Shown piece by piece: positions 1 to 64,000 of a stretch of 64,000 nucleotides of DNA; positions within the stretch are counted from its first letter, which is position 1, and every line of letters starts with the position of its first letter. The stretch spans positions 64,270 through 128,269 of the forward strand of contig JBFLWQ010000004.1 in the NCBI GenBank assembly GCA_040757775.1, given 5' to 3'. The notes below the pieces were generated by a model. The model saw only the letters and a list, made by a program, of their open reading frames with translations, ran no database searches and was not told the origin of the DNA. The position numbers were made by a program, and so were the translations under genes. Origin of the DNA: Thermodesulfobacteriota bacterium. Its GTDB lineage: Bacteria; Desulfobacterota; UBA8473.

Positions 1-2
1 TC

Positions 3-293
3 CTGGATCAGATAATCTCTAATAGATATAATAATTCAAATGAGCTGGTTACTATAATTACCACTAATTACACCACAAGGAAAGATTCTACCTTGAGTTT
101 AACCAGAACCAAGACGAAGAAGGATCTTTTAACTTCAACCAAGGATAAAAATTATGAGAAGGAAGTCTTGCAGGAGACCTTACAGGAGAGGGTGGGAGAG
201 AGGATCTTTTCAAGATTGGTGGAAATATGCAAAATGATAGAAGTGAAGGGGGAGGACTTCAGGACCTTAAAATATAAAGAGGATGACTTGTGA
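3..293 (+). CDS. C-terminal part of a DnaC/IstB-type AAA+ ATPase (5' end outside window)
   Basis: The reading frame is open from the first bases of the window to the TGA at 291-293, giving about 96 residues. The order LDQIISNRYN, then TIITTNY, then ERVGERIFSRLVEICKMIEVKGEDFR matches the end of DnaC/DnaI helicase loaders and IstB-like ATPases (sensor 1 'TTN' and the arginine-rich sensor 2 region). These proteins load the replicative helicase or serve a transposase. No IS21 transposase is visible, so a loader-type role is more likely, but the Walker motifs lie off the window. A TTG at 93 could be mistaken for the start, but homology continues upstream of it. The next gene starts 11 bp before this stop. 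Confidence 0.7.
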   Translation: MDQIISNRYNNSNELVTIITTNYTTRKDSTLSLTRTKTKKDLLTSTKDKNYEKEVLQETLQERVGERIFSRLVEICKMIEVKGEDFRTLKYKEDDL

Positions 294-933
294 AGTGAAA
301 TTTAAACTTGCTATATTTGACCTAGACGGTACTTTAACCAAAGAAAGAAGTCTATGGGAATTTATACACAAAAGCATAGGCAAGTGGTACGGCTTTGCAG
401 AGGAGTATCAGACTCAATTTTTTAACAATGAGATATCCTACGAGGAATTCTGCAGGCTGGATGCTCAAGTCTGGAAGGGGATGAGCATTAAGGAACTTAA
501 AACTATTGTTGAATCTGTGCCATTATACGAAGGCATCGGACTTCTCACTTCACACCTTAAGAATCGTGGGATTAAATTATCCCTAATATCGTCAGGGCTT
601 TCTGTCCTGTCTGACATGGTCAAAGAAAGGTATGCCTTTGATTATGCCATAGCAAATGACTTACTCTGTAATAATGGTACCCTGACCGGAGAAGTCTGCA
701 TAAATGTTAATTTCGACAAAAAGGCTCTATGGGCTGAAAGGGTAATGAATAAATACAAGACAAAAAGGGAGGAGGTCATTGCTATTGGTGATAGTCCGGG
801 AGATAAGGAGTTGTTCGAGATAGCAGGGTTCTCAGTAGCCTTTAATCCGTCTTCTAAAGAGTTAAATAGTATCGCTGATGTTATCGTCAGTAGTGACAAC
901 ATATCCGATATAATTCCAAAGCTGCCGTTTTAG
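283..933 (+). CDS. HAD-superfamily phosphatase, subclass IB (SerB-like)
   Basis: This 216-residue hydrolase has the HAD motifs in order: DLDGT (nucleophile D13, acid D15), a motif II serine in LISSG near residue 103, a lysine in FDKK near 147, and GDSPGD at 169-174 for Mg2+ binding. The helical cap between motifs I and II, and the length, fit the phosphoserine-phosphatase-like IB group, which hydrolyses small phosphomonoesters in the cytoplasm. The substrate cannot be told from sequence, and no serA or serC neighbour supports serine synthesis. The ATG at 283 overlaps the end of the DnaC-like gene, so the two are probably translationally coupled. Confidence 0.8.
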   Translation: MTCEVKFKLAIFDLDGTLTKERSLWEFIHKSIGKWYGFAEEYQTQFFNNEISYEEFCRLDAQVWKGMSIKELKTIVESVPLYEGIGLLTSHLKNRGIKLSLISSGLSVLSDMVKERYAFDYAIANDLLCNNGTLTGEVCINVNFDKKALWAERVMNKYKTKREEVIAIGDSPGDKELFEIAGFSVAFNPSSKELNSIADVIVSSDNISDIIPKLPF

Positions 934-936
934 GGG

Positions 937-970
937 TTGCTTCGTCCGCCTCTGGCGGTTTCGCAATGAC
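937..970 (+). repeat. Dispersed palindromic repeat, TTGCTTCG...CGCAATGAC type
   Basis: A half-palindromic intergenic element with a CCGCC-TCT-GGCGG core sits 3 nt after the HAD stop codon. Related copies lie at 21072-21107 and 29637-29698. Elements of this kind are common between genes in environmental bacterial genomes; here it separates the HAD gene from the DUF763 gene. Confidence 0.55.
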
Positions 971-990
971 AAAACTAGGTGCATTTTCAA

Positions 991-1476
991 GTGAAAACAG
1001 GCATAACAAATCTCCCTCTGCATTACGGAAAGGCCCCGTCCTGGCTATTTAGTCGAATGAAAGATCTGGCAAGGGAGATAACCATTGTCATAGTAGGGGA
1101 ATTCGGGTCAGAAGAAATGCTTGAGAGGCTCTCTGACCCTTTCTGGTTTCAAGCCTTTGGGTGTGTACTGGGCTTTGATTGGCATAGCAGCGGTCTTACC
1201 ACAACCGTATGCGGAGCCTTGAAAGAAGGCATAAAGGGGCTGGAAAAGGATCTCAATCTGTTTGTAGCTGGTGGTAAAGGAAAGGTATCCAGGCAGACCC
1301 CCCTTGAGATAGAGAGCCATTGCGAGGCTATCTCTCTGGATGCTAATGGTCTTGTATATGCCAGCAAAATGTCTGCAAAGGTGGATAGTGCTGCTATTCA
1401 AGATGGTTATCAACTCTATCATCACTGTTTTTTTTTACCGGAAAGGGAGATTGGGGAGTTATTCAACAGGGCATGA
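991..1476 (+). CDS. DUF763 family protein, N-terminal part (frameshifted)
   Basis: The start LPLHYGKAPSWLF and the stretch up to AAIQDGYQLYHHC match DUF763 proteins, a family of unknown function found in archaea and bacteria. The GTG at 991 is preferred because it puts the family-typical 'KxGxxNLPLH' at the N-terminus and has AGGTG about 10 nt upstream; a GTG at 979 is also open. The natural frame is lost at a run of nine T (1428-1436). After it this frame reads about 13 nonsense residues and stops, while the frame shifted by one base continues the family sequence into the next entry. One extra T would restore a single protein of about 357 residues. The cause could be a sequencing or assembly error, slippage during expression, or real decay. 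Confidence 0.75.
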   Translation: MKTGITNLPLHYGKAPSWLFSRMKDLAREITIVIVGEFGSEEMLERLSDPFWFQAFGCVLGFDWHSSGLTTTVCGALKEGIKGLEKDLNLFVAGGKGKVSRQTPLEIESHCEAISLDANGLVYASKMSAKVDSAAIQDGYQLYHHCFFLPEREIGELFNRA

Positions 1477-2063
1477 ATGAAACCAATAGATTTGCCAGAA
1501 GGTATCACTGGCTCGGTCGTGGATTAGGGGATTTTGTATGTGAGCCCCACTCTGCCATATGTTGTGATTTGAAAGGTAAGACTCTTAACATGGTAGCTAA
1601 AGAGAGCGGAGATGCCAGGGAGACTGTAACATCTATATCCATGGAGAAACCCCATATTCTTGAATCGGAGATTATGAAACTCCAGCGATTGGACCTCCCA
1701 GATCACCATCAGATTCTCCCCAGTGATTTGAATTCGAGCAGGTTAAAAAAGATTCTTTTGGAAATCTATGAGAGGCAACCGAAAGACTTTGAAACCCTTC
1801 TTGGTATAAAGGGGGTGGGGCCAAAGACCATCCGCTCCCTGAGTTTGATTTCAGAATTGGTGTACGGGGTAAAGTCAAGCTTCCGCGATCCAGCCAGATT
1901 CAGCTTTGCCCATGGAGGTAAGGACGGGCATCCCTATCCTATAGATCGGAAAAACTATGATCTGTCTATTGAGTTTCTTAAGGAGAGTATTTCTCTGGCA
2001 AAGATCGGAAGACAAGATAAATTAAATGCCATCAGGAGATTGAATCAGCCGAAGGCGGGCTGA
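1473..2063 (+). CDS. DUF763 family protein, C-terminal part (frameshifted)
   Basis: This frame continues the DUF763 sequence (QQGMNE, then RFARRYHWL and a conserved EPHSAIC) from the T9 run at 1428-1436. It contains a helix-hairpin-helix-like segment, LLGIKGVGPKTIRSL, near residues 108-122 of this part, as used for non-specific DNA contact in repair enzymes, so a nucleic-acid role is plausible. The ATG at 1473 is an internal methionine of the full-length protein (the 'GMNE' motif) and not a likely natural start. It overlaps the stop of the upstream frame by 4 bp, which could also permit reinitiation. Confidence 0.75.
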   Translation: MNETNRFARRYHWLGRGLGDFVCEPHSAICCDLKGKTLNMVAKESGDARETVTSISMEKPHILESEIMKLQRLDLPDHHQILPSDLNSSRLKKILLEIYERQPKDFETLLGIKGVGPKTIRSLSLISELVYGVKSSFRDPARFSFAHGGKDGHPYPIDRKNYDLSIEFLKESISLAKIGRQDKLNAIRRLNQPKAG

Positions 2064-2070
2064 TAAAAGA

Positions 2071-2565
2071 ATGGGGTTACAAAACATGGAAGTAAAACCA
2101 AACACAATTAAGGCACTGGAAAAGATAACATACGGGCTTTATATACTTACTACAAAAATGGGAAAGGAAATAAACGGGATGATTGCCTCCTGGGTTTCGC
2201 AGGTCTCTTTTAGTCCCCCCCTTGTCATGGTAGTTATACGAAAGAAAAGATATTCACATAAGATGGTGAAAGAGAGCGGTGTATTTGCACTGAGTGTTCT
2301 GGGTAAAGATAATAGCGGATTGGTCAGCAAATTTAAGGCATCTACCCCGGAAGAGAAATTTAAAGGGATAAGATGGGAAACAAAAACTACCGGCGCTCCC
2401 ATAATCGGCGAAACCATTGCCTATATGGACTGTAAGTTAGTAGACTCCATTGATACAGGTGATCATACCATTTTCGTAGGAAAGATTGTCGACGCAGATA
2501 CCCTTAGAGATGGCATTCCCATGACCAGTCTGGATTACGGCAAGGTTTACATTGGTCAAAGCTAA
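2071..2565 (+). CDS. Flavin reductase-like FMN-binding protein
   Basis: This 164-residue protein has the split-barrel flavin reductase fold: LTTKMGKEINGMIASWVSQVSFSPP near the N-terminus (FMN phosphate and ring contacts), then VIRKKRYSHKMV, FALSVL and a C-terminal DHTIFVGKIVDA. Members reduce flavins with NAD(P)H or act as flavoredoxins carrying electrons between cytoplasmic partners. There is no fused rubredoxin or diiron domain. The ATG at 2071 is 8 nt after the DUF763 stop; a second ATG at 2086 follows a GGGG run and is a possible alternative start that better matches the family N-terminus. The partner enzyme is not apparent nearby. Confidence 0.8.
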   Translation: MGLQNMEVKPNTIKALEKITYGLYILTTKMGKEINGMIASWVSQVSFSPPLVMVVIRKKRYSHKMVKESGVFALSVLGKDNSGLVSKFKASTPEEKFKGIRWETKTTGAPIIGETIAYMDCKLVDSIDTGDHTIFVGKIVDADTLRDGIPMTSLDYGKVYIGQS

Positions 2566-2641
2566 GGACCCAACCTCTTAGGAAAATGGGATTTTTTATT
2601 TTTCAGGATTAACTACTTACAATAACCCATAGAGACTGCCT

Positions 2642-3223
2642 ATGACCCCTACCTTAGAAGAATGTTTGGATTTGATGAAAGAACACAATATGCTGGAGAA
2701 TATTGTTCACCATAGCCTTATGGTTAATGAGGTTGGGCTCTGGCTTTCTGAAGAATTGAATAAAACAGGTGAAAATATAGACATGGCAAAGGTCCGGGCA
2801 GGTGCCTTGCTCCATGACATCACTAAAACCAAAAGCATAACCACAGGTGAAGACCATGCCAGGACAGGAAGCGAGCTTTTAGAAAAACTGGGATTTACAA
2901 GTATAAGCGAAATAGTCAGACAGCATGTAATGACCGATGATGCTCTAAATTCACCCACAATTTCAGAGATAGAGATTGTCAACTATGCTGACAAAAGGGT
3001 ACTGCATAACAAGGTTGTAACCCTTAGAGAAAGATTTGATGACCTGAGAAAAAGATACGGCACCACTCAAGAAAGGGTCCACTTAATCAGTCAATCGGAA
3101 AAGAGGACAATCGAGGTGGAGAATAAGATATTCTCCAGATTGGATGTAACCCCCGATGCCCTCCTGTCTATAACGATTGAAAACTACGCCCTAGAACCTC
3201 AGCGTTATCCCCGCAAGGATTGA
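2642..3223 (+). CDS. HD-domain phosphohydrolase
   Basis: The 193-residue protein shows a classic HD metal site: H(23)HSLMV early, the LLHDITK HD pair near residues 56-61, and a later RQHVMTDDA histidine. This single-domain architecture resembles the small HDIG-type hydrolases that act on nucleotides or other phosphoesters. There is no GAF, PAS or response-regulator domain, so cyclic-di-GMP hydrolysis is not indicated. Its 3' end overlaps the convergent outer-membrane protein gene by 33 bp. The substrate is unknown. Confidence 0.75.
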   Translation: MTPTLEECLDLMKEHNMLENIVHHSLMVNEVGLWLSEELNKTGENIDMAKVRAGALLHDITKTKSITTGEDHARTGSELLEKLGFTSISEIVRQHVMTDDALNSPTISEIEIVNYADKRVLHNKVVTLRERFDDLRKRYGTTQERVHLISQSEKRTIEVENKIFSRLDVTPDALLSITIENYALEPQRYPRKD

Positions 3224-3946
3224 ATAATCTGACTCTGTTTTATTTAACCCGCCCTTGACACCAAAATCCACATCAAAGTTCTCCGAGACGGAGTAGATTA
3301 CCCCTCCCAGGATAAAGGCAGGGTTTGTGTTGGAAGTCTTGTCGGTATTGCTTTCTATACCAATGTTTGCAACTGCTTTAATATTTTTAGCTGTTTCTAC
3401 CTCTGATGCAAAAGATGCATGCCATATATCCTTTTCCTCATCAACCTCATTTTCATTCCTCTTATATCCCAGGTTTAAGTGAAATGCCCATGCCCCTATT
3501 TCCTTTGTGTTAATAAAAAAAGCTCCATATGTCACCCTCCCGGCACCAAGTCCTTTTTGATCGTCCCCTGTGGGAAATGTGATACCGGGTTTCAGGGCAA
3601 TGCTAAAACCATCCCTTTCATAAAAACGCCATTTTAAATCAATAGATGTGTCTGATATGCCATCCTCTGTATTTGTAGTATCTGAATCATCTGTCCTTGT
3701 ATACTGGTATGGGATACCTAAAACTATGTCCATATTGTTTGTTACCCCGTAGCCCAATGCTGTTGCTATCTCAGTTGTCTTTTCTGTAACTCCATCTTCA
3801 TCAGTATGGTCATACTTTCCATTGAGTTCAAGCTGAAATTTCCCCCTGCCCAGGGTGCCTGCATCGTCTGTTATAAGAGGATGTGCACCAAATGCCAATC
3901 CACTCCAAAACAGCATAGTAAAGAATACAACTATTCGTATAAACAT
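3191..3946 (-). CDS. Outer-membrane beta-barrel protein (Phenol_MetA_deg/transporter-like), Co/Ni locus
   Basis: A 251-residue precursor. The start at 3946 follows an AAGGAGGAG ribosome-binding site, so the longer frame to 3985 is not used. An N-terminal signal peptide (MFIRIVVFF, then WSGLAFGA) leads to a mature protein beginning HPLITDDAGTLGRGK. Alternating short strands continue to a C-terminal phenylalanine (TLRF), the signature of BAM-assembled barrels. The 'HPLxTDDxGTLGxGxxQLE' start is typical of the PF13557-type transporter family. It follows the cbiMNQO genes and a metal-binding-type protein on the same strand, separated by a hairpin at 3977-4030, so a role in passage of cobalt or nickel across the outer membrane is inferred, not shown. 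Confidence 0.7.
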   Translation of the reverse strand: MFIRIVVFFTMLFWSGLAFGAHPLITDDAGTLGRGKFQLELNGKYDHTDEDGVTEKTTEIATALGYGVTNNMDIVLGIPYQYTRTDDSDTTNTEDGISDTSIDLKWRFYERDGFSIALKPGITFPTGDDQKGLGAGRVTYGAFFINTKEIGAWAFHLNLGYKRNENEVDEEKDIWHASFASEVETAKNIKAVANIGIESNTDKTSNTNPAFILGGVIYSVSENFDVDFGVKGGLNKTESDYSILAGITLRF

Positions 3947-3976
3947 CTTTTCTCCTCCTTTTGGTTTTTTGAAATA

Positions 3977-4030
3977 AAAAGCCACAAAAGCTTTCCAGAC
4001 CTTCTGGTCTTTATTTAAGCCTTCGTGGCT
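3977..4030 (-). promoter_or_regulatory. Conserved hairpin in front of the outer-membrane protein gene
   Basis: On the minus strand a 13-bp outer stem (GCCACGAAGGCTT pairing with AAGCTTTTGTGGC) encloses an inner GACC-AGAA-GGTC hairpin and is followed by T5. A second copy lies in front of cbiM (7228-7284), with the inner stem sequence swapped to GGTC-AGAA-GACC. It may terminate or attenuate transcription within the operon; no known riboswitch class was recognised. Confidence 0.5.
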
Positions 4031-4074
4031 CTATTTGTGATTCTAACTTTAATAATAAGGCAAAGAGCAGGCCG

Positions 4075-4656
4075 TTATGACCCTACATCAAACACCCTGT
4101 TGTATAATACAATGTTACACATATCATCATGACATTTCTGAATAGCCTCTTTCCTTAGAGGATCTACCTGCATGAAGACCTCACCCTCATGGGTCATCTG
4201 GAGTATCCTTCTCCCTTCAACCTCGGTGCAAAGCACTCCACAGGGCATTTGTGATTCCATAAAAGCAAGGTGTAACGCATCTGCATAAGGTATACTGCAC
4301 GTATTGATATTCTCACACCCACTACACATCTCAATCTCCAGGTTTACATAGCCAGCCTTGATGTTGTTAACGACTTTGGTAATAATTTCATACTCCATGG
4401 TAAAGTCGTGATCATGAGGATCGTGCTCCTGGTCTTCTTCTATAGATGAAACAGGCATCCCTTTACGGGCTGCAATAAACCTCTCATTAGATTGGAGGAT
4501 CAAATCAGCAGCAGCTTTAAGATTATGTGCTACCTCTTTTAACCCCTGTATGTCCGCCTCTTCTGCCCATTTCCTGTATTCTTTAACATGGTCTTCATTA
4601 TGCCTGATCCAATGGTTCAAAAGAACTGCAAGCTTTTTCAACTCGTTCTCTTCCAT
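4075..4656 (-). CDS. His/Cys-rich protein of Co/Ni transport operon (DUF8180-like N-terminus)
   Basis: This 193-residue protein has a helical N-terminal domain (HWIRHNEDHVKEYRKWAEEA, then GLKEVAHNLKAAADL), resembling small helical domains found beside cobalt or nickel transporters. A His/Asp linker HDPHDHD follows at 78-84. The C-terminal half is rich in cysteine: C111, C114 and C120, then PCGVLC at 138-143, then KCHDDMC. These clusters could bind a transition metal or an Fe-S centre. It lies 22 bp after cbiO on the same strand and is probably co-transcribed. A role as a metal-handling accessory of the ECF importer is inferred from content and position; the exact function is unknown. Confidence 0.6.
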   Translation of the reverse strand: MEENELKKLAVLLNHWIRHNEDHVKEYRKWAEEADIQGLKEVAHNLKAAADLILQSNERFIAARKGMPVSSIEEDQEHDPHDHDFTMEYEIITKVVNNIKAGYVNLEIEMCSGCENINTCSIPYADALHLAFMESQMPCGVLCTEVEGRRILQMTHEGEVFMQVDPLRKEAIQKCHDDMCNIVLYNRVFDVGS

Positions 4657-4678
4657 AAATTAACTCCTCTATAGTTGG

Positions 4679-5428
4679 TTACGATTTAAGCATATCACAA
4701 AACTGGCAATTGTAGGTTGGGTCTATTTCGTATCGTTCGAGCACCTTCCTTTTCCCTAAAATATCTTTAACTGACCCGTCTTCTACAACCCTGCCTTCTT
4801 CAAGGATTATTATTCTTTGGCACAGCTCTAGGGCAATAGGCAGGTCGTGTGATACTATTATTTTTGTTTCAGGGAAAGACTTAATGAGGTCTATCAGGAC
4901 CCGCCGCATCTTTGGGTCCAGGTTACTTGTCGGCTCATCAAATATAAGGATTTTAGGTTCCATTGATAAAACTGTTGCAATGGCAGCCCTCTTTTTCTCC
5001 CCGGCACTCATGTGATGCGCAGACCTCTTTTCGAAACCTGATAACCCAATCCTTCCCAGAACCTCCGTAACCCTCTCCTTTGCCTCCTTATCGTTCATCC
5101 CCATATTTATAGGACCAAAAACTACATCATCGTAGACAGTAGGACAGAAGAGCTGGTCATCAGGGTCTTGAAAGACCATACCCACCATCCGCCGAATACT
5201 CTTAAGGTTTTTCCCGTTTACGGATTTCCCAAAGATCTTAACCGCAGCGTTTTTATTCAGTATGCCATTTAAATGTAAAAGCAAAGTAGACTTTCCTGCC
5301 CCGTTATGTCCTATAATGGCTACGGATTCTCCTACAAAAATGCTGAGATTCACGTCCTGTAATGCCAGATTTCCATCCGGATACCTGTAAGTTAGGTTTA
5401 AAATCTCCACTGCCTTTTCTTTGTTCAT
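4679..5428 (-). CDS. cbiO: Cobalt/nickel ECF transporter ATPase CbiO
   Basis: This 249-residue ABC ATPase has Walker A GHNGAGKST (40-48), a Q-loop VFQDPDDQLF, signature SAGEKKR, Walker B ILIFDEPTS and a switch histidine in IVSHD. The DPDDQ Q-loop is characteristic of energy-coupling-factor ATPases. It would form the cytoplasmic motor with CbiQ and the CbiM substrate module for Co2+ or Ni2+ uptake. The C-terminus carries CQFCDMLKS, a CxxC extension that could sense or bind metal. Its ATG overlaps the cbiQ stop by 4 bp (ATGA), showing translational coupling. Confidence 0.92.
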   Translation of the reverse strand: MNKEKAVEILNLTYRYPDGNLALQDVNLSIFVGESVAIIGHNGAGKSTLLLHLNGILNKNAAVKIFGKSVNGKNLKSIRRMVGMVFQDPDDQLFCPTVYDDVVFGPINMGMNDKEAKERVTEVLGRIGLSGFEKRSAHHMSAGEKKRAAIATVLSMEPKILIFDEPTSNLDPKMRRVLIDLIKSFPETKIIVSHDLPIALELCQRIIILEEGRVVEDGSVKDILGKRKVLERYEIDPTYNCQFCDMLKS

Positions 5429-6195
5429 ACCATTAACCTCACACCGGTAACTACAGTGATTAAAATAGACAAAAAGATATAATCCATTGGTCTCAATCTC
5501 TGTATCCTTTCTTTTCTCTTCAAATCGCCATCAAAACCCCTGGAAAGCATAGCAACATACACTCTTTCTCCTCTCTCGTAGCTTCTTATAAAAAGGGTAC
5601 CAATCATATTGCCTATCACCTTTGAGTGCCATATCCATTTCCCACCAAAGCATCTGGAATCTCTGGCTCTTTTCATCCTTTGCGCTTCGTCTGTAATGAT
5701 AAAGAGATACCTGTACATGAAAGACGCAATCGTGGTGAATATTTTAGGCAATCCCAAATCCTCAAATCCCTTCAGTAGTTTTGGAAAGGGAACAGTTGAA
5801 GATAGGAGAATCATACATAGTACACCTATGTATGACTTGACAACCACATTCCACAAGACCATAAGCCCGCTATTAGAAACTGTAAGTCCGCCTATACCCA
5901 GGTTATACCCCCCTCCAATTACATCTTTCTTTAAAAAGGGGATAAATATTGCTACCATAAATACAAAGGGGATAACTATCATTGATCTCCCAAATACATG
6001 ATGGAAGGGGAGGTTTGACAGTAAAAGAACCCCTAGAAGTACTGCAAAATATACACCAAAGCTGAAGTAGGAAGATGCTGGGGTACTAACACATACAACT
6101 GTGAGAAAGAAGAGGCCAATGATTTTGACCCTTGGATCTAATCCATGAATCACACTAGGAATATCACTGTAATTGTCTAAAAACGAGTGTTTCAT
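5425..6195 (-). CDS. cbiQ: Cobalt/nickel ECF transporter transmembrane protein CbiQ
   Basis: This 256-residue integral membrane protein of the EcfT/CbiQ family starts with HGLDPRVKIIGLF, the usual cytoplasmic N-terminus. Hydrophobic segments follow, then the coupling helices with arginine motifs (RARDSRCFGG and, later, AMLSRGF), which match the two A-R-G-type motifs that contact CbiO. It couples ATP hydrolysis to metal release by CbiM. It lies between the cbiN-like gene (6 bp away) and cbiO (4-bp overlap). Confidence 0.9.
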   Translation of the reverse strand: MKHSFLDNYSDIPSVIHGLDPRVKIIGLFFLTVVCVSTPASSYFSFGVYFAVLLGVLLLSNLPFHHVFGRSMIVIPFVFMVAIFIPFLKKDVIGGGYNLGIGGLTVSNSGLMVLWNVVVKSYIGVLCMILLSSTVPFPKLLKGFEDLGLPKIFTTIASFMYRYLFIITDEAQRMKRARDSRCFGGKWIWHSKVIGNMIGTLFIRSYERGERVYVAMLSRGFDGDLKRKERIQRLRPMDYIFLSILITVVTGVRLMV

Positions 6196-6201
6196 ATCTA
6201 A

Positions 6202-6519
6202 TCAAACTTTATGCTGTGATCTTTTTGAACGAATGAGCCTGGCAACACCATATCCGACACCGAAAACAATGAGTGTTCCTATAAAGCCGGATAGCCCCGT
6301 AGCAATCTTTTCATTCTTGGAACCCGGGATGGAATAATCTGGCATAAGCGATAGTTTCCATAAAACCCATTCCTCGCCTTTTTCCAAAAACCCCTTTATT
6401 TCAGCTACCTTTTCCAATCCATCAGGATAGGATGAAGCAAAAGGGGAAACGAATATGGCTATCAGCAGAGAAATCAATAGACCGACAAGAACAAATGCCT
6501 TTATGCTTACGTTGTTCAT
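6202..6519 (-). CDS. PDGLE-domain protein, CbiN-like subunit of Co/Ni transporter
   Basis: About 105 residues. The start at 6519 (ATGAACAAC) lies 1 bp after the cbiM stop and has GGAGG about 7 nt upstream inside the cbiM end, so the longer frame to 6552 is rejected. There is an N-terminal membrane helix, then the diagnostic SYPDGLEKVAE motif in the extracytoplasmic loop, and a second helix near the C-terminus before a basic tail. PDGLE proteins replace or extend CbiN in cobalt and nickel importers and help load the substrate-binding CbiM. Confidence 0.85.
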   Translation of the reverse strand: MNNVSIKAFVLVGLLISLLIAIFVSPFASSYPDGLEKVAEIKGFLEKGEEWVLWKLSLMPDYSIPGSKNEKIATGLSGFIGTLIVFGVGYGVARLIRSKRSQHKV

Positions 6520-6520
6520 A

Positions 6521-7192
6521 TTATGCCTCCACCCTATTAAATGTCCTGGCATCCGGGTAACTATACGTCCCTACAAGATCAGGTCTCGTGTTTACGACTA
6601 GACCTACAACTGCAGTTGTAATTATTGCCTCACCAATACCTATCAACACGTGAACAGATGCCATTGCAGGGAGCACTATGCCCAGAGGCGATGTTCCTGA
6701 AATCGCCAATTCGACGGCACATGCACTTGCCCCCAGCACAACTGACATCCAAGAACTTATGGCAACTGAAACTAAATATCCCCCCTTATTTTTGGGAAAG
6801 ATAGATTTCAGTGCTACCAGAAGGTAATAACATAGTACACCTCCTATAATACCCATATTGAAGATATTTGTACCCAGTGCTGTAAGCCCGCCATCTGCAA
6901 ACAAGAGGCATTGTATAGTAAGCACCACCGCCATAATAAGACAACTTATCCATGGTCCTAAAAGCGATGCTGCTAAGAGCGCCCCCAGAAAATGACCACT
7001 GGTACCTCCAGCTACAGGAAAATTGAGCATCTGGGCAGCGAATATAAATGCAGCCACTACCCCCAAAAGGGGAACTTGCTTGTCTCCAAGCTTCTTATTT
7101 GCCTCTCTGACAGCAAATACAGAAACCCCAGCAGATATAATATAGGTTATAGCATTTACCCCGCCACTTACGAATCCGTCAGGCACGTGCAT
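6521..7192 (-). CDS. cbiM: Cobalt/nickel ECF substrate-binding membrane protein CbiM
   Basis: This 223-residue multi-spanning protein begins MHVPDGF, the invariant N-terminus whose Met1 amine and His2 coordinate Co2+ or Ni2+. The second binding segment, FPVAGGTSGHFLGA, is also intact. It is the first gene of the run cbiM, cbiN-like, cbiQ, cbiO, metal-protein gene, outer-membrane gene. Sequence alone does not settle cobalt versus nickel. No cobalamin riboswitch is visible upstream; instead a compact hairpin lies at 7228-7284. Confidence 0.93.
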   Translation of the reverse strand: MHVPDGFVSGGVNAITYIISAGVSVFAVREANKKLGDKQVPLLGVVAAFIFAAQMLNFPVAGGTSGHFLGALLAASLLGPWISCLIMAVVLTIQCLLFADGGLTALGTNIFNMGIIGGVLCYYLLVALKSIFPKNKGGYLVSVAISSWMSVVLGASACAVELAISGTSPLGIVLPAMASVHVLIGIGEAIITTAVVGLVVNTRPDLVGTYSYPDARTFNRVEA

Positions 7193-7227
7193 TCTACTCT
7201 CCTTTCTGAAGCGTGGTCAGAAAATAC

Positions 7228-7284
7228 AAAAGCCACGAAAGCATTCTTCGGTCTTCTGACCTTCCCAAAGCCTTCGTGGCTTTT
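7228..7284 (-). promoter_or_regulatory. Conserved hairpin in front of cbiM
   Basis: On the minus strand AAAAGCCACGAAGGC pairs over 15 positions with GCTTTCGTGGCTTTT and encloses GGTC-AGAA-GACC. The outer stem and AGAA loop are shared with 3977-4030, and the inner stem shows a compensatory swap. The 3' T-run means it could terminate the tRNA/serS transcript, act as an attenuator for cbiM, or be one copy of a dispersed repeat. Confidence 0.5.
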
Positions 7285-7363
7285 CTTCAGAGGAAAAACT
7301 GCCTATTTATAAGTATAGATTATCTTTAAACCAAGTTAAAAAGGATGTCAAGAAAAATTTTAC

Positions 7364-7440
7364 TGGTACGCCCAGCAGGATTCGAACCTGCGACCTACGG
7401 ATTCGTAGTCCGTCGCTCTATCCATCTGAGCTATGGGCGC
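7364..7440 (-). tRNA. tRNA-Arg (anticodon ACG)
   Basis: Full cloverleaf with encoded CCA. The anticodon loop CTACGAA lies between ACGGA and TCCGT, and the T loop is TTCGAAT. The first acceptor pair is G-U rather than G-C (GCGCCCA against TGGGCGT), a minor oddity. It is the last of three tRNA genes downstream of serS. Confidence 0.93.
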
Positions 7441-7444
7441 ACAC

Positions 7445-7537
7445 TGGCGGAGAGAGAGGGATTCGAACCCTCGGTACATCTTTCGACGTACACTCGCTTA
7501 GCAGGCGAGCGCCTTCAGCCGACTCGGCCATCTCTCC
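7445..7537 (-). tRNA. tRNA-Ser (anticodon GCT)
   Basis: Type II tRNA of 93 nt with a long variable arm (GTACGTCGAAAGATGTAC region). Acceptor GGAGAGA pairs with TCTCTCC, the anticodon loop is CTGCTAA, and CCA is encoded. It reads AGC/AGT codons and sits 4 nt from tRNA-Arg. Confidence 0.95.
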
Positions 7538-7627
7538 CATTACTAAAGTGATCAGTTATCAGTGAACAGTTTTCAATCAAAAATCTTTTTAACTAACTAA
7601 TCACTTTTCACTCTTAACTGGTTTTTG

Positions 7628-7713
7628 TGGCGGAGGGAGTAGGATTCGAACCCACGGACCTTTCGGTCAACGGTTTTCAAGACCGCCGCCTTCAACCACT
7701 CGGCCATCCCTCC
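7628..7713 (-). tRNA. tRNA-Ser (anticodon TGA)
   Basis: Type II tRNA with acceptor GGAGGGA/TCCCTCC, anticodon loop CTTGAAA (TGA) and encoded CCA. It lies 50 nt downstream of serS on the same strand, so the synthetase and its substrate tRNA may share a transcript. Confidence 0.95.
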
Positions 7714-7763
7714 ATATCTATGGTGAATCACAAGTCGTAAACCTTAAATAGAATAAAACCGAT

Positions 7764-9059
<1,296 letters not shown>

Positions 9060-9113
9060 TTAGCGATTGTTAAAAAAAAGCAGCTTTTTCCATACAAAGC
9101 AATTTATAAAAAA

Positions 9114-9694
9114 TGCTAGAGCAGCTCATAAGCCGAGTTCTGTTCCTCAATTCTCAGGACCTTCTTGATCTGTCGAAAAGCCGTATTCTGATAAAGAGAG
9201 GTCCTTATTGAGGCAATGATCATTCATCTAGTCCCGATGTTTCCAACGGGATCAAGCGACCTACCCGCCCCGTCATCCAGAAGCCTCCCGAATCGGTTTC
9301 CTCCGTATGTTGAACGGGCCATTCTTCTTCTCCGTTATGGAGAAAACGGGACCTATTTGGTCTTGCTCCGGGTGGGGTTTGCCTAGCTCCAGATGTCACC
9401 ATCAGGACTGGTAAGCTCTTACCTTACCGTTTCACCCTTACCCACCGAGGCTTACGCCTCGGAATTCGGAGTTAGAAGCCTGGAGTAAAAAGTAGTTAAC
9501 TTCTCACTTTTCACTTTTAACTCATCACTCCCGCCATAGGCGGGCAGGCGGTTTGTTTTCTGTGGCACTTTCCTTATCCCGACTTCTCGGGACAGTCCGT
9601 GTTACGGACCACCCTGCCCTATGGAGCTCGGACTTTCCTCTCGCTCAGACCTTATTACGGACTGAACCAGCGATCATTTGATCTGCTCTAGCAT
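9114..9694 (-). ncRNA. rnpB: RNase P RNA, type A, enlarged
   Basis: This is the RNA subunit of RNase P, which matures tRNA 5' ends. Conserved blocks read in order on the minus strand: GAGGAAAGTCCGAGCTCC, AGGGCAGGGTG, AAGTGCCACAGAAAAC, GGTAAGGGTGAAACGGT, GGAGCAAGACCAAATAGG, CTAGATGAATGA and the final CTCGGCTTAT. The ends pair over 12 bp (P1: ATGCTAGAGCAG with CTGCTCTAGCAT). At about 581 nt it is far longer than the usual 350-400. About 85 nt of repeat-like sequence is inserted at P12 (about 9463-9548), and a long extra hairpin lies in the P18/P19 region (about 9157-9204). An open frame inside it (9220-9402) is not a gene. Confidence 0.95.
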
Positions 9695-9719
9695 CCTTGT
9701 TTTTTTTATAACCTGTAAC

Positions 9720-9864
9720 GGTGCCTGCCGGGGGTGCATAGCAAAATAACACGTAAGAGCTACTAAATTTGTCTAACTTAATTATGATAACAACTTGTTT
9801 TTGCTAAGCATTGCTGGTGCAAACATGTAGTTCGTTATTTTGCTATGCACCCCCGGCAGGCACC
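9720..9864. mobile_element. MITE-like element with 31-bp perfect inverted ends
   Basis: The arms 9720-9750 and 9834-9864 are exact inverse complements (outer end GGTGCCTGCCGGGGGTGCAT), around 83 bp of AT-rich sequence with no gene. No clear target-site duplication is seen. It fills the gap between the RNase HI stop (5 bp away) and the rnpB 5' end, so when transcribed it would also fold into a strong hairpin that could end rnhA transcription. Confidence 0.65.
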
Positions 9865-9868
9865 AATC

Positions 9869-10471
9869 CTAGTTAAGCTGACCATTACTCCTTTCGTCTA
9901 TAGCTTCATTGGCAAGCCTGTCGGCATGCCGATTCTTTTCTCTATCAATATGCTTTATATCATACCAGACAAATTTTTTCAACAGATCATTCACTTCATT
10001 GTACAAAACGATCAACCCCTTATTTTTAACCTTATATGCCCCATTCAACTGCTTAACCATCAATTCTGAATCAGAGAAGATATGTACCCCTGTCCCCCTG
10101 AGTTTCAGAGCTTCTCTTAGCCCCAGAATCAATGCCTGGTATTCAGCAACATTATTAGTATTTTTTCCAAGATATTTTTTCAACTCCTTAATCAGATTTC
10201 CTTCTTTATCTAAAATCACTGCTCCTGCCCCGGCTTCCCCCGGATTCCCTCGAGAAGCACCATCGGTAAAAACAAAAAAATCAGGGAGATTGGATGAAGC
10301 CCGGTTATCCGATTTGTTCCTATAAAATAATGCTGATTGATATAGTAGATCTCGGATATCCTCCTTTGAAACCATTGGAAATTTCTTAATGGTCTTTGTA
10401 AAACTCATGTGCAGAGCCAGATGATTCAATATGTCTGTTTTTAATTTATCCTGGATATCTCTATTCTTCAA
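9869..10471 (-). CDS. Ribonuclease HI family protein with N-terminal extension
   Basis: This 200-residue protein cleaves the RNA strand of RNA/DNA hybrids. The four catalytic acidic residues are present: D70 in FTDGASRGNPGEAG, E110 in NNVAEYQALI, D134 in FSDSEL and D184 in RHADRLANEA. The RNase H fold occupies residues 64-195. The first 60 residues form a helical extension unlike the hybrid-binding domain of eukaryotic RNase H1. A basic protrusion like that of E. coli RNase HI is lacking, as in the shorter RnhA/RnhB-like paralogues. It lies between rnpB and a zinc-ribbon protein gene on the same strand. Confidence 0.88.
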   Translation of the reverse strand: MKNRDIQDKLKTDILNHLALHMSFTKTIKKFPMVSKEDIRDLLYQSALFYRNKSDNRASSNLPDFFVFTDGASRGNPGEAGAGAVILDKEGNLIKELKKYLGKNTNNVAEYQALILGLREALKLRGTGVHIFSDSELMVKQLNGAYKVKNKGLIVLYNEVNDLLKKFVWYDIKHIDREKNRHADRLANEAIDERSNGQLN

Positions 10472-10566
10472 TCTTTTCTCGGTATACCCTTGACTGTACT
10501 TTCAGGGGTATAGATTTATGGAAGCTATCCACTAAAATGTGGGTTAGAGTTCGAAAGTGATTGGGG

Positions 10567-11277
10567 TCATGAACTGCTCTCCCAGTAAAGGATTCTATTA
10601 CAATTTGGGCAAAAGATTAAATCCATCCCCCTCTGTACCTCATTAGAGAGTTGAGGCGGAATATCCATGTAGCATCCTTGACAAGATCCGTTCCTTGTCG
10701 GAACAACAGCAATTTCCTGCCTGTGTTTCTTTATGTTCTCATACATCTGCAGTAAGTCTGGACCTATCTCTGAGGATAATTCCCCTCTCTTTTTCACTTT
10801 TTCTGCCAGTTCATCCTTAAATTCCTCCAGTTTTGCCGTAAGTTGACTTTCTTCTTTACTAAACTCTCTGGATATTGCCATAAAATCTTCCTCTTTTTCC
10901 TTTAAATCCTTTGTTAACACATCAAGTTCCTCTAAAACATTAAGGATATCTTCTTCCCTTTGGCTATTGGATTCCTTTGTCAATGCTATTTCCTTCAATG
11001 CTGCCTGGTATTCTTTATTGGTCTTAACCGATAACAGTTTTTCTTCAGATTTCCTAATTTTCTCCATCTCATCTTCCATAATTCTCTCTTTTTTCCTTCT
11101 CTCATTCTCTAGACTCTCCAGTTTATCCCTTTTTGAATCAGCTATTCTCCGCTTCTCTTCTAGCTTCTCCTTCAATAATTCTATCCTTCGGGGATAGTTC
11201 TCTTTAATCTCTTCAATCTTTCCTATGCTTAAATCCAGGTCCTGGAGCTTAACCAGAATATTAATCTGTTCGTGCAA
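10567..11277 (-). CDS. C4-type zinc-ribbon coiled-coil protein (PF02591 family)
   Basis: This 236-residue protein starts at a TTG preceded by AAGGAGGG. Residues about 20-180 are a long heptad-rich, highly charged coiled coil. The last 45 residues form a zinc ribbon with two CxxC knuckles (CQGC and CPNC) around IPPQLSNEVQRG. This is the DUF164/zf-RING_7 family, conserved in many bacteria and suggested to bind nucleic acid. In this window it is followed on the same strand by rnhA and rnpB. The molecular role is not established. Confidence 0.85.
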   Translation of the reverse strand: MHEQINILVKLQDLDLSIGKIEEIKENYPRRIELLKEKLEEKRRIADSKRDKLESLENERRKKERIMEDEMEKIRKSEEKLLSVKTNKEYQAALKEIALTKESNSQREEDILNVLEELDVLTKDLKEKEEDFMAISREFSKEESQLTAKLEEFKDELAEKVKKRGELSSEIGPDLLQMYENIKKHRQEIAVVPTRNGSCQGCYMDIPPQLSNEVQRGMDLIFCPNCNRILYWESSS

Positions 11278-11321
11278 TATTTTTTCCCTCCTTAGTGGAT
11301 GTTAGCAGTATCAGCCTAGAA

Positions 11322-11348
11322 ATAAAAAAGTGCACCTGAAAGGTGCAC
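11322..11348 (-). terminator. Intrinsic terminator after tRNA(CAT)
   Basis: On the minus strand GTGCACCT-TTC-AGGTGCAC forms an 8-bp perfect stem followed by TTTTTTATTT. It lies 93 nt downstream of the tRNA gene at 11441-11516. Confidence 0.8.
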
Positions 11349-11440
11349 TCTTCACCAGCTTCTCTTTTTTATATCTTCCGCAAATTTCCAAACAGACCTT
11401 TTCAATGGATGTCCTTCTCTGCTATCATCAGTGAGATCGT

Positions 11441-11516
11441 TGGTGGGCCCACCTGGGTTCGAACCAGGGACCTACCGGTTATGAGCCGGTGGCTCTTCCA
11501 GCTGAGCTATGGGCCC
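11441..11516 (-). tRNA. tRNA with anticodon CAT (elongator Met or lysidine Ile2)
   Basis: Complete cloverleaf: acceptor GGGCCCA/TGGGCCC, anticodon loop CTCATAA between ACCGG and CCGGT, encoded CCA. It lacks the initiator features (unpaired first position and three G-C pairs ending the anticodon stem). Whether the C is modified to lysidine (Ile) or reads Met cannot be read from DNA alone. Confidence 0.9.
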
Positions 11517-11575
11517 CTATCAGGAAAAAAGCTGTAAAATCTGTCAGGTTAAATTTTTCGAAACTAAATTTAAAA

Positions 11576-11604
11576 ACAATAAATAAATTGAAAACCTTTG
11601 TCAA
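11576..11604 (-). promoter_or_regulatory. Sigma-70 promoter for tRNA(CAT)
   Basis: On the minus strand a consensus -35 TTGACA (11599-11604) is separated by 17 bp from TATTGT (11576-11581), about 60 bp upstream of the tRNA 5' end. Confidence 0.7.
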
Positions 11605-11643
11605 GTAAAAATGGCAAAATCTAGCACTCAAAAGGCGTTAACG

Positions 11644-13389
11644 TTATTTTTCTACAAAGCTTTTGAGTCTTTTGCTTCTGCTGGGATGTCTCAATTTCCT
11701 CAAAGCCTTAGCCTCTATCTGCCTAATTCTCTCTCTAGTAACATCGAAATCCTGGCCTACCTCCTCCAGTGTGTGATCTGCCTTCTCGCCGATTCCAAAC
11801 CTCATCCTAAGAACTTTTTCTTCTCTTGGCGTTAGAGTAGCAAGTACCTTTCTGGTCTGTTCGGAGAGGTTTAGGTTAATAACAGAATCGCTTGGAGATA
11901 TAATCTTTTTATCCTCAATAAAGTCCCCCAGGTGGCTGTCTTCCTCTTCGCCAATAGGAGTTTCCAGGGAAATAGGTTCTTTAGCTATCTTCAGAACCTT
12001 TCTAACCTTATCCAGAGGTAATTCCATCTTTTCAGCGATCTCTTCAGGCAGTGGTTCCCGACCCATTTCTTGAACCAGGTATCTAGAAGTTCGGATTAGT
12101 TTATTTATTGTTTCAATCATATGAACAGGGATCCTGATAGTTCTGGCCTGATCCGCTATTGCCCGTGTAATAGCCTGTCGGATCCACCATGTTGCATAAG
12201 TACTGAATTTGTATCCTCTCTGATATTCAAACTTATCGACGGCTTTCATCAATCCTATATTTCCTTCCTGGATTAAATCCAGAAATTGAAGCCCACGGTT
12301 TGTATATTTCTTTGCTATACTTATTACTAAACGCAGGTTAGCCTCTATCAGTTCACTCTTAGCTTCCTTTGCTTTGCTTTCTCCATACTCAATACTCTGA
12401 ATAATCTTTTTCAACTTCTTTGCAGACATCTCTAATTCAACTTCTGATCTCCTAATCCTCCTTTGAGCACTATTAATTATCTTCTCAAATTCTTTCAATC
12501 CATCCCTGCTAAGCAGTTTATTATCTAAGAATTCAACGCATTCTGCCCCTTCCTTTTTCTTCACCAGTCTAATTAATCTTTTTATCTCCTTAAGGTCTAT
12601 ACCAGAAATCCTTTCACACTCCTGTATTTCCCTTACTGCTTTTTCAACTCTGTCATTGAGGCTTTTTAATCTTTGAACTATTCTTTCAACCTGTTTTTTG
12701 TTGAAATTTATATCCATTAGTAGACTTATTATCTCCTGCTTATTCTCAATCCTATTCTTTCGAAGCTCTTCTTTGTCAAATGGTCCCCCTTTATCCTGCA
12801 TCAACAGCTTCTGAATCTCTATATTCTTTTCATTCAGTTCCTTTATTCTTTCAATTAGGGTCAAAACTCTCTGGGTGTGGTATTCGGAATTTAAATGTTC
12901 TTCCTCCTGGTCCTTAATTATCTCCTTGACAGTAATCTTTTCTTTTTTAAGCTTTTCACCTAATAAGATAGTTTCTCTTATCGTTATCGGAGAATCCAAT
13001 GCCGCCTCTAGAACCTCTCTTTCCCCTTCTTCAATTCTCTTTGCTATCTTAACTTCTTCATCTCGTGTCAGCAGGGAAACCGACCCCATTTCACTTAAAT
13101 ACATCCTCACCGGATCATTGCCCTTGCTGTATGATTCCTCCTCTATGTCAAGTTCTTTTTCTTCTTCTCTTAATTCTGGAATTTTCCTTTTTGGTATTTT
13201 TACGTTCTGAACAGCATCGACAATTTCAATGTCATTTTCATCAAACATAATCATCAAATCATCAATTTGCTCCGAGGACACGATATCCGAAGGTAAAATA
13301 TCATTAACCTCATCATAGGTCAGAAATCCTTTTTCTTTACCCATGTTAATTAGCTGCTCTACCTCTTCAATCTTTGTCTTTTTGGGCAT
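11644..13389 (-). CDS. rpoD: RNA polymerase primary sigma factor RpoD
   Basis: The start at 13389 ([13 protein letters not shown]) follows an AAAGGAGGAG site, giving 581 residues. The longer frame to 13461 runs through a dispersed repeat and is rejected. Region 1.1 (N-terminal 80 residues) precedes region 1.2 ([12 protein letters not shown]). Region 2 contains [30 protein letters not shown] and [10 protein letters not shown] (-10 recognition). Region 3 (RIPVHMIE) and region 4 ([15 protein letters not shown] and [20 protein letters not shown], the -35 helix-turn-helix) follow. It directs transcription of housekeeping genes and is the last gene of the rpsU-mutS2-dnaG-rpoD cluster. Confidence 0.96.
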
Positions 13390-13423
13390 TAAAGCTCCTC
13401 CTTTGAAATATAATCCTGTGAAC

Positions 13424-13455
13424 AAGGAGGGGCACGGCGCACCATGCCCCTCCTT
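13424..13455. repeat. Palindromic repeat, AAGGAGGGGCACGG type
   Basis: A near-perfect inverted repeat (AAGGAGGGGCAYGG arms around CGC) fills the dnaG-rpoD junction and touches the dnaG stop codon. A related element (GGGGCACGG, then CTGTGCCCC) lies at 33113-33139. Confidence 0.6.
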
Positions 13456-15247
13456 AGGCATTATGACGGCGTGAAAAAGCTTGTCTATAGTTTATTTGCT
13501 TGTTTTTAAGCTTTTGCCTGGAGACCAAGAACTCCCTCTGAAGCACTTCATCTTTTTTCTCTTCTGCCTCTTTAATCTTTATATCCAGTATTTTTATTTC
13601 CTCATCCACTTTATGCATCCGAATTTTATTTATACAGTCTTTAAGAATTTTTTGGACATCTTCAATACTCTCTTTTTCAATCGACAGCTGAGAGATCAGG
13701 CTTTTTGAACTTTCATCTTCTAAACAGTTAATTATTTTTCCTGAATCTACCCTTCCTTGTCTATTGAATTCCTCTAAAAGCAATAATCCTATCTCTTTGT
13801 ATTGCTTATTCACAAACTCTTCGATTATCGCTTCTTCCTGAATTTTATGGACAACCTCGTTGTTTAATAGCATCAGCTTTAATAAGAGTTTCTCAACAAT
13901 ATCTTCATCCATAGACTGAATACCCTTTTCTTGTAAAGCGTCCCCCCCTTTTTTTGTCTTGCGGAGTTGTGAAACAATGGTGTCCTCTTTTATATCCAGT
14001 CGATTGGAAACCCTTTGTATATAGATGTCCCTTTCTATTTTATTTTCTATCTTAGCCAGAATAGGTGTAACATCTTCTATTATTTTTACCTTTCCTTCCA
14101 CTGAAAAAGCATCATGCTTTTTTATGACCTCGTTGATGGCAAATTCTATGAGGGGTATAGAACCAGCAATAATTTCTTTAAAACTGTTCTCCCCCACTTT
14201 TCTCACGAAACTATCAGGGTCAAACCCTGAGGGAAGAACTGCTATCTTCGGTGAAGTGCCATGTTTTAATAATATATCAAGACTTCTGGCAGCAGCCTTC
14301 TCTCCAGCCTCATCGGCATCAAAGACAGTGATTATGTTATTTGTGTATCTCCTCAAAATCCTTATATGACCTGTGGTTAAGGATGTGCCCAGTGTAGCTG
14401 TAACGTTTTTTATGCTGTATTGATTTAAACTCAAAAGGTCAAAGTATCCCTCTACAACTATTACCTTATCTTCGCTCCTGATAAAATCTTTTGCAACTTT
14501 CAACCCGTAAAGGCTATTGCTTTTATTGTAAATGGAAGATTCCGGTGAATTAAGGTATTTGGGAAGACTGTTGTCTAACACCCTTCCTCCAAAACCGATC
14601 ACTTTGCCATGGATGTTAATTATAGGGAAGATTATTCTCCCCCTAAAACGGTCATAAAATCCTTGGGCTTTTTTCGGTATAATCAATCCAAGTTCAGAAA
14701 CTCTTGGAAGAGGAATTCCTTTTTTCAACAGAAACTTTAGCAATCCATCCCAGCTATTCTGGGCATAACCCAGTCTGTGGTCTATTATTACATCATTCCC
14801 AATTCCCCTCTGCCTGAGATATTCTCTAGCTCCTTTACCCTCTTTTTCATTTACCAGAAGATTGTGGTAGTAGCTTGCTGCTAGTTCATTTAACTCAAAT
14901 AACCACTCTCTTTCTAGGGTTTCTCTCTTATCTGCATCAGATATTTTTATTTTGGGGAGATCAATTCCATACCTCCTGGCAAGTTCCCTTGCAGCCTCAG
15001 GAAATGAGAGACGATCCATCTTCATCAGAAAGCTTAACACATTACCTCCCATATTGCACCCAAAACAATGAAAAATCTGCTTTTCCTCATTCACCATAAA
15101 GGATGGGGTCTTCTCAGGATGAAAGGGGCACAATCCTTTATAGTTCTTCCCTACCTTTTTGAGGGAGACATAGTCTGATATTACCTCTACGATACTGGCC
15201 CTATCTTTTATCTCTTCAAGCTTATCATCAGAGATATAATCTGCCAA
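13454..15247 (-). CDS. dnaG: DNA primase DnaG
   Basis: This 597-residue primase makes RNA primers for lagging-strand synthesis. The N-terminal CHC2 zinc site is C40, H43, C61, C64 ([13 protein letters not shown], then IFHCFGC). The RNA polymerase core has the TOPRIM motifs VVEGYFDLL and [11 protein letters not shown], preceded by the basic GFGGRVL segment. The C-terminal roughly 150 residues are helical and should bind DnaB. The length is standard. The stop codon overlaps the palindrome at 13424-13455. It lies between mutS2 and rpoD. Confidence 0.97.
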
Positions 15248-15271
15248 AGTGCTGCTTCTCCATTTTCTTAG

Positions 15272-17719
15272 TCAAACCTTAATTTCCACAACTGTAACAC
15301 CAGTCCCTCCCTGGGGCAAGTCGGCTGAATTAAAATCTGCTACAAAACTGTGGGACTTCAGATGGTCTCTAATGGCATTGCTTAATCTTCCAGTACCAAC
15401 TCCATGAACGATATCTACCCTTGCCATGCCACTTAGTATGGCATTATCTATAACCTTATCAACCAAGGGTATAGCATCATCTACTCTCATCCCTACCAAA
15501 TTAATCTTACCTACCATACCAGTAGTGAAAGGAGTAAATGACATATCTTCTTTGCTTTTGGTATGCTTCGGTCTATTTCCATTTACTTGCTCAAGTTCAT
15601 TTAAGGGTACCTTAATCCTCAGGTTCCCAATAAGGACATCTACTTTATCTGAATTTCCTTGTGCCCTTACTATTACCCCCTCTTTATTTAGAGAGCTGAT
15701 TTTTACCACATCTCCCTTCATTGGATTTAAAATGGGCATTCTATTCTCCTTTTTAACAGGTCTAAATAGCTCTAATTCCTCTTTTAGACCAGGGAGCCTT
15801 TTATCAACTTCAGCAACACTGTGCTCTCCCTTTTTCTTAAGATTCCTGGACATTTCTTTAACTTCGATTTCTATTTTCTTTAAAAAACTAATTGCCTTGG
15901 TCTCTGTTTCCAATAATATTCTGTCCTTTTTATCCCGGATTTTCTCTAACAACGACTCTATCTGTTTCTGATAGAGCAAGATTATTTCCTTAACCCTTTT
16001 GACCTCTTTTATATCTTCTATTATCTCCCTCTGGGAACTCTCAAGAGTTCTAATTAACCTTGAGATGTCACCATTCTTGCCCTCCATAAAACTAACTGCT
16101 TTATCCAAGATTTTTCGTGGGATACCTAACTTTTCAGCGATTACCAGAGCGTTGCTTTCTCCCGGAGATCCATATATGAGACGGTAACGAGGCTCCATGG
16201 TTTTTGGGTCAAACTCAACGGATACATTCATTACCTCTTTATGAAGATATGCATATGCCTTTAATAAATTGAGATGGGTTGTAGCAATAATACTGCAATT
16301 TTTTTCCCTTAAATAATCCAATATAGCCATTGCCAAAGCAGCACCTTCATCGGGGTCAGTTCCTACCCCAATCTCATCTAATAGTAACAATGATGATTCA
16401 TCAGCCTTATCCAGAATATCAACCATCTGGTAGATATGGGAAGAGAAGGTGCTGAGATTTTGCTCTATGCCCTGTTCATCACCAATATCCGCAAAGATTG
16501 AATCGAAGATCGCGGCAACGCTTCCATCCGCTACTGGAATATGCATTCCTGCCTGTAACATTAGGGTCAAAATACCTACTGTCTTTAAAGCAACGGTCTT
16601 GCCGCCAGTATTTGCTCCTGTAATTATTAAGGTATTGCAGTCTTTATCAAAATGAATATCGATAGGGACCACCCCCTTCCTTAAATTGGCTGCTTCCTCT
16701 CTGTTAGTATATTCCTGTCTGTCCTGTTGGGATCGCAGACAGGCATTATGGAGGGACAACAGCAAGGGATGATATGCATTGATTAAACTGACTATGCCAT
16801 CTCTGTTTAATACGGGCTTTATTGCATTTATCTCCATACTGTACTTTGCTTTAGCATAAGTAAGGTCAGTCTTCCCCAAAAGATTTAGATTTGAGAGAAT
16901 TTCTTGAGCATTTGCTTTTATATTGTTGCTCAAATTCTTCAACACTCTGAACTCTTCATTCTTCTCTTCCTTAATGAGGATGCCAAGTTCATTATTCAAT
17001 TCTATAGTAGAGATAGGCTCAATAAAGTATGTTGCCTTGCTATGAGAATGGTCATGTATAATACCTTGAATATGGCATTTAAAATCCGATTTAACCGGGA
17101 TTACATACCTTCCATTTCTAATGGTAATTATCCTTTCTTGAAAAAAGGATTGGAATGAATCTTTAGAAAGTAAATCCTCCAGAGATGCATGTATCCTTTT
17201 CCTAAACTTCCTTACTTTTTCTCTTATTGCTTTAAGTTCTGGACTGGCACTGTCTAATATGTCACCCCTCTCTCCCACAGTATTTTCTATCTTGCGTTCG
17301 ATATCTGGGAGCGAAATAAAGTTGCTTCCTATTGCTTTCAGCAAGGAATATCTATTATCTTCTAATTTTCCGAAGAACCTCTTGAGGTTATGGGTTGCTT
17401 TCAAGGTACTTAAAATATCCAGAAGTTCCACAGGGTCCATGATTGACCCCTCAACTCTGGTCTTTTTAACAGGCTTTTCAATATCCCTGATACCACTGAT
17501 AGGGATATCACCATAGATTTGTAATACCTCTTTTAGCTCACTTACTTCATTCAGGAGAACCTCTATCTCTTTTGTATCTCTTTTTGGCTTAAGAGACTCA
17601 CATAAAGCTTCTCCCAAACTGGAGGTAACAAATCCCTTTAACAAGCTTAATATACTGTTAAATTCCAGAATTCTTAACGTATGCTTATTTATTACTGCTA
17701 GACGATTTTTAAAGCCCAT
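15272..17719 (-). CDS. mutS2: MutS2 family ATPase/endonuclease
   Basis: An 815-residue MutS2. A clamp and lever region (residues 1-330) is followed by the ABC-type ATPase with Walker A TGANTGGKTVALK and Walker B LLLLDEIGVGTDPDEG. A charged coiled coil comes next, then a KOW-like segment (MKGDVVKISSLNKEGVIV) and a C-terminal Smr endonuclease domain with VDIVHGVGTGRLSNAIRDHL. The mismatch-binding N-terminal domain of MutS1 is absent, as expected. MutS2 restricts recombination or rescues collided ribosomes through its Smr domain. It occupies the place between rpsU and dnaG. Confidence 0.95.
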   Translation of the reverse strand: MGFKNRLAVINKHTLRILEFNSILSLLKGFVTSSLGEALCESLKPKRDTKEIEVLLNEVSELKEVLQIYGDIPISGIRDIEKPVKKTRVEGSIMDPVELLDILSTLKATHNLKRFFGKLEDNRYSLLKAIGSNFISLPDIERKIENTVGERGDILDSASPELKAIREKVRKFRKRIHASLEDLLSKDSFQSFFQERIITIRNGRYVIPVKSDFKCHIQGIIHDHSHSKATYFIEPISTIELNNELGILIKEEKNEEFRVLKNLSNNIKANAQEILSNLNLLGKTDLTYAKAKYSMEINAIKPVLNRDGIVSLINAYHPLLLSLHNACLRSQQDRQEYTNREEAANLRKGVVPIDIHFDKDCNTLIITGANTGGKTVALKTVGILTLMLQAGMHIPVADGSVAAIFDSIFADIGDEQGIEQNLSTFSSHIYQMVDILDKADESSLLLLDEIGVGTDPDEGAALAMAILDYLREKNCSIIATTHLNLLKAYAYLHKEVMNVSVEFDPKTMEPRYRLIYGSPGESNALVIAEKLGIPRKILDKAVSFMEGKNGDISRLIRTLESSQREIIEDIKEVKRVKEIILLYQKQIESLLEKIRDKKDRILLETETKAISFLKKIEIEVKEMSRNLKKKGEHSVAEVDKRLPGLKEELELFRPVKKENRMPILNPMKGDVVKISSLNKEGVIVRAQGNSDKVDVLIGNLRIKVPLNELEQVNGNRPKHTKSKEDMSFTPFTTGMVGKINLVGMRVDDAIPLVDKVIDNAILSGMARVDIVHGVGTGRLSNAIRDHLKSHSFVADFNSADLPQGGTGVTVVEIKV

Positions 17720-17734
17720 TCAGATTTTTTTGCC

Positions 17735-17912
17735 CTCCCACCTTAACGAGCATAGTGTAGAAAAATTCCGCCCCAGACGGATTTAATCCTCCAGAGACGG
17801 GCCAGAGACAGGGAGTTTGTTCCATCTCAGGCGGATTCAATGGAGCTAGCTTGGATGGGTCAAAAAATGAAGGCTGAAACGAAAAGGGATAATTTTTCAA
17901 AGCCCTAACTAC
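17735..17912 (-). repeat. About 180-bp dispersed repeat, copy 1
   Basis: Read on the minus strand this shares, in the same order, GAAAAATT, CCCTTTTC, TTTTTTGACCCATC, GGCGGATT-type palindromes and TTAAGGTGGG with 42890-43087 on the plus strand. It fills most of the 500-bp gap between rpsU and mutS2. The rest of that gap (17913-18220) shows no gene. Confidence 0.5.
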
Positions 17913-18220
17913 ATGAAAATTAAGAATAGGAAGTGACATGAATTAACAAATAGGCCGGATAGGAATCTTTAGTTTTGCTTAAGCACTTATCCCCAAGAAA
18001 AAGTGTTTAAGCAAAGATAAATGGATTAGACCAGAAACAAAGCAATTAGGATACAATTAAAACATGTGCCTGCTAACCTGTTTATGTCTTTATCTTCTGA
18101 CTCTTTTTTCAATCTTTTTATTCATTAATAGAGGCGCGAATCATCCTAACAATGGAAAGCCGTAATTTGTCTTTTGCCTTGACGGCCAGTTTCATCTCGT
18201 CTATTATTTAATGGCATAGG

Positions 18221-18418
18221 TTACACCCCAGTTTCCCTTTTTCTTTTTAATGCCCTTTTTCTAGCTGCCAAAGCCTTTCTTTTTCTCTTAACACTGGGTT
18301 TTTCATAATACTCCCTTTTCCTTGCCTCTGATAGTATTCCAGTTTTATCACACAGTTTTTTAAACCGTTTCAAGGCATTTTCAAAGGTTTCATCTTCCCT
18401 AACTTTAACACCAGGCAT
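18221..18418 (-). CDS. rpsU: 30S ribosomal protein S21 (copy 1)
   Basis: A 65-residue basic protein: [20 protein letters not shown], then [14 protein letters not shown] and an Arg/Lys-rich tail, the standard S21 sequence. S21 binds the small subunit near the anti-Shine-Dalgarno region of 16S rRNA and helps mRNA selection. It heads the rpsU-mutS2-dnaG-rpoD cluster, the macromolecular-synthesis operon order. A near-consensus promoter lies about 210 bp upstream. A second, divergent S21 is at 37360-37551. Confidence 0.95.
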
Positions 18419-18629
18419 TCATCTTTCCCCTCCCTTCATCGACAGTTGTATTATCAGAATATTTGGTTCTTCTCCCATTTATCGTGTTTAGCATATAAAT
18501 CTCTAACGGAATTTAGTCGGTAGAAAGGGTTCGAGGATTCCAGCCCCCTTGAACCCTCTTAGAGCCTCAACTTAATTTGGGGATGATCCAAATTTTTATC
18601 TTTTAAAGAAAAAGCTTGATAAACATTTT

Positions 18630-18657
18630 ATTATATAAAGATAATGATAATTGTCAA
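18630..18657 (-). promoter_or_regulatory. Consensus sigma-70 promoter upstream of rpsU
   Basis: On the minus strand a perfect TTGACA (18652-18657) and a perfect TATAAT (18630-18635) are separated by 16 bp. The leader to rpsU is about 200 nt and holds an inverted GGTTCAAGG/CCTTGAACC-like repeat (about 18518-18560). The rest of the 18419-18822 gap shows no gene. Confidence 0.75.
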
Positions 18658-18822
18658 ATAAAAAATCTTTAATTTGTTGCTTCTATCCTTCTCAATGTGG
18701 CATATTAGTTTGAATTGAAGATATCTCCCTTGAGAAGGTAGGGAGGAGATTTGGTTAACAGGAGATACCTTCTGGAGCCAAGACTTAAAATAGCGATTTA
18801 GGATACAACATAGTCGGTAAAT

Positions 18823-19725
18823 TCAGATTTCTGGAAGAACCAAACTTATTTGGGTTCCAGGAAATAAGGATAAATTCGATTGTCTGTTTCTATCTTTATC
18901 CCAATAAGGAATTATGGAGAGTTTTGCTGTACCAGAACGGATAGAAAATTTTCCGCTCCATTGATTGACAAACCTTCTTACAGATGTCAAACCATGTCCA
19001 CGACCAACTTCACTGTGCCTAGAGGTACCATGAATAAGTGCCTGTTCAATTGCAAGTATATCAGACCATTTATCTTCAAACAAGGGGAAGAGTTTATTCT
19101 CTAAAGAATTCTTTATGCCTATACCAAGATCCATAACGGCAATCTTCACCATGTTTTTTCTAAGTCTCTTTTGGTAAAAGTACTTCTGTATACCAACAAA
19201 ACCTACGTTTTCACTGTGCTCCAGTATGTTTTGGCATATCTCAGATAATGCAACAATAAAACCGTGGGTAGTTTTTTCATCGTAATTAAGATGGGCTTGA
19301 AGGATGGATTTGGCTCGACTTTTTACCTCCCCAACTATATTATGGATATCATTTGAATCTTCGATTTTTGTAATCTCTAACAGCACATCTGAATCTTTGC
19401 TTCGAAAGTATTTGTCTCTGAAAGTAGGTAAAGTTCCTTGTATTTGGTACGTATTCAGGGCAAACCTCAAGAAGTCCATCCTCTCAAGGTATCTCAATAC
19501 TGCCTTGGATTTTGGCAGGTTAAGGACTGGGTATATCCTTAAGCTTTTAAGAAAACGTCCGAACTCTAAAGTTCCCACCATACCATAGGGGTCAATAAAC
19601 TCTATATTTCCCATGTCAAGAAGAAGTGTATCTATCCTTTCATTATGATTTCTTCCCCATTGAATAAATATCCCTTCAAATGTAGTCTCATCGAGGTATA
19701 GGGGCGACGTAATTACTAAATCCAT
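18823..19725 (-). CDS. STAS-like plus HATPase (anti-sigma-type) regulatory protein
   Basis: A 300-residue protein with two parts. Residues 1-100 resemble a STAS fold (DTLLLDMGNIEFIDPYGMVGTL, with the strand-then-helix that holds the regulatory residue in anti-sigma antagonists). Residues 130-300 form a GHKL ATPase: N box ALSEICQNILEHSE, G1 box DLGIGI and G2 GRGHGLTSVRRF. Neither a histidine-kinase dimerisation domain nor a membrane segment is present, so it resembles SpoIIAB/RsbW-like switch kinases joined to their antagonist-type domain. It starts 1 bp after the GlcF-like stop and is probably coupled to it. The target is unknown. Confidence 0.7.
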   Translation of the reverse strand: MDLVITSPLYLDETTFEGIFIQWGRNHNERIDTLLLDMGNIEFIDPYGMVGTLEFGRFLKSLRIYPVLNLPKSKAVLRYLERMDFLRFALNTYQIQGTLPTFRDKYFRSKDSDVLLEITKIEDSNDIHNIVGEVKSRAKSILQAHLNYDEKTTHGFIVALSEICQNILEHSENVGFVGIQKYFYQKRLRKNMVKIAVMDLGIGIKNSLENKLFPLFEDKWSDILAIEQALIHGTSRHSEVGRGHGLTSVRRFVNQWSGKFSIRSGTAKLSIIPYWDKDRNRQSNLSLFPGTQISLVLPEI

Positions 19726-19726
19726 C

Positions 19727-21028
19727 TTATAAAAGGGTATCCTTTAATCTTTCGTAATATAACTCAACAGGATGCTTTACCTGGATGGGCAACGATCTCT
19801 GACCCAGCCCATCCACCAGTTGCATGTGACAACCAGCACAACCGGTTAGCACAACAGTTGCACCAGTCTTTTCTATATCATCTAACTTTTTATCAAGTAT
19901 CTTTAAAGAAAGATCATAGTATGAGAGGTTGAAGCTTCCTCCCCCGCCACAACACCTATCGGGCATGGACATCTCTTTCAGCCTGACACCCTCTATCAGG
20001 TTTATCAGACCCCTCTGTTCCTTATAAATTCCCAGTCCGCGCCTCAGGTGGCAGGGATCATGATAGGTTACAATGGTTTCATCTTCAGGGCTTTGAGCTT
20101 CTTTATACAGTATCCTTTTAACCCTGATAATGTTTACCAGATATTCACATATATCATAGGTTCTATCCGAAACCATCTTTGCCATATTAAGGAATTCTTC
20201 TGTCTCATTGGAAAGTAATGCAAGATATTGGTACTTTAAAGTGTAACCACATGTGGCACATGCTACAATTACCGCATCAGCATCTAACCCTGATAAGAGC
20301 TTCAGATTGCTTTTTGCTAGGGTCCTGAATGTGGATTCATCTCCTGCTGCCATAGCCACATTTCCGCAACAGGTTTGGTCTTTAGGAATGATTACTTCAA
20401 CCCCATGCTTTAAGAGGGTCTTTATAACCGCATCTCCTATTTCAGTAAGCATATAGTTCATAGTACATCCCGTAAATAATGCTACTCTACTTCCCGGGCT
20501 TTCAGGAGCAATTATCTCTGGCCATTTTTCTTTTAAGGCTTTCCTTGCTAGCGGTAAAACAATTCTTTTGCTGTCCAGACCTATATGCAATCTGGATTTA
20601 CAGGTGTGGCCAAATCCTGTTGACATCAGGAGTATTCTCTGAATATCTGAAGCAATCTTTACCGCCAAGTTAAAAAGCCATCGATTTTTGAGAACTATCT
20701 TCAAAATTACCCATTTTATAGGAGAAATGCCTCTGATTTTTGCAGTAATTGCCCTTGCCTTCGACACTATATAATCTACCCTAACACCGCTGGGGCAGCT
20801 TTCTACGCAAGTACCACATAAGAGACAGCAGCGAATCCTTTCAGCCAGAGTTGATGTTAGCTTTAATCTTCCTTTTATCAGTGCCTCAACAAGTGCGATT
20901 TTACCACGGGCAACCGATGATTCCTGACCTAACTCCAGGAAGACAGGGCACACAGATTGACACAAACCACACTTCATGCATTTGATAATATTATCTTCAA
21001 GTTCTTTGATTATTTCCAGAATGTTCAT
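19727..21028 (-). CDS. Glycolate oxidase iron-sulfur subunit-like (GlcF/CCG-domain) protein
   Basis: This 433-residue protein has two 4Fe-4S ferredoxin motifs, C17xxC20xxC23xxxC27 and C68xxC71xxC74xxxC78, followed by two cysteine-rich CCG domains ending TCCGNVAMAAGD and DRCCGGGGSFNLSYYD. This layout is that of GlcF and related electron-transfer subunits that pass electrons from an FAD-linked 2-hydroxyacid dehydrogenase. No GlcD-type flavoprotein is adjacent, so the partner is unknown. A STAS/HATPase gene follows after 1 bp. Confidence 0.85.
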   Translation of the reverse strand: MNILEIIKELEDNIIKCMKCGLCQSVCPVFLELGQESSVARGKIALVEALIKGRLKLTSTLAERIRCCLLCGTCVESCPSGVRVDYIVSKARAITAKIRGISPIKWVILKIVLKNRWLFNLAVKIASDIQRILLMSTGFGHTCKSRLHIGLDSKRIVLPLARKALKEKWPEIIAPESPGSRVALFTGCTMNYMLTEIGDAVIKTLLKHGVEVIIPKDQTCCGNVAMAAGDESTFRTLAKSNLKLLSGLDADAVIVACATCGYTLKYQYLALLSNETEEFLNMAKMVSDRTYDICEYLVNIIRVKRILYKEAQSPEDETIVTYHDPCHLRRGLGIYKEQRGLINLIEGVRLKEMSMPDRCCGGGGSFNLSYYDLSLKILDKKLDDIEKTGATVVLTGCAGCHMQLVDGLGQRSLPIQVKHPVELYYERLKDTLL

Positions 21029-21071
21029 AGTAGATAAAACCAGGGATTAAACACTCGGTAAATCTTTGACA

Positions 21072-21107
21072 GGGTTGCTTCGCCTATGGCGAACTCCTCG
21101 CAAAGAC
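21072..21107. repeat. Dispersed palindromic repeat, TTGCTTCG...CGCAAAGAC type
   Basis: Intergenic relative of the elements at 937-970 and 29637-29698, with the internal palindrome TTCGCCTATGGCGAA. It lies between the GlcF-like and DksA-like genes. Confidence 0.5.
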
Positions 21108-21196
21108 ATTTTCCTTACTCTTTGTGTCTCTTTGAGGCATGTGGGTTTCACTCAGCTATGGTAAAAAGGATTAGGTAAGGTTTGGGGGTTCGGGAT

Positions 21197-21559
21197 TTAT
21201 TGGCTTTTTAATTTTTCTTCAGCCTCTTCTCTTGTTTTACAATCTATGCACAGGGTAGTGACGGGTCTTGCTTTAAGTCTCTTCTCTGAGATTTCTTCTC
21301 CACATACTTCACAAATGCCAAACGTATTTTCATCAATCCTTTCCAAGGCGGCTTTAATTTTCAATATCAACCTTCTCTCTCTGTCTCTAATCCTTAATAG
21401 AAAATTTCTATCCGATTCCATAGCGGCTCGATCCGTGGGGTCGGGAAAGGTTTCTTCTTCATCAGTCATTCCGGATACCGTTTTTTCAGCTTCTTGAAGC
21501 AGTATTCCCAACTTGTCATTCAGAAGATCTTTAAAATACGCTAGCCTTTCCTTATCCAT
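21197..21559 (-). CDS. DksA/TraR-family zinc-finger regulator
   Basis: About 120 residues from the ATG at 21559, which follows a GGGGGG-rich site; an ATG at 21574 lacks one. A helical hairpin with DPTDRAAMES at its tip (the acidic tip that enters the RNA polymerase secondary channel) is followed by a C4 zinc finger, CEVCGEEI, then LCIDCK. DksA-like proteins act with ppGpp on rRNA and biosynthetic promoters. It is slightly shorter than E. coli DksA and retains the DxxDxA tip motif as DPTDRA. Confidence 0.88.
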   Translation of the reverse strand: MDKERLAYFKDLLNDKLGILLQEAEKTVSGMTDEEETFPDPTDRAAMESDRNFLLRIRDRERRLILKIKAALERIDENTFGICEVCGEEISEKRLKARPVTTLCIDCKTREEAEEKLKSQ

Positions 21560-21937
21560 CCTAGCCCCCCTCATAAAGGAAAGTGAGATTTAAAAATCAG
21601 CAATTCTTATAGGATATTTTATACCCTAGTGTTTGTGAAAAGTAAAGAAGAAATTAATATCCTACAAACGTAATGGGAAAGAAGAGACGCAAATGCCAAG
21701 GGTAGAAAGAAGAAAAAAACGCACTTTTTGGGTTTACTAATTTACTAAAAAGATAAAAAATTTAAAAAGAAAGGAGATGTCGGGATCATTTTTGGTAACT
21801 GTATAGGTAGGCAAGTTTCAAGCCATCTAGGGTAATGATTTACCACGATAAATTTAGATATTGTTTAAATTTTGGATATATTATTGTTTATTAGCTCAGT
21901 GTTTGTCTTAAGAGTGATAAATCATCTAATTTAAACC

Positions 21938-21966
21938 TTGATTTTTATATTGCAGATGGATAATAT
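21938..21966 (+). promoter_or_regulatory. Sigma-70 promoter for groESL
   Basis: TTGATT (21938-21943) and TAATAT (21961-21966) are separated by 17 bp. The predicted start site falls just before or within the CIRCE operator. The rest of the 21600-22140 gap shows no gene. Confidence 0.75.
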
Positions 21967-21975
21967 GGCAACCAA

Positions 21976-22002
21976 TTAGCACTCGTTTTAACTGAGTGCT
22001 AA
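21976..22002 (+). promoter_or_regulatory. CIRCE operator (HrcA binding site)
   Basis: A perfect TTAGCACTC - 9 bp - GAGTGCTAA inverted repeat lies 140 bp upstream of groES and directly after the -10 box. This shows that groESL is repressed by HrcA and induced by heat or misfolded protein. Confidence 0.96.
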
Positions 22003-22141
22003 CAAATGGGTATAAATAAACCAATAAATACTGGTAGTTGTATACAAGGAGGTGAGAATACTCAATTTAGTCATTTTATTTATTTGGATAACCAAGATAA
22101 GGGAGATTTAACTTATTAAAAGGAAAGGAGATTTTGTTATT

Positions 22142-22429
22142 ATGAAGATTCGGCCTTTACAAGATCGAGTGATAGTAAAGCGGGTTGAGGAAGAGGAGAA
22201 GACCAAAGGGGGAATAATCATTCCTGATTCCGCAAAAGAGAAGCCCATGGAAGGCAAAGTTGTCGCAGTAGGAACTGGTAAAGTTTTAGACGATGGCAAG
22301 AAGCTTCCCCTGGATGTGAAAAAAGGAGACAGGATATTATTCGGCAAGTATGCTGGGACAGAGGTAAAGATAGATGGGGAGGAACATCTGATAATGCGAG
22401 AGGACGACATCTTGGGTATATTAGAATAG
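22142..22429 (+). CDS. groES: Co-chaperonin GroES
   Basis: This 95-residue protein forms the heptameric lid of the GroEL folding chamber. [14 protein letters not shown] starts the beta-barrel. The mobile loop [18 protein letters not shown] carries the hydrophobic GGI/IIP contact for GroEL. The roof and C-terminal [15 protein letters not shown] are standard. The AAAGGAGA site is about 9 nt upstream. groEL follows after 32 bp in the same CIRCE-controlled operon. Confidence 0.98.
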
Positions 22430-22446
22430 AGACTACACAACTATAA

Positions 22447-24090
<1,644 letters not shown>

Positions 24091-24121
24091 GGATTTTAGG
24101 GATTATATGTAGAAGAAAAAG

Positions 24122-24150
24122 CCCCCACTCTTACGTGTGGGGGTTTTTTT
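24122..24150 (+). terminator. Intrinsic terminator of groESL
   Basis: CCCCCAC and GTGGGGG form a GC-rich stem around an 8-nt loop, followed by T7, starting 31 nt after the groEL stop. Confidence 0.9.
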
Positions 24151-24239
24151 ATCCTTTTTTACCCTTCGTGTAACATTCCGCATACAAAACCCCCCGGTAT
24201 TTCTACCAAGAACATAATCAATCAAAAACGATTTCCCCC

Positions 24240-24266
24240 TTGACAACAGCTAAATTTATGCTAGTT
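24240..24266 (+). promoter_or_regulatory. Candidate promoter for ileS-lspA
   Basis: A consensus -35 TTGACA (24240-24245) lies 72 bp before the ileS start, with TAGTTT (16-bp spacer) or TTTAAT (19-bp spacer) as a weak -10. No T-box leader motif was recognised in this short region. Confidence 0.5.
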
Positions 24267-24316
24267 TAATCTATCCGTATATCAAATGTTTTTAGACAAT
24301 GCTTTTGGAGGATATA

Positions 24317-27109
24317 ATGGATTATAAGGATACCTTGAACCTTCCCATGACCGAATTTCCAATGAAGGCAAATCTTTCTCAAAGAGAACCGGAGATTCTG
24401 AAAGAATGGGAGGAAGCACAGATATATAATAAGATAAAAGAAGCTACAAAGGATAGAGAAAAGTATATTCTTCATGATGGTCCCCCCTATGCCAATGGAC
24501 ATATCCACATGGGGACAGCTCTAAATAAAATCTTAAAAGACATAATAGTTAAGTCAAAGGTTATGACTGGTTTTAATAGTTACTATGTACCGGGGTGGGA
24601 CTGCCATGGTCTTCCCATAGAGCATGAGATAGATAAGAAATTGGGAAAAAAAAGGCGTTCTATGTCTATCCTTGAGATAAGGACACTATGCAGGGAATAT
24701 GCTGAAAAATTCATAGATATTCAAAGGAATGAATTCAGACGGTTAGGAGTATTCGGTGAGTGGGATGACCCCTATCTTACTATGAATTATAAATATGTAG
24801 CTACCATAGTTAGAGAATTTGGTAAGTTTGTAGGTACAGATAGTGTTTATAAAGGCAAAAAGCCTATTCATTGGTGTGCATCCTGCAGGACTGCTCTGGC
24901 AGAAGCTGAGGTTGAGTATCAGGAGCATGAATCTCCCTCTATATATGTTAAATTCCCACTAATATCAGATATTGGCAAGTTACTTCCAGCCCTCACTGGT
25001 GAGAGGATTTCAGTCCTTATATGGACTACTACCCCATGGACAATACCGGCTAATCTTGCCATTGCCCTTCATCCCGATTTTATCTATGTTGCCGTAAAAG
25101 TAGGGGATGAAACCTTTATATTGGCTGACGGGTTATTGGAAGAGACTATGAAAATACTTGGAATTATGGACTATAAGGTCATAGAAAGGTTTCCATCTTC
25201 GAAATTAAAAGGGCTTAAATGCAGCCATCCATTCATAGACAGGGAATCATTGCTAATTTTAGGCAATCATGTGACACTGGATGCGGGAACCGGCTGTGTC
25301 CATACCGCTCCGGGCCACGGGCAGGAGGACTACGAAATTGGCTTGGAGTATGGCTTGGAAATCTATGCCCCTGTTAATGATGAAGGAAGGTTTACCGATG
25401 ATGTGGAATTTTTTGCAGGAGAGTTTGTCTTTGATGCTAACAAGTCGGTCAATAAAAAACTGGATGAAACAGGTGCCTTATTAAAGGAAGAGTCTATATC
25501 TCATTCATACCCCCACTGCTGGAGGTGCAAAAACCCTATTGTCTTTCGCTCTACTGAGCAGTGGTTTATCTCTATGGAGAAGAATGGGTTGAGAGAGAAA
25601 GCGCTGGAAAGTATAGATAGGGTAAAGTGGATTCCGAGTTGGGGTAAGGATAGAATCTATGGAATGATTGAGAATCGTCCGGATTGGTGTATTTCCCGCC
25701 AAAGGGCTTGGGGGATTCCTATTACTGTATTCTATTGTAATTCCTGTGATTATACCCTTGCAAAAAAGGAGATTATAGACTACGTATCTGACCAATTTGA
25801 AAAAGAGGGAAGCAATGTCTGGTTTTCAAAGGAGGCAAAGGAGTTGCTTCCTCCTGGCATCAAATGTCCTGAGTGCAATGGCAGTGATTTTAAAAAAGAG
25901 ATGGACATACTCGATGTTTGGTTTGACTCTGGTGTGAGTTATGCTGCGGTTTTAGAGGGCAGAGAGTATTTAAAATTCCCGGCAGATATTTATTTAGAAG
26001 GGAGTGATCAGCACAGGGGATGGTTTCACAGTTCCCTTTTAACATCAGTAAATAACAGAGGGAGTGCCCCGTATGAGTCTGTATTGACTCACGGCTTTGT
26101 TGTTGACGGTCAGGGGAAAAAGATGTCCAAATCTTTTGGAAACGTGATTGCTCCGGATGAAATCATAAAGAAATATGGGGCTGAAATCCTCAGACTCTGG
26201 GTGGCCGCCGAGGACTATAGGGACGACATTCGGATATCCGAAGAAATACTAAAAAGACTCTCTGAAGCCTACCGCCGTATTCGCAATACCTGCAGGTACA
26301 TACTGGGAAACCTGTATGACTTCAACCCGTCAACAGACAGAGTTGAATATGGGGATCTTTTAGAGATTGATAGGCTGTCTCTACATAGATTGCAAAAGCT
26401 TATTATAAGAATTACGGATGCTTATAACAGTTTTTCTTTCCATACTGTATACCATTCCCTTCACAATTTCTGTGTGGTTGATATGAGTGCCTTTTATCTG
26501 GATGTCCTGAAGGATAGACTATATATTTCTCTTCCGGGTTCTAAGGAAAGGAGGTCAGCCCAGACCGCTATATATGAAATCTTAAGCTCTGTTGTAAGAC
26601 TTATGGCGCCTATTCTTTCTTTTACATCTGAAGAGGTATGGAAGTATGTACCATCGGATGGAAGTAAAGACGGTAGCGTTCATTTGTCCCAATTTCCTGT
26701 TGCTAACAGGGATTACATTGATGAAGAGCTGGCTGCCAGATGGGATACCTTATTAAAGGTTAGAGGGGAGGTTTCCAGGGCGCTGGAATCAGCCCGTCGT
26801 GATAAGGCTATAGGGCACTCCTTGGATGCTGAGGTTAACCTTTATGTACCTGAAAAACTCTATGGATTTTTAAAAGGCTATATTAATGACATGAACTCAA
26901 TCTTTATTGTTTCTAAGGTTAATCTTTTTAAGAATGAAGATGGCAATGGTGAATTTAAAAGCGAGGAGGTTGATGGATTGAGTATCGATGTGTGCCAGGC
27001 CCCGGGCAAAAAATGTGAGAGGTGCTGGACTTACCATCCGACAGTAGGTGATAACGGAAAACATATTACAATATGCCAGAGATGTATTAGGGTAATAGAG
27101 GGAACTTGA
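24317..27109 (+). CDS. ileS: Isoleucyl-tRNA synthetase
   Basis: Class I synthetase of 930 residues from the ATG at 24317, which follows a GGAGG site; an ATG at 24299 is in frame but lies upstream of that site. The HIGH signature appears as GHIHMG (61-66) in [13 protein letters not shown], and KMSKS as [10 protein letters not shown]. The CP1 editing domain has [13 protein letters not shown] and an [12 protein letters not shown] site. The C-terminal zinc knuckle CERCWTYHP, then CQRC marks the bacterial type I form. lspA overlaps its stop by 4 bp. Confidence 0.98.
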
Positions 27110-27591
27110 ATAAAAAATATCTGATAACAATTGCAATTGTCCTCGGAGTTGTATTGCTGGATCAGTCTTCTAAACTCTATATTGATAGAGCTTTCCCGCT
27201 CTACCACTCCATACCCATTGTAAAGAATTTCATTCACATAACCTATGTTAGAAATACAGGTGCCGCTTTCGGTCTTTTTGCCTCACAGGTCATCGGGTTT
27301 AGGGTTTTTTTCTTTTTGATTACCTCTATTATAGCTGTCCTGATAATCCTTTATTTCCTGAGAAGCCTGAAAGATACCCAGACTTTCCTTATATCAAGCC
27401 TGTCTCTGATAATGGGCGGAGCCATTGGAAACCTGATTGATAGGGTCAGGTTGGGGGAGGTTATCGACTTCATCGATCTTCATTATTACTCTTGTCACTG
27501 GCCAGCCTTCAATGTTGCTGACTCTGCTATTACTGTTGGAGGAGTTTTTTTGCTCGTCAATACAGTTTTCAAAAAGGATAAGACTCAATAG
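27106..27591 (+). CDS. lspA: Lipoprotein signal peptidase (signal peptidase II)
   Basis: A 161-residue inner-membrane aspartic protease that removes signal peptides from diacylglyceryl prolipoproteins. Four hydrophobic segments are present. The conserved boxes are [27 protein letters not shown], then VIDFID (D121/D124) and FNVADSAI (D139, the second catalytic aspartate). It uses a TTG start overlapping the ileS stop (TTGA), a common ileS-lspA arrangement. lgt, which makes its substrate, follows. Confidence 0.95.
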
Positions 27592-27694
27592 CTTCATTAA
27601 TTAGGATTCAAGGGGTCAAGGGGTGAAGGATTCAAGTCCTAGAATCCTGGAACCTTATATCGTGTTTTAATTAATAGAATTTCCAAGAGGTATT

Positions 27695-28471
27695 ATGTAC
27701 CCGGTTCTATTCCAGATAGGCAATTTTAAGATACACACATATGGGGTTTTTATTGCCATTGGGTTTTTGACAGGCATTATTCTGGCATTGAGGGAGGCGA
27801 AACGTGTTGGAGAAGAGCCTGAGAATATCCTTGATCTGGCATTCTATAGTATTATTGCCGCCATAGTGGGCTCCCGCCTTCTTTATATCGTACTTAATTA
27901 TCAATATTATATAGAAAACCCACTGGAGATGATAAAGATCTGGAGTGGAGGATTGGTATACTATGGAGGTTTCCTCCTAGCTTTGATAGTGGGCATATGG
28001 TATATCAGAAAAAGCCATCTGCCTCTTTGGAAAACCGCTGATATTATAGCTCCTTCCATAGCCATAGGAGAAGCGATAGGACGATTGGGCTGTTTTTCTG
28101 CAGGCTGCTGTTATGGCAAAGAAACAACCCTTCCGTGGGCTATTACTTTTTCTAATCCTGAAAGTCTGGCAATACTCGGGATTCCTCTACATCCTACACA
28201 ACTGTATTCCTCTATAACTGCCCTTTTTATATTCCTGATTCTGACGGTGGTCAAGAGGTTTAAGAAATTTGATGGCTTGCTTATATGGCTGTATGTTCTA
28301 CTCTATTCTATCACACGCTATGTCATTGAGATCTTCAGGGGTGACGATAGAGGGTTCATATATGAAGGAACGTTCTCTGTATCCCAGTTTATTGGGATTA
28401 TTTTAGTGATTACATCTGTGCTTATGCTGTTATATTTGTGGAAAGGAAACAGGAGTTTGTTGAAAAAGTAG
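27695..28471 (+). CDS. lgt: Prolipoprotein diacylglyceryl transferase
   Basis: This 258-residue membrane enzyme moves diacylglycerol from phosphatidylglycerol to the lipobox cysteine. It begins with the YPVLFQIGNFKIHTYG entry, and the signature GEAIGRLGCFSAGCCYG carries the phosphatidylglycerol-binding arginine. HPTQLYSS and RYVIEIFRGDDRG, the second essential arginine region, follow. There are seven hydrophobic segments. It comes about 100 bp after lspA; the spacer holds a GGATTCAAGGGG-type simple repeat. Confidence 0.95.
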   Translation: MYPVLFQIGNFKIHTYGVFIAIGFLTGIILALREAKRVGEEPENILDLAFYSIIAAIVGSRLLYIVLNYQYYIENPLEMIKIWSGGLVYYGGFLLALIVGIWYIRKSHLPLWKTADIIAPSIAIGEAIGRLGCFSAGCCYGKETTLPWAITFSNPESLAILGIPLHPTQLYSSITALFIFLILTVVKRFKKFDGLLIWLYVLLYSITRYVIEIFRGDDRGFIYEGTFSVSQFIGIILVITSVLMLLYLWKGNRSLLKK

Positions 28472-28490
28472 GTTGGAGATAAAGTAATAG

Positions 28491-29075
28491 ATGATGAACT
28501 TTTTACCATACCTTTTACCGCCAGTTATCGGGGGTATTATCGGTTGGTTTACAAATAAAGTGGCTATATGGATGCTCTTTAATCCTAAAAAAGAAAAAAG
28601 GGTTTTTGGCTTCCGTATTCCATTTACCCCTGGTCTGATACCCCGGGATCAAATCCTGATAGCGAAAAGCCTGGGAACACTCATTGAGGAGAAACTTATA
28701 AATCCAGAAGAGATTGAAAGCAGGATAACCAGGGAGGAGGTTAATGACAAAATTAAAGAGCTGATGGATAAAGCAGTAGAAAAAAGCATGGGGAAACTGG
28801 CCTTTTTGGTGCCACAGGCAGCTATGTATCCTATAAAAAGGTTTTTTGCGCCAAAGATTTCCGAGCTGGTAAAGGATGAGTTGTTTAATTTCCTGAATCT
28901 TATAGATTTCAAACAGATTGTTGAAGAAAAAGTGAGCAGCTTCTCTATAGAGGAACTGGAAGAGGCAATTAAAGGTGTGACCAGGAGGCATCTTACTTAT
29001 ATTACACTGCTAGGTGGCGTGTTAGGGTTTATAATAGGGCTTATGCAGATAGTTGTGAATATTTATCTTCAATAA
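28491..29075 (+). CDS. DUF445-family membrane protein
   Basis: This 194-residue protein has an N-terminal membrane helix with GGIIGWFTNKVAIWMLFNP and FTPGLIPRDQ, which are hallmark DUF445 motifs. An amphipathic charged middle follows, with a C-terminal membrane helix (LLGGVLGFIIGLMQIVV). The function is not established; relatives are often near envelope genes. It is shorter than the 380-420-residue members and resembles the single-repeat form. The start is the ATG at 28491 or the next one at 28494. Confidence 0.8.
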   Translation: MMNFLPYLLPPVIGGIIGWFTNKVAIWMLFNPKKEKRVFGFRIPFTPGLIPRDQILIAKSLGTLIEEKLINPEEIESRITREEVNDKIKELMDKAVEKSMGKLAFLVPQAAMYPIKRFFAPKISELVKDELFNFLNLIDFKQIVEEKVSSFSIEELEEAIKGVTRRHLTYITLLGGVLGFIIGLMQIVVNIYLQ

Positions 29076-29098
29076 ATTGGGAGCGTTGGAGAGTCTGG

Positions 29099-29596
29099 AT
29101 GATAACCGTTGGGGTGCTGACAGTTAGCGATAGGGGGGCAAGGGGGGAAAGAAAAGACCATAGTGGTTTTGAGATAATAGAAAGGTTGGTAGAAGGGTTG
29201 CCGGGAAGGGTAGATGCCCATGAGACAATCCCCGATGAGAGAGATATTATAGTTAACAGACTGATAGATTATGCAGATAACAAGAAGTTAGACTTGATTA
29301 TTACCACTGGCGGTACTGGTGTATCCCCCAGGGATGTAACCCCTGATGCCACATTGAGTATAATAGAAAAGGAGGTCCCCGGGATGGCAGAGGCAATGAG
29401 ACTTCAGGGGCTAAAGAAAACGTCCCATGCCATGATATCCAGGGCAGTAGTGGGGGTTCGGAAGATGTCCCTCATCGTTAATCTTCCTGGAAGCCCAAAA
29501 GCTGTATCGGAAAATCTCAACGCAATCTTACCTTCCATACCCCATGCAATTGAAAAGATAAAAGGGGATCCCTCAGAATGTGGGTCATCTTTCTAA
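29099..29596 (+). CDS. MogA/MoaB-family molybdopterin adenylyltransferase
   Basis: A 165-residue molybdenum-cofactor protein. LTVSDRGARGERKDHSG forms the N-terminal nucleotide/pterin loop, ITTGGTGVSPRDVTPDAT is the family signature, and LPGSPKAVSENL closes the active site. It would adenylate molybdopterin before metal insertion. No other moa or mod genes are nearby. MogA and MoaB cannot be separated with certainty; the length and PRDVTPDAT favour MogA-type. Confidence 0.9.
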   Translation: MITVGVLTVSDRGARGERKDHSGFEIIERLVEGLPGRVDAHETIPDERDIIVNRLIDYADNKKLDLIITTGGTGVSPRDVTPDATLSIIEKEVPGMAEAMRLQGLKKTSHAMISRAVVGVRKMSLIVNLPGSPKAVSENLNAILPSIPHAIEKIKGDPSECGSSF

Positions 29597-29636
29597 GTTG
29601 ACATAGAGTGCCTGTTATTCCGAGACCTTAGCCTTT

Positions 29637-29698
29637 GTCATTCCGAGTGAAACGAGGAATCTTAAGATTTCTCAGTTGCGCTGCTCCTTCGAAATGAC
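29637..29698. repeat. Dispersed inverted repeat, GTCATTCCGAG...GAAATGAC type
   Basis: An imperfect 62-bp palindrome (GTCATTCCGAGTGAAACGAG toward its inverse ending CTTCGAAATGAC) lies in the non-coding stretch after mogA. It is related to the elements at 937-970 and 21072-21107. Confidence 0.6.
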
Positions 29699-29829
29699 AA
29701 CTTTTTTTTCGTTGACCATAGTTATTATAACGAGAGAGGCCTAGTAGAGTGTTTTTGGCGGTAGTTATTCTATGTGAACAATTTTATTAGTTAGATCTAC
29801 TATTACGTGGAATGTCTCTTTATTTTCTA

Positions 29830-30063
29830 CTACATTGAAAAGGAGCTATGACCATTTTTATGTATTTTAAAGTAATAATAAAGCCGTGGATTTTTATAGA
29901 AACCACCAGAAAAGATTTTTTGACATATAATTAGTTTATATTGCTGAGGAAAGATATTATTGCTCTCAATTTCTTTTCCATCTTTATTGGGAAAAGTGAA
30001 TTCTGCTCTTTTGTTTATTTTAATTTGTTTTCCTACCTTGCGATCAAATTTAATGATAGACAT
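29830..30063 (-). CDS. Hypothetical small protein, doubtful
   Basis: An open frame of 77 residues from the ATG at 30063, with AAAGGTG about 9 nt upstream. The product is basic and aromatic-rich (FDRKVGKQIKINKRAEF near the start) and was not recognised. It lies alone in a 1-kb repeat-rich gap between mogA and tRNA-Val. It may be chance. Confidence 0.25.
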   Translation of the reverse strand: MSIIKFDRKVGKQIKINKRAEFTFPNKDGKEIESNNIFPQQYKLIICQKIFSGGFYKNPRLYYYFKIHKNGHSSFSM

Positions 30064-30275
30064 AGTGGAGCACCTTTGATTCTGAAACCATAACATATAA
30101 TATACGGATTCCAAAATAATTCAATACCAATTAATCCCTTTTCCTCGTAAAAATCATACCTCAATTATCAGGTAAAATCCAGTATTTTTTCTGCTACCAT
30201 TTTGCTACCATAACAACCTAAAACAGCAAGAAAGAAGGGGTAACCTAAAGATCGTTGTCTCCTTCACCGAAATTT

Positions 30276-30450
30276 GGTTAAGTCGCAAAAAGTCAAAAAT
30301 CAGACGGCATAGTAATCCGCCAGAGGCGGACCAGATGCAAGGCGCGCAAATCCGAAGGAATGAAGCGTACTTACCTGTATGCTGCAATGACTGAGGATGC
30401 AGCGGAATCCGCCTCAGGCGTACAGATGGATTTTTTACGAAGCCGTCAAA
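30276..30450. repeat. Dispersed repeat of about 175 bp (GTCGCAAAAAGTC...TTTTTTACGAAGCCGTC)
   Basis: Imperfect inverted ends (GTCGCAAAAAGTC and GATTTTTTACGAAGCC) enclose TCCGCC-AGA-GGCGGA and CCGCCTCAGGCG palindromes and an AAGGCGCGCAAATCC segment. Similar short elements are scattered in deltaproteobacterial-type genomes. It encodes nothing recognisable. Confidence 0.55.
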
Positions 30451-30583
30451 TTTATTATCTATATATTGTGGCAAACTGCAAGATTTCTACCATATATTGT
30501 ATTTTTGTCTTGACTTTTTCGATTTTCTTGCTATAAATCAAAAAAGTCCTAGATAATTAGTGAAATAACATCGGATTTTTTAT

Positions 30584-30612
30584 TTGACAAAATTTAGTTG
30601 TTTATGTAGATA
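30584..30612 (+). promoter_or_regulatory. Candidate promoter for tRNA-Val
   Basis: TTGACA (30584-30589) and TAGATA (30607-30612) are separated by 17 bp, 24 bp before the tRNA. A second candidate, TTGACT (30510-30515) and TATAAA (30532-30537) with 16 bp between, lies further upstream. Confidence 0.55.
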
Positions 30613-30635
30613 GTGATTAATTTGTAGGTATATGT

Positions 30636-30710
30636 GGGCGATTAACTCAGCGGGAGAGTGCTACCTTCACACGGTAGAAGTCACTGGTTCGAACCCAGTA
30701 TCGCCCACCA
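30636..30710 (+). tRNA. tRNA-Val (anticodon CAC)
   Basis: Cloverleaf with acceptor GGGCGAT/ATCGCCC, anticodon loop TTCACAC between CTACC and GGTAG, T loop TTCGAAC and encoded CCA. It reads GTG codons. Confidence 0.94.
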
Positions 30711-30718
30711 ATAATTTT

Positions 30719-30801
30719 AGTGCCTCATGGAGAGCTTTGGAAAAAGAATGTTTTTACGAAATATATATTTTCCAAAGCTCTTATAGTAATGGCACTTTTT
30801 A
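30719..30801 (+). terminator. Extended hairpin/terminator after tRNA-Val
   Basis: An outer AGTGCC (30719-30724) pairs with GGCACT (30791-30796), then T5. Inside is a perfect 14-bp stem AGAGCTTTGGAAAA/TTTTCCAAAGCTCT (30731-30744 and 30768-30781). It can end tRNA-Val transcription and also forms the leader just before the kamA-like gene. Confidence 0.6.
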
Positions 30802-30850
30802 GGGCATAGGGAAGGATTAAAATTATGAAAACAAGAGGAGGGTTCTTATA

Positions 30851-32155
30851 GTGGCAGAACAAATAATTAAGGGCATAAAGGGTTTTACACTGCAAAGCAG
30901 TGGCAATCCTTCTTTTCTAGAAAAGGAGGAAGAGAGTATCCCAGAGGAAGAACCTCCCGGTTCCGCCGGGGAGGTTCAAGGTGTAGCCAGGAAAAAGATT
31001 GAATCGAGGTCAAATCTAAGGCTTGTCTTCAACAGAGAGGAAGATGATGATTCATGGAGGCACCTTCTGGCACGAAGTATTACCAAGGCGGTAGACCTGC
31101 CGAGACAACTGTGTATGGATGCCATCACAGTCCACGATGTTATTCGCCGTTATCCCATGCGTATCAATCCCTATTATTTAGGGCTTATCAAGGAGACTAA
31201 TGATCCCATATGGCTCCAGGCAATTCCTGATTTCAGAGAACTCCACGACCCCCTTGGTCTTGAGGATCCCCTGAAAGAAGAAGAACAGAGTCCTGTCCCC
31301 AACATAACCCATAGGTATCCGGACAGGGTTTTGTTTCTCGTTTCCAGCCAATGCGCTATGTATTGCCGTTTCTGTACAAGGAAGCGGAAGGTTGGACGGT
31401 CCCTGACAGTGACGGAAGAGACTATTGCCCTGGGTATCGAATACATCGGGAGACACAGAGAGGTGAGAGACGTTCTCCTTTCAGGAGGTGACCCCCTATT
31501 GCTTCAAGATAAGTCTATAGAACGTATATTAAAGGCACTAAGGCAGATTCCACATGTGGAGATCATACGAATTGGAACAAGGGTTCCCTGCACTCTTCCC
31601 CAGAGGATTACGCCAAGACTGGTCAATATGCTTAAGAAATATCATCCTCTTTACATTAATACCCACTTCAACCACCCCATTGAGATTACTACTGAGGCTG
31701 CAAATGCCTGTGGACGTCTTGCTGATGCAGGGATCCCTCTGGGGTGCCAGACTGTTCTCCTTCGAGGTGTTAACGACAATGCAGCCATTATGAAGCGGCT
31801 CATGCAAAAACTATTACGCATCAGGGTTAGACCCTATTATCTTTACCAGGCAGATTTGACACAGGGTACAGGGCACTTCCGAACCCCAATTGATAAGGGG
31901 CTTGAGATTATAGAAGCCCTGAGGGGGCACACATCAGGGCTTTGTGTGCCGACTTTTGTTGTGGATGTTCCAGGGGGAGGGGGAAAGATTCCTCTCCTTC
32001 CCAACTATCTCCTGCGAAAAGACAAGGATACCCTGGTGCTAAGGAATTATCATAATAATGTTTACTCGTATCCCTTTGCGACAGGAGAAGAAGAAACCGG
32101 AACAGACAGTACATCTGACCATGTGGGGAATTATGAAGATTGCGCTTACTTTTAA
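30851..32155 (+). CDS. kamA: Lysine 2,3-aminomutase (KamA-family radical SAM enzyme)
   Basis: A 434-residue radical SAM, PLP-dependent enzyme. The cluster motif is C168xxxC172xxC175 (CAMYCRFC) and the SAM-binding GGDP is in LLSGGDPLLL. K379 in VPGGGGKIP should hold PLP. D335 (YQADLTQG) and D372 (FVVDVPGGGG) match the two aspartates that bind the substrate side-chain amine in lysine 2,3-aminomutases and that are replaced in glutamate 2,3-aminomutases, so L-lysine to beta-lysine is the expected reaction. An unusual acidic 25-residue stretch (EEESIPEEEPP) lies near the N-terminus. The GTG start follows GGAGG by 11 nt. Two ATP-grasp genes and a GNAT gene follow, overlapping or nearly so. Confidence 0.9.
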   Translation: MAEQIIKGIKGFTLQSSGNPSFLEKEEESIPEEEPPGSAGEVQGVARKKIESRSNLRLVFNREEDDDSWRHLLARSITKAVDLPRQLCMDAITVHDVIRRYPMRINPYYLGLIKETNDPIWLQAIPDFRELHDPLGLEDPLKEEEQSPVPNITHRYPDRVLFLVSSQCAMYCRFCTRKRKVGRSLTVTEETIALGIEYIGRHREVRDVLLSGGDPLLLQDKSIERILKALRQIPHVEIIRIGTRVPCTLPQRITPRLVNMLKKYHPLYINTHFNHPIEITTEAANACGRLADAGIPLGCQTVLLRGVNDNAAIMKRLMQKLLRIRVRPYYLYQADLTQGTGHFRTPIDKGLEIIEALRGHTSGLCVPTFVVDVPGGGGKIPLLPNYLLRKDKDTLVLRNYHNNVYSYPFATGEEETGTDSTSDHVGNYEDCAYF

Positions 32156-33152
32156 TCTCAGGAAAAGCTATGAACTTGATGCTTCCGAACCCCCGGATCG
32201 TTATGTGGAATTCGATTCGGAAGAGACTATCGAGGCTATTAAGACAACCCTGGAATCCCTTGGTCATGATGTGGTGCTGATCGGCGATATAAAGAGCCTC
32301 CTTCACTTTTTGCCGACTTTTGAACTGGACATGGTCTTCAACATCGCTGAGGGTATGGAGGGCCGTTCCAGGGAGGCTCAGATTCCTGCTATACTGGAGG
32401 CATTTCATGTTCCCTATACCTTCTCCGACCCTTTGACCCTTGCCCTGTCTCTACACAAAGGTATGACGAAGGCGATTATAAAAAGTGAAGGAATTCCTAC
32501 ACCAGATTCCTACCTGGTTGAAGAAATTGCGGAGGTTAATGGCAATTTGCCATTTCCTCTATTCATCAAGCCGGCATACGAGGGAACGGCAAAAGGGATC
32601 GACTCCAGGTGTCTGGTCAAGGATTTCGATTCCCTTCATCGAGAGGCTTCAAGGCTTCTTTCCCTTTATCGTCAGCCAGTCCTGGTGGAGCGCTACCTTC
32701 CCGGTAAGGAGTATACAGTGGGAATTCTGGGGACAGGGAGGAATGCCAGGGTTTTGGGCATGATGCAGGTGGTTGTTCGTGACAAGAACCAGAGGAATAT
32801 CTACACCCGGATTGCCAAGGAGGAATGCGAGAATCGGGTTACATATGTTCCTGGTGAAATGACTCGAGTGGAAATAAGGCAACAGATAGAGACTATCTCC
32901 CTGAAGGCGTATCAGACTTTGGGATGCCGTGATGCCGGAAGGGTTGATATCCGTTGTGATGAATTCGGCAACCCCTGTTTTTTAGAGATCAATCCATTGG
33001 CAGGGTTACATCCTACGCATTCGGATCTTTGCATTATAGCCAGTCAGGTGGGAATGAGCTACACGGAACTCATAGAGGCGATCCTTGCCTCTGCTGTTGA
33101 TCGGTATTCAAGCAGGGGCACGGTGCACTGTGCCCCTACCCAATCAAGGTAA
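32133..33152 (+). CDS. D-Ala-D-Ala-ligase-like ATP-grasp enzyme, first copy
   Basis: About 339 residues from the ATG at 32133 (MKIALTFNLRK), which overlaps the end of kamA by 23 bp; an ATG at 32121 is possible. ATP-grasp features in order: MVFNIAEGMEGRSREAQIPA (ligase N-domain), FIKPAYEGTAKGI (phosphate loop), VERYLPGKEYTVGIL, then DAGRVDIRCDEFGNPCFLEINPLAGL with the Mg2+ ligands. It should join an amino acid or peptide carboxylate to an amine through an acyl phosphate. No murC/murF neighbours are present, so a wall-synthesis Ddl role is doubtful. The last 12 codons are supplied by a dispersed palindrome (33113-33139). Confidence 0.85.
   Translation: MKIALTFNLRKSYELDASEPPDRYVEFDSEETIEAIKTTLESLGHDVVLIGDIKSLLHFLPTFELDMVFNIAEGMEGRSREAQIPAILEAFHVPYTFSDPLTLALSLHKGMTKAIIKSEGIPTPDSYLVEEIAEVNGNLPFPLFIKPAYEGTAKGIDSRCLVKDFDSLHREASRLLSLYRQPVLVERYLPGKEYTVGILGTGRNARVLGMMQVVVRDKNQRNIYTRIAKEECENRVTYVPGEMTRVEIRQQIETISLKAYQTLGCRDAGRVDIRCDEFGNPCFLEINPLAGLHPTHSDLCIIASQVGMSYTELIEAILASAVDRYSSRGTVHCAPTQSR
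33113..33139. repeat. Palindromic repeat (GGGGCACGG...CTGTGCCCC) within a gene end
   Basis: Inverted repeat of the same type as 13424-13455. It is translated as part of the C-terminal tail of the first ATP-grasp protein (RGTVHCAPT). Confidence 0.6.
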
Positions 33153-33155
33153 GAT

Positions 33156-34193
33156 ATGACTGTAGAGAGAAGGGCAATTGGCATTGCATATAACGAACCG
33201 GTTTTAACAGGGCATCCCTTTTCAGAGGCATCCCTGGATGTCCTATCTCAGGTGGAGGCTGTAGAAACTGCCCTCGGGAATACTGGCATTTCATCTGTTC
33301 GCATCCCTTTCACAAAGGATGTAGGGCTATTTATCCAAAGGGTGTATAAAGAAGAGATAGGGATGATTTTCAATCTATGCGAGACCGTTGACGAGGATCC
33401 TCGATTTGCTGGCCATCCTGCATCGGTCATGGAGCTAATTGGAATACCCTTTTCGGGATCGCCTTCCATAGCACTGATGCTTACAGCCGACAAGCTATTG
33501 ACAAAACAATTGCTCAAAGCAGAGGGGATAAGAACCCCGATATACAGGTTTTACGACAGTATGACCTCCTTCTTTCCTCATACCCTGAGATATCCTGTTA
33601 TTGTGAAACCGAGGTTCCAGGAAGCCAGTATTGGTATCGACCAGGATTCGATATTTGCAGATGAAGGTCAACTGCGGAAAGGACTTCCAGAATTTTACGA
33701 GCGTTTCGGACCAGTTCTGGTAGAGGAATACATCGAGGGAAGAGAGTTCAACGTCTCCCTTTTAGGTTATCCTTTAGCACGGGTGCTTCCCATTGCAGAG
33801 ATCGATTTTTCAAATTTTCCTGAAAGCCTGTATTCAATTGTAGGTTACCATGCCAAATGGGATATTGAATCCTTCGAATACCACAATACACCCAGAAGAT
33901 TCCCGGAGGTGCTTCCCCATGGTCTGATGAGCAAAATAGAGAAAGTTGCCCTTGGTTGTTTCCGTGTTTTCATGCTAAGGGATTATGGCCGGATCGACAT
34001 AAGGGTCGATAGTAAAGGTAAAACATATGTCCTTGAGGTCAATGCTAATCCATGCCTGAGTCCGGACGCTGGCTTTGCGGCAGCCATTGATAAAGCCGGG
34101 ATGACATATTCTGATTTTATAAAAGATCTTTTAGACTTTATGACCGAAAGGGCACCAAAATATGTTTATCAGACCCCTTGTCTTTCAGGATAG
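33156..34193 (+). CDS. D-Ala-D-Ala-ligase-like ATP-grasp enzyme, second copy
   Basis: This 345-residue paralogue of the preceding gene starts 3 bp after it. The motifs MIFNLCETVDEDPRFAGHPA, VIVKPRFQEASIGI, VEEYIEGREFNVSLL and DYGRIDIRVDSKGKTYVLEVNANPCLSPDAG follow the same order. The substrate loop and the phosphate-binding loop (RFQEASIG rather than AYEGTAKG) differ from copy one, so the two probably act on different acceptors or in sequence. The 3' end overlaps the GNAT gene by 32 bp. Confidence 0.85.
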   Translation: MTVERRAIGIAYNEPVLTGHPFSEASLDVLSQVEAVETALGNTGISSVRIPFTKDVGLFIQRVYKEEIGMIFNLCETVDEDPRFAGHPASVMELIGIPFSGSPSIALMLTADKLLTKQLLKAEGIRTPIYRFYDSMTSFFPHTLRYPVIVKPRFQEASIGIDQDSIFADEGQLRKGLPEFYERFGPVLVEEYIEGREFNVSLLGYPLARVLPIAEIDFSNFPESLYSIVGYHAKWDIESFEYHNTPRRFPEVLPHGLMSKIEKVALGCFRVFMLRDYGRIDIRVDSKGKTYVLEVNANPCLSPDAGFAAAIDKAGMTYSDFIKDLLDFMTERAPKYVYQTPCLSG

Positions 34194-34635
34194 ATCTGAG
34201 ATATTAAGTCTCATAGAAGGCACAAAAACCTTCAATGAAATGGAGATTCAGGTGGCTGCGGAGGTAATCGATGATGCCCTTCGCCATCCGGAAAAAAGCG
34301 ATTACCATATCTTTTCTGCTGTTGATGCCTCTGACTTACCAAAAGGGTATATATGCTTCGGCCCTATTCCTATGACACAGGACGGGTATGATCTCTATTG
34401 GATTGCTGTGGATAAAATGGCATCCAGACAAGGAATTGGAGGAAAACTTCTGGAATTTATGGAGGCAAATCTTAGGAAGAAAGGAGCGAGGCGCGTTTAT
34501 GTAGACACATCTTCATCCCCTCCCTACAAGGCTGCAAGAGCTTTTTATGAAAAGCACGGCTATCAACTTGTGTGTGTACTTGACGATTTTTATAGAGAGG
34601 GTGACCATAAGATGATATTTATGAAGGAGCTTTAA
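34162..34635 (+). CDS. GNAT-family N-acetyltransferase
   Basis: A 157-residue acetyltransferase with the acetyl-CoA pyrophosphate loop RQGIGGKLL after the beta4 strand (LYWIAVD) and C-terminal AARAFYEKHGYQLV (motif B). It is much shorter than AblB, the beta-lysine acetyltransferase of about 270 residues, and looks like a RimI-type single domain. As the last gene of the kamA/ATP-grasp operon, it may acetylate a beta-lysine-derived product. The target is inferred from position only. Confidence 0.82.
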   Translation: MFIRPLVFQDRSEILSLIEGTKTFNEMEIQVAAEVIDDALRHPEKSDYHIFSAVDASDLPKGYICFGPIPMTQDGYDLYWIAVDKMASRQGIGGKLLEFMEANLRKKGARRVYVDTSSSPPYKAARAFYEKHGYQLVCVLDDFYREGDHKMIFMKEL

Positions 34636-34665
34636 GTCGTTATTTCTCCTTTTAAGCTCCTTTTT
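34624..34665 (+). terminator. Intrinsic terminator of the kamA operon
   Basis: AAGGAGCTTTAA, which includes the GNAT stop codon, pairs with TTAAGCTCCTT (one bulge) and is followed by T5. Confidence 0.7.
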
Positions 34666-34689
34666 ACCTTAAATACCTTGTTATCAAGG

Positions 34690-34860
34690 CTAGACGGCAA
34701 GCCGAGTATGAACCTCTTTCGCAATCTTTGAACCCACCTCTTGTGCAGTAATTTTTAAATCGTAACTGGTTTGTATGTTCAGCCAGAACTGCGGTGTTGT
34801 TCCAAAGTAGCGTGCCAATCTGAGAGCCGTATCGGGTGTAATGGCACGTCGTTCACGCAC
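34690..34860 (-). pseudogene. HigA/VapI-type antitoxin remnant
   Basis: A 56-codon frame ends at the TAG at 34690 and reads RERRAITPDTALRLARYFG and TTPQFWLNIQTSYDL, the second half of the HTH and the C-terminus of HigA-type addiction-module antidotes. The first roughly 40 residues are missing and an in-frame stop lies 1 codon upstream of the GTG at 34860. No HigB toxin gene is adjacent. It is a relic of a toxin-antitoxin pair. Confidence 0.75.
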
Positions 34861-34974
34861 TATTTATTGACAACAAAAATGTAATTCTTTATTGTTTGAT
34901 CTAATCGTTTAGCACTCAATAAATGAAGACAGCGGAATATATCAATTAAAATACAAAGTGTTAGGGGTCCTTTT

Positions 34975-36558
34975 ATGTTTGATATAGTGATCTCTAATGG
35001 GAATATAATAGATGGTTCCGGTAGATTGCCCTACAGGGGGAGTATTGGAATAAAGGGTGACATGATTTTAAAGATAGACTCTGGCAATTCCCTTTCAGGT
35101 AAAACGATTATTGATGCAGGGGGTATGGTTGTATCTCCTGGATTTGTAGATATTCACGGTCATTCCGACTATTTTCTTTTGGTAAACCCGCAGGCAGAGA
35201 GCAAGGTTCGTCAGGGGGTAACCACAGAGATCGGGGGGAACTGTGGCTATTCAGCAGCTCCAATCTTTGGAGAAGAGGCACAGGAAAGGAAGGTTGAATA
35301 CCAGAAACAGTTTTCCCTGGATTTAAACTGGTATACTGTTCAGGAATACAGCGAGTTACTTAAAAGAATTGGTATTTCCATGAATTTTGCCATCCTTCTA
35401 GGCCACAATACCATCCGTGCTTCGGTAATGGGCAAAGAGAACAGAAACCCTGGTAAAAAAGAGTTAGAAGATATGTGTATTGCTGTGGAGAAGGGTATGA
35501 AAGAGGGTGCCTTTGGCCTCTCAACAGGTCTTATCTATTCCCCGGCATGTTTCTCTGAAATAGCTGAAATAGTTGCCCTGAACAATGTGGTAAAAAGGTA
35601 TAAAGGGGTGTTTACAACCCATATGCGGAGTGAGGATGACATGGTGGTAGAGGCTATTAATGAGGTGATTGAGGTAGCGAGAAAAGCCGATGTTCCCCTT
35701 CAGATATCCCACTTAAAGACTTCCAGGGAAAGGAATTGGAATAAACTGGACAGGATGTTTAAGGTTATAGAAAGTGCCATAGATGAGGGACTGGATGTAA
35801 CCTGTGATCGTTATCCATACATCGCTTCAAATACAGGGCTTCAGGCTATACTTCCTGACTGGACAACTGAGGGGGACAAGGAAACCAGAATCAGCAGGTT
35901 AAAAGATCAGGCAGTAAGGGAGAAAATAGAGAATGAGATAGTAAAAAAACACCCTGAACCGGATTATTGGAAGACGATCGTAATATCCACAGTAGTATCA
36001 GATAAGAATAATAAGTATCAAGGTATGAGTATTGCTGACGCTGCAGGTATGGCTGGAAAAGAGCCTTTTGATTTCACTATGGATGTCCTGATAGAGGAAG
36101 AGATGAACGTTTCTGCCAACTATTTTACCATGTCTGAGGAAAACCTGGTAAAGATATACAGGAAACCATACATTATGATAGGGTCAGATGCTGCCTGCCG
36201 TGCCGATTATGGTCCTCTGGCAGAGGGCAGCCCTCATCCCAGGGCATTTGGAACCTTTCCAAGGGTATTGGGTGTATATGTAAGAGAGAAAAAAATTATG
36301 GACTTGCCGACAGCAGTGAAGAAGATGACATCCGATCCATGCAGAAAGCTGGGTATTCAAAAAAGGGGTGAGTTAAGGGAGGGGTTTTATGCTGATCTGG
36401 TGATATTCAATCCGGATACGATAGTAGACAAGGCTACCTTTTCTGAACCTGTCCAGTATCCTGAAGGGATTGAGTATGTTATAGTTAATGGGAATATTGC
36501 TGTAAAGAAAGGTGAGCATACAGGGTGTAAGAATGGGAGGGTATTGAGAAAGACATGA
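34975..36558 (+). CDS. N-acyl-D-amino-acid deacylase (D-aminoacylase family)
   Basis: This 527-residue amidohydrolase has metal-binding HGHSD after SPGFVDI, the cysteine ligand in GGNCGYSAAP characteristic of D-aminoacylases, then THMRSE, QISHLKTS and the catalytic IGSDA aspartate. Family members hydrolyse N-acyl-D-amino acids, and some act on related N-acylated or dihydropyrimidine-like compounds. The N- and C-terminal beta-sandwich strands (VISNGNIIDGSG, then YVIVNGNIAVKKG) are complete. The next gene overlaps it by 4 bp (ATGA). Confidence 0.85.
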   Translation: MFDIVISNGNIIDGSGRLPYRGSIGIKGDMILKIDSGNSLSGKTIIDAGGMVVSPGFVDIHGHSDYFLLVNPQAESKVRQGVTTEIGGNCGYSAAPIFGEEAQERKVEYQKQFSLDLNWYTVQEYSELLKRIGISMNFAILLGHNTIRASVMGKENRNPGKKELEDMCIAVEKGMKEGAFGLSTGLIYSPACFSEIAEIVALNNVVKRYKGVFTTHMRSEDDMVVEAINEVIEVARKADVPLQISHLKTSRERNWNKLDRMFKVIESAIDEGLDVTCDRYPYIASNTGLQAILPDWTTEGDKETRISRLKDQAVREKIENEIVKKHPEPDYWKTIVISTVVSDKNNKYQGMSIADAAGMAGKEPFDFTMDVLIEEEMNVSANYFTMSEENLVKIYRKPYIMIGSDAACRADYGPLAEGSPHPRAFGTFPRVLGVYVREKKIMDLPTAVKKMTSDPCRKLGIQKRGELREGFYADLVIFNPDTIVDKATFSEPVQYPEGIEYVIVNGNIAVKKGEHTGCKNGRVLRKT

Positions 36559-37292
36559 GCAAATGGCAGCCCCTTATTGGAGTTACCTCGGATTACCATA
36601 AAGGGGGAGATATATTCAAAGGACCGGCGTATTTTATAGGAGAAAATTATATCTCAGCGGTTAGAGAAGCAGGAGGGATACCTGTAATCCTGCCTTACAG
36701 TTCGGATGCTAAGGTAATAGAGAAGCTTGCAGAGAGGATTGATGGCCTGCTCATAACAGGGGGAAATTTTGATATAAATCCTGTCTTCTATGGAGAAGAT
36801 ATTATTGATAAAATTGGAGAGTTAAATAATAAAAGAACCAGCTTCGAGATGGAGATTGCCAGGATTGCATTGAGAACAGATATGTCTGTATTGGGTATCT
36901 GTGGTGGTGAACAGTTGTTAAATGTAGCAGGTGGTGGCAGTCTCTATCAAGACATAGAGGTACAGGTAAAGGGGGCTTCTAACCATCAGCAGAAGATGCC
37001 GAAATCAGAAACGCACCATTCAGTAATTATAGAGCCTGACACAAAATTGTACTCCATCCTGGAGTGTGAAACTTTAGAAGTAAACAGTACCCATCATCAG
37101 TCCATAAAGGAAGTAGGGAAGGGGTTTGTCTTCAATGCAAAAGCCCCTGATGGGATTATAGAAGGGATAGAGAGTGAAAGTCACCGGTTTGTCTTAGGGG
37201 TTCAATGGCATCCCGAGGCTCTCTACCAGAAGGAGGAAAGATTCAAGAGACTTTTTGAGACGTTTATTAAAAGTTGTAAAAAAAGATCTTAG
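36555..37292 (+). CDS. Peptidase C26 / PuuD-like class I glutamine amidotransferase
   Basis: This 245-residue protein carries the glutamine-amidotransferase triad: nucleophilic Cys in LGICGGEQLLN, and His and Glu in QWHPE near the C-terminus, with LLITGGNFDINP upstream. Gamma-glutamyl-GABA hydrolases and related enzymes that cut gamma-glutamyl bonds have this form. Its 4-bp overlap with the D-aminoacylase suggests a shared catabolic role, for example breakdown of D-Glu- or gamma-Glu-containing peptides, which is an inference. Confidence 0.85.
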   Translation: MSKWQPLIGVTSDYHKGGDIFKGPAYFIGENYISAVREAGGIPVILPYSSDAKVIEKLAERIDGLLITGGNFDINPVFYGEDIIDKIGELNNKRTSFEMEIARIALRTDMSVLGICGGEQLLNVAGGGSLYQDIEVQVKGASNHQQKMPKSETHHSVIIEPDTKLYSILECETLEVNSTHHQSIKEVGKGFVFNAKAPDGIIEGIESESHRFVLGVQWHPEALYQKEERFKRLFETFIKSCKKRS

Positions 37293-37359
37293 ATTTCTAA
37301 GAATTAGACCCAAGTTTCGAAGCCCTATACATAGCCAGTATAGATTTTGTTGTACCCAT

Positions 37360-37551
37360 TTATGAAGACCGGCGGGTGGCTTTACGTCTTCTTCGAGCAG
37401 CCTCAAGTCTTTTCCGTTTCTTTTTGACGCTGGGTTTCTCATAAAATCGTCGATGTTTGAGTTCCTTTTGCACACCTTCCAGTTGCATCCTTTTCTTGAG
37501 TACTTTAATGGCCTTTTCAATATCTCCCTTAACTTCTACAGTAATGGACAT
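37360..37551 (-). CDS. rpsU: 30S ribosomal protein S21 (copy 2)
   Basis: A 63-residue S21 paralogue: SITVEVKGDIEKAIKVLKKR, then FYEKPSVKKKRKR and an RRRRK tail. The core YEKPSVKxKRK is shared with copy 1 (18221-18418), but the N-terminal half is divergent. It stands alone, not in the dnaG/rpoD cluster, and may be used under other conditions. Confidence 0.9.
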   Translation of the reverse strand: MSITVEVKGDIEKAIKVLKKRMQLEGVQKELKHRRFYEKPSVKKKRKRLEAARRRRKATRRSS

Positions 37552-37675
37552 TAAACTTCCTTTCCCATAGCAAAACTCTGGATATTCCTACCTGCATGGA
37601 AGTATAAAGTCTTGCCAGTTAAACGATGGTTGAAACTTATAGCTTATATTTCCCCCTGTATTTTATACAATAAGA

Positions 37676-37715
37676 CAAAAATAAAAAATCCTCAGGATAC
37701 TAGGAAGTTCTGAGG
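37676..37715 (-). terminator. Terminator downstream of nagZ
   Basis: On the minus strand CCTCAG pairs with CTGAGG (37690-37695 and 37710-37715) and is followed by ATTTTTTATTTTT. It lies about 80 bp past the nagZ stop. Confidence 0.6.
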
Positions 37716-37793
37716 TTAAAAAATAAAAAACTCTTTGGCTTCCTAACAGGTTATGTTTTCTATGCTAGAATAAATAAATATAAAAATCAAGCA

Positions 37794-38963
37794 CTAAATT
37801 TTTATTGTTCTGTAGCAATTGTTTGGAGAGTATAAAATTTTATCAACAACCTCTTTATGTTCTCTGCATCCAACCATGGCTTTCACATCATCGTAATTTG
37901 CGGGATGGTATGGGAGGAGGTATTTATTTTTAACCTTTATTATACGCTTTATGGATTCTTCGATTCCTGCTTCAGACAATTTTCCTTCATCTATCGCCTC
38001 AAGGGTAGAGTGAACAGCCTTTTTTTGTTTCTCCAGATTATTCCCAATGAGGATAATATCTACCCCTGCCTTTATAGCATTTACTGTAGCCTCTCCAATA
38101 GAATAGTTTTCAGCTATAGCACCCATTTCCATATCGTCGCTTATAATCAACCCTCTAAACCCCAGTTTCTTTCTTAACAGACCTTTTAATATCCTCTCAG
38201 AGAGAGTGGCAGGCATTGAAATGTCCCATGCAGGGTAAAGGACATGTGCAGTCATTATCGCCTCTAAACCCCTTCCTATAGATTCCATAAAGGGTTTTAA
38301 TTCTGTTTCTTCCAGTCTCTTCACATCATGTCTAACCACGGGTAGTTGTTTATGGGAATCCAGGTCTGTATCACCGTGGCCCGGGAAGTGTTTGCCTGTG
38401 GCTATTACTCCATTTTCCTGAAGCCCTTTTATAAAGGCATTACCAAGGATTGCGACTAAAGAGGGGTTGGCACTAAAAGAGCGATCTCCTATCACAGGAT
38501 TATTGGAGTTTGTATTGACGTCCAGGACAGGAGCAAGGTCCATATTTATTCCTACAGACCGTATTTCCCTCGCTAAAATTCTGCCAAGGTTGCGGACTAG
38601 CTTAACAGTCTTATACCTCTCATAGGAATGTTTTTTAAAGCTTTTTCCCTCTATTTTGATTTCCTTCAACTCTTTCTCAAATACCTTTCCCAGGACGCCT
38701 GCAGGTGGTAGTTGAGTGAAAGGCTCTTTCAATCTGGTTACCCTTCCTCCCTCCTGGTCTATTGATATAAATAAAGGGATATCTGGTGAAAGACTCTTGA
38801 GATCATTACATAAATTCATCAGTTGTATGGGGTCTCTGTAGTTTCTGGAAAATAGAATTACACCGCCAATCTGATAAAGTTGAACCATTTCCCTCAGATC
38901 TTTGGATACTATGCAGTCATCGAAGCCGAACATGAACATCTGACCAACCCTGTCTTTTAGCAC
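37794..38963 (-). CDS. nagZ: Beta-N-acetylhexosaminidase NagZ (GH3)
   Basis: A 389-residue GH3 enzyme that removes GlcNAc from muropeptides. The motifs are FISIDQEGGRVTRL, NSNNPVIGDRSFS, KHFPGHGDTDLDSHKQLPVV (the mobile loop with the His/Asp general acid pair) and ISDDMEMGAI (nucleophile aspartate). No signal peptide is seen, so it is cytoplasmic, as in peptidoglycan recycling. It lies 12 bp downstream of an ABC peptide-transporter permease on the same strand, supporting import and breakdown of wall fragments. Confidence 0.92.
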   Translation of the reverse strand: MLKDRVGQMFMFGFDDCIVSKDLREMVQLYQIGGVILFSRNYRDPIQLMNLCNDLKSLSPDIPLFISIDQEGGRVTRLKEPFTQLPPAGVLGKVFEKELKEIKIEGKSFKKHSYERYKTVKLVRNLGRILAREIRSVGINMDLAPVLDVNTNSNNPVIGDRSFSANPSLVAILGNAFIKGLQENGVIATGKHFPGHGDTDLDSHKQLPVVRHDVKRLEETELKPFMESIGRGLEAIMTAHVLYPAWDISMPATLSERILKGLLRKKLGFRGLIISDDMEMGAIAENYSIGEATVNAIKAGVDIILIGNNLEKQKKAVHSTLEAIDEGKLSEAGIEESIKRIIKVKNKYLLPYHPANYDDVKAMVGCREHKEVVDKILYSPNNCYRTIKI

Positions 38964-38975
38964 CAGTTTCCCTCC

Positions 38976-39782
38976 TTAGTTCTTTCTCACATCCAGTGTG
39001 TCTCTTAATCCATCTCCAAGAAAATTAAAACCCAGTACCGTTATCATAATAGCCAATCCTGGAAATGTGGTCATATGAGGGGCTACCAGCAGGAATTGTA
39101 CCCCTTCATTCAACATGCTCCCCCAGCTTGGGGTGGGTGGCTGAGCCCCCAATCCTAAAAAGCTAAGGCTTGCCTCAGCGAGGATTACTGCCGCCATTCC
39201 AAAGGTAGTCTCTACGATCAAAGGTGAAAGGATATTAGGGAGGATATGGTGCATTATTATCCTGGGGGGCTTTGCTCCCAATGCCCTGGCGGCAACTATG
39301 TACTCTTGCTCCTTTATGGTAAGTATCTGTCCCCTTACAATTCTGGCATAACCAACCCATCCTGTTACGGATAAAGCCAGTATCACATTATTGAGGCTTG
39401 GCCCCAGGACTGCTGTCAGGGCAATTGCCAAAAGAATACCAGGGAACGCTAAGAGGATATCAACGATCCTCATGAATAACTCGTCTATCCAGCCCCCATT
39501 ATAGCCGGCTAAAGACCCTATGAATAGCCCTACCAGGAGTGATATCCCCACTACAGCCAGCCCCACGTAGACTGAGATTCTCGAACCATAGATTATCCTG
39601 CTCAGATTATCCCTTCCCAGTTTGTCCTGTCCAAGGGGATGTTCCTGACTTGGTGGATTTAACCCACCCCTCAGATTCTGCTCAAAGGGACTGAAAGGGG
39701 CTAAATAAGGGGCAAGTATAGCCACAAATATCAGTATGCCAATTATAAATAATCCTGCTATAGCGAGTTTATTTTTAAGCAT
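38976..39782 (-). CDS. Oligopeptide/nickel-type ABC transporter permease (DppC family)
   Basis: This 268-residue permease has a cytoplasmic start, one helix, the OppC-type N-terminal LAPFSPFEQNLRGGLNPPSQEHPLGQDKLGRD segment, and five more helices. The EAA loop (YIVAARALGAKPPRIIMHHILPN) docks the ATPase. It pairs with the DppB-like gene upstream. No ATPase gene (dppD/F) is in this cluster, so one must be supplied from elsewhere. Confidence 0.9.
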   Translation of the reverse strand: MLKNKLAIAGLFIIGILIFVAILAPYLAPFSPFEQNLRGGLNPPSQEHPLGQDKLGRDNLSRIIYGSRISVYVGLAVVGISLLVGLFIGSLAGYNGGWIDELFMRIVDILLAFPGILLAIALTAVLGPSLNNVILALSVTGWVGYARIVRGQILTIKEQEYIVAARALGAKPPRIIMHHILPNILSPLIVETTFGMAAVILAEASLSFLGLGAQPPTPSWGSMLNEGVQFLLVAPHMTTFPGLAIMITVLGFNFLGDGLRDTLDVRKN

Positions 39783-39798
39783 ATTACCGATCAGTCTA

Positions 39799-40716
39799 TT
39801 ATTTCAATTTAATCCTGGGGTCAATATAGGAATACGCAATGTCCGTTATGAGGTTTATCAAGACATAGCTGATGGATATTAACAATACGCACCCCTGTAT
39901 CAGGGGATAATCCCTGGTATTTATGGCCTGGATGAGAAGCCTGCCTATCCCGGGCCAGGAAAAGATAGTCTCAGTAATGATTGCGCCGGCCAGGAGGGCA
40001 CCAAACTGCAATCCAACTATCGTTATAACAGGTACCAGCGCATTTTTAAGTGCATGCTTGAGTATAATCCTTACCTCCGATAACCCTTTAGCTCTGGCAG
40101 TAATAATATACTCCTGGCTGATTACCTCCAGCATGCTTGCTCTAACCATTCTGGAGAGTATTGCAGCCATTCCTGTGCCCAGTGTGATGGCAGGGAGTAC
40201 AATGCTGTAAATGCCCTCATCCCCGGAGATTGGAAACCAGCCCATATTAACAGAGAAGACAATCATTAGCATCGGGCCTAACCAGAAATTAGGCATGGAT
40301 ACCCCCAGGAGTGCAAAGAACATAGAACAATTGTCCATAAAGGAATATTGCCTGAGGGCAGAGTAAATCCCGGCTGGCAGGGATATGAGCAATGCCATTA
40401 TCATGGCTGCAATAGTAAGTTTTATGGTTGCAGGGTACCTATTTAGAATTAGCTCTATAACTGGTTTTCTGCTGTGGAGTGAGTTGCCGAAATTGCCTGT
40501 TATAACACCCCCTGCGAAGAGAAGGTACTGCTTCCCCAAGGGCTCATCAAGCCGGAGTTCTTTCCTCAATGTTTCCTTGTCAGAAATCTGGGCATTCTCT
40601 CCCAGCATAAGATCAACAGGGTCTCCGGGAATCAGATGGATGAGTAGGAAGACCAGGGTAAGCACCCCAAATACGACGGGAAAAAGCAGTGTTAAGCGTT
40701 TTATTATAAAAGCCAT
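39799..40716 (-). CDS. Oligopeptide/nickel-type ABC transporter permease (DppB family)
   Basis: About 305 residues from the ATG at 40716 (MAFIIKRLTLLFP). A GTG-type longer start at 40743 is unsupported. LIPGDPVDLMLGENA after the first helix and the EAA loop YIITARAKGLSEVRIILKHALKNA are typical of DppB. Six hydrophobic segments are present. It would form the membrane channel with the DppC-like protein 16 bp downstream. Confidence 0.9.
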   Translation of the reverse strand: MAFIIKRLTLLFPVVFGVLTLVFLLIHLIPGDPVDLMLGENAQISDKETLRKELRLDEPLGKQYLLFAGGVITGNFGNSLHSRKPVIELILNRYPATIKLTIAAMIMALLISLPAGIYSALRQYSFMDNCSMFFALLGVSMPNFWLGPMLMIVFSVNMGWFPISGDEGIYSIVLPAITLGTGMAAILSRMVRASMLEVISQEYIITARAKGLSEVRIILKHALKNALVPVITIVGLQFGALLAGAIITETIFSWPGIGRLLIQAINTRDYPLIQGCVLLISISYVLINLITDIAYSYIDPRIKLK

Positions 40717-40749
40717 AATAGAGTCGTGAATCGTAAATCGCAAATTTTT

Positions 40750-42327
40750 CTAATTGTCCATCCACACATCCTTCAGGGAGATAAAATCTCCTGCTGGATA
40801 CACCACAAAACCATGAACTGACTTATTCATAACCGCTACATTGGTGGTATACCAGAGACTCACATAGGGAAGGTCTTCTGCCAGTATCTTCTGTACCTCA
40901 CTGTAAACCCTCTTTCTCCTGGAGATATCCAGTATAACTCTGCCCTTTCCGGTTAGTTTGTCCAGCCTTTGGTTTATATATCCTCCACGATTTGCACCGT
41001 TAGGAGGGATGCTGGAAGAATGAAAGATATAGTACAGCATGTCAGGATCGGTAATACCAACCCATGAAAGGCTATACATTTGAAAGTTCCCTGACTTTAT
41101 GTCTGAATAGAGGGTCCCCCATTCATAACTCATAATTTCTATGCCGATCCCAACAACTCTCAGTTGCTGTTGGATAATCTCCGCTATCCTTTTTCTAAGC
41201 CGGTCAGTGGATGTCTTGAATGTCAATTTAAACCTTGTCTCCGGGCCATCGCCATCAGGGTCTTTAAACCCTGCCTCATTCAGCAGTCTTAATGTCTTTG
41301 TTTTGTTGTATTCAAATATCTTAACGTTTCCCTCATATGCCCAATTATGGGGAGAAAGAGTTCCACTGGCGGAGGTAACAAGTCCCTTTAATATATACCT
41401 TATTATTGACTCCCTGTCTATAGCATGGGCAATAGCCTCTCTGACCTTTATATTCTTCAAAACAGGGTCTTTTAGATTGAATCCGAGGTAGGAATAGGTA
41501 GTTCCTTCCTCTTTGACAATCTTTAAATTGTCCCTTTTCTCCAAAAAGGGGAATAAATCCGGGGGGATGTCGTTCTGTAAAAGATGGATACCCCCCTGGC
41601 TCAATTCCAGTAACCTGACTGTACTATCGGGTACTATCTTGAAAACTATCCCGCTCAACCTGGGCTTACCCTCAAAGTAATCGGTATTCGCCTTCAGTAC
41701 TATTTTTTCATCAGGAAGAAATTCTGTCAGTTTAAAAGGACCGGTTCCGATTGGTTGATTACTAAACCTGTCTGAGGATTTCTGGGCAGCATGCTCTGGA
41801 ACAATCCCCATAATTGCCAGGTTTATTAAGAAAGGGGCAAACGGCTCCTTAAGTATAAATTTTACTGTATATCTATCCAGGGTCTCTATTGACTTAATCT
41901 TTTCAAAAGCACCCATATGGGGTGATTTGAAAGAAGGATTAAGAATTGTATCGAAGGTGTATTTTACGTCTTTTGAGATAAGCTCTGAACCGTCATGAAA
42001 CTGAACTCCCTCTCTTAAATGAAATATATATGTGGTGTCATTGGGGTTATACCATCTTTTAACTATATCCGGCACAGGATTAAAATGAGGGTCTAGTTTA
42101 AAGAGAGGATTAAATAGGACCTGGGTTAAACGGTAGGAATTTGCATCAGTGGCATACCTGGGGTCAAGGTTAGTGGGACTGCTCTCAAGACCTATGACAA
42201 GGATGTTTCTATCTGATTTCGGTTCTCTTAGACAGGCTGGGAAGCCTGTCAAGGATAAGAGGGTAAGGAAAAGGGTGAACCCTCTAATAAAATAGGCACC
42301 TTTTTTTTTACCATAGATAATTTTCAT
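40750..42327 (-). CDS. Peptide-type ABC transporter substrate-binding lipoprotein (SBP_bac_5)
   Basis: A 525-residue extracytoplasmic binding protein with an N-terminal signal ending in a lipobox-like LTGFPAC. IGLESSPTNLDPRYATDANS and FVNPL-like regions start the mature protein. The family signature block includes TYIFHLREGVQFHDGSELISKDVKYTFD. It would deliver peptides or a related ligand to the DppB/DppC-like permeases. Sequence does not identify the ligand; linkage to nagZ suggests wall-derived peptides. Confidence 0.9.
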   Translation of the reverse strand: MKIIYGKKKGAYFIRGFTLFLTLLSLTGFPACLREPKSDRNILVIGLESSPTNLDPRYATDANSYRLTQVLFNPLFKLDPHFNPVPDIVKRWYNPNDTTYIFHLREGVQFHDGSELISKDVKYTFDTILNPSFKSPHMGAFEKIKSIETLDRYTVKFILKEPFAPFLINLAIMGIVPEHAAQKSSDRFSNQPIGTGPFKLTEFLPDEKIVLKANTDYFEGKPRLSGIVFKIVPDSTVRLLELSQGGIHLLQNDIPPDLFPFLEKRDNLKIVKEEGTTYSYLGFNLKDPVLKNIKVREAIAHAIDRESIIRYILKGLVTSASGTLSPHNWAYEGNVKIFEYNKTKTLRLLNEAGFKDPDGDGPETRFKLTFKTSTDRLRKRIAEIIQQQLRVVGIGIEIMSYEWGTLYSDIKSGNFQMYSLSWVGITDPDMLYYIFHSSSIPPNGANRGGYINQRLDKLTGKGRVILDISRRKRVYSEVQKILAEDLPYVSLWYTTNVAVMNKSVHGFVVYPAGDFISLKDVWMDN

Positions 42328-42408
42328 ACATTAGGAAGGACTCATAGTGAACATCACTCTCAGTGATTTTTCATTTTTCAGGATCAACTAATAGTGTTAA
42401 GAGCCCCT

Positions 42409-42855
42409 TTAGGCTTTACTTGCCCCTTTCTTTAACAAATACAATGCCTTATCTATTACCTCCAAGGTAGCCTCAGGTAAACCATAGCCTGGAAGTTCAG
42501 GTATGGGGACAGCTCGAGCATCAAGGGCATCGGAGTCAGCCCTTAGTTTTCCAGACTTGTATTTACAAAGAAAGTCTACAAGAACGAAATGGAACAATAT
42601 GCGATTATTCTCATCCCTGATTATTGGATCCACAATCTTTACAATTTCAAGGGTATCTACCTTCAATTCTGTTTCTTCATAAATCTCCCTTTTGGCGGCG
42701 TCCTTCATGGTCTCCCCTAACTTAACTGTACCACCTGGAATGCTCCATGTTCTGTAGCCTGGTTCTTTGCCTCTCTTTACCAATACTACCCTGTCATCTA
42801 AAAACACTATACCTCCAACCCCCAGAACGGGATAGTCAGAATACTCTCTTTCCAT
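42409..42855 (-). CDS. NUDIX hydrolase
   Basis: This 148-residue hydrolase has the complete Nudix box GGTVKLGETMKDAAKREIYEETEL (Gx5Ex7REUxEEtxU), preceded by YRTWSIP. Relatives act on ADP-ribose or other nucleoside diphosphate derivatives in the cytoplasm. The GVGGIVFLDDRVVLVKRGKEP start is typical of the broad ADP-ribose/MutT-like group. It stands apart from the binding-protein gene by 80 bp. Confidence 0.88.
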   Translation of the reverse strand: MEREYSDYPVLGVGGIVFLDDRVVLVKRGKEPGYRTWSIPGGTVKLGETMKDAAKREIYEETELKVDTLEIVKIVDPIIRDENNRILFHFVLVDFLCKYKSGKLRADSDALDARAVPIPELPGYGLPEATLEVIDKALYLLKKGASKA

Positions 42856-42889
42856 AAAGACCTCTTGTATTTTTTAGTTCACACTGAAA

Positions 42890-43087
42890 AATTCCCTTTT
42901 CCGCTCTCTGGTGCAGGTTTTTTGACCCATCTATGACTTGCTTCAGGCATTTTCAGGAACTCTCCGCCTTTGGCGGATCAAATCCGCCAAAGGCGGACTT
43001 ATCTTCCGCTTCGTCAAGGTGGGTTCCCCAAAAATCCTGCTCATGTTCGCTCCAAAGGAAATTTTTCATTTTTCAGGATGGACTACT
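42890..43087 (+). repeat. About 200-bp dispersed repeat, copy 2
   Basis: It matches 17735-17912 (opposite strand) in order: GAAAAATT, CCCTTTTC, TTTTTTGACCCATC, a palindrome pair TCCGCC-TTT-GGCGGA/TCCGCC-AAA-GGCGGA, TCAAGGTGGG. It ends with a TTTTTCATTTTTCAGGAT box also found alone at about 2591-2616 and 42366-42390. An open frame crossing it (42938-43228) is not convincing as a gene. The rest of the 42856-43266 gap shows nothing. Confidence 0.55.
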
Positions 43088-43266
43088 TTAGATAAGCAAT
43101 CAGCGTCAATCCAGAACATAGTAAAAAGGTATAACTTGAAGGACGTTAAAACTCTAAACATAGTTAAATATGAGAGATTCACAACCGAGGCGATTAAGAA
43201 CAGACTGATACTCATAGAATTCATTTAAAGGCTTACTACTAACCGCTTATGGTTAAGCGCTTACTT

Positions 43267-43914
43267 TCAATCAGAGCCCGTATAAATAACTGCGAGAATA
43301 TAGGTCGGCTCTTTTCTATTTGAGGTTACTAAATGGGGAATGCTTGAGAGATAATAAATGGTGTCCCCGGTAGATAAGATTTCCACTTTTTCCCCCACAC
43401 GTGCCTTCATTTCTCCATCAATGACGAATATAAACTCCTCTCCATCATGTGCCGATAATTCTTGATCCTGGGTTTCTGGTTCCAGCTTTACAATGAAGGA
43501 TTCCATATGTCTGCCTTTTACATCAGAGGCAAGGGACATATAGGTGTAATTGTGTCCTTTTTGTGATGCCGATCTGGAAACTACCTTCCTTTCGCCATGC
43601 CGTACTATTGAATAGGTTTTTTCTCCTTCTTCTGCAGTGAGTGTCCCAAAGACTGTTTTCAGGGATTTGGCAAGTTTTATGATAGTTCCAATCTGCGGGG
43701 AAACAGTTTGATTTTCAATTTCTGATAGCAAATCGACAGGGAACCCTGTTTTGACTGAAAGTTCTTCAAGGGAGATTCCTTCTGTTTCTCTTATCTTTTT
43801 AATTCTCTCACCAACCGATTCAACTATATCTGGGCTCTCTTTATCCTCAAAGTGCTCAGTTAATTCCTTTAAAAAATGTTGGTATCTTTTGCTGTCTTCC
43901 CCGGGCATAGTCAT
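43267..43914 (-). CDS. XRE-cupin transcriptional regulator
   Basis: A 215-residue two-domain protein. The XRE helix-turn-helix (about residues 33-90: IKKIRETEGISLEELSVKTGF, PQIGTIIKLAKSL) is followed by a C-terminal cupin barrel (about 140-212: AHDGEEFIFVIDGEMKARVG, DTIYYLSSIPHLV). Such regulators bind a small ligand in the cupin and control nearby metabolic genes. It is divergent from a metallo-hydrolase gene, with about 200 bp between them, which may be its target. Confidence 0.88.
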   Translation of the reverse strand: MTMPGEDSKRYQHFLKELTEHFEDKESPDIVESVGERIKKIRETEGISLEELSVKTGFPVDLLSEIENQTVSPQIGTIIKLAKSLKTVFGTLTAEEGEKTYSIVRHGERKVVSRSASQKGHNYTYMSLASDVKGRHMESFIVKLEPETQDQELSAHDGEEFIFVIDGEMKARVGEKVEILSTGDTIYYLSSIPHLVTSNRKEPTYILAVIYTGSD

Positions 43915-44122
43915 AAGAACCTCCTAAAAGTTTTATCTGTTCGTAGCCGATAATTTGTATATTTAGTGTAGTCAGTGGGAAAAGTCAATTAATTTTCTTT
44001 AGAAACGGGCAAACGGAACTGCATTATGTAATTGATTTTTTAGACTTCATGCCCTATAGTAAAAAAGTTTTCAGGACGGTTTTTACGAGCGTTTATTAGA
44101 GGGTAAGGTTGGAGAATAAATA

Positions 44123-44788
44123 ATGAAACTTGAAGATGATCTTTATTACTATCCGTGGACTAGTATGATGGAAAACAACTGCAATAGCTACTACCTTGGG
44201 GGTAAAATACCTACTGTTGTTGATACTGGTCATAAACACCGTGTAAGTAACTTATGTTCTCTTATGGAAGGGGATGGTATTGACCCCCACGGGATAAAAC
44301 TGGTGATCAGTACCCATGCCCATCCGGACCATTTCGAAGGAAACCAGATTTTTACCAATAATGGGGCGATGATGGCAATCCATAAAGAAGAAGATAGGTT
44401 TCTCAGGGAGGTAGGTGGAAGGTTTTACAGGATGTTTGGAATGGAGCTGCCTGACTTTAAGATAGATTTCTATCTAAAAGAAGGGAATCTGGTATTGGGT
44501 AAGAACGAGCTTCAAATATACCATACCCCTGGACATTCTCCTGGGTCTATATCTATCTACTGGCATGAAAAGAAGGCACTTATAACCGGGGATGTAGTGT
44601 TTAATCAGGGTGTGGGAAGAACGGATTTCCCTGGATGTGACGGAAGGCTGCTAAAAGAGAGTATAGAAAGGTTGTCGAGACTGGATGTGGAATACTTACT
44701 GCCTGGCCATGGAGATATAATTGTAGGGAAAAATGAGGTGATCCAGAATTTCGATTTTATAAAAAAGGCTATATTTGCCTATTTGTAA
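44123..44788 (+). CDS. Metallo-beta-lactamase-fold hydrolase (glyoxalase II-like)
   Basis: This 221-residue protein has the zinc motif STHAHPDHFEGN (HxHxDH), a distal histidine in HTPGHSPGS, ITGDVVF with the bridging aspartate, and a final LLPGHGD histidine. A short substrate loop and length of about 220 residues fit the glyoxalase-II-like or thioesterase-like group. The substrate is unknown. It is transcribed away from the XRE-cupin gene. Confidence 0.87.
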   Translation: MKLEDDLYYYPWTSMMENNCNSYYLGGKIPTVVDTGHKHRVSNLCSLMEGDGIDPHGIKLVISTHAHPDHFEGNQIFTNNGAMMAIHKEEDRFLREVGGRFYRMFGMELPDFKIDFYLKEGNLVLGKNELQIYHTPGHSPGSISIYWHEKKALITGDVVFNQGVGRTDFPGCDGRLLKESIERLSRLDVEYLLPGHGDIIVGKNEVIQNFDFIKKAIFAYL

Positions 44789-44794
44789 TTTAAA

Positions 44795-45346
44795 TCAATT
44801 GGCATCTAAATCTAACAGTTCACCTTTGAGTTTAACTAACCTGTCTTCATATTCTGAAGACAGGCTAGCGAGGGCATGATACCATCTTTCATCATAATCC
44901 ACTACAGGCTGAACCGCAGTTCCTGATATACCCATTCCATCAAGCCTTTTTCCTATCTCTTTTTCTATCTTTTTATAACGAGTTCCCTTCTCCTCATTAA
45001 AATCCTTGCAGAGTTTATTTATCCTATCCAGCGTAGGTTTAACCCTATTCTGTTTTAGAGTATCTATCGCCTCAAGCGCCCTTTTATTATCAATGGATAT
45101 ATCGATAGTGTCAGCTAATCCGGACAATAGGGCACCAACTATTGTATCCCTTGCATTTCCATCATAACCAGCCAGTTCTTTTATCAAGCCTTTAATATTT
45201 AAATCTCCGTTAAGGTATCGGTTTAACATCCCTTTAGCATTTGATACATATTCCCCTCTTTTTAGCTGTTCTTTTTCTTCCGGTGACACTTCTATCTTTT
45301 TGGCTTTTTCCATGACAAGTTCCAACGTGCTTTTTATTTCTGCCAT
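44795..45346 (-). CDS. Uncharacterised helical cytoplasmic protein
   Basis: About 183 residues from the ATG at 45346 (MAEIKSTLELVMEKA), which has GGGGTGA 6 nt upstream; the frame extends to 45397 but without a good site. The protein is almost all helical and charged, with repeats of Lys/Glu-rich helices and a middle LLSGLADTIDIS. No enzyme motif was recognised. It converges with the metallo-hydrolase gene, 6 bp apart. Function is unknown. Confidence 0.65.
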   Translation of the reverse strand: MAEIKSTLELVMEKAKKIEVSPEEKEQLKRGEYVSNAKGMLNRYLNGDLNIKGLIKELAGYDGNARDTIVGALLSGLADTIDISIDNKRALEAIDTLKQNRVKPTLDRINKLCKDFNEEKGTRYKKIEKEIGKRLDGMGISGTAVQPVVDYDERWYHALASLSSEYEDRLVKLKGELLDLDAN

Positions 45347-45626
45347 CTGTTTCACCCCAATAAATGCTTTTGTCTTTAATTTAATATATTCTTCCATGTA
45401 GGAAATGTCAAGAGGATGGGCTTTGATTACCCAAAATTGCTTGACAATATCAGGAATCCTGTGCTAAATAGTCTGAATGAATATTCACTCATTATTATGG
45501 AATTGAGTTGCCGGAGATTTGGTGCTTGCCTGCTTGAAACAGGCGGTATCATACTGACTTATGAATTCTGTCCGTATCTGGTTTGTCTCTGGCGGACGAG
45601 ACAACTAACCTGGCTATGAGGAAAGA

Positions 45627-46466
45627 ATGAGAGAGATTGAAGCAAGTTACATAACTGAGAAAGTAAAAGAGCTCTGCATGGAAGCAAACTACGATCTTCC
45701 AGAAGATGTATCGCTGGCCTTTCAAAAGGCAAAAGATGTTGAAGAATCTCCCCTTGGAGTTAGTATTCTTGAACAGCTCCAAAAGAATGCAGAGATAGCC
45801 CGGGATGAAAAGGTTCCCATATGTCAGGACACAGGGTTTGGTGTTGTATTTATTGAGTTGGGGGAAGATGTCAGGATTTCAGGGGGAAGTTTGAAAGAAG
45901 CTGTTGCTGAGGGTATTAGACAGGGCTATGGAGAGGGATATCTCAGAAAATCCATATGTCATCCCTTCACCAGAAAGAATACCGGTGATAATACTCCTCC
46001 GATTATCCATATTGATTTAGTCCGGGGAGAAAAGCTTAAGATAATAGTGGCCCCTAAAGGCGGTGGAAGTGAGAACATGAGCCGGGTAACCATGCTTAAA
46101 CCCTCGGATGGTATTGAAGGTATTATAGATTTTGTTGTGACTAGAGTAAAAGAGTCGGGTGGTAATCCATGTCCACCAATTATTGTGGGGATAGGGATCG
46201 GTGGAACATTTGAGTATGCCGCTCTACTGGCTAAGAAGGCATTGTTAAGGCATGTAGGAAGTTCTAATCCTGATACGGAATTGGCAGGACTTGAAAAGGA
46301 TATATTAAACAGAATAAATGACTTGGGAGTCGGTCCCATGGGGTTGGGTGGGAGGACAACGGCACTCGCTGTTCATATCGAGATGCATCCCTGCCATATA
46401 GCCAGTCTGCCCCTGGCTGTCAATATTAATTGCCACGCCAGCAGGCATAAGGAAATTATCATCTAG
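45627..46466 (+). CDS. Class I fumarate hydratase, alpha (N-terminal) subunit
   Basis: The 279-residue 4Fe-4S subunit of two-subunit class I fumarase (or L(+)-tartrate dehydratase). Conserved cysteines for the cluster are in PICQDTG, NPCPPIIVG and MHPCHIAS; substrate residues in HPFTRKNTGDNTPP and PKGGGSENMSRV. It interconverts fumarate and malate in the TCA cycle. The beta subunit follows after 31 bp, then sucC and sucD. Confidence 0.92.
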   Translation: MREIEASYITEKVKELCMEANYDLPEDVSLAFQKAKDVEESPLGVSILEQLQKNAEIARDEKVPICQDTGFGVVFIELGEDVRISGGSLKEAVAEGIRQGYGEGYLRKSICHPFTRKNTGDNTPPIIHIDLVRGEKLKIIVAPKGGGSENMSRVTMLKPSDGIEGIIDFVVTRVKESGGNPCPPIIVGIGIGGTFEYAALLAKKALLRHVGSSNPDTELAGLEKDILNRINDLGVGPMGLGGRTTALAVHIEMHPCHIASLPLAVNINCHASRHKEIII

Positions 46467-46497
46467 TGGATTACAGAGAGAAAAGGGGTTATTTATC

Positions 46498-47052
46498 ATG
46501 GCTAAGCCAATAAATATCTCTACTCCTCTATCAGATCAAGACGTCGAGAATCTGAAGATAGGGGATGAGATTTTAATAAACGGGGTTATATACACAGGCA
46601 GAGATGCTGCCCACAAAAGGTTGGTTAACCTTATTAATGAAGGCAAAGAGCTTCCTTTTGATATATCGGGCCAGATTATTTATTTCGTAGGCCCGACCCC
46701 TCCCAAGCCAGGACAGGTAATCGGTTCCGCTGGCCCTACTACCAGTTACCGAATGGATGCATACTCGCCCTATTTAATAGCCAAAGGATTAAAGGGAATG
46801 ATTGGGAAAGGGGCAAGGTCTCAAGAAGTTGTGGAAGCAATGAAGAAATATAAGTGTGTGTATTTCGCTGCAATAGGAGGGGCAGGTGCACTTCTTGCTA
46901 AATCAATAAAAAAGACTGAAGTGATAGCCTATGAGGATTTGGGCCCAGAGGCTGTCAGAAGATTGGAAGTAGAAAACTTTCCTGCAATAGTAGCCCAGGA
47001 CATATACGGCAATAATCTTTATGTTGAAGGTATGAAAAAGTATGCAAGATAG
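46498..47052 (+). CDS. Class I fumarate hydratase, beta (C-terminal) subunit
   Basis: This 184-residue partner of the preceding subunit has LKIGDEILINGVIYTGRDAAHKRL (active-site arginine/histidine), FVGPTPPKPGQVIGSAGPTTSYRMD and GKGARSQEVVEAMKKY, all typical of the swivelling C-terminal domain. The separate-subunit form is typical of anaerobes and deltaproteobacteria. Tartrate dehydratase cannot be excluded, but the sucCD neighbours favour fumarase. Confidence 0.92.
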   Translation: MAKPINISTPLSDQDVENLKIGDEILINGVIYTGRDAAHKRLVNLINEGKELPFDISGQIIYFVGPTPPKPGQVIGSAGPTTSYRMDAYSPYLIAKGLKGMIGKGARSQEVVEAMKKYKCVYFAAIGGAGALLAKSIKKTEVIAYEDLGPEAVRRLEVENFPAIVAQDIYGNNLYVEGMKKYAR

Positions 47053-47073
47053 GATATCGGAGGTGGAGACAGA

Positions 47074-48234
47074 ATGAAGATTCATGAATATCAAGCAAAG
47101 AGGATATTTGTAGAATACGGGATACCAATACCTGATGGAGATGTGGCGGATACCCCTGAGGAAGTAAGGGAGATAGCAAACAGAATAGGCAGAAAGGTTG
47201 TTATAAAGGCACAGATTCATGCCGGTGGCAGAGGGAAAGGTGGTGGAGTTAAGACTGCCGATTCCCCTCAGGAGGCAGAGAAGGTGGCAAGGGAGATAAT
47301 AGGGATGAACCTTGTTACCCACCAGACAGGCCCGGAAGGAAAGAAGGTGAAGAGGGTTTTAGTAGAAGAGGCATTGGATGTAGAGAAGGAATTGTATTTG
47401 GGCATCGTGATCGATAGGTCCAGGGATCAGGAACAGCCAGTGATAATGGCCTCTGAGGCAGGAGGTATGGAGATCGAAGAGGTTGCTTCCAAAAGTCCGG
47501 AAAAGATTATCAAGGTTGGGGCAAATCCGGTCGGGAGTTTTAGCAGCTTCCAGGGGCGTAAACTGGCATATGGTCTGGGCATGGACAAATCCATTGTCTC
47601 TAAGGCATCTAAAATAATAGAGATGCTGTATAGGATTTTTATGGAAAAGGACGCGACCCTGATAGAAATAAACCCGTTTGTTTTGACAAAGGGGGGAGAC
47701 CTGTTGGCACTGGATGCCAAGATGAACTTTGATGATGATGGACTGTACCGGCATCCGGAGATTAAAGGATTGAGGGACTTAGATGAAGAAGAGCCACTGG
47801 AGATAGAGGCATCAAATACTGGGGTCAATTACATCAAATTGGATGGAAATGTAGGTTGTATGGTAAATGGGGCCGGTCTTGCCATGGCAACTATGGACCT
47901 TATAAAACTGGCAGGGGGCGAGCCTGCCAATTTCCTCGATGTGGGAGGGGGTGCTACCGCTGAAAGGATTGAGAAGGCATTTAGGATTTTAACTTCCGAT
48001 AAAAACGTCAAGGCAATACTTGTAAATATATTTGGGGGGATTCTGCGATGTGACAGGGTAGCCAGCGGAGTAATAGAAGCTGCTTCAAAGATGAACCTGA
48101 ATTTACCTATGGTAGTGAGGCTACAGGGTACCAATGTGGAGGAAGGCAGAAAACTTCTTGAAGAATCAAAACTTAAGTTTGAAGTAGCCGAGGGGCTTTT
48201 TGAAGCAGCCCAGAAGGTAGTAGCTCTCGTATAG
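47074..48234 (+). CDS. sucC: Succinyl-CoA synthetase beta subunit
   Basis: This 386-residue ADP-forming subunit starts MKIHEYQAKRIFVEYGIPIP. The ATP-grasp phosphate loop is IKAQIHAGGRGKGGGVK. DAKMNFDDDGLYRHPEI and NGAGLAMATMDLIKLAGG form the nucleotide and CoA parts, and GGILRCDRVASGV is the C-terminal interface. It makes ATP from succinyl-CoA in the TCA cycle. The start is 21 bp after the fumarase beta gene; sucD follows 21 bp later. Confidence 0.97.
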   Translation: MKIHEYQAKRIFVEYGIPIPDGDVADTPEEVREIANRIGRKVVIKAQIHAGGRGKGGGVKTADSPQEAEKVAREIIGMNLVTHQTGPEGKKVKRVLVEEALDVEKELYLGIVIDRSRDQEQPVIMASEAGGMEIEEVASKSPEKIIKVGANPVGSFSSFQGRKLAYGLGMDKSIVSKASKIIEMLYRIFMEKDATLIEINPFVLTKGGDLLALDAKMNFDDDGLYRHPEIKGLRDLDEEEPLEIEASNTGVNYIKLDGNVGCMVNGAGLAMATMDLIKLAGGEPANFLDVGGGATAERIEKAFRILTSDKNVKAILVNIFGGILRCDRVASGVIEAASKMNLNLPMVVRLQGTNVEEGRKLLEESKLKFEVAEGLFEAAQKVVALV

Positions 48235-48255
48235 AAGGCAGCAAGGAGGGATTAG

Positions 48256-49128
48256 ATGAGTATTTTATTGAATGAACAGTGCAGAATACTAGTCCAGGGG
48301 ATTACAGGGGGCGAGGGAAGCTTCCATACAAGGGAAGCAATTAGCTTCGGAAGTAAAGTGGTAGCCGGTGTAACCCCTGGAAAAGGTGGAACAGACTTTG
48401 ACTGTATCCCTATTTACAACAGGGTTATCGATGCTGTAGAGAAGGAAGGGGCAAATGCCTCTGGTATTTATGTCCCTGCTTCCTTTGCTCCCGATGCTAT
48501 CCTGGAGGCAATAGAAGCTGGTATTAAGCTGATAGTTTGTATGACTGAAGGCATCCCTGCCCTGGAGATGGTAAAGGTAAAAAAGGCATTGAAAGGGACG
48601 GGCTCTTACCTTATCGGCCCAAACTGTCCCGGAATCACGACACCTGATGTTGGTAAGATAGGGTTTATGCCTAACTTCATCCATAAAAAGGGAAATGTAG
48701 GTGTTATCTCCCGCAGTGGGACATTGACCTATGAAGTAATTAATATGCTGACGAACCTGGGAGTGGGACAATCCACGTCAGTTGGGATAGGGGGCGACCC
48801 TATCGCAGGGTCTACTTTTGTAGATATATTGGAATTATTTGAGGCTGACCCCGAAACCCACCTGGTTACAATTATAGGTGAGATAGGGGGGAATGCAGAG
48901 GAAGAAGCCGCAGAGTTTGTTAAAAAGGAGATGAGTAAACCTGTAGTTGGTTTTATAGCCGGTCAGACTGCCCCCCCTGGCAAAAGGATGGGACATGCCG
49001 GAGCTATAATATCAGGTGGTAAGGGAACTGCAGCAGAGAAGATGAAGGCGTGGGAAGATGCAGGAATAAATGTCGTGGTTAACCCTGCAGATATAGGGAA
49101 AAAGGTTGTTTCCATACTCAATAAGTAA
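48256..49128 (+). CDS. sucD: Succinyl-CoA synthetase alpha subunit
   Basis: The 290-residue subunit with the CoA-binding Rossmann domain ([16 protein letters not shown]). [12 protein letters not shown] precedes the ligase domain, and the phosphohistidine sits in [20 protein letters not shown] near residue 247. It forms the alpha-beta enzyme with SucC. The TCA block fumarase-sucC-sucD ends here; a tRNA promoter begins at the stop codon. Confidence 0.97.
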
Positions 49129-49157
49129 TTGACTATTGACTCTGTTTGTTCTATATA
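49129..49157 (+). promoter_or_regulatory. Candidate promoter for tRNA-Glu
   Basis: TTGACT (49129-49134) and TATATA (49152-49157) are separated by 17 bp, about 40 bp before the tRNA. Confidence 0.55.
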
Positions 49158-49195
49158 TCTGTCAGGATATACAAAAACCTTTTTAAATCGAGAAT

Positions 49196-49271
49196 GGTCC
49201 CATCGTCTAGTGGCCTAGGACATCGGCCTCTCACGCCGAAAACACGGGTTCGATCCCCGTTGGGACCACCA
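49196..49271 (+). tRNA. tRNA-Glu (anticodon CTC)
   Basis: Cloverleaf with acceptor GGTCCCA/TGGGACC, anticodon loop CTCTCAC between TCGGC and GCCGA, T loop TTCGATC and encoded CCA. It reads GAG codons. Confidence 0.94.
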
Positions 49272-49287
49272 AGTAATTTCAGGGGGG

Positions 49288-49318
49288 GGTTAGGTTAATT
49301 ACCTAATCCTTTTTTTCT
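49288..49318 (+). terminator. Terminator after tRNA-Glu
   Basis: GGTTAGGT and ACCTAATCC form a stem with one bulge and a 5-nt loop, then T8. Confidence 0.7.
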
Positions 49319-49365
49319 TTTGTGAAGTAGGATTGAAATAATTATTTAAACCAATATACCTAGAA

Positions 49366-49398
49366 ATAAAAAAGGCAGGGTTATTCGGTCCTGCCTTT
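49366..49398 (-). terminator. Terminator of the LivK-like gene
   Basis: On the minus strand AAAGGCAGG pairs with CCTGCCTTT and is followed by TTTTATTTC, 38 bp past the stop at 49437. It may work in both directions. Confidence 0.7.
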
Positions 49399-49436
49399 AT
49401 AAATCCTGATAGCAAATTTAACATAAGAAATTCAGT

Positions 49437-50642
49437 TCATTTTCTAGAGGGTGGCAGCACCCAATCAGTTATAGGTACCAATCTGCCACTTGCAGGATCA
49501 GCCCTGAAAAGTTTATTATACCTAAGCCCGTGGTGCATGGTAGGAGTATAGGTAACAGGGCTCGACAAACCACCCGTGTCAAAATCCTTTAAGGTCTCCA
49601 GCGCATCCGCCAGTTTCTCCCCATCCAAATCTTTTCCTGCCCTCCTTAACCCCTGTTCCAAAATAGTAGCTATAAGCCACCCGAATGAATACAGCTTGAA
49701 TCCATAAGCTTTCTCGGCGTCAGGGTTATATTTCAAGCTTATTTCCCTCATCTTTTTCACAGCAGTATAATCCTCATACCATGAGCTGTGCTGACCGGTC
49801 GCTTTATAGTTTCCAGACGCTTTGCCTGCAATTCTGACAACGTCTTCTGTGCACCCGGGGGATAACCCGAACGAAGGTATGTCCAACCCAAACTTTCTCA
49901 TGTCTTTAAGCATACCGATTATACCAGGTGCGACGTGAAATATTAATACATGGGTTACCTCGGCTCTCTTCATACTCAGGATTTGAGACGTAACATCAAT
50001 AAGACCTAGAGGTATAACCTCCATGTGCAGCTTCAGACGATAGAAGCTGGCCCAATCCTCCGCATGCTTTTTGATGAGCTTGCCAGCTTCCACATCGGGA
50101 TAGCACAAGGCTATTTTGGGGTTGACAGCCTTCAATTCATTGATAATATGATTGAAGAGAATTCCGAATTCATCAGAATAGAAGCCGTTCCCAGGAAATA
50201 CATACCTCTTGTACGGGACCCTTACCGACTCATCAGGGGCCCATGGCAGCATAACCATCTTATTCCTTTCAATCTGCATAAGCAACGTTTTTGTCTCCGC
50301 AGTAGACATCGGTCCCATGATCGCGAGGACCTGATCGCGAAAAACGAGTTTCTTAAACGCAGCTATCCCCGCGGGTATGGAATAACGGTCGTCCTCCACA
50401 GTCAACTTGATTTTCCTTCCGTGTACCCCTCCCTGATCATTTAAATGCCGTATAAAGTTTCGATAAGCTTCAATTACAACCGTGCCAATGTTAGATGTAG
50501 GACCTGTAAGATCGATTATTACACCAATCTTTATCACGTCCTCGGTCACCCCCCTCACGTTTCCAGCGTGCGAAGATACATTCAACAAAAATATGAAACC
50601 TAAAGAAACACAAACGTTCATCAATAGCCTCTTTTTTTGCAT
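49437..50642 (-). CDS. Branched-chain amino-acid-type ABC substrate-binding protein (LivK family)
   Basis: A 401-residue periplasmic protein. The signal peptide (LLMNVCVSLGFIFLLNVSSHAG) precedes a mature start with IKIGVIIDLTGPTSNIG, the usual Periplasmic_BP_6 opening. INDQGGVHGRKIKLTVEDD-like and AIMGPMSTAETK segments, and the C-terminal GWLIATILEQGLRRAG, complete the Leu/Ile/Val-binding fold. No livH/M/G/F permease or ATPase genes are adjacent, so it is an orphan binding protein whose ligand cannot be told from sequence. Confidence 0.88.
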   Translation of the reverse strand: MQKKRLLMNVCVSLGFIFLLNVSSHAGNVRGVTEDVIKIGVIIDLTGPTSNIGTVVIEAYRNFIRHLNDQGGVHGRKIKLTVEDDRYSIPAGIAAFKKLVFRDQVLAIMGPMSTAETKTLLMQIERNKMVMLPWAPDESVRVPYKRYVFPGNGFYSDEFGILFNHIINELKAVNPKIALCYPDVEAGKLIKKHAEDWASFYRLKLHMEVIPLGLIDVTSQILSMKRAEVTHVLIFHVAPGIIGMLKDMRKFGLDIPSFGLSPGCTEDVVRIAGKASGNYKATGQHSSWYEDYTAVKKMREISLKYNPDAEKAYGFKLYSFGWLIATILEQGLRRAGKDLDGEKLADALETLKDFDTGGLSSPVTYTPTMHHGLRYNKLFRADPASGRLVPITDWVLPPSRK

Positions 50643-50742
50643 CTCGGCCTCCTCTTGTATATGAATAGAATTATTAGGTTAATCATTAATATTTATTCCT
50701 CTTTTTATTTATCTTAACAGGCAAAAGGAGATATAAGTAACA

Positions 50743-50931
50743 TTACTCCTTTTTGAAGGCATTGCTGCCGATTGCAAAAAGAAGAAGCCCTGCACCCAGA
50801 AGAAGGAAGGCTACCGGACAGGGCAGAGGCCAACCAAAAAGGAGAGTCCGGACTCCGGCAATTATAAGTATTGATTCTATGATAAATAAAGCACCGGCTA
50901 TTATGAAAAGCCATTTTGATACCGTTAACAT
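50743..50931 (-). CDS. Small two-helix membrane protein
   Basis: 62 residues from the ATG at 50931, which follows GGAGGTGA. There are two hydrophobic helices (WLFIIAGALFIIESILIIAGV and PVAFLLLGAGLLLFAIG) joined by RTLLFGWPLPC. Not recognised. Its stop is about 100 bp beyond the LivK-like gene start; the next gene upstream is the 65-residue protein. Confidence 0.55.
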   Translation of the reverse strand: MLTVSKWLFIIAGALFIIESILIIAGVRTLLFGWPLPCPVAFLLLGAGLLLFAIGSNAFKKE

Positions 50932-50979
50932 AATGTCACCTCCCATTAATAAGTTTGTTATACCTACTTTCCACATCAG

Positions 50980-51177
50980 TTATTCCTCTAAAACCAAAGT
51001 TCTTGCAATCTCTTTTGAGGGTTTGTCATAACTCTTTTCAATCTCTTTCTGTTCTTCATCGGAAACATACGGCGCAAACAATAATCTCATCTTCATTATT
51101 TCATCTTCGAGAGCATCTTTTACTGCTTCTTTTACTATTTCTTTAAGTTTGGTTTCATCTGCCATTTTCAGATTCAT
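50980..51177 (-). CDS. Small charged hypothetical protein
   Basis: About 65 residues from the ATG at 51177, with GAGAGGTG 6 nt upstream. It is mostly helical and acidic/basic (KLKEIVKEAVKDALEDEI). The middle LLFAPYVSDEEQKEIEKSYDKPS looks like a conserved short domain but was not recognised. It lies 48 bp upstream of the small membrane protein gene. The 51187-51379 gap shows no gene. Confidence 0.5.
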   Translation of the reverse strand: MNLKMADETKLKEIVKEAVKDALEDEIMKMRLLFAPYVSDEEQKEIEKSYDKPSKEIARTLVLEE

Positions 51178-51379
51178 GTACTTCACCTCTCTTTATTGAT
51201 TTTTTATTTATTTTACCCCTTTGCATGATAGTTTGCAATTATAAAACCCTTACCTTCCCCGTCACCACATTGCTTATTAGAGCCTAAGATACTGATAAAT
51301 CCCTTTATTTAGAGCCTCTTGGAACGCTAAGCGATTTGTGAATCAACAGCCCATTCCTTCGCAAATTGTATCACAACGT

Positions 51380-51724
51380 CTATATTTCTCTTTCTAACTT
51401 AGTGTTCCGTTGTTTTAGTATATTTCCCCAGTCAGGTAGGTATGCACTCATTAGACTTTTAAATAGCCTGCCATGATTAGGAATCTGTAAATGCAGCAGC
51501 TCGTGAATTATCACATATTTCTGAAAATCTATTGGTTCTTTAAGAAGATCGGTACTGAAGCATACCAACCCTTTTGAAGAACAGGATGCCCACTTCTTTT
51601 TCATAGTCTGAATTCTAAGCTGCCGGGGTCTAACTTTTATCTTTTCAACCCATCGGTTGACTTCAGCCTTAAATTCATCAAAATTATTTAGCCTTTCTTT
51701 ATGGTTACTTTTTTTCGGTGTCAT
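51380..51724 (-). CDS. YgjP-like metal-dependent hydrolase (DUF45) of the type I R-M locus
   Basis: A 114-residue protein with a zincin motif HELLH (74-78, catalytic E75) and third ligand region IPNHGRLF (H84), plus RIQTMKKKWASCSS before it. This is the YgjP/DUF45 fold, shorter than stand-alone YgjP (about 170-240 residues), and often found directly after hsdR. It overlaps hsdR by 4 bp. The role within restriction loci is unknown. Confidence 0.82.
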   Translation of the reverse strand: MTPKKSNHKERLNNFDEFKAEVNRWVEKIKVRPRQLRIQTMKKKWASCSSKGLVCFSTDLLKEPIDFQKYVIIHELLHLQIPNHGRLFKSLMSAYLPDWGNILKQRNTKLEREI

Positions 51725-54639
51725 TTGCGGTTCAGTTTCAAAAGTTTTTCAACTATCCCGACCATGCGTTCTTTTCCAAAAATGGGAAGTACCAGCTTGT
51801 AAAGTTCAGCCTTGAGTTCTCGCAGCTCTGCTGGATTGTCCTTAAAGTCCGGGAATCGTTCAAACACACTGTTAACTGCCGGTGCAATCTTTTTATGATT
51901 CTCTATCTTTTCTTGCTTGAGAATCCAGAAAATCGTAAATGTATTGATATCAAAGTCTGTTTCTTTCTGCTGTCGCCGGGCTTCAACAATCTCATGAATA
52001 AGCTCTTCGATTTTTTTTAGAGCTTGTTTAGTTGATATCTGCCGGTCATCGAATGCTTCCTGAATCTGCTCAGCACGCTCACCTATTGTCCTGAGGTATG
52101 GGTTTTCTTCTGCTTCATCGTTGACGGTTTTGCCGATGCTGTTTATCAGGTTTATTACCTTTGATTTGTCTGATGTACCGCTATCCTTTATTGCATGAAG
52201 AGTGTTTTCGTCAATCTTCACTACCGGCATTGTGGTCTTCAGCCCGTAGGTGGTGACCTTTTCCCGCACCAGCAGCTCGGTTTTTCTGGCGATATCACTA
52301 TATAAAACGGTCTTTTTTTTAAAGGCATTGTGGACAATCTGATAGAGTACAGAAAGCTTCCCAAAATCATCTACATAATCTCGCAAATCAGGCGATGGGG
52401 ATAATATTTCATAAAGCATTTCGAGCTCTTTGAAAAACTTGTAAAATTCTTCTCTTGCCTCTTGATCAACAAAAGCATCTATTGCAGCCTCGACTGCTTT
52501 GTCATCAATCATGCCGCGGGTCAGAGCAAGATACTTCTGAGCTTCACCGGTCATGAGATCAAAAAATTGTGCTTTAAGCACGTCAAGATTCTTGATAACA
52601 CCGCTTACCACGTCAGAATCAAAGGCGAGGGCCTTTTCCAGTTTTTCAAATATCCCCACAAAGTCTACCACCAGCCCGCAGGGTTTCTTGATGTCGCCTT
52701 CCTCCTCATAGGGACGATTTACCCTCGCAATGGCCTGCAGCAGCACATGATCTCTCATGGGCTTATCGAGATACATGCCGTAAAGTATTGGGGCATCAAA
52801 ACCGGTCAGGAGTTTATCGGTAACAATAAATATCTTGGGTATGGTTTTCGGTTTGGGGAAAAGCTTACGGGCATTTTTTTCCTCAATCTCTGAGAGCTGG
52901 TATTTATGCACCAGAGGATATTTTTCACTGTCATGTTGGGTGGCAGTGTATACCGGTAAGGTGTATTCGGGAGGCAGAATCTTATCAAGTTCCTCTTTAT
53001 ACAGCGCGCAGGCCTCACGGTCAACTGCTACAAGAAATGCCTTATAACCCAAAGGTTCAATAGATTCCTTGAAATGCTGAGCAACAAAGGCAGAAACCTT
53101 TCTTATCCTGTCTTCTGATTTTAAAAATGTTTTGAGATTGACTGCCTTATCAAGAATTTTGTTCAGTTCTTCAACATCACTGATCCCTTCAGCATCTATC
53201 AGTTCAAGGAATTCTTTTTCGAGCTGCTCCCGAGGCACACGAATATCATTGGGCGCAAGCGTATAATTGAGCGAAAGGGTTGTGCCGTCTTCTATAGACT
53301 CGGCGATAGAGTATTTATCCAAATAGCCGGTTTTGTCCTCTTTACCGAAAATCTTGAATGTGCCCTTACCGTATGCTGTTTTGTCAATCGGGGTGCCGGT
53401 AAATCCAATCAGGGTTGCATTGGGGAGAGCTCCTACCATGTAGTTTCCGAGGTCCCTTCCTAAAGACCGGTGCGCTTCATCCACCAGCACAATAACATTA
53501 TCCCTGGTACAGATACCCTTATCGATTCTCTCAAACTTATGAATCATGGAGATGATCAGCCCGCGGAAATCTGATACAAGTAACTCCCTCAGACGTGCCT
53601 TGCTGGTAGCAGGTTCAATGCTAATATCAAATGATTTTAATTCACCAAGTATCCGCTCCACCCATCCAGAAAGCTGTCCTTCAAGCTCATTGCGGTCAAT
53701 CATCAGAATAACCGTTGCTTTACCGAAAACCTCCTTGTTTGTAAGAATCTGCCGCGCCGCAGTAATCATGGTAAAGGTTTTCCCTGCCCCCTGGGTATGC
53801 CACACTAGCCCGGTCTTCTTGCCCCTATCAGCACACCGCTGCACTACCTTCTCAACCGCCCGGGTCTGATGCTGTCGCAAAATTGTTTTTTTCAGCTCAT
53901 CATCCTTCACATAAAACAGTATCCACTCTTTCAACATCTTCAGGAACCGTTCCCTGTCAAAAAAGTGTTTAACCTTTTTCTCAAAATTTCCCTTCTCTTC
54001 ATCTTTCCAGTTAAAGATATCCTTGCGTTCAAGGTTCCATGTGGAGCCGTAATAAAAGTCAATTAAGTGGGTGATGTCAAACACCTGCGGAGCAGTAAGC
54101 ATCTCCGGTGTTTCATTGTGATATTCCCGTATCTGAATCAAAGCCTCCTCAATAGCATTTGCCTTCTTGGCGCTTTTGGTTTCAACAATGGCAACCGGTA
54201 TGCCATTAATAAGAAACATGATGTCTGCCCGGTTTGTTTCTCTGCCGTTGGCATACTGCCATTCATCAGTAACCTGAAAAATATTTTTCGTAACATCCTT
54301 AAAATCAACCACCGTTATATTCCGGCGCCGCTTCTCTTTTTCATCATAGATACTCTGCTCACCCCGCAACCATGATAGGACCTCTGCATTCCCTTCGATG
54401 TTGTTACGCACCGCCTCTATATCTCTAACAATTTCAGGAGCGCTTTCCCCGGTCACCAATCCAGGGTTCAGTTTGATAAGTTTATCTTGAATGACGCGGT
54501 AAAACAGTGTCCCGTTTTCCCCCATTCTTAATGTAAGGGCATCGTCGCTTGAAACGATCTGCCAACCGATCTCACTTGCATATTTGATGATCGGCTGCTG
54601 AACAGTGGATGTTTCGGTACCAAGGTTTACAGGCATCAT
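51721..54639 (-). CDS. hsdR: Type I restriction enzyme, R subunit
   Basis: A 972-residue motor and nuclease. The N-terminal PD-(D/E)xK nuclease is seen as NRADIMFLINGIPVAIVETKSAKK (catalytic D, E-x-K). The SF2 translocase follows: Walker A HTQGAGKTF, DEAH in VLVDEAHRSLGRDLG, motif III GFTGTP, and motif V/VI TDKLLTGFDAP and QAIARVNRPY. A helical C-terminal region of about 250 residues binds the methylase. It starts 45 bp after the ORF6N-like gene, and its leader is part of a 55-bp direct repeat (54636-54690). Confidence 0.95.
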   Translation of the reverse strand: MMPVNLGTETSTVQQPIIKYASEIGWQIVSSDDALTLRMGENGTLFYRVIQDKLIKLNPGLVTGESAPEIVRDIEAVRNNIEGNAEVLSWLRGEQSIYDEKEKRRRNITVVDFKDVTKNIFQVTDEWQYANGRETNRADIMFLINGIPVAIVETKSAKKANAIEEALIQIREYHNETPEMLTAPQVFDITHLIDFYYGSTWNLERKDIFNWKDEEKGNFEKKVKHFFDRERFLKMLKEWILFYVKDDELKKTILRQHQTRAVEKVVQRCADRGKKTGLVWHTQGAGKTFTMITAARQILTNKEVFGKATVILMIDRNELEGQLSGWVERILGELKSFDISIEPATSKARLRELLVSDFRGLIISMIHKFERIDKGICTRDNVIVLVDEAHRSLGRDLGNYMVGALPNATLIGFTGTPIDKTAYGKGTFKIFGKEDKTGYLDKYSIAESIEDGTTLSLNYTLAPNDIRVPREQLEKEFLELIDAEGISDVEELNKILDKAVNLKTFLKSEDRIRKVSAFVAQHFKESIEPLGYKAFLVAVDREACALYKEELDKILPPEYTLPVYTATQHDSEKYPLVHKYQLSEIEEKNARKLFPKPKTIPKIFIVTDKLLTGFDAPILYGMYLDKPMRDHVLLQAIARVNRPYEEEGDIKKPCGLVVDFVGIFEKLEKALAFDSDVVSGVIKNLDVLKAQFFDLMTGEAQKYLALTRGMIDDKAVEAAIDAFVDQEAREEFYKFFKELEMLYEILSPSPDLRDYVDDFGKLSVLYQIVHNAFKKKTVLYSDIARKTELLVREKVTTYGLKTTMPVVKIDENTLHAIKDSGTSDKSKVINLINSIGKTVNDEAEENPYLRTIGERAEQIQEAFDDRQISTKQALKKIEELIHEIVEARRQQKETDFDINTFTIFWILKQEKIENHKKIAPAVNSVFERFPDFKDNPAELRELKAELYKLVLPIFGKERMVGIVEKLLKLNRK

Positions 54640-54690
54640 GATTTAACTCGAATATCTATGTGGCGTTTGAATGTTTTACAAAGTTTATCC
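54636..54690. repeat. Direct repeat, copy A (hsdR start side)
   Basis: About 82 percent identical to 55271-55326 in the same orientation: both have CATRATTTAACTCGAATA then TTTGAATGTTTT. The two copies flank the ORF6N gene and each contains an ATG-containing start region on the minus strand. Confidence 0.6.
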
Positions 54691-55167
54691 TTGCCTTTTC
54701 TTGGCCTTTCCACCGTAGGAAACTCTTTGTTCCTTCACCTCAAAACCAATCCTTTTTCTTGGTTTTTCAGGAGGCTGCATTAAGGCGCGGATGGCATCAA
54801 AAACAATTTTAAATTGATCGTCATATTTCTTTTCCAGTTCTTTTATTTTAAATTCAAGGTCTTTGTGTACAGTTAACATCTGTCGGAGACTGACGAATGC
54901 TCGCATAATTTCGACATTGACATCTATTGCTCGTTCACTTTTTAGCACACTCGACAGCATTGCCACTCCCTGTTCTGTAAATGCTCTCGGCAGTACAGAA
55001 GAGTGTTTGAGTCGCCGTAACCGGTCACAATTTGTGACCAGTTCATCTTTTTCCTTTTTTGTCAGCCGAAACATAAAATCTGCTGGAAATCTTCGCGCGT
55101 TTCGTGAGACAGCCTGATTTAGAACTTTTGTTGCCACACTGTAAAGGGTGGCGAGATCAATATCCAA
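54685..55167 (-). CDS. ORF6N-domain protein (KilA-N-like), 5' end damaged
   Basis: A 160-residue frame from a TTG at 55167: MDIDLATLYSVATKVLNQAV, then RFPADFMFRLTKKE and VLPRAFTEQGVAMLSSVL, the phage-type ORF6N DNA-binding domain, followed by a coiled-coil C-terminus (VHKDLEFKIKELEKKYDD). Homologous residues continue upstream in the same frame (IFLIRGQRVIL) to a TGA at 55252 with no usual start codon, so the N-terminus is damaged or uses a rare start. A separate short frame beginning MISDNKNEIIIYR (ATG at 55274), resembling the start of RhuM proteins, ends inside this region. The whole cassette lies between direct repeats. Confidence 0.7.
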   Translation of the reverse strand: MDIDLATLYSVATKVLNQAVSRNARRFPADFMFRLTKKEKDELVTNCDRLRRLKHSSVLPRAFTEQGVAMLSSVLKSERAIDVNVEIMRAFVSLRQMLTVHKDLEFKIKELEKKYDDQFKIVFDAIRALMQPPEKPRKRIGFEVKEQRVSYGGKAKKRQG

Positions 55168-55270
55168 TATTACTCTTTGTCCACGAATTAAAAAAATTGC
55201 CTGCTCAATTATTTTTACTGGGGCTGTCGTACCTTCCGATAGATAATAATTTCATTTTTATTGTCTGAAA

Positions 55271-55326
55271 TCATAATTTAACTCGAATAGCTACGGGGCT
55301 TTTGAATGTTTTGCGAAAGACTATCC
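55271..55326. repeat. Direct repeat, copy B (upstream of ORF6N)
   Basis: Partner of 54636-54690. Together they bracket about 580 bp carrying the ORF6N frame, consistent with insertion or duplication of this cassette into the R-M operon. Confidence 0.6.
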
Positions 55327-55408
55327 ATATATTTATCTGGCTGGCGTCAAAGCTCACCTACCGCTATGGAGTTCAAGCGGAATAGCGCTCAGGTGGAGCA
55401 TTCCGGTC

Positions 55409-55927
55409 CTATTTTAGTTTAGCCAAGTAAATAAATTCCTGGCAGACAGTTCGGAAATCAGGTATCAGCTTATCAATATCCTCCCTGTGGGCGTTGTATC
55501 GACGGCTGTGCGCAGATTGATCACCAATGGACTTCAGGCTTGGTAATGCTCTTTTTGTGTTGCGTCCTAGATTCCATAATGGTTCCTGAAGTGCCTTGGA
55601 AATAAGGTCAGAAAGGTAGAGAAAATCACCGGTTTTATGATCTTTGATCTTGTGAGCTAGGTTGTGGGCTTCGAAAGACTCGATGATTAGAGTTTCCAGG
55701 AGTCTCCGCATCATAACGGCACAGCCATCGAACCAGCCATTTTCATAACACCCATTGATTTGGTCAACTACCCGCTCGATATACCCTCGGGTATTTGTGA
55801 ACAGAGCGCGTGGGAGAACGCTCTGACTTCGTGGACGCGTTCCTTCTGAGGGAGGAACGTAGGTTACGGGTGCCTCCGATTGGATCTTCTTTGCTATTTC
55901 GAGCACTTGGCGAGCGAGTGATGCCAT
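55409..55927 (-). CDS. HEPN/DUF4145-like protein of the R-M island
   Basis: A 172-residue mostly helical protein. The block NGCYENGWFDGCAVMMRRLLETLIIESFE, then LGRNTKRALPSLKSIGDQSAHSRRYNAHREDIDKL resembles DUF4145-type HEPN domains, where a basic and polar motif lies in the last helices. It starts 6 bp after the DUF5343-like gene and is almost certainly co-expressed with it. HEPN proteins in defence loci are often RNases; the RxxxxH motif is not clear here (RRYNAH is the nearest), so activity is uncertain. Confidence 0.6.
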   Translation of the reverse strand: MASLARQVLEIAKKIQSEAPVTYVPPSEGTRPRSQSVLPRALFTNTRGYIERVVDQINGCYENGWFDGCAVMMRRLLETLIIESFEAHNLAHKIKDHKTGDFLYLSDLISKALQEPLWNLGRNTKRALPSLKSIGDQSAHSRRYNAHREDIDKLIPDFRTVCQEFIYLAKLK

Positions 55928-55933
55928 TGGTCA

Positions 55934-56605
55934 TTATTTCCTGTATATATGTTTTGCAATACTCTCAAATATCTTGTCTATCTGGTCTGGCGTCGCGTCT
56001 GACGAGATATGAATCTGCAGGTTGATGTTTACTCCCGGCAAGGCGGGAGTATCACCTAGAGAGGGCACGGGATGGATGGCTTGTGAAGTACTCGATGGAG
56101 CGGATTTCTTCTTATCGGCTTTGGCAGTACCCTTCCGTGTGGTGGCACGCTCCTTTTGCCTTTCCTTCTGTAGTTTTTTCGATACGTCGCCTTCAGAGAT
56201 GACTGTATATATTGCGGCCATGCGTTTGACTGCCGCACTTCCAGCGCCGGTATGGTTGGCAAACCATCGTTCTGCGGCGCTGCGATCTATGGACGGATTT
56301 GGCACTGCGGCAATTAACTCATCAGGATAAATTTCCTTACGTATCTTTCGGCAGACCTCAGCATATTGCTCATCGTCACGCCACGCTTTCGCCAATTCCT
56401 GAGTTTTTCCTTCGTTGTCAATCAGACCCATATCCTTCAAATATGGAAGCACATTAGTGCGGGCAGACATGGGCTGCGTGCTAAGTGCAGTGGCAAGGTA
56501 ATTATCCGTTACGACGCCGGGCATGCTCTGCCTGAACCGTTCCCGGAGTGTCCACCAGTGCGCAACCGGGAGCATTGGAAATGATTGCGGTTTCTCTTTT
56601 GCCAT
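55934..56605 (-). CDS. DUF5343-like protein of the R-M island
   Basis: A 223-residue protein. AHWWTLRERFRQSMPGVVTDNYLATAL and SARTNVLPYLKDMGLID match the winged-helix-like DUF5343 start. A basic, low-complexity linker (ERQKERATTRKGTAKADKKKS) leads to a C-terminal strand-helix unit NLQIHISSDATPDQIDKIFESIAKHIY that resembles an oligomerisation or partner domain. It forms a two-gene unit with the HEPN-like gene between hsdS and hsdR. The function of DUF5343 is unknown. Confidence 0.65.
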   Translation of the reverse strand: MAKEKPQSFPMLPVAHWWTLRERFRQSMPGVVTDNYLATALSTQPMSARTNVLPYLKDMGLIDNEGKTQELAKAWRDDEQYAEVCRKIRKEIYPDELIAAVPNPSIDRSAAERWFANHTGAGSAAVKRMAAIYTVISEGDVSKKLQKERQKERATTRKGTAKADKKKSAPSSTSQAIHPVPSLGDTPALPGVNINLQIHISSDATPDQIDKIFESIAKHIYRK

Positions 56606-56709
56606 CTTTTCCTCCTTTAGGACTGCCTGCTGGCAATCCTACGTTAATTAATTTTTCTGTTGTCTCTTCTATTTACCCCGTTAGAAAGGCCCAGTGTGAA
56701 AGAAATTCC

Positions 56710-56819
56710 CTCGCAACCTAAAGGTTGCGGCTACCTACTACTACCAATTTTGTGTACTTATGTTGTTTCCCCAAATATGGTAGCCGCAGGCTTGGTAGCC
56801 GCAGGCTTCAGCCTGCGGA
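56710..56819. repeat. Dispersed palindromes, GGTAGCCGCAGGCTTCAGCCTGCGG type
   Basis: Two related elements: CTCGCAACCTAAAGGTTGCGG (56710-56730) and a tandem GGTAGCCGCAGGCTT with inverse CAGCCTGCGG (56779-56819). The second provides the last codons and stop of hsdS (ESAG). Confidence 0.6.
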
Positions 56820-57992
56820 TTCTTCCGATAAATCAACCTCCAAATCCCTCACCCTAATCTCTCCGGTCATCAGTTTGTTCAGCATGGTTTTGAACAGGTC
56901 TTGAAGGGCAGATTTCTTTTCCTCGCAAAGTTGTATCTTTTCCTCAAGTGTTTTAAGAATATGAGCAATTTCCAATTGATCGTTAACGGTCGGAAGAGGA
57001 ACGGCAAATTTTTTTAAGGAAGCCCATGATGTTCTCGGATGATTTAATCCCCCTGTTGTTTGGATAGCATAGTCAAGAAATTTTTGTAAATGCAATAATC
57101 CTACAATGAAGACCGCCGGAACATCTTTCGCCGGAGTTAAAACCAAAATATCCGTTGAACAAATGCCATAATTATTAACAACCACAGCTTTATCCAAATA
57201 GGGCCGAAGCTTACCGTAAAGTATGTCATTAGGTGCAAACTGATGTTTAGCGCTCTGAACCTCAGATGGTGAGCCGTGTCGCTTCAAGAAAAATCTCCCA
57301 GACTCAATGTGTTCCAAGCCAATATAGACTTTGGTTTGACATTCATTAGGAACACAAGTTTCTTTTTTAAGTACACACAATTTCTCCAAAGTACCAACCT
57401 CCCAACTCTCCGGTATCCTACCGATCTCCGTCTCCTTGGTTTTTTCACCTCGCAAGCCATAGGTAAAGACATGCTGCATGGTTGATTTTTTCAGTTCTTG
57501 CAGGCGCTCGATAATGGATTCCTGAACCTCAATTGCCTGTTGAATTTTAAAAAGAATGGCAGCGATTTTTTGCTGTTCGGGGAGAGAAGGGAGAAGACAT
57601 TCAAGCTTGTAAACATCTTCTCTGTTTAAACCCGGAATGGTGCTATGCAAGTTCATCTCGCACAATCCAAAGGTGCTCAAGAAAAAAGCCATAAAGCGCC
57701 AATCATGATCTTTCCTTAAAGCAACATAATAAGTGGTGTCTATAGGCCAGAAGTCAGATGTTGAGAAATGCACAGCGCCACAGGAACCTTTCCGGCCAAC
57801 AATAATGCCTGGGCCATTTACTAACGCTTCATTGTGGAACCCAACAACCCCATTCGAGCCAAAAACAGGATGGTCCCCTGCTAACCTGTCATTCTTTGGC
57901 AAAGCCTTGCCATATTGCAGCGATATTTCATTACCTAAATAGGTCTTTATCCAGTCAGATCGCATCTCATTATTTCCCTTGCTTAATTCCAA
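56808..57992 (-). CDS. hsdS: Type I restriction enzyme, specificity subunit
   Basis: A 394-residue DNA-recognition subunit with two target-recognition domains. TRD1 (about 12-150) has DHPVFGSNGVVGFHNEAL and is followed by the first conserved coiled coil, LPEQQKIAAILFKIQQAIEVQESIIERL. TRD2 (about 195-340) has NDILYGKLRPYLDK and is followed by the second coil ending FKTMLNKLMTGEIRV. Each TRD reads half of a bipartite site. Its last three codons come from a dispersed palindrome (56779-56819). Confidence 0.93.
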   Translation of the reverse strand: MELSKGNNEMRSDWIKTYLGNEISLQYGKALPKNDRLAGDHPVFGSNGVVGFHNEALVNGPGIIVGRKGSCGAVHFSTSDFWPIDTTYYVALRKDHDWRFMAFFLSTFGLCEMNLHSTIPGLNREDVYKLECLLPSLPEQQKIAAILFKIQQAIEVQESIIERLQELKKSTMQHVFTYGLRGEKTKETEIGRIPESWEVGTLEKLCVLKKETCVPNECQTKVYIGLEHIESGRFFLKRHGSPSEVQSAKHQFAPNDILYGKLRPYLDKAVVVNNYGICSTDILVLTPAKDVPAVFIVGLLHLQKFLDYAIQTTGGLNHPRTSWASLKKFAVPLPTVNDQLEIAHILKTLEEKIQLCEEKKSALQDLFKTMLNKLMTGEIRVRDLEVDLSEESAG

Positions 57993-58000
57993 TCTTCATT

Positions 58001-58246
58001 TTATTCAACTTCCCAATACCCGCCTTTATCCGGGCCGATACGTTTTAACCTTCCTTCCTTTTTTAACTTGGCTATGTGAACCTTTATTGTGTTCGGACTT
58101 GTACCCAGCAGCGATGCTATATCATGCCTCGTTACTTTTGGATTATTCTTCATCACCGCTATAATTTTCTCGTCAAATGTCATTTTCTGGGTATCTTTCT
58201 GGGTGGCCTTGAACACCGTTACCCTGAACCCCTCGACACCGTTCAT
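58001..58246 (-). pseudogene. Winged-helix C-terminal fragment of a larger regulator
   Basis: An 81-codon frame with KATQKDTQKMTFDEKIIAVMK and ITRHDIASLLG-type helices, ending KRIGPDKGGYWEV. This is the usual C-terminal winged helix of AlbA_2/RecG-like ATP-binding transcriptional regulators, whose large N-terminal part is missing. The first 10 codons come from a dispersed repeat at 58219-58266. It ends 9 bp before hsdS. It may be a decayed gene or still make a small DNA-binding protein. Confidence 0.6.
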
Positions 58247-58266
58247 CCTGAGGTTTATCGAAGGAA
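58219..58266. repeat. Dispersed repeat (GTTCATCCTGAGGTTTATCGAAGG type)
   Basis: An imperfect inverted element (ACCCTGAACCCCTCGAC facing TTCATCCTGAGGTTTATCGA) overlaps the 5' end of the winged-helix fragment. Similar short repeats are widespread between genes in environmental bacteria. Confidence 0.5.
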
Positions 58267-58359
58267 TAAATAGTGCTCAGGGCAGGCCAGCTACACAGCC
58301 TCCTGTGGGGGTTAAGGTGGTGGTCATAGAGGTATTTAATGCTCCGAGTCATAACTGTG

Positions 58360-58995
58360 TTACAATTCAGATGGTGGCCATAAGCCCTCCCTTTTTACCC
58401 TGATTTCGATAACGTCTGTTGAAATTCCAAAAGGTCTACACAACGTTGGCGAAATTCGTGATAATACTGCGTCAGAATCAGTTTTCATAAAGGTGGTTAA
58501 ATTATTTTTCTTTATGGTTTCATAGGATTTATTTACTTCTACTGCCAGATGCGCGTGGGGCACCAGCAAGCGTCCTGCAAATTCATTGGCCTGCCATTCA
58601 AAGCTGCGATATTCATTTTCCGGCACATTGAGAATAAAGTTTTTCCACTCCTCCGGTGATGTAACATCGAGTCTTGTATAGATATCCCTGTGGAGAAAAA
58701 GGTGTCCCAGTTCATGGGCAAATGAAAAACGCATGCGGTTTGCAAATTTCTCACTCATATAACAGTCATAATCTACTACGATTCCCGTTAAGTCCATTTT
58801 TAAATAGGCGTCTATATCAATCGTAGACAGAAGGTTATGTATTGGTTCGATATCCAGTCTGAGCCCGAACTCCACAATTTTTTCCGTATTGATCGGTAAC
58901 TTGTTGTCGTGCCAGTATTCTTCTCGAACCCTATCCGCTTTTTCCCAGAGTTCTTTTGAATCAATCCACCTGCACTTGAACTCACTATAATCCAA
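58360..58995 (-). CDS. ImmA/IrrE-family metallopeptidase
   Basis: A 211-residue protein with zinc motif HELGH (94-98) in FSFAHELGHLFLH. A further acidic residue region WQANEFAGRLLVP follows, as in ImmA and IrrE, which cleave the repressor encoded beside them. It starts 1 bp after the XRE stop, so the two are translated together. In this context it probably relieves repression by the adjacent XRE protein; the trigger is unknown. Confidence 0.88.
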   Translation of the reverse strand: MDYSEFKCRWIDSKELWEKADRVREEYWHDNKLPINTEKIVEFGLRLDIEPIHNLLSTIDIDAYLKMDLTGIVVDYDCYMSEKFANRMRFSFAHELGHLFLHRDIYTRLDVTSPEEWKNFILNVPENEYRSFEWQANEFAGRLLVPHAHLAVEVNKSYETIKKNNLTTFMKTDSDAVLSRISPTLCRPFGISTDVIEIRVKREGLWPPSEL

Positions 58996-58996
58996 A

Positions 58997-59362
58997 TTAC
59001 TCTTTCCCCTTTTTTATCATCTGAATTAATTTTTCTAAGTCTTCCAGGGTAGGTTTTTCACTCCTGAGCGTTCTGAAAAACATGGGCAAAGAATTTAATG
59101 CCTTTGTATCAGATAGAATGTCCTGAGGGATAACGCCAGCAGTGATACTTGCCTTGTCTTTCATTTCCCTCCACAAGACCGATTCGAATTCAATATCCAG
59201 CGCCAGAGCAATTTTTTTTAATTTTCCCTCATCCTGAGGAGGTGCAAGCACACCGCGCTCCACTTTACTCCAATTGCTGGCATCTACTTCAATCATTTTG
59301 CAAAACTCTCTCAGGCCCAGCCCCTTGCTTAGCCTCTTCTCTTTAATAAATTCTCCAAACAT
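58997..59362 (-). CDS. XRE-family repressor paired with ImmA/IrrE peptidase
   Basis: A 121-residue protein. Residues 5-60 form an XRE helix-turn-helix (FIKEKRLSKGLGLREFCKMI and WSKVERGVLAPP). The C-terminal SLPMFFRTLRSEKPTLEDLEKLIQMI is the helical tail probably recognised by the peptidase. A dyad operator lies 50 bp upstream (59411-59436), so it is likely autoregulated. It lies directly after hsdM. Confidence 0.88.
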   Translation of the reverse strand: MFGEFIKEKRLSKGLGLREFCKMIEVDASNWSKVERGVLAPPQDEGKLKKIALALDIEFESVLWREMKDKASITAGVIPQDILSDTKALNSLPMFFRTLRSEKPTLEDLEKLIQMIKKGKE

Positions 59363-59410
59363 GGCCTTTTCTCCCTTCTTTCCCTTTTATTTCTTTTTTA
59401 TCCGGGATTG

Positions 59411-59436
59411 TGGTAAATATTTTACCATGTGGTAAA
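59411..59436 (-). promoter_or_regulatory. Operator of the XRE-ImmA pair
   Basis: A perfect dyad TGGTAAA-TAT-TTTACCA (59411-59427) is followed by a third half site TGGTAAA (59430-59436), in the 105-bp hsdM-XRE spacer, 49 bp upstream of the XRE start. Confidence 0.65.
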
Positions 59437-59467
59437 AGTAACACCACAGGGGAGAAAAGTCAAGCCA

Positions 59468-61288
59468 TTATTTTCCGAACCCCATCTTTCTGAAAATCTC
59501 TTGGAGCTCCTCATCTGCTTCATCTGCTTTCTTCTCCAGCCCCACAAGTTCTTCCAAAATTGCCGGAATGCTTCGGTAGGCTTCCTTTTCGGTAATATCA
59601 ACATATCGTGAGGGTGAAAGGTTATAATCATTGTCTGCTGCCTGCTCTCGCGTGATTACCTTTAAAAACCGTTCAATATCCTCACCTTTAATAAAAGCGT
59701 CTGCTATTTTACGGATACTTTCATCAGGAATATAGTTCTTTGGCTGCCCTTTCTTGAATTCCCGGCTGGCATTAACCAGGACAATTTTGCCCTTTCGTGC
59801 GGGCGGCTTGGCTTTATTGAATACTATGATTATTCCCGCAGCCGTGGTATTATAGAAAAGGTTATCCGGCAGTAAGATAACCCCTTCGATCAAATCATTA
59901 TCCACAAACCATTTGCGAATCTTTTTTTCTCGGTCCTCGGTCTTACTCCCGCTGCCCCGGGTAACTGCCCCGGTGTCAATGACAACTGCAGCACGGCCAT
60001 GATCATTCAACGATGCAACTGTATTTTGCAGCCATGCCCAGTCTGCTTTGCTGGTAGTAATACCGCCCTGGGATTCAAAACGGTCAAAAGGATCATTGTC
60101 ATATACTGCTGTATTAAAAGGCTGATTCCACATAGGATTTGAAACAACAATATCGAACTTCTTCAGGCTTGAATCAGACTGCTTGAATTTGGGATTGGTC
60201 ATGGAATTGCCGCGAACGATCTCGCCCTCCATGTCGTGGACCACCATATTCATCCGGGCAATAGCATAGCTCGAGCCGGTAAGCTCCTGTCCGTAGAGCT
60301 TTAAAGGACGCCGCACCTTGATTTCCCGTTCCTGTAGCGCAAGCTCGCACTTGATCAGAAGCCCGGCCGACCCGCAGGCATAGTCATAAACTTCCTCACC
60401 CTGACGCGGCCGCACAATATAGGCCATGAGCCACCCAACTTCTGTCGGCGTAAAAAACTCACCCGCACTCTGTCCCTGCCCCTCAGCAAATTTTCTCAAC
60501 AGATATTCATAGGCACGGCCAAGAAAATCCGGCTCTACATCATAGAGGCCAAGACGGTATCGGGGGTCAGAAATTGTTTCGATCACACCGGACAATGCAG
60601 CATCGCTGATTTCGCGCTCATTGTTGCGGGTTTCATTATAATCAACAATATCGATTACCCCGCTGAGATTCGGGTTATGCTTTGTAATAGCTCGCATGGT
60701 TATGGTTAGCTGTTCGCCAAGAGTTTTGGGCTTTCGGTCCCATGACCAGTCAAACTGCTCCCGGCCACTCACTACCGGCCACCGTGCCTCAGGTGGTATA
60801 AAGAAGCGCACCAAGCCGTGGTCAGCTTCAATAATTGAGAGGGCTGTCTCTTTGTCTCCATATCTTTCTGCTAACCGTTCAACCTCATCTTCGAATACAT
60901 CGGAAAGCCGTTTAATAAATATCAGGGGAAGGATATAATCCTTAAATTTGGGTGCATCCTTTTCCCCCCGAATAGAGCAGGCTGCGCTCCAGAGCATCTG
61001 CTCCATGGACTTTGTACTTAAAATATCCTCTTTGGATTTCCGGCGACGTCTAGATTGAAAGGTCTGGTTATTTTCACTATTTGTTAGCGCGCTTTGATCA
61101 ATGCCCGACTGCTCAATTAAGTCCAAAATAGCTTCTCTGGCTTTTCCCCGGGGGATTATCCTCTCGTTTTCCCAGCGGTTAACCGTCGCGAATGAAACGC
61201 CAAGTTTTGCTGCAAGCTCTTCCTGGCTCAAGTTCAGCATGACCCTCAGTTCTTTTACAACTTTACTTATGTCACGTATATCAAGCAT
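59468..61288 (-). CDS. hsdM: Type I restriction enzyme, M subunit with N-terminal XRE domain
   Basis: About 606 residues from the ATG at 61288, which follows GGAG; a GTG two codons earlier is also open. Residues about 5-60 form an XRE helix-turn-helix (LRVMLNLSQEELAAKLGVSFATVNRWENERIIP), followed by a basic linker (SRRRRKSKED). The usual HsdM helical domain (MEQMLWSAACSIRGEKDAPKFKDYILPLIFIKRLSD) and methylase follow: motif I YDYACGSAGLL, motif IV NPMWNQPF (for NPPF). It adds N6-methyladenine and forms the core of the R-M complex. The fused HTH suggests self-regulation at the palindrome at 61313-61324. Confidence 0.93.
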   Translation of the reverse strand: MLDIRDISKVVKELRVMLNLSQEELAAKLGVSFATVNRWENERIIPRGKAREAILDLIEQSGIDQSALTNSENNQTFQSRRRRKSKEDILSTKSMEQMLWSAACSIRGEKDAPKFKDYILPLIFIKRLSDVFEDEVERLAERYGDKETALSIIEADHGLVRFFIPPEARWPVVSGREQFDWSWDRKPKTLGEQLTITMRAITKHNPNLSGVIDIVDYNETRNNEREISDAALSGVIETISDPRYRLGLYDVEPDFLGRAYEYLLRKFAEGQGQSAGEFFTPTEVGWLMAYIVRPRQGEEVYDYACGSAGLLIKCELALQEREIKVRRPLKLYGQELTGSSYAIARMNMVVHDMEGEIVRGNSMTNPKFKQSDSSLKKFDIVVSNPMWNQPFNTAVYDNDPFDRFESQGGITTSKADWAWLQNTVASLNDHGRAAVVIDTGAVTRGSGSKTEDREKKIRKWFVDNDLIEGVILLPDNLFYNTTAAGIIIVFNKAKPPARKGKIVLVNASREFKKGQPKNYIPDESIRKIADAFIKGEDIERFLKVITREQAADNDYNLSPSRYVDITEKEAYRSIPAILEELVGLEKKADEADEELQEIFRKMGFGK

Positions 61289-61312
61289 ACCCACTCCGTA
61301 ATATATGTTATA

Positions 61313-61324
61313 ATGCTATAGCAT
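61313..61324 (-). promoter_or_regulatory. Candidate operator/promoter region of hsdM
   Basis: A perfect 12-bp palindrome ATGCTATAGCAT lies inside a larger AT-rich dyad (ATATATG...CATATAT), 25 bp upstream of the hsdM start. TATAAT-like sequences overlap it. It could be bound by the HTH of HsdM itself. Confidence 0.5.
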
Positions 61325-61395
61325 ATATAAAATATCTTGTCAAGCATTTTCTAACATATTCTTATTCCCTCTCTTTCCAAAAACCTCCTCAAAGC

Positions 61396-61430
61396 AAAAA
61401 ACCCCACTCTCATTTTGAGAAGCAGGGTTT
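61396..61430 (-). terminator. Terminator of the thymidylate synthase gene
   Basis: On the minus strand AAACCC and a TTCTCAAAATGAGA inner stem fold against GGGGTTTTTT, giving a hairpin with T6, 20 bp past the stop at 61451. Confidence 0.7.
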
Positions 61431-61450
61431 CTGCTACCGGTATGCCATCT

Positions 61451-62131
61451 TTACCCTCTTATGGTACCTTCCATCCTGTAGGTTCTGATCTTTGCCAGAT
61501 CAAAGGAGTAATCATATAAGTGCAGTCCCTTTGAACTGGCAATTATTTCTCCGTCCTCCACTCCAATCTCAGACGCCATATATTCCTTAAGTATCTGGAT
61601 GGCAGCCAGATTGGATGGAAATCCTGCCCACAAATCCCATGATCTAAAATACAGGGCAAAGTGGAGTTTTCCATCCTTTACTTTTGTGTCGATCAGGCGG
61701 AGGCATGGCGGATCCTCTGTTCCGCAATCCTCCGGTCTCCCGATTTCCATTGCTGCCTGGTTTGTCCCATGCCCTTTCTTATACATCTCTATTACCTTCT
61801 CGACCTGCTTAAAACCGAATAGCCTTTGACCATAAGTATAGGTCTCATTTGGCTCTACCTTGTCAGTCATGAGGTATGGAAGGTACTGCTCGACGTATTC
61901 CATGGTTGTTGGAGGAGGAATGCCAAGCCCGGGAGGGATATCAGGGATAAGCGGTCTCGCCCCAGGGTGTTTTATATGAACGGTGATGTAATCAAACTCC
62001 CTTCTGACAGCCCCTTCATAACTTCCCTTTGTGATTTTGTAATTATTCCCGACTTCAAGTATCCGTGCTATACATTGAAACCAGGCATCGGGCAGATCTC
62101 TGGCTTCTATTAATACTGGTTTTAGATTCAT
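61451..62131 (-). CDS. thyA: Archaeal-type thymidylate synthase
   Basis: A 226-residue thymidylate synthase of the short archaeal/methanogen group. Catalytic C143 is in EDPPCLRL, the phosphate-binding arginine in FRSWDLWAGFPSNLAAIQ, and H204 and Y206 in HLYDY hold the nucleotide sugar. N174 corresponds to the asparagine that selects dUMP; dCMP hydroxymethylases have aspartate there, so dUMP methylation is expected. It would make dTMP from dUMP with methylene-tetrahydrofolate or a related folate. Shorter than E. coli ThyA (264). The gene stands alone after the R-M island. Confidence 0.87.
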   Translation of the reverse strand: MNLKPVLIEARDLPDAWFQCIARILEVGNNYKITKGSYEGAVRREFDYITVHIKHPGARPLIPDIPPGLGIPPPTTMEYVEQYLPYLMTDKVEPNETYTYGQRLFGFKQVEKVIEMYKKGHGTNQAAMEIGRPEDCGTEDPPCLRLIDTKVKDGKLHFALYFRSWDLWAGFPSNLAAIQILKEYMASEIGVEDGEIIASSKGLHLYDYSFDLAKIRTYRMEGTIRG

Positions 62132-62178
62132 TCTGCTTCTCCCATAGAATTCTTGCTTTATTCGTGGTAACTGGTGAT

Positions 62179-62877
62179 CTAACCTTTTGTTTTAACAACT
62201 CGCTCCGGGTAGTCTGTAAATACCCCGTCAACCCCAAGCAACTCCATGCGTGCGATGTCTTCGGGGTCATTTACGGTAAACACAAATACTTTTAGCCCGC
62301 GTTTGTGGGCATCATTGACAAAAAACTCATCTATGAAGTCAATGGACAGGTGTACCGAATAGCAGCCCAGTCTTTCGGCAAATGCTGCATTATCAACAGG
62401 GAGACCTACGATAAGTGCACCGGTAAGTACTTTAGAATCAAGCTTCTTCGCATTAAGCAGCTCGCGGTGATTAAACGACGACACTAATATACTTTCATAG
62501 CCCCAACCCTGGTCAAGCTGTTTCCTGATTAAAGAGACTACAGGCTTCGTAGTTTGGAATCCCTTCAGTTCTATATTCAAGCCAGCCCTACCATTGACGA
62601 TTGCGAATACCTCTTCTAGCGTTGGAATCTTCTGGCCTTTTCCAGCGTTGAGTGAACGCAGATATCCGAATGTCTTATCGTTTATATATCCAGTACCATC
62701 AGTTGTGCGTTCGAGCCGATTGTCATGAATAACGATTAAGTGGCCGTCCACAAAGCAGACATCTATCTCTACCCACGATGCCCCCAGGCTGATAGCCTTT
62801 TCTATCGAAAGAAGGGTGTTTTCAGGTTCGTGTCCCATGGCACCGCGATGGCCTATGCAGAGCAATTCACCTCTCAT
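62179..62877 (-). CDS. Glycerophosphodiester phosphodiesterase
   Basis: A 232-residue TIM-barrel enzyme. The signature is CIGHRGAMGHEPENTLLSI, then VEIDVCFVDGHLIVIHDNRLERTTDGTG, giving the two histidines (HR and HD) and acidic Ca2+/Mg2+ ligands (E, D). LNIELKG and VNDPEDIARMELLGVDGVFTDYPE complete the barrel. No signal peptide is present, so it is cytoplasmic (UgpQ-like) and releases glycerol-3-phosphate from deacylated lipids. It lies 47 bp upstream of the thymidylate synthase gene. Confidence 0.93.
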   Translation of the reverse strand: MRGELLCIGHRGAMGHEPENTLLSIEKAISLGASWVEIDVCFVDGHLIVIHDNRLERTTDGTGYINDKTFGYLRSLNAGKGQKIPTLEEVFAIVNGRAGLNIELKGFQTTKPVVSLIRKQLDQGWGYESILVSSFNHRELLNAKKLDSKVLTGALIVGLPVDNAAFAERLGCYSVHLSIDFIDEFFVNDAHKRGLKVFVFTVNDPEDIARMELLGVDGVFTDYPERVVKTKG

Positions 62878-62961
62878 AACATATCCTTACATAATTTTCC
62901 TGGATAATACCATATAGGTACCTTGGTTTGCAAATACAAGTCGACATTTTAAGTAACAACC

Positions 62962-64000
62962 TTATGGGTTATGAAGCCTGGAATAGATGTCAACATTTGC
63001 AATAGCCCTTGCTGCCCGTTCAAAGGTGGGATAGGCAGGTATCCCTGCGTGGGAGAGTGTCCTTTCGAACTCCAATCTTTCTGCAATGACTGAACCATGG
63101 GGGGAGAGCAATACAATAGGTTTGTATTTAGTTTTTTTGAAGTTTGCAATAATCTCAAGTGTATCCTGGAATATCTTCTTTGATGCTAACCCGACGAGAA
63201 AATCTACCGGGACCTGGATTATGAGAATATCTATAAGGGGGTCATCTAGTACTAATTCTATCGTATTACTGAGTATCTCAGTAATGCCCCCAACGGAACC
63301 CATATCTAGGGGATTTCGCAGTATGCTGCCTGCTTTAGGGATGATAGTCTTGAGCTTAGCCCTTGTCTCATCGGTGAAAGGGGGGACCTCCATACCCTGA
63401 CTGGTAAAGGCATCGCTGGATGTAACGCTTGCCCCACCACCAGCACCGTAGAGTCCGGCGATGACGGCAACACGATTTCCACAAAATCGAGGAAGGTGTA
63501 AAAAGGCTAAGATAGTATCAACCAACTCCTCGTGGCTCTCTACCTTAATTGCACCAGCCTGCTTCAGAGCTGCCTTCCATATTATATCGGAACCGGCAAG
63601 TGAGGCACTATGAGATGCTGCTGTCTGAGCACCAGCAGGAGTTTTTCCTCCCTTCCAGATAATCAAAGGCTTGGTTTTTGAGATTTCCTTAATCAGTCTA
63701 AAGAGGCGTTGGCTATCTTTTGCTCCCTCTAAATAGGCGCCGATGATTTTCGTCTCCGGATCGAGTGCGAAATACTCCAGATAATCACAGTTATCAAGAT
63801 CACACCCGTTTCCGAAACTGACCACCTTGCTAAAGCAAATCCCCCGTCTTATCCCTTCGTCAATTAGATTACCAGCAACTCCACCACTGTGGGAGATGAA
63901 CCCTACTGTGCCGGCCTCTGCCGGGAAGTGCATAGGACCATAAGGCATATGGCATGCAGGGGAATACACTCCGATGCAGTTTGGGCCAATAATCCGGAAT
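62962..64000 (-). CDS. NDP-forming acyl-CoA synthetase, alpha-type subunit (5' end outside window)
   Basis: The frame is open to the right edge and reads GPNCIGVYSPA before the internal GTG at 63969. TVGFISHSGGVAGNLIDEGIRRG, then KVVSFGNGCDLDNCDYLEYFALDPETKIIGAYLEG forms the CoA-ligase domain, and TAASHSASLAGSDIIWKAALKQAGAI holds the conserved phosphohistidine-type H in the 'SHSASLAG' loop. The last 100 residues (PRFCGNRVAVIAGLYGAGGGASVTSSDA) are the second ligase subdomain. These enzymes make ATP from acyl-CoA thioesters. The CoA-binding domain start is off the window. Confidence 0.87.
   Translation of the reverse strand, partial: FRIIGPNCIGVYSPACHMPYGPMHFPAEAGTVGFISHSGGVAGNLIDEGIRRGICFSKVVSFGNGCDLDNCDYLEYFALDPETKIIGAYLEGAKDSQRLFRLIKEISKTKPLIIWKGGKTPAGAQTAASHSASLAGSDIIWKAALKQAGAIKVESHEELVDTILAFLHLPRFCGNRVAVIAGLYGAGGGASVTSSDAFTSQGMEVPPFTDETRAKLKTIIPKAGSILRNPLDMGSVGGITEILSNTIELVLDDPLIDILIIQVPVDFLVGLASKKIFQDTLEIIANFKKTKYKPIVLLSPHGSVIAERLEFERTLSHAGIPAYPTFERAARAIANVDIYSRLHNP

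Follow-up and report, generated by a model that had tools for sequence, protein, structure and literature searches.

The window, a 64,000-nucleotide stretch of DNA from a Thermodesulfobacteriota bacterium, carries a compact run of four genes in which a predicted lysine 2,3-aminomutase is followed by two ligases of the D-alanine-D-alanine ligase (Ddl) fold and an acetyltransferase, raising the question of what these enzymes make together. We surmise that the operon probably builds small amides from beta-lysine, as related clusters seem to use putrescine. Its features are as follows.

30836..30842, + strand: AGGAGGG, ribosome-binding-site-like, before the kamA GTG (read from the sequence)
30851..32155, + strand: kamA, KamA-family radical SAM / PLP enzyme of predicted lysine 2,3-aminomutase type, 434 aa, GTG start
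32133..33152, + strand: lig1 (Lig1), Ddl-fold ATP-grasp ligase, 339 aa, 23-bp overlap with kamA
33156..34193, + strand: lig2 (Lig2), second Ddl-fold ATP-grasp ligase, 345 aa, in a clade separate from Lig1
34162..34635, + strand: gnat, GNAT acetyltransferase, 157 aa, 32-bp overlap with lig2
34623..34665, + strand: hairpin and T run overlapping the end of gnat, likely operon terminator, fold z -3.7

The operon and its boundaries

The first-pass annotation had described four same-strand genes closed by a terminator, and all four open reading frames of the operon (30851-34635) lie where it placed them, with overlaps of 23 and 32 bp and, by ORF coordinates, a gap of 3 bp between lig1 and lig2. A domain search returned Radical_SAM and LAM_C for KamA, Dala_Dala_lig_C for each of the two ligases and GNAT for the fourth product. 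The terminator fared less well, in that the hairpin is present (-13.5 kcal/mol, z -3.7, with 0 of 200 shuffles as good) and its 3' arm runs into the T run, but a simple consensus terminator scan does not list it, and hence we regard it as a likely, not a certain, terminator. Two genes further downstream, a D-aminoacylase-like gene (34975-36558) and a C26 peptidase gene (36555-37292), were considered as members and rejected; they adjoin the cluster in L040 (genome G004) and are not found in L038, the room 3' of the GNAT gene being 2.5 kb in L038 and only 1.6 kb in L039.

Conservation of the gene order

The operon is a conserved bacterial pathway found in many phyla, not an oddity of one genome. 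Our locus set comprised the best 80 of 546 scan rows, bearing the labels of 13 phyla, with 7 loci unassigned. Among these best 80, the order KamA-Lig1-Lig2-GNAT was kept in 41 of the 50 loci with room on both sides; where there was room, KamA immediately preceded Lig1 in 61 of 69 loci and Lig2 immediately followed Lig1 in 62 of 68, and a GNAT gene lay downstream in 46 of 55. The possibility raised in the first-pass annotation, that this order might occur in a single genome, is dispelled by its recurrence far beyond the window's own, and the retention of order across phyla led us to reject a chance neighbourhood. Three of four same-genus genomes (G002-G004) have all four genes in the window's order, while the fourth (G001) shows KamA and the start of Lig1 before its contig ends. 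Across 59 genomes, the own genome included, Lig1 was present in 23, 22 of them at >=250 bits and G001 at 213 bits at its contig end; KamA lay within about 5 kb of Lig1 in 18 of these 23, as counted by eye.

The genes are also found fused. Among the best 80 of 546, Lig1 is joined to Lig2 in one locus, Lig2 to GNAT in five (seven other loci when L034 and L047 are added), and a deacetylase to GNAT, the latter at the C-terminal side, in nine; these fusions argue for one pathway. Family distances, compared over 52 loci with all four genes and leaving out the same-genus L038-L040, were correlated for KamA-Lig1 (0.62), KamA-Lig2 (0.59), Lig1-Lig2 (0.56), Lig2-GNAT (0.66) and KamA-GNAT (0.35), each value exceeding all 500 shuffles; the correlation for Lig1-GNAT was weak (0.21), inside a shuffled range reaching 0.27. 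We consider the assignment of the four genes to one pathway to be supported.

Clustering of ORFs of >=100 aa over 97 loci yielded, beyond the core, none in more than 12 loci. Named by eye, the 12-locus cluster resembles an antisense frame, and others were sigma-54-regulator-like (11 loci) or cysteine-rich and of 190 aa (5 loci). Searching plasmids with Lig1 yielded 546 records, none reaching 60% identity and the ten listed lying at about 30-34%; the one plasmid region with a Lig1-like match that we examined was uninformative.

KamA resembles lysine 2,3-aminomutase

KamA harbors the features of a lysine 2,3-aminomutase, namely the CxxxCxxC cluster, the PLP lysine and two substrate aspartates, which we take to be D293 and D330 in C. 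subterminale numbering. The three residues to which the first-pass annotation had drawn attention, D335, D372 and K379, indeed align with their counterparts in the C. subterminale enzyme (chain 2a5h). Together with C168, C172, C175 and R177, they are invariant among the KamA proteins compared (92 of 92), a set that includes the window's own and 12 from outside the cluster. The best model match was AblA (TIGR03820) at 487.1 bits, under the curated cut-off of 525.4. With the glutamate 2,3-aminomutase model (TIGR04368) KamA scored 444.5, missing the cut-off of 650, and it has both aspartates, which in glutamate 2,3-aminomutase are replaced by Lys and Asn. These residues support a prediction, from sequence, that KamA is of the lysine type. 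In a KamA tree made by a quick method from alternate KamA-bearing loci among the 80 (58 rows in total), KamA of more than one lineage was joined to the ligases.

Lig1 and Lig2 do not look like ordinary Ddl enzymes

The AlphaFold models of Lig1 and Lig2 (mean pLDDT 92.7 and 94.2) both had Ddl as the best solved fold (Z 33.4 and 33.8), with Ddl-type chains only among the 50 entries listed. Both ligases also pass the Pfam Dala_Dala_lig_C cut-off of 24 (96.4 and 86.5) and retain the ATP/Mg-binding Lys, Glu, Arg, Asp and Asn expected of ATP-grasp enzymes in general: K109, K146, E186, K229, R270, D272 and N287 in 96 of 96 Lig1; K113, K151, E190 and K234 in 87 of 87 Lig2, with R279 in 85 of 87 (2 gaps) and D281 in 84 of 87 (2 gaps, 1 Glu). 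While fold, Pfam domain and ATP and Mg residues are therefore common to the Ddl/VanA family and these ligases, the latter differ in being linked to KamA or arginine decarboxylase and in having the Ddl-specific residues, at positions that we take to be in E. coli DdlB numbering, replaced. With the genome's own Ddl as control, the Ddl-specific histidine is Glu in all 96 Lig1 and all 87 Lig2; the Ddl Tyr is Trp in 87 of 87 Lig2, and none of the residues shown for Lig1 at that position (93 of 96) is Tyr, 73 being Glu. Every NCBIfam Ddl cut-off among the best rows was missed, the highest scores, set against 243, being 159.9 for Lig1 (best 25 of 38 rows) and 120.9 for Lig2 (best 25 of 39), and a separate, genuine Ddl is encoded elsewhere in the genome (195 bits vs. 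98 and 88 for the two ligases). An ordinary Ddl is thus rejected even though the Pfam cut-off is passed, and 'D-alanine--D-alanine ligase' would be a misleading name for such proteins.

All trees were built by a quick method, in which starred branches are less sure. The ligase tree (77 rows) split Lig1 from Lig2 with a support of 98*; it sampled the 80 loci at one in three for Lig1 and one in five for Lig2, to which the ligases of the other loci and the own Ddl were added.

A link to polyamines

The polyamine link of this ligase pair is new here. A search of 297 genomes for the Lig1' clade, a sister of Lig1, gave matches in 37. We pursued the 18 that scored over 480 bits; the remaining 19, the window's genome among them, scored under 300 bits. 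The neighbour of Lig1' was a pyruvoyl arginine decarboxylase in 13 of the 18, KamA in 3 and undecided at a contig end in 2, with agmatinase also present in 11 of the 13, and arginine decarboxylase and KamA occurred together in 0 of 18 in the stretches fetched; KamA is here swapped for a putrescine module. Arginine decarboxylase and agmatinase were checked in two loci, L138 and L161, and scored above curated cut-offs in each; in L080, a KamA-type locus, GNAT is fused in frame to an agmatinase (220.8 bits vs. a cut-off of 174.3). No PvlArgDC was found in the window's genome. The 13 arginine-decarboxylase loci group as one clade (support 90) when Lig1 is used for the tree, and the Lig2 tree requires two changes, implying one or few swaps, not 13. 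No GNAT is seen in seven putrescine-type loci out of the 13; these seven all belong to family f20, and in one, L155, the sequence after Lig2' is only 0.75 kb long. No residue column convincingly told the KamA-linked ligases apart from the decarboxylase-linked ones in a manner fitting recognition of an extra carboxylate.

Twenty of the best 80 of 546 loci have a deacetylase scoring above 200 bits; no KamA is seen in 4 of these 20, including L126, where the room available is about 5 kb. The deacetylase is related to polyamine deacetylases as judged from one member, L121, whose best matches were acetylpolyamine amidohydrolases (257.7, 252.5, 214.4 and 213.6 bits), followed by HDAC6 at 209.3, the lead being small for two of the four; bacterial acetylpolyamine amidohydrolases (APAH) are also its nearest solved relatives. 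L121 comes from Desulfatitalea alkaliphila, a cultured carrier, and combines all four operon genes with the deacetylase. It differs from APAH in an N-terminal GNAT-like domain (in L121 a weak Pfam match below cut-off) and in the C-terminal fusion to the pathway GNAT in 9 of the 80. As the window operon lacks the gene and the only deacetylase-family match of the genome lies elsewhere, the deacetylase is optional.

Proposed pathway

Beta-lysine is 3,6-diaminohexanoate, with its amines four carbons apart as in putrescine, plus a CH2-COOH arm. The decarboxylase and agmatinase in KamA's place, the GNAT-agmatinase fusion and the APAH-like deacetylase suggest polyamine-type chemistry, and beta-lysine may therefore be an amine acceptor instead of contributing its carboxylate to a bond with amino acids. 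Of the beta-lysine metabolite pathway envisaged in the first-pass annotation, a single pathway with a lysine-type KamA stands; nothing was found in favor of a wall cross-link or an osmolyte as product, the evidence outside the window pointing to polyamine-type chemistry. The scheme below is inferred throughout, from the individual substrates and beta-lysine as acceptor to the step order, the product and its role: 1) KamA would convert L-lysine to beta-lysine; 2) Lig1 and then, probably, Lig2 would each use ATP to activate a carboxylate for coupling to an amine, with an acylated diamine as the most likely outcome; 3) GNAT would acetylate a leftover primary amine; and 4) in some lineages the acetylpolyamine-type deacetylase would remove the acetyl group again. 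In the sister form, the diamine would be putrescine, made from arginine by the arginine decarboxylase and agmatinase encoded beside the ligases. With slightly under even confidence, we hold that beta-lysine acts in the manner of a carboxylated putrescine within diamine amides that are acylated and reversibly acetylated. Somewhat more tentatively, we postulate a metabolite class of many phyla, outside the putrescine-spermidine set, in which the ligases acylate beta-lysine (putrescine in the sister form) and acetylation and deacetylation switch the charge.

Established roles of lysine 2,3-aminomutase are the acetyl-beta-lysine osmolyte and EF-P modification; if the proposal holds, the enzyme would gain another, and a conserved operon of sulfate reducers, planctomycetes, bacteroidetes and others would lead to an undescribed amine metabolite. 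Titles and abstracts among the literature matches listed held no description of the operon, and the pathway is apparently undescribed, although the review literature on ATP-grasp amidoligase neighbourhoods may contain an earlier account. For the ligases, no GspS-type synthetase domain was listed at E 0.001 (all Pfam rows; best 25 of 38 and of 39 NCBIfam rows). According to PMC11124245, the ATP-grasp enzymes of glutathionylspermidine and trypanothione synthesis (GspS, TryS) acylate a polyamine at one end or at both, and the conjugates are acted on by an amidase domain; those enzymes use glutathione, whereas the operon has a pair of Ddl-fold ligases, with a beta-amino acid as precursor. The fungal E-64 pathway, as described in PMC12568646, is alike in its two successive ATP-dependent ligations (Cp1B, an ATP-grasp enzyme, and Cp1D), ending on putrescine, cadaverine or agmatine, but its second enzyme is of ANL type, and Cp1B is described there as sharing no detectable sequence identity with any other characterised ATP-grasp enzyme.

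Alternative explanations

Beta-lysine could instead be the carboxylate donor, in line with the first-pass annotation: the ligases would couple it to one amino acid or two, and acetylation would cap the resulting short beta-lysyl peptide, a solute or signal. Both ligases have the fold of Ddl, whose enzymes activate an amino acid carboxylate; R270 and S297, the equivalents of which presumably hold the acceptor's carboxylate in Ddl, are kept in 96 of 96 Lig1, making an amino-acid acceptor possible; and an M20 peptidase gene adjoins Lig1-Lig2 in one locus, L136. However, the sister ligases adjoin putrescine-forming enzymes, putrescine has no carboxylate, and what it has in common with beta-lysine is the 1,4-diamine, so that we deem such a peptide unlikely, if still worth serious consideration.

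We find it improbable that KamA and a different GNAT form a variant of the N-epsilon-acetyl-beta-lysine osmolyte pathway while the ligases serve something else. The AblA/AblB pathway likewise pairs a lysine 2,3-aminomutase with a GNAT, and AblA is the best model match of KamA, yet KamA falls below the AblA cut-off, two ligases are present, and these are adjacent or fused to GNAT. The AblB acetyltransferase (TIGR03827) had 0 matches in the own genome, in keeping with the earlier view that the GNAT is not AblB-like; AblB exceeded its cut-off in 2 of 59 genomes, where it adjoins a KamA of its own and Lig1 scores below 200 bits.

Modification of a macromolecule, for instance a protein or tRNA that receives beta-lysine much as EF-P does through EpmA/EpmB, seems distinctly improbable: KamA-family enzymes do supply beta-lysine for EF-P and the loci contain GNAT and deacetylase genes, but KamA scored 233 against the EpmB cut-off of 369, non-core genes reach at most 12 of 97 loci, and the best matches of the deacetylase are polyamine enzymes. 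Least credible of all are ordinary or variant cell-wall ligases for D-Ala-D-Ala or D-Ala-D-X with KamA and GNAT as chance neighbours, since, although Pfam, NCBIfam and solved structures all place Ddl closest, the NCBIfam cut-offs are missed among the best 25 rows for each ligase, the genuine Ddl lies elsewhere, the histidine is changed in every member and the order kept across phyla contradicts chance.

Gene order and conservation

The pathway encoded by the four genes listed below is real and conserved, and apparently undescribed, as no account of such a system was found in the open-licence literature among the matches listed. The window comes from a draft genome of 3.1 Mb in 50 contigs, and the first-pass annotation of its four genes, with their lengths and spacing (a 23 bp overlap, a 3-bp gap and a 32 bp overlap), was borne out.

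30636-30710, tRNA-Val, directly upstream of the operon
30851-32155 (+), KamA, Pfam Radical_SAM and LAM_C
32133-33152 (+), Lig1, Pfam Dala_Dala_lig_C
33156-34193 (+), Lig2, Pfam Dala_Dala_lig_C
34162-34635 (+), Pfam GNAT domain
Operon 3' end, hairpin with T run

Using a Lig1 alignment as query against named genome contigs, we analyzed the best 80 of 546 loci. Among these, where the contig left room, KamA lay directly 5' of Lig1 in 61/69, Lig2 directly 3' in 62/68, GNAT downstream in 46/55 and the full order KamA-Lig1-Lig2-GNAT in 41/50. The 80 loci, mostly metagenome bins whose individual labels may be wrong, carry the labels of 13 phyla (7 loci without one), and those with all four genes span 8 named phyla plus 5 unlabeled loci; a cultured strain, Desulfatitalea alkaliphila M08but (locus L121), has all four. 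Exceptions include Lig1 alone in Phyllobacterium pellucidum (L128) and a Spirochaetales bin (L130), KamA and Lig1 without Lig2 or GNAT (L100), absence of GNAT (L064 and L131) and GNAT placed upstream (L120). Of 59 genomes, counting that of the window, 23 contain Lig1, and 18 of these 23 have a KamA gene no more than ~5 kb away. A cysteine-rich protein of ~190 aa occurs in five loci (L096, L109, L118, L120 and L127), in L120 between KamA and Lig1.

Fusions also occur within these best 80 of 546 loci: one has a joined Lig1-Lig2 protein and five a Lig2-GNAT protein (further Lig2-GNAT cases, L034 and L047); in nine, GNAT forms the C-terminal part of a three-part protein with a deacetylase in the middle and a GNAT-like N-terminus below the Pfam cut-off. 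Gene order and fusions together suggest the pathway sequence KamA, Lig1, Lig2, GNAT. Pairwise distances agreed for the Lig2-GNAT pair (r 0.66) and for the three pairs among KamA, Lig1 and Lig2 (r 0.56-0.62), more weakly for KamA-GNAT (0.35); the Lig1-GNAT correlation (0.21) fell inside the shuffled range.

KamA and its likely substrate

The sole solved sequence matched by the window KamA was lysine 2,3-aminomutase 2a5h (420 bits). All 92 KamA proteins taken from the loci, among them 12 encoded outside the gene cluster, share the cluster cysteines, one arginine, the two substrate aspartates and the PLP lysine. The enzyme scored below the equivalog cut-off of the lysine model (487, cut-off 525), and its scores were 445 (cut-off 650) with the glutamate model and 343 (cut-off 600) with the arginine model; from these comparisons lysine is our best guess for the substrate. 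Its own genome has no second KamA match and no AblB; KamA-AblB pairs missing the ligase pair occur in two relatives (L045 and L031, in G032 and G052) and are useful controls.

In a quick tree of 58 rows, the window KamA grouped with the L036 KamA and five KamA genes lacking a nearby ligase, apart from the bulk of the cluster-encoded KamA proteins, and the cluster label required 6 changes, at least 4 by starred branches. Judged from this tree, different KamA lineages have come to adjoin ligases of one kind, an argument that the product of these KamAs is needed. The earlier proposal of a new metabolism around beta-lysine looks right.

Two Ddl-fold ligases

Judged from AlphaFold models (mean pLDDT 92.7 for Lig1 and 94.2 for Lig2), both ligases have the Ddl fold; the best solved match is a Ddl in each case, for Lig1 at Z 33.4 (2.3 A over 293 residues) and for Lig2 at Z 33.8 (2.4 A over 296 residues). 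Both exceed the broad Pfam domain cut-off and fall below each Ddl cut-off among the NCBIfam matches listed; a genuine Ddl lies elsewhere in the genome (195 bits vs. 98 and 88 for the two ligases) and served as control for the residue comparison. The ATP and Mg residues of Ddl are preserved, a Ddl histidine is replaced by glutamate in 96/96 Lig1 and 87/87 Lig2, and a Ddl tyrosine by tryptophan in 87/87 Lig2 and by glutamate in 73/96 Lig1. The two form separate clades (support 98* in a quick tree). Lig1 and Lig2 look like active ligases of differing substrates.

Polyamine-linked sister loci and the deacetylase

The ligase pair of two relatives lacks an adjacent KamA; its neighbors are a pyruvoyl-dependent arginine decarboxylase and an enzyme of the arginase family, which in both loci tested (L138 and L161) score above the curated arginine decarboxylase and agmatinase cut-offs. 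We searched 297 genomes of the phylum for the sister ligase Lig1', with neighbors identified by tblastn within fetched stretches, and found it at >480 bits in 18. Arginine decarboxylase lay beside it in 13 (with agmatinase in 11) and KamA in three (L036, L158 and L165), the remaining two, undecided in type, ending at a contig edge; KamA and arginine decarboxylase occurred together in none of the 18 within the fetched stretches. In the Lig1 tree, the 13 decarboxylase loci are a single clade (support 90) that excludes the three KamA loci; the Lig2 tree requires two changes to account for them, implying few swaps between KamA and decarboxylase. Among 102 other loci, mostly KamA-type, arginine decarboxylase was not found and agmatinase occurred once, fused in frame to the pathway GNAT (L080).

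No GNAT was seen in seven putrescine-type loci of family f20, one of which has little room. Seven loci (L138, L160-L164 and L166), six of putrescine type and one, L164, of undecided type, carry a methyltransferase gene 3' of GNAT, suggesting further modification there. In L138, a third ATP-grasp gene, RimK-like, lies between arginine decarboxylase and Lig1' (4589-5557).

The deacetylase, fused or free (>200 bits), occurs in 20 of the best 80 of 546 loci, 16 with KamA; of the other four, three end at a contig edge before the possible KamA position. The best matches of the L121 deacetylase are acetylpolyamine amidohydrolases (257.7, 252.5, 214.4 and 213.6 bits), with HDAC6 at 209.3 bits and HDAC10 far behind at 92 bits. 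The window operon lacks a deacetylase, the single such match in its genome lying elsewhere.

Proposed chemistry

Beta-lysine, with amines on C3 and C6, has the four-carbon amine spacing of putrescine, vs. five carbons in alpha-lysine; KamA would thereby turn lysine into a diamine spaced like putrescine that bears a carboxymethyl arm. We surmise that both ligases would acylate this diamine, the simplest step common to KamA-type and putrescine-type systems; acetylation would come next in systems with a GNAT, and deacetylation in those with the amidohydrolase. Beta-lysine may instead be the carboxylate donor for the ligases, an alternative kept alive by Lig1 R270 and S297, retained in 96/96. Precedents for the proposed chemistry are found in trypanothione, where an ATP-grasp domain adds glutathione to both ends of spermidine at the expense of ATP (PMC11124245), and in fungal amides ending on putrescine or agmatine, made by an ATP-grasp enzyme and a second ligase (PMC12568646). 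For another system, it has been suggested that acetylation masks an epsilon-amine prior to ligation (PMC2922099). The product had been envisaged as an osmolyte or wall cross-link; the added evidence shifts the likely product toward a polyamine-like amide.

Surroundings of the operon

A strong hairpin (z -4.9; region 30636-30790) between tRNA-Val and the operon is perhaps the terminator of tRNA-Val. Beyond the operon, a short stop-to-stop stretch on the minus strand (34690-34866), missing a start and by eye resembling in translation the C-terminal part of an XRE/HigA-type antitoxin, is probably a remnant. Genes for a D-aminoacylase-like amidohydrolase and a C26 peptidase follow with a 4 bp overlap (34975-37292), and this pair also adjoins the operon in one same-genus stretch (L040).

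What the first reader, a model, noticed from the sequence alone, without database searches (positions are those of the whole stretch)
55409..56605. DUF5343-like plus HEPN-like two-gene unit nested in a type I R-M operon
The two genes are 6 bp apart, lie between hsdS and hsdR, and neither is part of known type I enzymes. A DNA-binding-type partner with a HEPN-type partner is the arrangement of several abortive-infection systems. The RxxxxH catalytic motif is not obvious, so it may be a regulator or an inactive relative.
Basis: inference. Interest (0 to 1): 0.62.

Follow-up and report, generated by a model that had tools for sequence, protein, structure and literature searches.

The report
HTH–HEPN gene pair in restriction operon
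Two small linked genes, one for a probable DNA-binding protein and one for a protein with the fold of RNA-cutting toxins, sit as swappable cargo inside a bacterium's restriction operon; relatives of the first gene pair with three different toxin-type families, so it looks like a modular, probably antiviral, toxin-partner unit.

Summary
A (55934-56605, DUF5343) and B (55409-55927, DUF4145) are 6 bp apart between hsdS and hsdR. B is predicted with good confidence as a HEPN four-helix bundle. The A-B pair is a real, horizontally spread unit found in several phyla. Of 31 DUF5343 loci examined, 29 have a HEPN-family gene directly downstream, but from three unrelated HEPN families: DUF4145-type (as here), Hypoth_Ymh and HEPN_Swt1. 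The Swt1 version is PADLOC's candidate system PDC-M34. The window pair matches only half of it (A yes, B no).

The R-M link is not conserved. In related hsdM-S-R-YgjP operons the hsdS-hsdR gap is a cargo slot holding nothing, RhuM-Fic, a kinase-like gene, or MntA-HepT (a known HEPN toxin pair). Many other A-B copies stand among housekeeping genes; a few lie in prophages, near a type II methylase, or beside defence candidates.

B lacks the canonical Rx4-6H motif. It has K-x2-G-D-x3-H-x-R; the histidine never varies, while the K is N in one mobile-contig copy and R in another. Best reading: a two-gene toxin-partner (abortive-infection-like) module of HTH-HEPN type, in a new partner combination. 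Whether B is catalytic is open.

The parts
55934..56605 (-). Gene A: DUF5343 protein, 223 aa. Confident N-terminal helical domain (residues 14-138), disordered linker (147-195), conserved C-terminal segment INLQIHISSDATPDQIDKIFESIAKHIY with helix 206-221. Strong Shine-Dalgarno (AAAGGAGG).
   Evidence: Pfam PF17278 E=5.7e-6; PADLOC PDC-M34A E=3.3e-10; model; alignments A1/A8; upstream sequence
55409..55927 (-). Gene B: DUF4145-type HEPN protein, 172 aa; four-helix bundle; K132-x2-G-D-x3-H140-x-R142-R143, no conserved Rx4-6H.
   Evidence: Pfam PF13643 E=1.4e-5; AF2 pLDDT 87.5, pTM 0.76; Foldseek top hits are HEPN proteins; alignment A3
55928..55933 (-). 6-bp A-B junction (TAA | TGA CCA | ATG); spacing conserved in close relatives, which suggests translational coupling.
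56808..57992 (-). hsdS, upstream border of the cargo slot
   Evidence: Methylase_S E=1.2e-24
51721..54639 (-). hsdR, downstream border of the cargo slot; followed by YgjP-like metallopeptidase 51380-51724
   Evidence: SWI2_SNF2, HSDR_N; orthologue 90% identical in a congener
59468..61294 (-). hsdM with an N-terminal HTH_3 domain
54685..55167 (-). ORF6N-domain gene, further cargo in the same slot (PADLOC PDC-S05); no ATG start
   Evidence: ORF6N E=2.1e-23; PDC-S05 E=1.2e-50; frames
55238..55318 (-). Remnant of an older cargo: leader plus first codons (MISDNKNEIIIYR...) of a RhuM gene; 88% identical to the same remnant in the congener's slot
   Evidence: intact RhuM-Fic in the slot of L070

Best explanation
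A-B is a self-contained two-gene effector-partner module of HTH-HEPN type, working like a toxin-antitoxin or abortive-infection unit. A is made first, binds B (perhaps through its conserved C-terminal segment), holds it in check, and probably binds the operon's own DNA. When infection or loss of A frees B, B acts on RNA and stops growth. In this genome the module was picked up horizontally and dropped into the hsdS-hsdR cargo slot of a type I R-M operon, as MntA-HepT was in related operons. Shown: the pair, its conservation, the predicted HEPN fold of B, the exchange of HEPN partners and the slot turnover. Inferred: A-B binding, toxicity, RNA as the target, antiviral role.
For: A HEPN-family gene lies directly downstream in 29 of 31 DUF5343 loci examined: 19 DUF4145-type, 3 Hypoth_Ymh, 7 HEPN_Swt1. 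In a Pfam-seeded survey of 398 Pseudomonadota genomes all nine clear DUF5343 hits have one (partners of the earlier-found ones). The Ymh and Swt1 partners keep canonical RNxxxH / RxxIAH-type motifs, so the family's default partner looks like an active HEPN RNase. B folds as HEPN. B is better conserved than A (72-77% against 53-64% in close relatives), as often seen for toxin against antitoxin. The partner label needs 4 changes on the A tree, two being the least possible. The same slot in homologous operons holds MntA-HepT. Other A-B copies sit next to an integrase, a phage Rz gene, PDC-M36 genes, or one ORF away from an Eco57I-type methylase.
Against: B lacks the canonical Rx4-6H, and the basic residue at K132 is N in one relative (L105), so catalysis is doubtful. 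Foldseek E-values are weak (best 0.042), although the top matches are HEPN proteins. The fused A-B model shows no confident docking (pTM 0.40). Many relatives lie among housekeeping genes. No DUF5343 or B relative was found on 72,556 plasmids, where HepT is in 1,429, so it is not a typical plasmid-addiction module.
Confidence: 0.5

Rival explanations
1. B is a catalytically dead HEPN domain. A and B form an RNA- or DNA-sensing or regulatory complex (for example tuning expression of neighbouring genes or sensing phage RNA) rather than a toxin pair.
For: No conserved Rx4-6H in B, while Ymh and Swt1 partners have it. The arginine that other DUF4145 proteins carry 8 residues before the H is K in the window and most relatives, R in one and N in one. 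The 2013 HEPN survey reports inactive HEPN families proposed to bind RNA (PMC3710099).
Against: H140 is kept in all 22 B sequences, with E78, E83, R74 and R75 fixed in the 18-row alignment, a lot of polar conservation for a dead enzyme. The survey reports the RX4-6H motif as mostly conserved (80%) in DUF4145.
Confidence: 0.3
2. An ordinary horizontally moved regulatory pair with no defence role; its place in the R-M operon is accidental.
For: Most relatives are not next to R-M or other defence genes; neighbours include SecA, ArgJ, MetE and DNA polymerase III. DUF5343 occurs in only 2-3% of the genomes sampled in two phyla.
Against: The constant HTH-HEPN pairing across three HEPN families, prophage and R-M neighbours in other copies, and a slot that otherwise takes known toxin or defence genes.
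Confidence: 0.15
3. A PrrC-like guard: A-B is silenced by the R-M complex it sits with and is released when a phage blocks restriction.
For: Position inside the hsd operon; PrrC, a HEPN nuclease in an hsd operon, works this way (PMC3710099).
Against: The pair does not travel with R-M, has gaps of about 200 and 240 bp to hsdS and ORF6N, and has no ATPase part.
Confidence: 0.05

Closest known systems
PADLOC candidate system PDC-M34 (PDC-M34A DUF5343 + PDC-M34B HEPN_Swt1)
   Same: Homologous first gene, same order and tight spacing, HEPN-type second gene.
   Different: The second gene is a DUF4145-type HEPN that matches no PADLOC model and lacks Rx4-6H. PDC-M34 is itself only a candidate.
MntA-HepT toxin-antitoxin (HEPN RNase + nucleotidyltransferase)
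   Same: Two-gene HEPN unit, found in the same hsdS-hsdR slot of homologous operons.
   Different: Partner is DUF5343, not a nucleotidyltransferase; no RxxxxH in B.
DUF4145 HEPN proteins of R-M and McrBC neighbourhoods
   Same: B is a member by Pfam score and fold; the 2013 HEPN survey reports DUF4145 in operons with R-M and McrBC (PMC3710099).
   Different: B has the K-x2-G-D-x3-H-x-R form instead of R-x2-G-N-x3-H, and pairs with DUF5343.
PrrC (HEPN anticodon nuclease inside a type I R-M operon)
   Same: HEPN protein nested in an hsd operon.
   Different: No ABC-ATPase domain; two genes; not tied to R-M in relatives.

Membership tests
HEPN superfamily, DUF4145 branch (PF13643) | Profile match above curated cut-off | tested here: met
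   25.5 bits vs 23.1
HEPN superfamily, DUF4145 branch (PF13643) | HEPN four-helix fold | tested here: met
   AF2 pLDDT 87.5; Foldseek 2hsb prob 1.00 TMt 0.77, 2q00 prob 1.00 TMt 0.72, HepT chains below; E-values weak
HEPN superfamily, DUF4145 branch (PF13643) | Rx4-6H catalytic motif | tested here: not met
   G135 stands where Rx4H has its R; R142-x4-H147 is not conserved
HEPN superfamily, DUF4145 branch (PF13643) | RNase activity | not testable with these tools
   needs an assay
PADLOC PDC-M34 | PDC-M34A (DUF5343) | tested here: met
   E=3.3e-10 over residues 47-220
PADLOC PDC-M34 | PDC-M34B (Swt1-type HEPN) | tested here: not met
   B matches no PADLOC model at E<=0.1; no profile-profile similarity to Swt1 partners
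MntA-HepT toxin-antitoxin | Nucleotidyltransferase partner | tested here: not met
   A's only Pfam match above cut-off is DUF5343
Toxin-antitoxin / abortive infection (as function) | Toxic effector neutralised by partner; phage protection | not testable with these tools
   genomic inference only
Type I R-M enzyme component | Part of the conserved hsdMSR set | tested here: not met
   absent from seven homologous operons inspected and from the part of an eighth (L068) that was held

The most novel reading that the evidence does not exclude
DUF5343 is a general partner of interchangeable HEPN effectors, defining a modular family of HTH-HEPN defence modules. The DUF4145 branch seen here uses a non-canonical active site (K/R-x7-H-x-R) in place of Rx4-6H.
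Probability: 0.3. Interest if true: 0.68.

Novelty: new variant of a known kind. Interest (0 to 1): 0.5.

Why it matters
It links an uncharacterised family (DUF5343) to HEPN effectors in general, shows that one partner family combines with three HEPN families, and adds a branch that the PADLOC models used here see only by half. It also documents, in a congener pair, that the hsdS-hsdR gap of a type I R-M operon is repeatedly overwritten with defence-type cargo, leaving a fossil of the previous gene.

Tried and rejected
R142-x4-H147 as the catalytic motif: lost in L005, L018, L019, L035, L037. A stable link to type I R-M: no N6-methylase hit on the pair's contig in G097, G120 and G235, and none within 490 kb in G053. 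Direct homology of B to Ymh or Swt1 partners: hhalign probability 0.3%. A-B docking from a fused model read through the two stops: pTM 0.40, not usable. Solved-structure search by sequence: nothing significant for A, B or A's C-terminal segment. A dedicated promoter in front of A: the consensus scan found fewer sites than chance. Plasmid addiction: no plasmid hits, with a working control. Papers naming DUF5343 or PDC-M34: none in the library.

Full report
Observation. Two minus-strand ORFs, A (55934-56605, 223 aa) and B (55409-55927, 172 aa), lie 6 bp apart between hsdS and hsdR of a type I R-M operon. A just passes the Pfam threshold for DUF5343 and matches PADLOC PDC-M34A; B passes the threshold for DUF4145 and matches no PADLOC model. 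The operon order is hsdM (HTH-fused), HTH, M78 peptidase, small wHTH, hsdS, A, B, ORF6N gene, hsdR, YgjP.

The pair is real and mobile. A scan of species genomes with A gave 11 loci; ten of them have B directly downstream. Sampling of 297 genomes of the window's phylum, then of the phyla of L018 (Pseudomonadota) and L009, and a scan of viral contigs added more. In all, 19 distinct loci including the window carry A-B with gaps of -4 to +11 bp. The closest relatives of the window's A come from records labelled Planctomycetota, Myxococcota, Pseudomonadota and Binatota, while none of four congeners or three other family members has it. That points to horizontal transfer.

DUF5343 pairs with HEPN genes in general. 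More distant A proteins are followed by Hypoth_Ymh (L017, L020, L021) or HEPN_Swt1 proteins (L022, L039, L041, L042 by Pfam; L088-L090 by alignment), with RNxxxH or Rx4H motifs. The Swt1 proteins are PADLOC's PDC-M34B. Of 31 DUF5343 loci only two lack a HEPN neighbour: L036, where another gene follows, and L040, where A is a 69-aa fragment. Two further weak or partial Pfam hits (G498, G585) were not counted. Most of the 31 were found with the window's own A or a profile of its close kin and so lean towards its type; the Pfam-seeded survey does not, and there all nine clear hits have a HEPN partner, five Swt1 and four DUF4145. On a tree of A the partner label changes four times, two being the least possible; long branches make the placing of the Ymh rows unsure. 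The Ymh and Swt1 families show no sequence similarity to B by profile comparison. B-type HEPN domains also occur with other upstream proteins (L049, L106), so both halves seem exchangeable.

Structure. B alone (18 sequences) gives a four-helix bundle, pLDDT 87.5. Foldseek's first three hits in the PDB are an archaeal HEPN-domain protein (2hsb), a Sulfolobus protein (2q00) and a chain of the Shewanella SO_3166-SO_3165 complex, which I know as the HepT-MntA pair; HepT chains and Csm6' come lower. No hit has E<=0.001. In the fused model A's residues 14-138 are confident and helical, 147-195 disordered, and 206-221 a helix; relative placement is not reliable. A's matches are weak winged-helix ones (MarR-type, RuvB).

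Active site. Other DUF4145 proteins of the phylum read R-x2-G-N-x3-H (RWVGNDAAH, RIHGNKAAH) or K in place of R (KWIGNAGSH). B reads K132-x2-G-D-x3-H140-x-R142-R143. In the 18-sequence alignment K132, G135 and H140 are invariant, with R74, R75, E78 and E83. In four mobile-contig copies H140 is again kept, K132 is K, K, N and R, and D136 is D, D, N and H. Catalysis is therefore possible but unproven.

The cargo slot. HsdR relatives led to homologous operons. The hsdS-hsdR gap is empty in L072; holds RhuM-Fic in L070, a kinase-like gene and others in L069, a transposase-like gene in L071, and MntA-HepT in L074. In L073 MntA-HepT lies between hsdM and hsdR, with no hsdS called there. In the congener G075 (L068, HsdR 90% identical, same sucCD neighbours) the region upstream of hsdR holds different genes; hsdS itself was not reached on that contig. 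Both the window and the congener carry the start of a broken RhuM gene at 88% identity (window 55238-55318; L068 1705-1780), and a 48-bp leader is duplicated at 54635 and 55270 in the window. So A-B is one layer in a repeatedly overwritten slot, not an R-M subunit.

Context elsewhere. Neighbours of 14 other A-B loci include many housekeeping genes. Exceptions: L010 (followed by PDC-M36A; two PDC-M36B matches in the pooled neighbours), L014 (DrmD/BrxHI-like helicase), L105 (an unidentified ORF, then an Eco57I-type methylase), L103 (integrase; AriA-like ATPase), L104 (phage Rz). The pooled tallies show only the top 25 families, so single defence genes may be missed. On plasmids the pair was not found at all, with a HepT control positive in 1,429 records.

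Verdict. The link to R-M is local cargo insertion. I place it as a new variant of HTH-HEPN two-gene modules, closest to PDC-M34. That PDC names stand for computed defence candidates, and that antitoxins tend to evolve faster than toxins, are from my own knowledge.

Noticed in passing
window 54635-54682 and 55270-55317: A 48-nt sequence covering the hsdR start and leader is repeated (85%) ahead of the ORF6N gene, next to a broken RhuM start; possible recombination points for cargo exchange.
   Followed up: partly
window 58360-59362: HTH gene plus M78 (IrrE/ImmA-like) peptidase gene between hsdM and hsdS, with weak capH/capP matches; absent between hsdM and hsdS in the homologous operons L069, L070, L072 and L074. 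Possibly a stress-controlled switch.
   Followed up: no
window 58001-58246: 81-aa winged-helix ORF just upstream of hsdS; looks like the C-terminal remnant of a larger AlbA/Schlafen-type gene, but no clear match to those in L069 or L071 was found.
   Followed up: partly
window 54685-55240: ORF6N gene has no ATG; homologous sequence continues upstream of the called TTG start, so it may be truncated or use a rare start.
   Followed up: partly
L049 1489-2752 and L106 4206-5447: B-type HEPN proteins with an extended N-terminus, preceded by an unrelated small protein instead of DUF5343; L106 lies close to a phage integrase.
   Followed up: partly
L105 4273-8052: A-B followed by an unidentified ORF and an Eco57I-type methylase, with an integrase-like ORF further on: a second, independent R-M-type neighbourhood.
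   Followed up: partly
G000 C34:3177-3440 and C6:114397-114660: Two further DUF4145 proteins in the window's genome, one inside a 1137-aa open frame.
   Followed up: no
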